A stretch of DNA of 13,214 nucleotides from an uncultured Desulfobacterium sp. Its GTDB lineage: Bacteria > Desulfobacterota > Desulfobacteria > Desulfobacterales > Desulfobacteraceae. Each line of letters starts with the position of its first letter. The first letter of the stretch is position 1. The DNA lies in the NCBI GenBank assembly GCA_937124525.1, contig CAKZLA010000075.1, positions 1 to 13,214 of the forward strand, given 5' to 3'. The notes beneath the pieces are model-generated. The model did not search any database. It was not told the origin of the DNA and saw only the letters and a list, made by a program, of their open reading frames with translations. This document shows, piece after piece, positions 1 through 13,214 of this stretch. The translations under genes were made by a program, and so were the position numbers.

Positions 1-485
1 GATCCGAGAACCATGGTGGCGTTTGTTTTGGCGTTGAATACATCATCTTTACCTGCATGGGTTTTGATGCTCCCTTTGAATGTACTGATTTTTTGGGTGG
101 AAATCAAAATAACACCACCTGCAGCATCGCTTCCATGGGACACCCCGCCCTTGCCTTTAAAAATTTCAATTTTTTCAATATGATCTATATTCACCATATC
201 CCACCGTACCCCGCCGTGGGTGGCAGTGGGATCGTTGAGGGGCTTTCCGTTAACATAAACCTTGACCTTGGATGATCCATGGATGGAAACGGATGTATCG
301 CCGCCCCGGACCCCTGGTACCTGGTTTAATATATCTGCCATGCTATTGACGTTCATGGCTTCAATCTCTTTGGCAGTGATCGTGATGGCATCACTGTCGT
401 CCGAGGCTATTGAAGCTATTGGAAAGTATAAAAACAAACACCAGACCCCCACAATAATTGCCGTAACAACTTGTTTACCTGCCAT
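1..485 (-). CDS. TonB-dependent outer-membrane receptor (BtuB-like), N-terminal part, cut by window edge
   Basis: Outer-membrane gated channel, most likely for corrinoids, powered by TonB. The first 161 codons are visible and the gene runs off the left edge with no stop. Residues 1-28 form a signal peptide (MAGKQVV, then a hydrophobic core ending PIASIAS). A TonB-box-like stretch, DAITITA, sits at 32-38. A plug domain follows, with the hallmarks ILNQVPGVR (52-60), VYVNGKPLNDP (76-86), IEKIEIFKG (103-111) and SDAAGGVILIST (119-130). The ATG at 483-485 is supported by AAGGAAA just upstream. The gene is divergent from the cobalamin-riboswitch operon starting near 860, which points to a cobalamin or cobinamide substrate. 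The plug alone cannot exclude a siderophore or heme. I see no riboswitch on this strand upstream of the gene. Confidence 0.9.
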   Translation of the reverse strand, partial: MAGKQVVTAIIVGVWCLFLYFPIASIASDDSDAITITAKEIEAMNVNSMADILNQVPGVRGGDTSVSIHGSSKVKVYVNGKPLNDPTATHGGVRWDMVNIDHIEKIEIFKGKGGVSHGSDAAGGVILISTQKISTFKGSIKTHAGKDDVFNAKTNATMVLG

Positions 486-573
486 ACCGTTTCCTTGATT
501 TTTCTCTAAAATAAATATCGTATGAAAAAATAATACGGATCGAATGAATTCTAATTTTAGTATGATCCTCGTC

Positions 574-697
574 AGTCCTAAGTTCTTTGCATGTTGTGTA
601 TTGAGATTTGCTAACCCCCTGAAATTATAGAGCCTGTACCTTAAAGCTTGATTTTATAGGTTTTAATGATTTCAATGAGTTATGAGAACTTAGGACT
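574..697. repeat. Inverted-repeat element A, degenerate MITE-like copy
   Basis: A perfect 13-bp inverted repeat, AGTCCTAAGTTCT (574-586) and AGAACTTAGGACT (685-697), encloses about 100 bp without a gene. The right end (TTATGAGAACTTA) resembles the TTATTGAGAACTTAC end of the elements at 9422-9522 and 10998-11203. An internal stretch (ATAGAGCCTGTACC, near 627) aligns with ATAAAGCCTGCTTACC in the 9422 element, so I place it in the same family. A 9-bp direct repeat, AGTATGATC, lies outside at 559-567 and 702-710 but is offset from the inverted repeat by 6 and 4 bp. It is therefore not a clean target duplication. The element sits between the divergent receptor gene and the operon. Confidence 0.6.
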
Positions 698-825
698 CTT
701 GAGTATGATCAAAAACAAAAAAATATTGGAATTTAATGGGTTGAATTGATACAAAGGCAACGTAGGCTAAGCGCTTTTTTTGAATTAGTCAATATATTTT
801 TACCGTCAAATTTATTTTTTTGAGC

Positions 826-854
826 TTGACTTTCTTTTTTATCCTTTGTAATTT
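826..854 (+). promoter_or_regulatory. Possible promoter of the cobalamin-riboswitch operon
   Basis: TTGACT at 826-831 is a good -35 match. TAATTT (849-854, 17-bp spacing) or TGTAAT (847-852, 15-bp spacing) could serve as -10. Either places the transcript start just ahead of the riboswitch aptamer. This is consensus matching only; the -10 is weak or the spacing short. Confidence 0.4.
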
Positions 855-865
855 ACGCAGATAGT

Positions 866-1020
866 TTATCAGGTTTTGCTGTTGCAAATAGGGAATCCCG
901 TGAAAATCGGGAACGGGCCCGCCGCTGTAATCGGGGACGAAAACTGCAAACATGTCACTGGATTTTAACATCTGGGAAGGCGCAGTCAGTAGAGAGATCC
1001 GAAAGCCAGAAGACCTGCTT
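866..1020 (+). ncRNA. Cobalamin riboswitch (aptamer)
   Basis: The conserved core is plain to see: AGGGAATCCCGTGAAAATC then GGGAACGGGCCCGCCGCTGT (about 888-927), matching the family pattern GGGAA..GGTGAAA.TC...CCCGC..CTGT. The signature B12 box follows, AGCCAGAAGACCTGC (1004-1018). The aptamer binds adenosylcobalamin or a related corrinoid and normally lowers expression of the downstream uptake genes. Every gene it could control here fits corrinoid uptake except the CcsA/ResB and peptide/radical SAM genes, which it links to that pathway. The 5' boundary is approximate. Confidence 0.94.
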
Positions 1021-1226
1021 GGTGAACAGAAGCAATTTAACAAAACAGGGGCGTATAGATTAAATTGATTTCCCTTGTACATGACACATAAAACATCACC
1101 GGCTTGACCTGTGAAAATCAGGAGATCAACCTGCCATGTGATGTCAACACTTTTAGTTAAATTGTTTCAGGACACATTGCATGGGAATGCATTTATGTCC
1201 AACATACTCCCATGGATAAAAAAGGG
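1021..1226 (+). promoter_or_regulatory. Structured leader between riboswitch and terminator (expression platform)
   Basis: About 200 nt without a convincing gene. A 7-bp stem, ACATCAC (1093-1099) with GTGATGT (1138-1144), encloses CCTG (1108-1111), CAGG (1119-1122) and CCTG (1130-1133). The middle CAGG can pair with either CCTG, which gives mutually exclusive hairpins. CATGGGA (about 1179-1185) and TCCCATG (about 1208-1214) can form a further stem. The segment around 1118-1134 (ATCAGGAGATCAACCTGCC) resembles a second, interrupted B12 box. I infer a switching platform; the structures were found by eye. Confidence 0.5.
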
Positions 1227-1265
1227 AAATCCACGGATTTGGTAATTATAATCTGTGGATTTTTT
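1227..1265 (+). terminator. Intrinsic terminator ahead of the operon
   Basis: AAATCCACGGAT (1227-1238) pairs with ATCTGTGGATTT (1251-1262), 12 pairs with one G-U, across a 12-nt loop. It runs into a T tract (1260-1265). Lying between the cobalamin riboswitch and the first gene (1282), it is the likely OFF element: ligand binding would favour this hairpin and stop transcription before the operon. Confidence 0.87.
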
Positions 1266-1281
1266 GCGTTTATGGGGGGAC

Positions 1282-1386
1282 ATGAAACACCGAACAAAAC
1301 ATTTTACCTACACTTGCCTCTCTTCTGGCACCTCCATCAGGCTTCCCCACCGCGCATTAGAGGAGGCTGTCCACTACCATGTCTGA
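1282..1386 (+). CDS. cbpA: 34-residue Cys/His-rich peptide, probable radical SAM-modified precursor (CbpA-like)
   Basis: A short gene directly after the riboswitch terminator. It starts MKHRTKHFTYTC and ends ALEEAVHYHV. It contains five His (3, 7, 23, 31, 33), one Cys (12) and two Tyr (10, 32), with no membrane segment and no CXXCH motif. A G-rich stretch, GGGGGGA (1274-1280), precedes the ATG. Its stop (1384-1386) overlaps the ATG of the next gene (1379), so translation is probably coupled. Size, position at the head of an operon ending in a radical SAM/SPASM gene, and riboswitch control fit the precursor of a modified peptide. From memory, family databases list such a pair as CbpA (precursor) and CbpB (enzyme). 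I could not run the comparison, so the name is tentative. The modification, its site and the role (metal or corrinoid handling?) are unknown. Confidence 0.7.
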   Translation: MKHRTKHFTYTCLSSGTSIRLPHRALEEAVHYHV

Positions 1387-2128
1387 ATTCATACAGGACA
1401 GTTTTCTGGCGGCAACCATCTGCTACATCATCAGCCTGGCTTTCATGCTCCGGCATTACAAAACCGGTGCCACTGTTTTTTTAACCGTGGGATGTCTTTG
1501 TAACGCCCTGTCCCTGGGGGTACGGTACTACACCTCTTTTCCCCTGCTTCCCCTTTATCAGAGTTCTTATTTTGTGCCCTGCATTCTTGGTTTTTGTTGC
1601 ATGAAACCGTTTTTTTCCCATTCCGGTCATCCTGTTCATCTGCTGACAGTATCATTTCTGGCCATAACAGCACTGTTATTTCCCAATGATTACTACCTTC
1701 CGTTTTTACAGTTTAAAACCCTCCTTTCCCATTTTTTCTTTCTCTTTGGGGTTGTGGGCAAGGCCATGTTCTTCATGTCCGGCATCTGGGCATTGATGAT
1801 CTTAATGGGATCAGACATTTCAGAAAACACAAAAAAGATGAGCACCACTGCCATGTGGGGATTCTTTTTCTGGACCCTGTCCATTTTTTCCGGTGCGCTG
1901 TGGGCTTATCTGGGGTGGGGCTCACCGGTTATCTGGGATGATCCGCTTTTGAGCACCACCATGGCGGTGTGGCTTTATTATACCCTGTTTTTGCATCTCC
2001 ATCTAATTCCCAGATTATACAGGCCCGTTCCGCGGTCTATCCTGGCCCTGCTGGGGACGATGATTATGTTTGTCAGTACTTGTGTGCCAGAACTTGGCAT
2101 TTTCAGATGGCCGGGGGGGCTCTTGTGA
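1379..2128 (+). CDS. CcsA/CcmC-like heme-handling membrane protein
   Basis: A 249-residue multi-pass membrane protein of the cytochrome c assembly (CcsA/ResC) type. The tryptophan-rich heme-handling motif is W175-AYLG-W180-GSPVI-W186-DDP, followed by AVWLYYTLFLHL (196-207), as in the WA..WG.YW.WDP family pattern. His118 in LLSHFFFLFGVVGKA corresponds by eye to the conserved periplasmic heme-ligand His before that motif. The usual second His near the C-terminus (family form NFLG.G.HSY) is missing; the protein ends STCVPELGIFRWPGGLL. The family passes heme to apocytochrome c together with ResB. No cytochrome gene is present, so the cargo here is open. Start ATG 1379 overlaps the preceding peptide gene by 8 bp; AGGAGG (1361-1366) lies 12 nt upstream, a slightly long spacing. 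The stop overlaps the next start (GTGA). Confidence 0.85.
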   Translation: MSEFIQDSFLAATICYIISLAFMLRHYKTGATVFLTVGCLCNALSLGVRYYTSFPLLPLYQSSYFVPCILGFCCMKPFFSHSGHPVHLLTVSFLAITALLFPNDYYLPFLQFKTLLSHFFFLFGVVGKAMFFMSGIWALMILMGSDISENTKKMSTTAMWGFFFWTLSIFSGALWAYLGWGSPVIWDDPLLSTTMAVWLYYTLFLHLHLIPRLYRPVPRSILALLGTMIMFVSTCVPELGIFRWPGGLL

Positions 2129-2961
2129 AAATAGTTCATACGATGTGGTTTTTTTGTGGGCATATTCACCTGACCCTTGTTATCATTGGCCTTATGATGG
2201 TGGACCTTTTTGTTGGATATCATCCGTTGAAACATCATCCAGAGCTTTTTGCCCCCATCAATGATATGGGATTTTATAAGTGGTCCATGACCTATGGGGT
2301 TCACTATTTAAAACACACGGCCTGGTTATTTATACTGGTGGGACTGCTGGCAAGCCTTTCCATCAACACCTTTGTCTGCACCACCCATCGCATGACAAAG
2401 TTGATCAAACACCGCAGCTCATTTTCCACACCAATTCAATTTTTATTTAGATTATCCCCCCACATCATGCACTACAGCATGCTGCTGATGTTTTTGGGAT
2501 ATCTCATCAGTTATCTCGGTGCCGGTACCCACATGGGAAAGGTCCTACTGCCAGGAATATCCATATCTCTGAGTTCTCCGGCCTGTACCATTACCCTGAA
2601 AAAACTTGACATTGATTACTACCGGGGAGACCGCATTGCCCACATGGAAAAAAGAGCCATTAACGTAAAAGCCGTAATTGAAATTAAAAATGATCACAGG
2701 CAAAAACATGCCACCCTGGGATTTAATCAACCCATCTATTTTTCCCCCATTTCCATCCATTTAAAGGATTTCGCACCCAAAACCAGTGGGGGAATGGAAC
2801 GGAGACGTTTTATTCATGTCATTATCAAAAATGATCCGGGAAAATATTACTATTTTGTGGGCATGTTGTGTTTCACCCTGGGACTGTTCATGTATCTCTG
2901 GGAAAAAAAAGTCAAAAAGGGAGAGTTTAAAGTTTCCCATGGACAAAAAACAAATAAATGA
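2125..2961 (+). CDS. ResB-like (Ccs1) membrane protein, short form
   Basis: A 278-residue protein with the ResB layout: transmembrane segments near 8-30, 66-84 (TAWLFILVGLLASLSINTFVC) and 113-133, a soluble periplasmic region of about 100 residues, and a last membrane segment near 242-260 followed by a basic tail. ResB works with CcsA in System II cytochrome c assembly, delivering heme and keeping Cys residues reduced. Classical ResB is considerably longer, so this is a reduced version. GTG 2125 is chosen because it overlaps the preceding stop (GTGA) and has a G-rich stretch upstream; longer in-frame starts would lie inside the CcsA-like gene. His residues at 5, 13, 15, 60, 64, 113 and 116 are candidate heme ligands by position only. 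Pairing with the CcsA-like protein is inferred from adjacency. Confidence 0.83.
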   Translation: MKIVHTMWFFCGHIHLTLVIIGLMMVDLFVGYHPLKHHPELFAPINDMGFYKWSMTYGVHYLKHTAWLFILVGLLASLSINTFVCTTHRMTKLIKHRSSFSTPIQFLFRLSPHIMHYSMLLMFLGYLISYLGAGTHMGKVLLPGISISLSSPACTITLKKLDIDYYRGDRIAHMEKRAINVKAVIEIKNDHRQKHATLGFNQPIYFSPISIHLKDFAPKTSGGMERRRFIHVIIKNDPGKYYYFVGMLCFTLGLFMYLWEKKVKKGEFKVSHGQKTNK

Positions 2962-2995
2962 CCATGGTTCCGGGCCATTGTCAGGAGAATCAATC

Positions 2996-4117
2996 ATGAA
3001 AAAAAAGGTGCTGGCAATACTTATCTGCGGTTTGTTCATGCTGATCGGGTGTCGTTCAGATGACAAACAACAAGAGGCATCGGATACGAAGTCAGATAAA
3101 ATAAGTTTTATGAGCATTGGGGGCTTTTCCGTTAATCCCATTGAAAAGGGGTGGGTGGAAGTCCGGGACGGAGCGGGCAGGGACTTTGTGCTGATCCCCC
3201 GGGGAGAAACACCACCGGCAGGGTACGAGCCCCGACAGATTATTTATACACCGGTTCAAAGGGTGGCAGCCTATGGCTCCTTTGATGTCGCCATTTTAAA
3301 AGCGCTGGGGGTTTTGGAAGATGTGCTGGTGGGGGTTACCACCAAAAAAAAGGAGTGGACCATTCCCGAGGTTGTAAATGGGATGGAGAAGGGTAAAATA
3401 GCCTTTCTCGGCAATTACAATGCCATTGATTTTGAGCGACTTAAACAATGTGAACCAGAACTTGTGATGACCTGGGATATGTCCATCATCCCCATGGTGG
3501 AAGAGATGGGGGCGGCCTGTGTAATTACCACTACACCGGTGGCCATGTGCCTCAATGCCAGGATGCAGTTTGTCAACTTTATCGCTCCTTTTTTCAACAA
3601 GGAAAAAGAGGCACGGCAATACTTTCACAGGGTGGCGGACTCCCTTGAGCGTATCAGGGAAACCACCCACAACGCCACAGACCAGCCCAAGGTCATGTGG
3701 GGGGATATCTATGAAAAAAGAGTGCTGGTGGAACCCGGGAATGCCTGGGTGGGGGAACTTGTGGGCCTGGCCCAGAGCGATTACCTGTTTGACGATGTGT
3801 TTGGGAAATCCTGCATTGAAATTTCCCTGGAGCGATTTTTATTCAGTGGCCAGGATGCCGAAATTTTCTTTACCTACCGCACCCCGAAAAACGGGGCCAC
3901 CTCCAAGGCGGCCCTTGCCCGGGCCAACCCCATGATTGCCGGATTAAAACCGTTAAAGGACGGTAAGGTATACTCCCCTCTGCCCCACTACACCCAGTCC
4001 GGGGACCGGCTGGATGAAATTTTAACGGACATTGCTGCTATTATTCATCCCTCATGTTATCCGGGATACAAATCTAAATTTTTCAGGGAACTGCCTGACA
4101 ATGATCCAGAATCATGA
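2996..4117 (+). CDS. btuF: BtuF-like corrinoid-binding lipoprotein of an ABC importer
   Basis: A 373-residue substrate-binding protein of the BtuF/FepB fold. It starts with a lipoprotein signal peptide MKKKVLAILI...LIGC, lipidated Cys19, so it should be anchored facing the periplasm. The binding domain starts with the family-typical WVEVRDGAGRDFVLIPRG (53-70) and goes on through VQRVAAYGSFDVAILKALG (87-105) and LGNYNAIDFERL to the C-terminal lobe. It would hand corrinoid collected by the TonB receptor to the BtuC/BtuD importer. ATG 2996 is preferred over longer in-frame starts because AGGAG sits 8 nt upstream and the signal peptide begins there. It lies 34 bp after the ResB-like gene. The substrate is inferred from the riboswitch, not from binding residues; a siderophore-type ligand is possible but less likely. 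Confidence 0.9.
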   Translation: MKKKVLAILICGLFMLIGCRSDDKQQEASDTKSDKISFMSIGGFSVNPIEKGWVEVRDGAGRDFVLIPRGETPPAGYEPRQIIYTPVQRVAAYGSFDVAILKALGVLEDVLVGVTTKKKEWTIPEVVNGMEKGKIAFLGNYNAIDFERLKQCEPELVMTWDMSIIPMVEEMGAACVITTTPVAMCLNARMQFVNFIAPFFNKEKEARQYFHRVADSLERIRETTHNATDQPKVMWGDIYEKRVLVEPGNAWVGELVGLAQSDYLFDDVFGKSCIEISLERFLFSGQDAEIFFTYRTPKNGATSKAALARANPMIAGLKPLKDGKVYSPLPHYTQSGDRLDEILTDIAAIIHPSCYPGYKSKFFRELPDNDPES

Positions 4118-4166
4118 GCCAAAATATGAAAATTCATGAATTTAAAGGGAAAAATAAGGTGACGCA

Positions 4167-5225
4167 TTGACAACCACAGCAATCCAGCCTTCGGGCACCA
4201 TGGCATTTCGCCGGGGGGTGATGAAGCGACAAAAGTTATGCCTTGCCATCGTTGGCATTCTGTTATTGGTTTTTATGGCCGTGAATATTCTGGTGGGATC
4301 GGTGACCATCCCCTTTTCTGAAATGCTGGACATTTTGTTGCATCATGACACCACCAGCACCAAAGGATTTATTATCTGGAACATCAGAATTCCCCGGGCC
4401 ATTGCGGCAGGGTTGGGGGGGGCTTACCTGTCTGTGGCAGGTCTGTTACTCCAGGTTTATTTTAGAAACCCCATTGTGGGGCCATTTATTCTGGGCATCT
4501 CATCCGGGGCCACGCTTTTTGTATCGGTGGTGATGCTAAGCACCATCTCATTGGGCTTTACCGTGTTAAATCCTTTCATGTGCACCCTTGCCGCCTTTGC
4601 CGGGGCATATGGTACCATGCTCGTTGTATTAAGTGTTGCCACCCGGGTTAAAAACGGGGTGACCCTGCTCATTGTTGGGCTTATGATGGGTTATTTATGC
4701 CATGCCGTCACCAGTGTACTGGTGGCCTTTGCAGAAAAGGAGAAAATAAAGGGATTTGTTCTGTGGCAACTGGGAAGCTTTTCAGGATTTAAATGGACCG
4801 AGATTGAAATCATGCTGGTGGTGGGAGGGGCTATTCTTGTGCTGGTCTATTTTCTGGCCAAACCCCTTAATGCATTTTTGCTGGGTGAAGATTATGCCGC
4901 ATCCATGGGGGTTAACATCAAATTATTCCGCATGCTGATTTTGTTGAGTGCCTGTGCCCTTGCCGGCATGGTCACTTCTGTGGCCGGGCCCGTGGCCTTT
5001 GTAGGCCTTGCGGTTCCCCATATGGTCCGGCTTTTATTCTCCACCTCGGACAATAAAATTCTCATTCCCGGCACCATATTGGTGGGGGCCATGATCATCA
5101 GTTTGTGTGATTTTATTGCCCGCATGGTCTTTTCCCCTGTGGAACTTCCCATCAGTGCCGTCACCGCCTTTTTCGGGGCGCCGGTGGTGTTAAGCCTGCT
5201 CATGAAAAGGAGGGTTGACATATGA
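4167..5225 (+). CDS. btuC: BtuC-like permease of cobalamin ABC importer (FecCD family)
   Basis: A 352-residue inner-membrane permease with about ten membrane segments. Family motifs are clear: IRIPRAIAAGLGGAYLSVAG (73-92), LLLQVYFRNP (93-102), LGISSGATL (109-117), the cytoplasmic LLGEDYAASMG (238-248), AGPVAFVGLAVPHMVRLL (273-290) and ELPISAVTAFFGAP (326-339). It forms the translocation path and docks the ATPase through the 280-290 region. The chosen start is TTG 4167, preceded by AAGG at 7 nt. ATG 4200 and ATG 4221 are alternatives without a well-spaced ribosome site, and they would trim only the cytoplasmic N-terminus. The stop overlaps the next ATG (ATGA). Confidence 0.94.
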   Translation: MTTTAIQPSGTMAFRRGVMKRQKLCLAIVGILLLVFMAVNILVGSVTIPFSEMLDILLHHDTTSTKGFIIWNIRIPRAIAAGLGGAYLSVAGLLLQVYFRNPIVGPFILGISSGATLFVSVVMLSTISLGFTVLNPFMCTLAAFAGAYGTMLVVLSVATRVKNGVTLLIVGLMMGYLCHAVTSVLVAFAEKEKIKGFVLWQLGSFSGFKWTEIEIMLVVGGAILVLVYFLAKPLNAFLLGEDYAASMGVNIKLFRMLILLSACALAGMVTSVAGPVAFVGLAVPHMVRLLFSTSDNKILIPGTILVGAMIISLCDFIARMVFSPVELPISAVTAFFGAPVVLSLLMKRRVDI

Positions 5226-6433
5226 ACACTCCAAAAACCATCTTATCCACCCGGGATCTTTGTGTTGGCTATCCCAAAAAAGAGATTCTTAAGGGGGTGG
5301 CGTTAGAGTTTTCCAAGGGAGAATTCATCTCCCTTTTAGGACCCAATGGGGCTGGTAAAACAACCCTTTTGAGGACCTTGTCCAAACACCTTAAATCCAT
5401 CAATGGCCAGGTGCTGATCAACAATGAAGATCTGTGCATCATCAAACAGGAACACCTGGCCCGGACCATGTCCGTGGTGCTCACGGAAAAGGTGACGCCC
5501 CCCCTGTTTAAGGTGTATGATTTTGTGGCCATGGGCCGCTATCCACACACCCATTGGAGCGGCAGGCTGGAAGAAAAAGACGATGGGGTAATCATGGAAG
5601 CCCTCACCATGGTCCATGCCCAGGACCTTGTTTTCAGAGATCTTTCCACCCTTAGTGACGGTGAACGACAAAAGGTATTGGTGGCAAGGGCACTGGCCCA
5701 GCAGCCGGATATTATTTTATTAGATGAACCCACCATGCATCTGGACTTGAAACACCGCATGGAGGTGATGTCCATCCTCCAGCGACTGTGCCGGGACAAG
5801 GGGATCTGCGTTGTTGCCTCCCTCCACGATGTGGATCTTGCCGCCAAGCTCTCCGATAAAGTGGCCCTGGTAAAAGGGGGCATAATTCAAGCCTTTGGTC
5901 CCCCGGAAAATGTGCTGCAGGATGACACGGTAACAGAACTTTATGACTTCAGTAATGCTTGTTTCAACCGGATGCTTGGCACCATTGAAATGAAAAATAA
6001 TGAAAAAAAAGGCAAGGTGTTTGTGGTGGGGGGCATGGGCAGTGCATCGGTGCTTTATCGGCTGTTGGCCAAAAAAGAGTACCAGATTTTCACTGGCATG
6101 CTCCACCAGAATGATATTGATTACCATGTGGCCCATTCCCTGGGGGCCCACTGCCTGGTACAGCCTTACATAGATACCTTTTCAAAGGAAATATGCCAGT
6201 GGGCAAAGGAGGAGATGAGGCAGTGCGAATGGGTCGTTGACACGGGATTTACCCTGGAAAAAGTAAATGTGGACAATATCGACCTGTTAAAAGATGCCCT
6301 GGCCATGAAAAAACCATTGCTCAGCCTGAGAAACGGTCAGAGCCGGGCCCATTTCACGGCCCAGGAATACGATGAAATACACTTTTGGGACGATGAATGC
6401 CAGCTTGTGGATGAGATGGAAACCATGTCGTGA
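5222..6433 (+). CDS. btuD: BtuD-like ABC ATPase with extra C-terminal domain
   Basis: A 403-residue protein. Residues 1-255 are a FecE/BtuD ATPase: Walker A GPNGAGKTT (40-48), signature LSDGERQ (144-150), Walker B IILLDEPT (164-171), D-loop HLDL (173-176) and switch His202. At the Q-loop position I read VVLTEK (85-90), with Thr88 where Gln is usual; I recall this variant in BtuD relatives. Residues about 264-400 are an added domain starting KVFVVGGMGSASVLYRLL, with a Gly-rich nucleotide-fold look (strand, GGxGS, helix), then GMLHQNDIDY and HSLGAHCLVQ. Similar tails occur in other corrinoid-type ATPases; their function is unknown to me. It drives import through BtuC, overlaps btuC by 4 bp and overlaps the next gene by 4 bp. 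Confidence 0.95.
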   Translation: MNTPKTILSTRDLCVGYPKKEILKGVALEFSKGEFISLLGPNGAGKTTLLRTLSKHLKSINGQVLINNEDLCIIKQEHLARTMSVVLTEKVTPPLFKVYDFVAMGRYPHTHWSGRLEEKDDGVIMEALTMVHAQDLVFRDLSTLSDGERQKVLVARALAQQPDIILLDEPTMHLDLKHRMEVMSILQRLCRDKGICVVASLHDVDLAAKLSDKVALVKGGIIQAFGPPENVLQDDTVTELYDFSNACFNRMLGTIEMKNNEKKGKVFVVGGMGSASVLYRLLAKKEYQIFTGMLHQNDIDYHVAHSLGAHCLVQPYIDTFSKEICQWAKEEMRQCEWVVDTGFTLEKVNVDNIDLLKDALAMKKPLLSLRNGQSRAHFTAQEYDEIHFWDDECQLVDEMETMS

Positions 6434-7503
6434 ATTCCATCTCCCATGAAATTCCCATGAATTTTTCCCCGGATTACCTTATATTAATGCTCACCGATGC
6501 CTGTAACCTTGAGTGTGCCTATTGTTATCTGGGGAAAAATAAATCCAGCCACACCATGGCACCCTCCATAATTGATCGGGCCATTGATCTTGCCCTGGCA
6601 TCGGAAACCCCCTTTCATGTGCAGCTTTCCGGAGGGGAACCCACTTTGGTCCCCCAGGCGGTGAATCATGCCGCACAGCGGCTCAGAACATTAAGCCCGG
6701 CCTCCACCCTGGGACTCCAGACCAACGCCACCTGCATTGACAGGACCATGGCCGATATGATGCTGCAATTTCATATGTATGTGGGGGTGAGCCTTGACGG
6801 CCCGCCACACATACAAGAAAAACTCCGGGGGAAGGCAAAGGAGACCTTTCAGGGACTTCAGTATCTGGAAGAGCGGAAAATTCCCTTCACCATAACCACC
6901 GTGGTCACCCGGGAAAATGTCTTCCATCTCCACTCCCTTGTCATGGTGTTGGGGGGATTTGCCCAGGCCCGGGGCCTGGGCCTGGATCTGCTGGTTCACA
7001 AGGGCAATGCGCCAAAGGGCCTTGCACCTGGTCCATCTGCATTGGAAAAGGGGATTAAAAAAATGGTGACCGCCCTTGATGCGGTGAACCGGATGCGACA
7101 CGTCCCTTTGCAATTAAGGGAGCTGAACCGCCTGATATCACCTGTTCAGGGCAAAACCGCCAGCCACTTCTGCCATGCCGCCATCCATAAAAGTCTGGCC
7201 GTCACCCCCCGGGGCGATCTTTATCCCTGTAGCCAAACCGCCTTTGATCCTGATTTCTCCTGGGGGACCCTGGATAATCCCCATTTTATGAATGCCCCGA
7301 TGTCCCTGGCCCGGGTGGACCCGGCAAAGGATCTTGGCAGGGACGACTGCCGGACCTGCTTTCTGGCAGACAGATGCCCCGGAGATTGTCCCGGCAGAAT
7401 TCATTACAATGGGAATGCCCAGTTAGCCTGCGTTATGTATAAAACACTGTTTACTCACAATATTAAATTAACGGATAAGTCTACAAGTGTTAAGACAGTA
7501 TAA
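6430..7503 (+). CDS. cbpB: Radical SAM/SPASM peptide-modifying enzyme (CbpB-like)
   Basis: A 357-residue radical SAM enzyme. The [4Fe-4S]-SAM motif is C25-NLE-C29-AY-C32, followed by LSGGEPTL (66-73) for SAM binding, TNAT (98-101) and VGVSLDGP (118-125). The C-terminal third carries a SPASM-type set of Cys for auxiliary clusters: C248, C267 (YPCSQ), then C307-x2-C310-x5-C316-x3-C320 in CFLADRCPGDCPGR, and C334. This layout is typical of enzymes that modify ribosomal peptides. The expected substrate is the 34-residue peptide at 1282, encoded at the other end of the same operon. I recall a CbpA/CbpB family pair of this kind, but the name is from memory. GTG 6430 overlaps the preceding stop (GTGA). 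ATG 6457 is an alternative start with no ribosome site and would remove nine residues. Confidence 0.87.
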   Translation: MNSISHEIPMNFSPDYLILMLTDACNLECAYCYLGKNKSSHTMAPSIIDRAIDLALASETPFHVQLSGGEPTLVPQAVNHAAQRLRTLSPASTLGLQTNATCIDRTMADMMLQFHMYVGVSLDGPPHIQEKLRGKAKETFQGLQYLEERKIPFTITTVVTRENVFHLHSLVMVLGGFAQARGLGLDLLVHKGNAPKGLAPGPSALEKGIKKMVTALDAVNRMRHVPLQLRELNRLISPVQGKTASHFCHAAIHKSLAVTPRGDLYPCSQTAFDPDFSWGTLDNPHFMNAPMSLARVDPAKDLGRDDCRTCFLADRCPGDCPGRIHYNGNAQLACVMYKTLFTHNIKLTDKSTSVKTV

Positions 7504-7507
7504 CATG

Positions 7508-7529
7508 TTAAAATAATTTATTATTTTAA
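7508..7529 (+). terminator. AT-only hairpin after the radical SAM gene
   Basis: TTAAAATAA (7508-7516) and TTATTTTAA (7521-7529) form a 9-bp stem with a 4-nt loop, five bases after the stop. All pairs are A-T and only short T runs follow, so it is a weak terminator or an RNA end-protecting hairpin. Confidence 0.35.
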
Positions 7530-7563
7530 TTGATTTTGATAATTTATTTTTTAAAAAAATGAC

Positions 7564-7591
7564 ATGGGTATTGAAGGGCATTCCCATTTTT
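7564..7591 (+). terminator. Possible intrinsic terminator of the corrinoid operon
   Basis: ATGGG (7564-7568) and CCCAT (7583-7587) pair across a 14-nt loop and run into TTTTT. The stem is short, but its position 60 bp past the last operon gene, before a convergent gene, is right for a terminator. The rest of 7504-7713 is AT-rich with no gene visible. Confidence 0.45.
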
Positions 7592-7713
7592 CAAGGCACT
7601 TGCAATTTTAGGCTGGCAAATTTTATGCTCATTTTCTCATGGTTGTAGCTAATAACTATCTGATTATTAAACTAAATTGCCAGGACAATATTTGTGGACT
7701 TATCTGATCGATA

Positions 7714-9270
7714 TCATCCAATTGATCTGTCTTTGTCTGTCCAAAAATGTCTTTTGACCTCTCTTCTTAATATTTTGCCTACAGCTGTTTTTGGTAAAGA
7801 TTTCCAAACTATAATTTCCTTTGGACACTTGTAACCAGCCAGCTTTTTTTTGCAAAAAAACATTAATTCATCGGGTAAGACAGAGGCCCCTTCTTTGATT
7901 GTAACCACAGCAACAATTTTCTCGCCCCACTTTGTGTCAGGGGCTGAGGTCACTGCACACTCCATCACCTCCGAATTTTCGTAAAGGACATCTTCGACCT
8001 CCTTGGGATAGACGTTTTCACCTCCGGTAACAATCATATCTGCTTTGCGATCAAGCATATAAATATAGCCGTCTTCATCAACAGTACCCATGTCCCCGGT
8101 GTGAAGCCATCCATTCCTCAAAACCTGTTTGGTCAGTTCCGGATTCTTCCAGTATCCCATCATGATGTTTTTGCCCCGTGCAACAACTTCTCCGGCTTCA
8201 CCCGGTTTGACCTCTTGATCGTTTTTATCAACCACCGTTGCATTAACCATAAAAGATTCCCTGCCGGCACTGGAGAGACGTCTGGTTATTTTTTCTGATC
8301 CTTCCAGAATATGATCTTCAGGCAAAAGAGTAGATACCACTGGGGCTGCCTCGGTCAACCCGTAGCCCTGGGAAAAAATATTGCCAAATTTTTCTATTAA
8401 TCTCTTGAGTACATCCGGTGGGATAGGGCTTCCTGAATAGTTCATCAACCTTAAACTGGAAAGATCGAAGACATCTAATTCAGGCACGTTCAGGAGCCAC
8501 GTATAAAGAGTGGGAACCATATTAATCCATGTACATTTTTCATCCTGGATCAATTTTAAAATCTCTATTAATTCGGGTCGTCGTGCAATTACCACTTTCC
8601 CCCCCACCATGTGTATACAAAGCACAGCCCATAACGCTATGTGAAAAAACGGCAAAACAAAACAAGCTGTATCTTTTTTTGTAACTGAGTAATCAAATAT
8701 TGCTGAATAAGAGGATGTTAACAAATTGCGGTGGGAAAGCATGACTCCTTTGGGCAAACCAGTTGTTCCACCCGTATACATCAGGATGACCATGTCATTT
8801 TCATCGACATCCGTCAGTGGATCGATATTTGAAGATACCTTAAGTAAATCTTCATAAAATAGAAATTGACTTTTCTGGATATCCATGGATATCCAGTGTC
8901 TAATATTTATTAGACCTGTTTTCAACCCGATACTGCGCTCTTCATAACCGTCACCTACTATAAACAAGGTTGCTTCACTATCATTAACTATATGTATGAT
9001 CTCGTTATCGCTAAGACGAAAATTTAATGGCGTAACGCTCATCCCGAGCTTACCCGCAGCATAGTACACTTCCATATATTTATAAGTGTTTTCGGCAAGG
9101 ATTGTCAGCCTGTCGCCTTTTTTGCAGCCTAATTTGAGGAGCGCATTGGCCAGCTGGTTTACTCTGTCATCCATCTGCCTATATGTTATCCTTATACCCT
9201 CAAAGATCATTGCCTCATTATCTGGACAAAGTTTTCTGTATTTCCGTGAAACATCACCTATTGTGTACAT
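7714..9270 (-). CDS. AMP-forming acyl-CoA synthetase (fatty/aromatic acid CoA ligase type)
   Basis: A 518-residue ANL-superfamily ligase joining a carboxylic acid to CoA through an acyl-AMP. Motifs: phosphate loop YTGGTTGLPKG (165-175), YGLTEAAP (303-310), TGD (391-393), hinge/C-domain LDRKADMIVTGGENVYPKEVE (406-426), and catalytic Lys499 in PKTAVGKILRR. Length and motifs fit cytosolic medium- or long-chain fatty acid or aromatic acid ligases; the substrate cannot be read from sequence. The ATG at 9268-9270 is chosen because AAGGAG (9277-9282) lies 6 nt ahead; a start 45 bp further upstream has no such site. Mobile-element debris separates it from the outer-membrane and CoA-transferase genes, which are on the same strand, so it may once have belonged to the same cluster. 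Confidence 0.95.
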   Translation of the reverse strand: MYTIGDVSRKYRKLCPDNEAMIFEGIRITYRQMDDRVNQLANALLKLGCKKGDRLTILAENTYKYMEVYYAAGKLGMSVTPLNFRLSDNEIIHIVNDSEATLFIVGDGYEERSIGLKTGLINIRHWISMDIQKSQFLFYEDLLKVSSNIDPLTDVDENDMVILMYTGGTTGLPKGVMLSHRNLLTSSYSAIFDYSVTKKDTACFVLPFFHIALWAVLCIHMVGGKVVIARRPELIEILKLIQDEKCTWINMVPTLYTWLLNVPELDVFDLSSLRLMNYSGSPIPPDVLKRLIEKFGNIFSQGYGLTEAAPVVSTLLPEDHILEGSEKITRRLSSAGRESFMVNATVVDKNDQEVKPGEAGEVVARGKNIMMGYWKNPELTKQVLRNGWLHTGDMGTVDEDGYIYMLDRKADMIVTGGENVYPKEVEDVLYENSEVMECAVTSAPDTKWGEKIVAVVTIKEGASVLPDELMFFCKKKLAGYKCPKEIIVWKSLPKTAVGKILRREVKRHFWTDKDRSIG

Positions 9271-9276
9271 GCTCAT

Positions 9277-9282
9277 CTCCTT
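9277..9282 (-). promoter_or_regulatory. Ribosome binding site of the acyl-CoA synthetase
   Basis: AAGGAG on the - strand, 6 nt ahead of the ATG at 9270. It decides the start over an upstream in-frame ATG at 9315. Confidence 0.85.
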
Positions 9283-9413
9283 TATGAACTGTATTGCATT
9301 TAGATAAAAAGACATGGTTTAAAACAACAGCGACACTTGGATACCCCAAACCATGACTCCGGCAATACAGTTGTGTACCAACAATCCCATGACCTTTTTC
9401 ACTGACATAACCG

Positions 9414-9530
9414 ATGAAAAAGTAAGTTCTCAATAACCTGGGTTGATAAAGCCTGCTTACCCTTTAAATGCCGGTGCTATTCAAAAGGATTCTCTGAATG
9501 CCCGAACTTATTGAGAACTTACATGAAAAA
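9414..9530. repeat. MITE-like element B (101 bp) with 8-bp target duplication
   Basis: A perfect 15-bp inverted repeat, GTAAGTTCTCAATAA (9422-9436) and TTATTGAGAACTTAC (9508-9522), bounds a 101-bp element with no coding capacity. Both ends are directly flanked by the 8-bp sequence ATGAAAAA (9414-9421 and 9523-9530), a clean target-site duplication. The ends and internal blocks match the elements at 574-697 and 10998-11203. It is a non-autonomous element moved by a transposase not present here. It split a decayed CoA-transferase fragment from its original neighbour sequence. Confidence 0.88.
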
Positions 9531-9634
9531 ATTCAAAACCACAATTTTCTTGAACATCTTTTAGTGAATAACCCGGAATTTACAGAAATAATTCGAATTC
9601 GTTTGATTTCGGCTCAAAAGCCATCACCGCCATG
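9531..9634 (-). pseudogene. Decayed fragment of a second CoA-transferase B-subunit gene
   Basis: Read on the - strand, this stretch aligns with the intact gctB gene at about 11365-11468. Identity is roughly 85-90 percent by eye over some 105 bp. It has a one-base deletion and a nearby one-base insertion, which put a stop (TAA) between them. Predicted residues on either side are conserved (MAVMAFEPKS, then YSLKDVQENCGFEF against YSLKDVKENCGFEL). Differences include conservative codon changes, so it may derive from a paralogue rather than from a recent copy of the neighbour. Homology begins right at the stop codon of the outer-membrane gene (9635-9637) and ends at element B. Nothing functional is expected from it. 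Confidence 0.85.
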
Positions 9635-10552
9635 TTAAAATAGGTATGCTATTCTGGCTCCGATAAAATTTTCTTTTGTGCCATTTTCAACTTCCAGGTC
9701 AGTCTGATATTGAATGGAGAGTAGGGTTTGCGGGGACAACTGCATGGCAGCTGTAAATCTAATTATTTGTGTTTCTGTCTCGTTATCCAGATTCACACCG
9801 TCGGCCTCATTCTCATTTCCTTTCTTGAAGTAATAACTTGTTCCCACCCAAAATGAGCCTGAGTCTGTAATATCGTAGCTTATATGACCTTGAACCAAAT
9901 ATTCTGGATCTCGCTCTAAGGTTACAGATGCTGGAGAATAATCGTCATTGTCAGAAAAAAATTTGGCGCTTGCAGCTATTTCGATATAAGTTTTTCCAAA
10001 ATGCAACATCATTGGGTAAAATTCAAATTCCACGGCCCACATGTTTTCCGCGATATTTACAGCATCGTCATTATCGTAATCTCCGGTGGGTGCCGTTATG
10101 AAAATTGAAGGAGAGATTCTATATTGAACTTTATTTGTATTTATCAGGCAAGGAAAATCTATGTGCAATCCTAAGGTTGTATCTCCTATCGCATTTGACT
10201 GTGCATCAATACCAAGAATATTTGATTCAAGATCCAGCTGCCCAAAAACCTGTATGATATCTGCACTGAATGTCCAACCGTCTTCTAATGTCCAGTCATC
10301 CCCCAACCCCCAAAATTGAACATATCTGGCGAGTCCAAACGTAAAATCAAGATCAGCGTTCCCATCGAGTTTAGTGCCATTTTTATAAAAAGAATCCGCG
10401 CTTATAAATCTTTGATAATAGAGAAAAATCTTTGACCCATCAGGTGCTGGCCAAGGGTCCCTTGGGTCGTTCATGGTAGCAAAAGATAAAATAGGGGATA
10501 GTAATTGTGGTACTATGACTAATACTAATACCGACATCTTTATTCTTTTCAT
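9635..10552 (-). CDS. Outer-membrane channel, MetA/phenol-degradation transporter type
   Basis: A 305-residue predicted outer-membrane beta-barrel. It has a signal peptide (MKRIKMSVLVLVIVPQ, cleavage near LSFA), alternating strands, the internal motif IGDTTLGLHIDFP, the segment SPSIFITAPTGDYDND, and a C-terminal aromatic residue (IAYLF) as expected for barrel insertion. It resembles proteins found in aromatic and hydrocarbon degradation clusters that are thought to pass hydrophobic compounds across the outer membrane. Start ATG 10552 is chosen for the signal peptide and GAGG upstream. An in-frame ATG at 10648 with a better site (AAGGAG, 7 nt ahead) would add 32 residues before the signal peptide. 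The stop codon lies at the junction with the pseudogene fragment. Neighbouring CoA-activating genes suggest uptake of an organic acid; the substrate is unknown. Confidence 0.83.
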   Translation of the reverse strand: MKRIKMSVLVLVIVPQLLSPILSFATMNDPRDPWPAPDGSKIFLYYQRFISADSFYKNGTKLDGNADLDFTFGLARYVQFWGLGDDWTLEDGWTFSADIIQVFGQLDLESNILGIDAQSNAIGDTTLGLHIDFPCLINTNKVQYRISPSIFITAPTGDYDNDDAVNIAENMWAVEFEFYPMMLHFGKTYIEIAASAKFFSDNDDYSPASVTLERDPEYLVQGHISYDITDSGSFWVGTSYYFKKGNENEADGVNLDNETETQIIRFTAAMQLSPQTLLSIQYQTDLEVENGTKENFIGARIAYLF

Positions 10553-10997
10553 GATCGACCTCTTTGTCTTTTGTCCCTCTCCTTTTGTCCCAAAAAAAGG
10601 TTGTCTGCAATCCATAAAACAAATGTCTTTTTTGGCTCTCTTTAGCATTTTTTTTCTCCTTGTTCTTTTTATGTTGTTCTGTGAAGGTGCTTCCACTGTG
10701 TTAAGATAGAAGTCGCACCAGGTGTTAAGAAGGGTAAATAATGAAGGTGACAAAAACCAGCGAATACCTTATAGGGACTTGGACGATAATAAACTACCAA
10801 ATTAAATTTTTTTATACTGCAATATCAGCATATTAAACTGAACATAGTGGTAGCCTATTTTCGGGGAAGTCCCCGGACGGGCCGATCTGCCAATTAACTT
10901 GTTTGAAAAAATATAGAGGTTAAAAATTATGAAACAGGAATCTCTGGTAGGGAAGCATAAAATCTTGTCATCGTGTTATTCTGTCCCAAATACCGAT
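10553..10997. other. Intergenic stretch upstream of the outer-membrane gene
   Basis: There is no convincing gene. On the - strand a strong ribosome site (AAGGAG, 10656-10661) precedes ATG 10648, which opens the 32-codon in-frame extension of the outer-membrane gene. The 10-mer CTTTTGTCCC occurs twice between about 10566 and 10590. A short G/C hairpin, GGGGAAGTCCCC, lies at 10863-10874. I cannot assign a function to the rest. Confidence 0.4.
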
Positions 10998-11211
10998 GTA
11001 AATTCTCAAAAAATCGGGTATTAAAAGGCTGCTTTCGCATAGCACCAGACGTTAAAAGAATAAAACAGGCTTTAGGGAGTTCATTAAAAATAATATACCC
11101 AACATCAATAAGGTTCATACCGACTCTCCAGAGTGCTGCATGCAAGAGTGGGTAGTTTTATTATGATGAAGTCCCTTATTGCCCAGGGTTATTGAGAACT
11201 TACATACCAAT
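10990..11211. repeat. MITE-like element C (206 bp) with near-perfect 8-bp target duplication
   Basis: The right end TTATTGAGAACTTAC (11189-11203) is identical to that of element B. The left end GTAAATTCTCAAAAA (10998-11012) matches the family end at 13 of 15 positions. Flanks are ATACCGAT (10990-10997) and ATACCAAT (11204-11211), 7 of 8 identical, an aged target duplication. Internal blocks next to both ends (GGGTATTAAAAGGCTGCTT; TTGCCCAGGG) align with element B. At 206 bp it is twice as long as B, so B may be an internal deletion form. Open frames inside are short and unrecognised; I do not call a gene. Confidence 0.77.
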
Positions 11212-11257
11212 TTATCAAATCATTGAACTAACTGACATTTTAAATAGTCGCAATTAA

Positions 11258-12028
11258 TCATTTTCGTCCAATTACATAGCCATATGGATCTACGTCTTCC
11301 CTCAGTACGCGAAGCTCATTCTCACTGGGTGGTAATGTCTCTCCAATTTTTTGAGCTTCTAAAAGTTCAAATCCACAATTCTCTTTAACATCTTTTAGTG
11401 AATAACCCGGGTTGATAGAAATAATTCGCATTCGTTTTGATTCCGGCTCAAAATCCATCACCGCCATGTTCGTGATAATTTTATTAGGTCCAGTGCCCAG
11501 GGGCAGTCCTGATTCTTCTCTGGATAGCCCACCTTGCAACCAGCCCGGCGTGGTAACAAAATCAATTTTTTCTACGAATCGTTTCGAATCCTGCGGCGTC
11601 ATCACCATTGTTTTCCAGCAAAAAGATGCAAAATCGTTAGCACCGCCACTTCCTGGAAATCGCACTTTTGGGCTTGCATGATCACCAATCACCGTGGAGT
11701 TAAGATTTCCATACATGTCAATTTGTGCTCCCCCCAAAAATGTATAATCCACAAACCCCCGTGCACAGTATTCCATAGTGTCTCCCATACTGCCTGCCAT
11801 GACAGCATGGAATGTAGTCCGTGAGTCACCAACGGAAATCGGCATCTCCGGCAGATGTGGAGCAAATCCTCCGGCTTCAAAAATTATCACCAAATCTGGA
11901 GCACTTATTTTCTGCGCCAGCATGGCGGCAGCGCAGGGCGCTCCGGTACCCACACCTACTGTGGCACCGTTTTCAAGTTCCCGGGAGGCCACTGAAATCA
12001 TTAATTCCATTGCATTATAGTCTGTCAC
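11258..12028 (-). CDS. gctB: Glutaconate-type CoA-transferase, subunit B
   Basis: A 256-residue family I CoA-transferase beta subunit. It aligns along its whole length with Acidaminococcus GctB as I remember it: VGTGAPCAAAMLA (26-38), APDLVIIFEAGG (43-54), FLGGAQIDMYGNLNST, GSGGANDFASF, KIDFVTTPGW and REDVDPYG. Glu51 in IIFEAGG sits where GctB has the catalytic Glu that carries CoA as a thioester. This favours a true transferase over the related ring-cleaving IpdB, which as I recall lacks that Glu. It moves CoA between carboxylic acids in the cytoplasm as a heteromer with subunit A, encoded 3 bp upstream. The start is GTG 12028 with GGGAGG about 10 nt ahead. The true acid substrate is unknown. 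Confidence 0.94.
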   Translation of the reverse strand: MTDYNAMELMISVASRELENGATVGVGTGAPCAAAMLAQKISAPDLVIIFEAGGFAPHLPEMPISVGDSRTTFHAVMAGSMGDTMEYCARGFVDYTFLGGAQIDMYGNLNSTVIGDHASPKVRFPGSGGANDFASFCWKTMVMTPQDSKRFVEKIDFVTTPGWLQGGLSREESGLPLGTGPNKIITNMAVMDFEPESKRMRIISINPGYSLKDVKENCGFELLEAQKIGETLPPSENELRVLREDVDPYGYVIGRK

Positions 12029-12031
12029 GAT

Positions 12032-13051
12032 TTAGGCCTCCCTATACAAAAGCAGTTCTTTGGCGCGAAGATCTCGCATCTTTGCTCCACCACCGTTAAG
12101 CCGAATGTACTCTTCATGATCTTTGCAGTCATAAATATTCCGGTTCAGGAAATTCTTAAATTTTTCAGGCTCTTTTTCCACTGTAAGCCATTCTTTCAGA
12201 TGTTCCTCATCGGAAAAGTATTCATCATACATGGTTCCCGGATAAGCTCCGAAAGGCACTTCGCACACTGCATCAACCAAGTGGTAGGGAATTTTTGTAG
12301 ATGAAGGATCTTGTTTAATCGTATCATTGGGGATCAATCGCTCTGTGGTAATGATGAGTCGTTTTGATGCATTAACCAGGTCCAGATCTGATACAGCTAT
12401 CCCCTTAAAGCGACAATTGCCATAAATATCGGCTTCATGCACATGGACTATTGACACGTCCGGAGACAAGGCGGGTAGCAGGACTAATTTTTTTCCAGTG
12501 TAAGGACACATGGCAATCTTGGCTGCACTATATTTAAAGGTATCTGTTCCCATCATATTCCGCGTAGGTAGATAGGGCACTCCCATGGCTGCAGCTTTCA
12601 GGCGGAGGGTGAGGGCATAATTGGTCCATTCTGTTACATTAACTTTGCCGCTTTCCACATATTTACGTGAGCAACTGGAAAGGCCACGTGCTTCAAGTCC
12701 AATCACATAGGCTACATCAAGACGGTCATAGACCTCTCCAGCACTCAATACCTGCATATCGTGTGTGGCAGTGTGACCGGCAAATCCCATATGTTTTTTT
12801 CCCTGTCGGACGATTTCATGACAGGCTGCTAAGGGCGTTCTATTTACTCCAAAGCCGCCTATCGCAAGATAATCACCATCATGTACAAATTTCTCTACAG
12901 CTTCTTTCAGGCCCATGACTTTGTTCGTCATTTTTCGGTCTTTTTTTTGATAAAAAGAGCGGATTAAATCAGGATCAGGATTCATGAACAACGGCCCAAT
13001 CCCGTGATCAAAATTTTCCATTCTCCCTTTCTCATTTACTTGTTGAGTCAT
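12032..13051 (-). CDS. gctA: Glutaconate-type CoA-transferase, subunit A
   Basis: A 339-residue family I CoA-transferase alpha subunit, partner of the B subunit directly downstream. The family core begins KVMGLKEAVEKFVHDGDYLA (44-63), followed by IGGFGVNRTPLAACHEIVRQG (64-84), VIGLEARGLS, AAAMGVPYLPTRNMMGTDTF, DVSIVHVHEADIYGN, VDAVCEVPFGAYPG and the C-terminal KDHEEYI. It has an N-terminal extension of about 40 residues compared with Acidaminococcus GctA. The segment PLFMNPDPDLIRSFY resembles the extension seen in some Desulfobacterota relatives, so I keep a long form. ATG 13051 has only a weak, distant GTGAG; ATG 13021 with AAGG close by is an equal candidate, and ATG 12931 would give the short form. 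It ends 3 bp before gctB, so the two are surely co-expressed. Confidence 0.93.
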   Translation of the reverse strand: MTQQVNEKGRMENFDHGIGPLFMNPDPDLIRSFYQKKDRKMTNKVMGLKEAVEKFVHDGDYLAIGGFGVNRTPLAACHEIVRQGKKHMGFAGHTATHDMQVLSAGEVYDRLDVAYVIGLEARGLSSCSRKYVESGKVNVTEWTNYALTLRLKAAAMGVPYLPTRNMMGTDTFKYSAAKIAMCPYTGKKLVLLPALSPDVSIVHVHEADIYGNCRFKGIAVSDLDLVNASKRLIITTERLIPNDTIKQDPSSTKIPYHLVDAVCEVPFGAYPGTMYDEYFSDEEHLKEWLTVEKEPEKFKNFLNRNIYDCKDHEEYIRLNGGGAKMRDLRAKELLLYREA

Positions 13052-13214
13052 TTTTTTAAATTCTCACTTTTCATTATTGAATACCCCCTTTTCTCTCATT
13101 TTCATAACATCTTGTAATCAAAACAAAATATCAACATAATTTGTAAATATTCGGTTTGCTTATGTAAATGTTTGGACAGTGCCCCATATTCGCCTGTTTG
13201 GGGCTGCGTAGCAT
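13052..13214 (-). promoter_or_regulatory. AT-rich upstream region of gctA
   Basis: No gene is visible. TGTAAAT occurs twice (13142-13148 and 13163-13169), spaced 21 bp start to start, and ACATAA (13134-13139) faces TTATGT (13160-13165). This region should hold the gctAB promoter and perhaps an operator. No convincing -35/-10 pair can be fixed, and the binding protein is unknown. Confidence 0.3.

Follow-up and report, generated by a model that had tools for sequence, protein, structure and literature searches.

We find that a CcsA/ResB-like pair of membrane proteins is encoded in a cobalamin-riboswitch operon for corrinoid import, and its conservation supports the view that it is a dedicated accessory of one BtuFCD subtype and not there by accident. 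The operon lies in a 13,214-nucleotide stretch of DNA from an uncultured Desulfobacterium sp., probably a sulfate reducer; we call the whole stretch the window (Table 1). Descriptions of B12 import usually include no more than a receptor, a binding protein and an ABC transporter. A conserved heme-handling pair tied to one importer subtype, with the site for building cytochromes partly gone, suggests that import involves a further step at the inner membrane. As a whole explanation, to which we assign a probability of roughly 0.4, we propose a corrinoid-uptake operon in which the CcsA/ResB-like pair would be a heme-b conduit that reduces the corrinoid and a radical SAM enzyme would act in salvage.

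Six genes follow the leader in the order ccsA-like, resB-like, btuF, btuC, btuD and radical SAM/SPASM, with intergenic distances of -4, 34, 49, -4 and -4 nt. The sequence-only reading had named a cobalamin riboswitch, a terminator, corrinoid import genes behind them and seven nearly gapless genes. The riboswitch scores well above its Rfam gathering score, the terminator is seen as a hairpin with a U tract, and BtuF, BtuC and BtuD all have Pfam matches; six tightly packed genes stand, and the seventh, a small peptide gene, drops out because its ORF is unconfirmed (see below). For base and codon comparisons we used the nearest relative (L001), in which 168 of the 183 aptamer bases and 61 of the 65 bases of the hairpin region (1206-1270) are the same. 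The segment from 1195 to 1275 folds at -23.4 kcal/mol (z -3.2), and the hairpin is the probable expression platform. Since a regular expression for the B12 box failed on riboswitches including the window's own, riboswitch counts are taken from Rfam only; by this measure most relatives have a cobalamin riboswitch upstream of the CcsA/ResB pair. A search 3' of the radical SAM gene returned no significant terminator fold. The divergent receptor is 84% identical over 160 aa to the L001 receptor and 32-50% identical to receptors at other radical SAM loci.

Table 1. Features of the corrinoid-uptake locus in the window.
Feature	Position	Strand	Basis
TonB-dependent receptor gene, 5' part, divergent, Plug domain, extends past window edge	1..485	-	PF07715, 71.4 bits
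Cobalamin riboswitch aptamer	854..1036	+	RF00174, 106.3 bits (gathering score 31.5)
Terminator-like leader hairpin, 16 bp then U tract	1224..1265	+	Fold and conservation in L001
34-aa ORF, peptide of the sequence-only reading, judged not to be a gene	1282..1386	+	Codon-position test, no distant counterpart
CcsA-like membrane protein, 249 aa	1379..2128	+	PF01578
ResB-like membrane protein, 278 aa, GTG start	2125..2961	+	PF05140, 28.2 bits (cut-off 24.6); alignment
BtuF-like periplasmic binding protein	2996..4117	+	PF01497, 64.1 bits
BtuC-like FecCD permease, TTG start	4167..5225	+	PF01032, 268 bits
BtuD-like ATPase with C-terminal extension	5222..6433	+	PF00005, 100.5 bits
Radical SAM/SPASM enzyme, 357 aa, GTG start	6430..7503	+	PF04055, 49.0 bits

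The operon shares with the BtuB-BtuFCD system a TonB receptor, a binding protein, an FecCD permease, an ATPase and a riboswitch, and differs from it by the addition of the CcsA/ResB pair and the radical SAM enzyme and by BtuC- and BtuD-like proteins that fall under the curated cut-offs. The best NCBIfam match of the permease is BtuC (200 bits; cut-off 334) and that of the ATPase is a corrinoid ABC transporter ATPase (217 bits; cut-off 537), with heme ATPase models at 203 bits. The N-terminus of the BtuF-like protein looks like a lipoprotein signal (LIGC). We infer corrinoid as the substrate from the riboswitch and the neighboring genes only.

The association of the pair with the importer is close. 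The resB-like gene adjoins a btuF of the same subtype in 16 of 17 loci, the exception (L058) being a btuF without a CcsA/ResB pair, which agrees with the earlier claim that the pair is joined with corrinoid import. Related genomes in which these genes stand apart from corrinoid transport would speak against that claim. Strong matches to the ResB subtype lie beside BtuF/BtuC in 9/9, 7/7 and 8/8 cases in three genome sets (the 9/9 set being the strong matches within a 147-genome sample), and more divergent CcsA/ResB pairs occur apart from BtuFCD; for the radical SAM gene, a corrinoid gene is found within 6 kb in 29 of the 31 loci that extend 6 kb or more to each side of it. In the 147 genomes, counted with no correction for kinship, the enzyme and the ResB type occur together in 10, the enzyme by itself in 1, the ResB type by itself in 0 and neither in 136, and CobN is present in 10/10 genomes with both as against 29/147 overall. 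Of 25 other genomes with the radical SAM enzyme, 16 lack the ResB type, so the enzyme and the pair are not one obligate unit.

Sequence comparison shows that the pair descends from proteins that handle heme in cytochrome c assembly and that its external heme-delivery site is partly lost. In an alignment with genuine CcsB (12 sequences) and genuine ResB (7), the transmembrane heme histidines CcsA H206 and ResB H116 are kept in 15/15, giving the one histidine per subunit that characterizes CcsBA. The core-helix fold common to CcsBA, CcmC and CcmF is also present, in a model of the CcsA-like protein. P-His1 is found at the aligned position in 12/15, by which the external heme site partly survives, and P-His2 in 0/15. 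The WWD segment retains its outer Trp and has Val or Ile in place of the middle Trp in 15/15, most of the ResB-like periplasmic region is missing, leaving it much shorter than in CcsBA or ResBC, and the curated CcsB model TIGR03144 scores 37.9 bits against a cut-off of 187.6. Because P-His2 and the middle WWD Trp are missing, we conclude that the pair probably does not act as a synthase of cytochrome c, and "cytochrome c biogenesis protein" is a misleading name for CcsA/ResB genes of this type. The pair has the transmembrane histidines and core fold in common with System II (CcsBA/ResBC), and departs from it in the external site, the shortened periplasmic region and the B12-importer link. From CcmF (System I) it differs in its altered external site and low identity (12% in the structural alignment), and no CcmE or CcmH partners were seen with it, unlike CcmF. 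It had been suggested that the pair moves, reduces or loads a tetrapyrrole; with one ligand of the external site missing, loading in the manner of CcsBA is unlikely, and the pair may move or reduce it.

The radical SAM/SPASM enzyme carries a CxxxCxxC motif (the three radical SAM cysteines) and a seven-cysteine SPASM pattern, both invariant in 36 sequences, although the Pfam SPASM model scores below its cut-off (14.0 vs 21.5 bits). Its nearest solved relatives are anSME. It has the radical SAM/SPASM fold and cysteine pattern in common with anSME and PapB, falls far under both curated cut-offs (TIGR03942 for anSME, 94.4 vs 349.45 bits; PapB, 103 vs 340 bits) and sits among corrinoid genes. Two other candidates were rejected: NirJ-type tetrapyrrole chemistry, whose model reaches 48 bits only, and identity with CbpB (TIGR04163, 64 vs 375 bits), which we take to be the "cobopeptide" family and on which a literature search returned nothing pertinent. 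A scan with the alignment identified 72 radical SAM loci, where a single-protein scan had found none; at E <= 0.001 the enzyme matches 547 proteins, some of which may not be orthologs. CobN lies within 6 kb of the gene in 47/72 loci and ChlD/I occur at 19/72, with CbiZ, CobA and CbiK among the other neighbors. No cobN adjoins the radical SAM gene in the window, whereas L001 has one there, and the L001 CobN passes the curated cut-off (945 vs 822 bits). The 72 loci place a radical SAM family in corrinoid salvage. Given this neighborhood and the resemblance to anSME, the enzyme more plausibly modifies a protein or the corrinoid than yields a peptide product.

The sequence-only reading proposed a modified Cys/His peptide, made by the enzyme under corrinoid shortage, and the enzyme class fits this model, as does a 34-aa ORF in the leader with two possible upstream signals. 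However, in a single sequence pair, the window and the same-length L001 frame, the ORF differs by 11/12/7 at codon positions 1/2/3 (32 codons), as compared with 32/13/83 in ccsA (249 codons); we see no coding constraint and cannot confirm the ORF as a gene. Among the more distant loci that were listed, none shows a counterpart upstream of ccsA. Nor did the 1576 small ORFs close to the radical SAM gene in 73 loci yield a recurring precursor-like family, although a conserved precursor gene beside the maturase is expected of a RiPP system, and a search for SGTS-like peptide motifs gave scattered frames only. One small family of 46-57 aa is conserved in four loci (L005, L013, L014 and L041), was not detected near the window and has no Pfam match over cut-off. 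In our own reading, which covered the first 8 listed members of each family (at least 3 loci) and 30 two-locus groups, the recurring small-ORF families appear to be riboswitch, antisense or gene-fragment frames. The two-locus groups include two pairs resembling ordinary small proteins (L002/L010 and L011/L030). We give the peptide model hardly any credence; a precursor could still be encoded at an unlinked site in the genome. If the enzyme acted on the ring or side chains of the corrinoid and not on a protein, this would explain the constant corrinoid neighborhood, CobN above all, and the lack of a recurring peptide partner, but by profile and fold the enzyme falls among those that modify proteins and peptides, with anSME ranking first, and PapB and anSME (103 and 94 bits) outscore NirJ (48); we regard such tailoring as possible though somewhat unlikely.

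The pair and the operon likewise admit other roles. A corrinoid and its loop take up more room than heme does, which counts against the pair being a CcsBA-type tetrapyrrole channel that binds or moves corrinoid (or heme), its external site refitted from bis-histidine heme to corrinoid. The CcsBA fold and the constant association with the corrinoid importer argue for such a channel, and in the accessible portions of two reports CcsBA carries heme from a transmembrane to an external site (PMC6299221, PMC10663686). CcsBA exports heme, however, inward corrinoid transport is already provided by BtuFCD, and P-His2 is missing throughout; a channel is therefore unlikely. The pair might otherwise mature a cytochrome c, or another heme protein, dedicated to the B12-import system. 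Such a role would suit the Pfam family membership and the fold, yet it sits so poorly with the absence of P-His2 and of the middle WWD Trp, with a ResB periplasmic region that is largely gone, and with genuine, full CcsB genes located elsewhere in 6/6 genomes searched, that we consider it very improbable. Only slightly better is our estimate of an operon that imports another tetrapyrrole, for example heme for metal recovery, with CobN as an HmuS-like de-chelatase and a riboswitch that only ties uptake to B12 status. The close scores of the heme and corrinoid ATPase models are consistent with this, and a CobN-like HmuS strips iron from heme according to the accessible text of PMC12583661. The same text describes HmuS as ATP-independent, but ChlD/I occur at the radical SAM loci; the cobalamin riboswitch here and in most relatives, the CbiZ, CobA and CbiK neighbors and an L001 CobN over its curated cut-off also argue against heme import.

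Our preferred reading, corrinoid uptake with a reducing heme-b conduit, would work as follows. Cobalamin would turn the operon off via the riboswitch, and the TonB receptor and BtuFCD would take up corrinoid. The data suggest recruitment of the pair for handling or reducing B12 as it is imported; the pair could carry electrons across the inner membrane through heme b and reduce the cobalt of a corrinoid held by BtuF or BtuC, which may loosen the upper ligand for transport or metal exchange. The radical SAM/SPASM enzyme would belong to one salvage programme with CobN and ChlD/I, modifying a protein of the system or the corrinoid and not a small peptide. The conduit role is modeled by analogy on CcmF, whose transmembrane heme would reduce heme, and on FpvG, which reduces ferripyoverdine. 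For CcmF, PMC10663686 proposes that the transmembrane heme relays electrons, and PMC6954188 describes a pyoverdine uptake system in which a reductase of the inner membrane works alongside binding proteins and an ABC importer; the likeness to FpvG/FpvCF/FpvDE is one of working model only, and the substrate differs. For Chlorobium and others, PMC8620254 reports that CobN and ChlD/I lie next to genes for B12 transport and CbiZ, and suggests metal insertion into acquired corrinoid; its passages on these clusters name no CcsA/ResB pair, and "radical SAM" occurs 0 times in the paper. In titles, abstracts and excerpts of open-licence papers we found no account of a CcsA/ResB or radical SAM link to B12. 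A more specific and rather doubtful proposal is that a pair of cytochrome c synthase type has become an inner-membrane corrinoid reductase, passing electrons from heme b to cobalt at BtuFCD, and that this is the first step of a route by which anaerobes reduce, import and re-metallate corrinoids with CobN-ChlDI and a dedicated radical SAM enzyme.

Lastly, some of the more divergent CcsA/ResB pairs adjoin TonB receptors, which hints at a possible use of conduits like this for further imported compounds.

Six plus-strand genes lie in the order ccsA-like, resB-like, btuF, btuC, btuD and radical SAM/SPASM, with intergenic distances of -4, 34, 49, -4 and -4 nt. The nearest named relative is Desulfocicer vacuolatum (L001), with identities of 94% for BtuC, 89% for BtuF, 88% for BtuD, 87% for ResB, 85% for CcsA and 76% for the radical SAM enzyme, so that the window probably comes from a sulfate reducer related to it; the L001 genome (G001) carries 17 cobalamin riboswitches. 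The window's TonB receptor is kin to receptors at other radical SAM loci. A corrinoid ATPase model partly spans the extension of BtuD (reaching profile position 351 of 402).

Features of the window (window positions)
Feature	Position	Strand or orientation	Remark
TonB-receptor gene	1-485	divergent from leader	
Cobalamin riboswitch	854-1036	+	106.3 bits; one in window
Terminator-like hairpin, 16 bp	1224-1265	+	in leader
34-aa ORF	1282-1386		
BtuD C-terminal extension	5950-6433		beyond the ATPase
Interval 3' of radical SAM gene	7504-7713		cobN missing
AMP-binding gene		convergent	downstream of the six genes
PF13557 protein	9635-10753	-	downstream, unrelated
CoA transferase	11258-12028	-	downstream, unrelated
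ORF	12032-13051		downstream of the six genes

The ccsA-like and resB-like genes are linked to one type of importer. Among 72 relative loci matching the radical SAM/SPASM alignment, 17 encode a BtuF of the window's subtype (at least 44% identity), and in 16 of these a resB-like gene lies directly 5' of btuF. The ccsA-like gene precedes it in 14 of the 16, that is, in all contigs reaching that far; two contigs (L007 and L018) stop within resB, so that the ccsA position is out of view. L058 is the one locus with this BtuF subtype and no resB-like gene upstream. At L049 the contig ends at the pair and shows no BtuF; at L016 the pair is missing and the BtuF copies are more distant (28-34% identity). 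Most often the genes run ccsA-resB-btuF-btuC-btuD-(radical SAM)-cobN-(chlD-chlI). A cobalamin riboswitch lies directly 5' of ccsA in 10 of the 15 loci with the ccsA start in view (L001, L002, L003, L017, L029, where it is cut by the contig end, L048, L055, L056, L060 and L069). It stands 5' of TonB-receptor genes that precede ccsA in L004 and L043 and only much farther upstream in L034 and L054; none was found upstream of ccsA in L049.

Searches with a profile of the window's ResB-like protein give the same picture. Among 147 genomes sampled from the class, all nine full-length matches of at least 260 bits are flanked by ccsA and btuF; four of these genomes had supplied profile rows and the other five had not. 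A tenth match (G048, 144 bits), cut by a contig end, has btuF and btuC. The next tier (six genomes and one second copy) scores 60-100 bits, and ordinary ResB genes about 26-54 bits. The phylum sample (247 genomes) has seven matches of at least 290 bits, all inside the same module and three of them in genomes that had contributed profile rows. The eight strong matches (at least 233 bits) among 25 genomes whose radical SAM locus has no pair nearby also all lie in this module.

The radical SAM enzyme is distributed more widely. Of the class-sample genomes, 11 carry the enzyme (E <= 1e-40), 10 the ResB type and 10 both (Fisher p = 1e-14, or 7e-10 minus the four profile genomes, kinship being ignored in both), with the enzyme alone in G124. 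CobN occurs in 29 of the 147 genomes, including all 10 with both, and was not found in G124. By score, the CobN-type proteins of this sample form two groups: single-piece matches of about 1000-1330 bits, and matches split in two, of about 500-570 bits. The pair-bearing genomes, 10 in number, have the single-piece kind, mostly at 1290 bits or above. The phylum sample has the enzyme in 12 genomes, the ResB type in seven and both in six (p = 2e-8; 1e-4 minus profile genomes). Among the 25 genomes without a pair nearby, the ResB type is found elsewhere in nine (one a fragment) and is missing in 16.

The 72 loci, many of them on short contigs, were surveyed up to 6 kb from the radical SAM gene. The neighbours there, with names verified on one representative per family, are CobN (47), BtuC (31), BtuF (31), BtuD (30), TonB receptor (29), CbiZ (24), ChlD (19), ChlI (19), ResB (14), CcsA (13), CobA (11) and CbiK (9). 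Nitrilase-like (23) and TIM-barrel (11) proteins also recur in these corrinoid clusters (for example, L012:3380-4948 and L030:3363-4364). Where the contig extends at least 6 kb in both directions, a corrinoid gene is near in 29 of 31 loci; none was seen in L070 and L071. From these distributions, therefore, the enzyme is part of corrinoid salvage generally and the pair is tied to one importer subtype. Across 36 sequences, all three radical SAM cysteines and all seven of the SPASM pattern are conserved without exception, and anSME ranks first in both profile and fold searches (predicted model pLDDT 90.4), with PapB at 103 bits and anSME at 94 bits, both far under cut-offs.

The enzyme had been proposed to modify a small peptide encoded in the leader, and this part was not supported by sequence comparison. 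A frame of equal length is present in L001, with 11, 12 and 7 substitutions at codon positions 1, 2 and 3 in this single sequence pair, against 32, 13 and 83 in the adjacent ccsA. No counterpart was seen in the more distant loci compared. A survey took in 1576 small ORFs of 18-120 aa lying no more than 6.5 kb from the radical SAM genes of the window and the 72 loci, and it yielded no recurrent precursor: the families that recurred look like frames from riboswitches, antisense strands or gene fragments, except for one four-locus family absent near the window. Its members, highly conserved small proteins of 46-57 aa without a Pfam match over cut-off, are encoded at L005:9814-9954, L013:2312-2485, L041:1350-1529 and near 7481 in L014. 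Based on these sequence comparisons, we conclude that the 34-aa ORF is not a gene. A peptide precursor unlinked to the radical SAM gene is conceivable.

What the pair does at the importer can be approached by analogy. A predicted transmembrane heme with an incomplete delivery site would fit an electron conduit. An electron relay through a transmembrane heme is described for CcmF (PMC10663686), and FpvG is an inner-membrane reductase acting with periplasmic binding proteins and an ABC importer (PMC6954188). Because of these analogies, we propose that the pair would reduce corrinoid cobalt at BtuFCD. A Bacteroides locus with CcsA-named genes is strongly induced by iron limitation (PMC10434189), a hint that CcsA-like proteins may act in metal uptake elsewhere. 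The main rival is that the pair forms a corrinoid channel. CobN-ChlID genes adjoining B12 transporters, with possible action on acquired corrinoid, are already in print (PMC8620254), as is a frameshifted chlD with Co-chelatase (PMC9227772); we found no open-licence account that places the CcsA/ResB pair or this family of radical SAM enzymes in corrinoid uptake.

Several observations weigh against the corrinoid importer and conduit readings. BtuC and BtuD score under curated cut-offs, so that the case for corrinoid specificity is built from the riboswitch, the neighbours and the models that match best. In the window, the radical SAM gene is not followed by cobN, unlike in L001, which has a 1291-aa CobN at this place (L001:11494-15369). 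Finally, more divergent CcsA/ResB pairs (about 60-160 bits) lie away from this BtuFCD subtype. Near the divergent pairs of L173-L180, corrinoid queries matched nothing. Those of L107, L110, L112, L169 and L171 adjoin TonB receptors, some also with ExbB-like proteins, FecCD-type ABC genes or a molybdopterin-domain protein; pairs beside TonB receptors perhaps represent a broader family of conduits tied to uptake.
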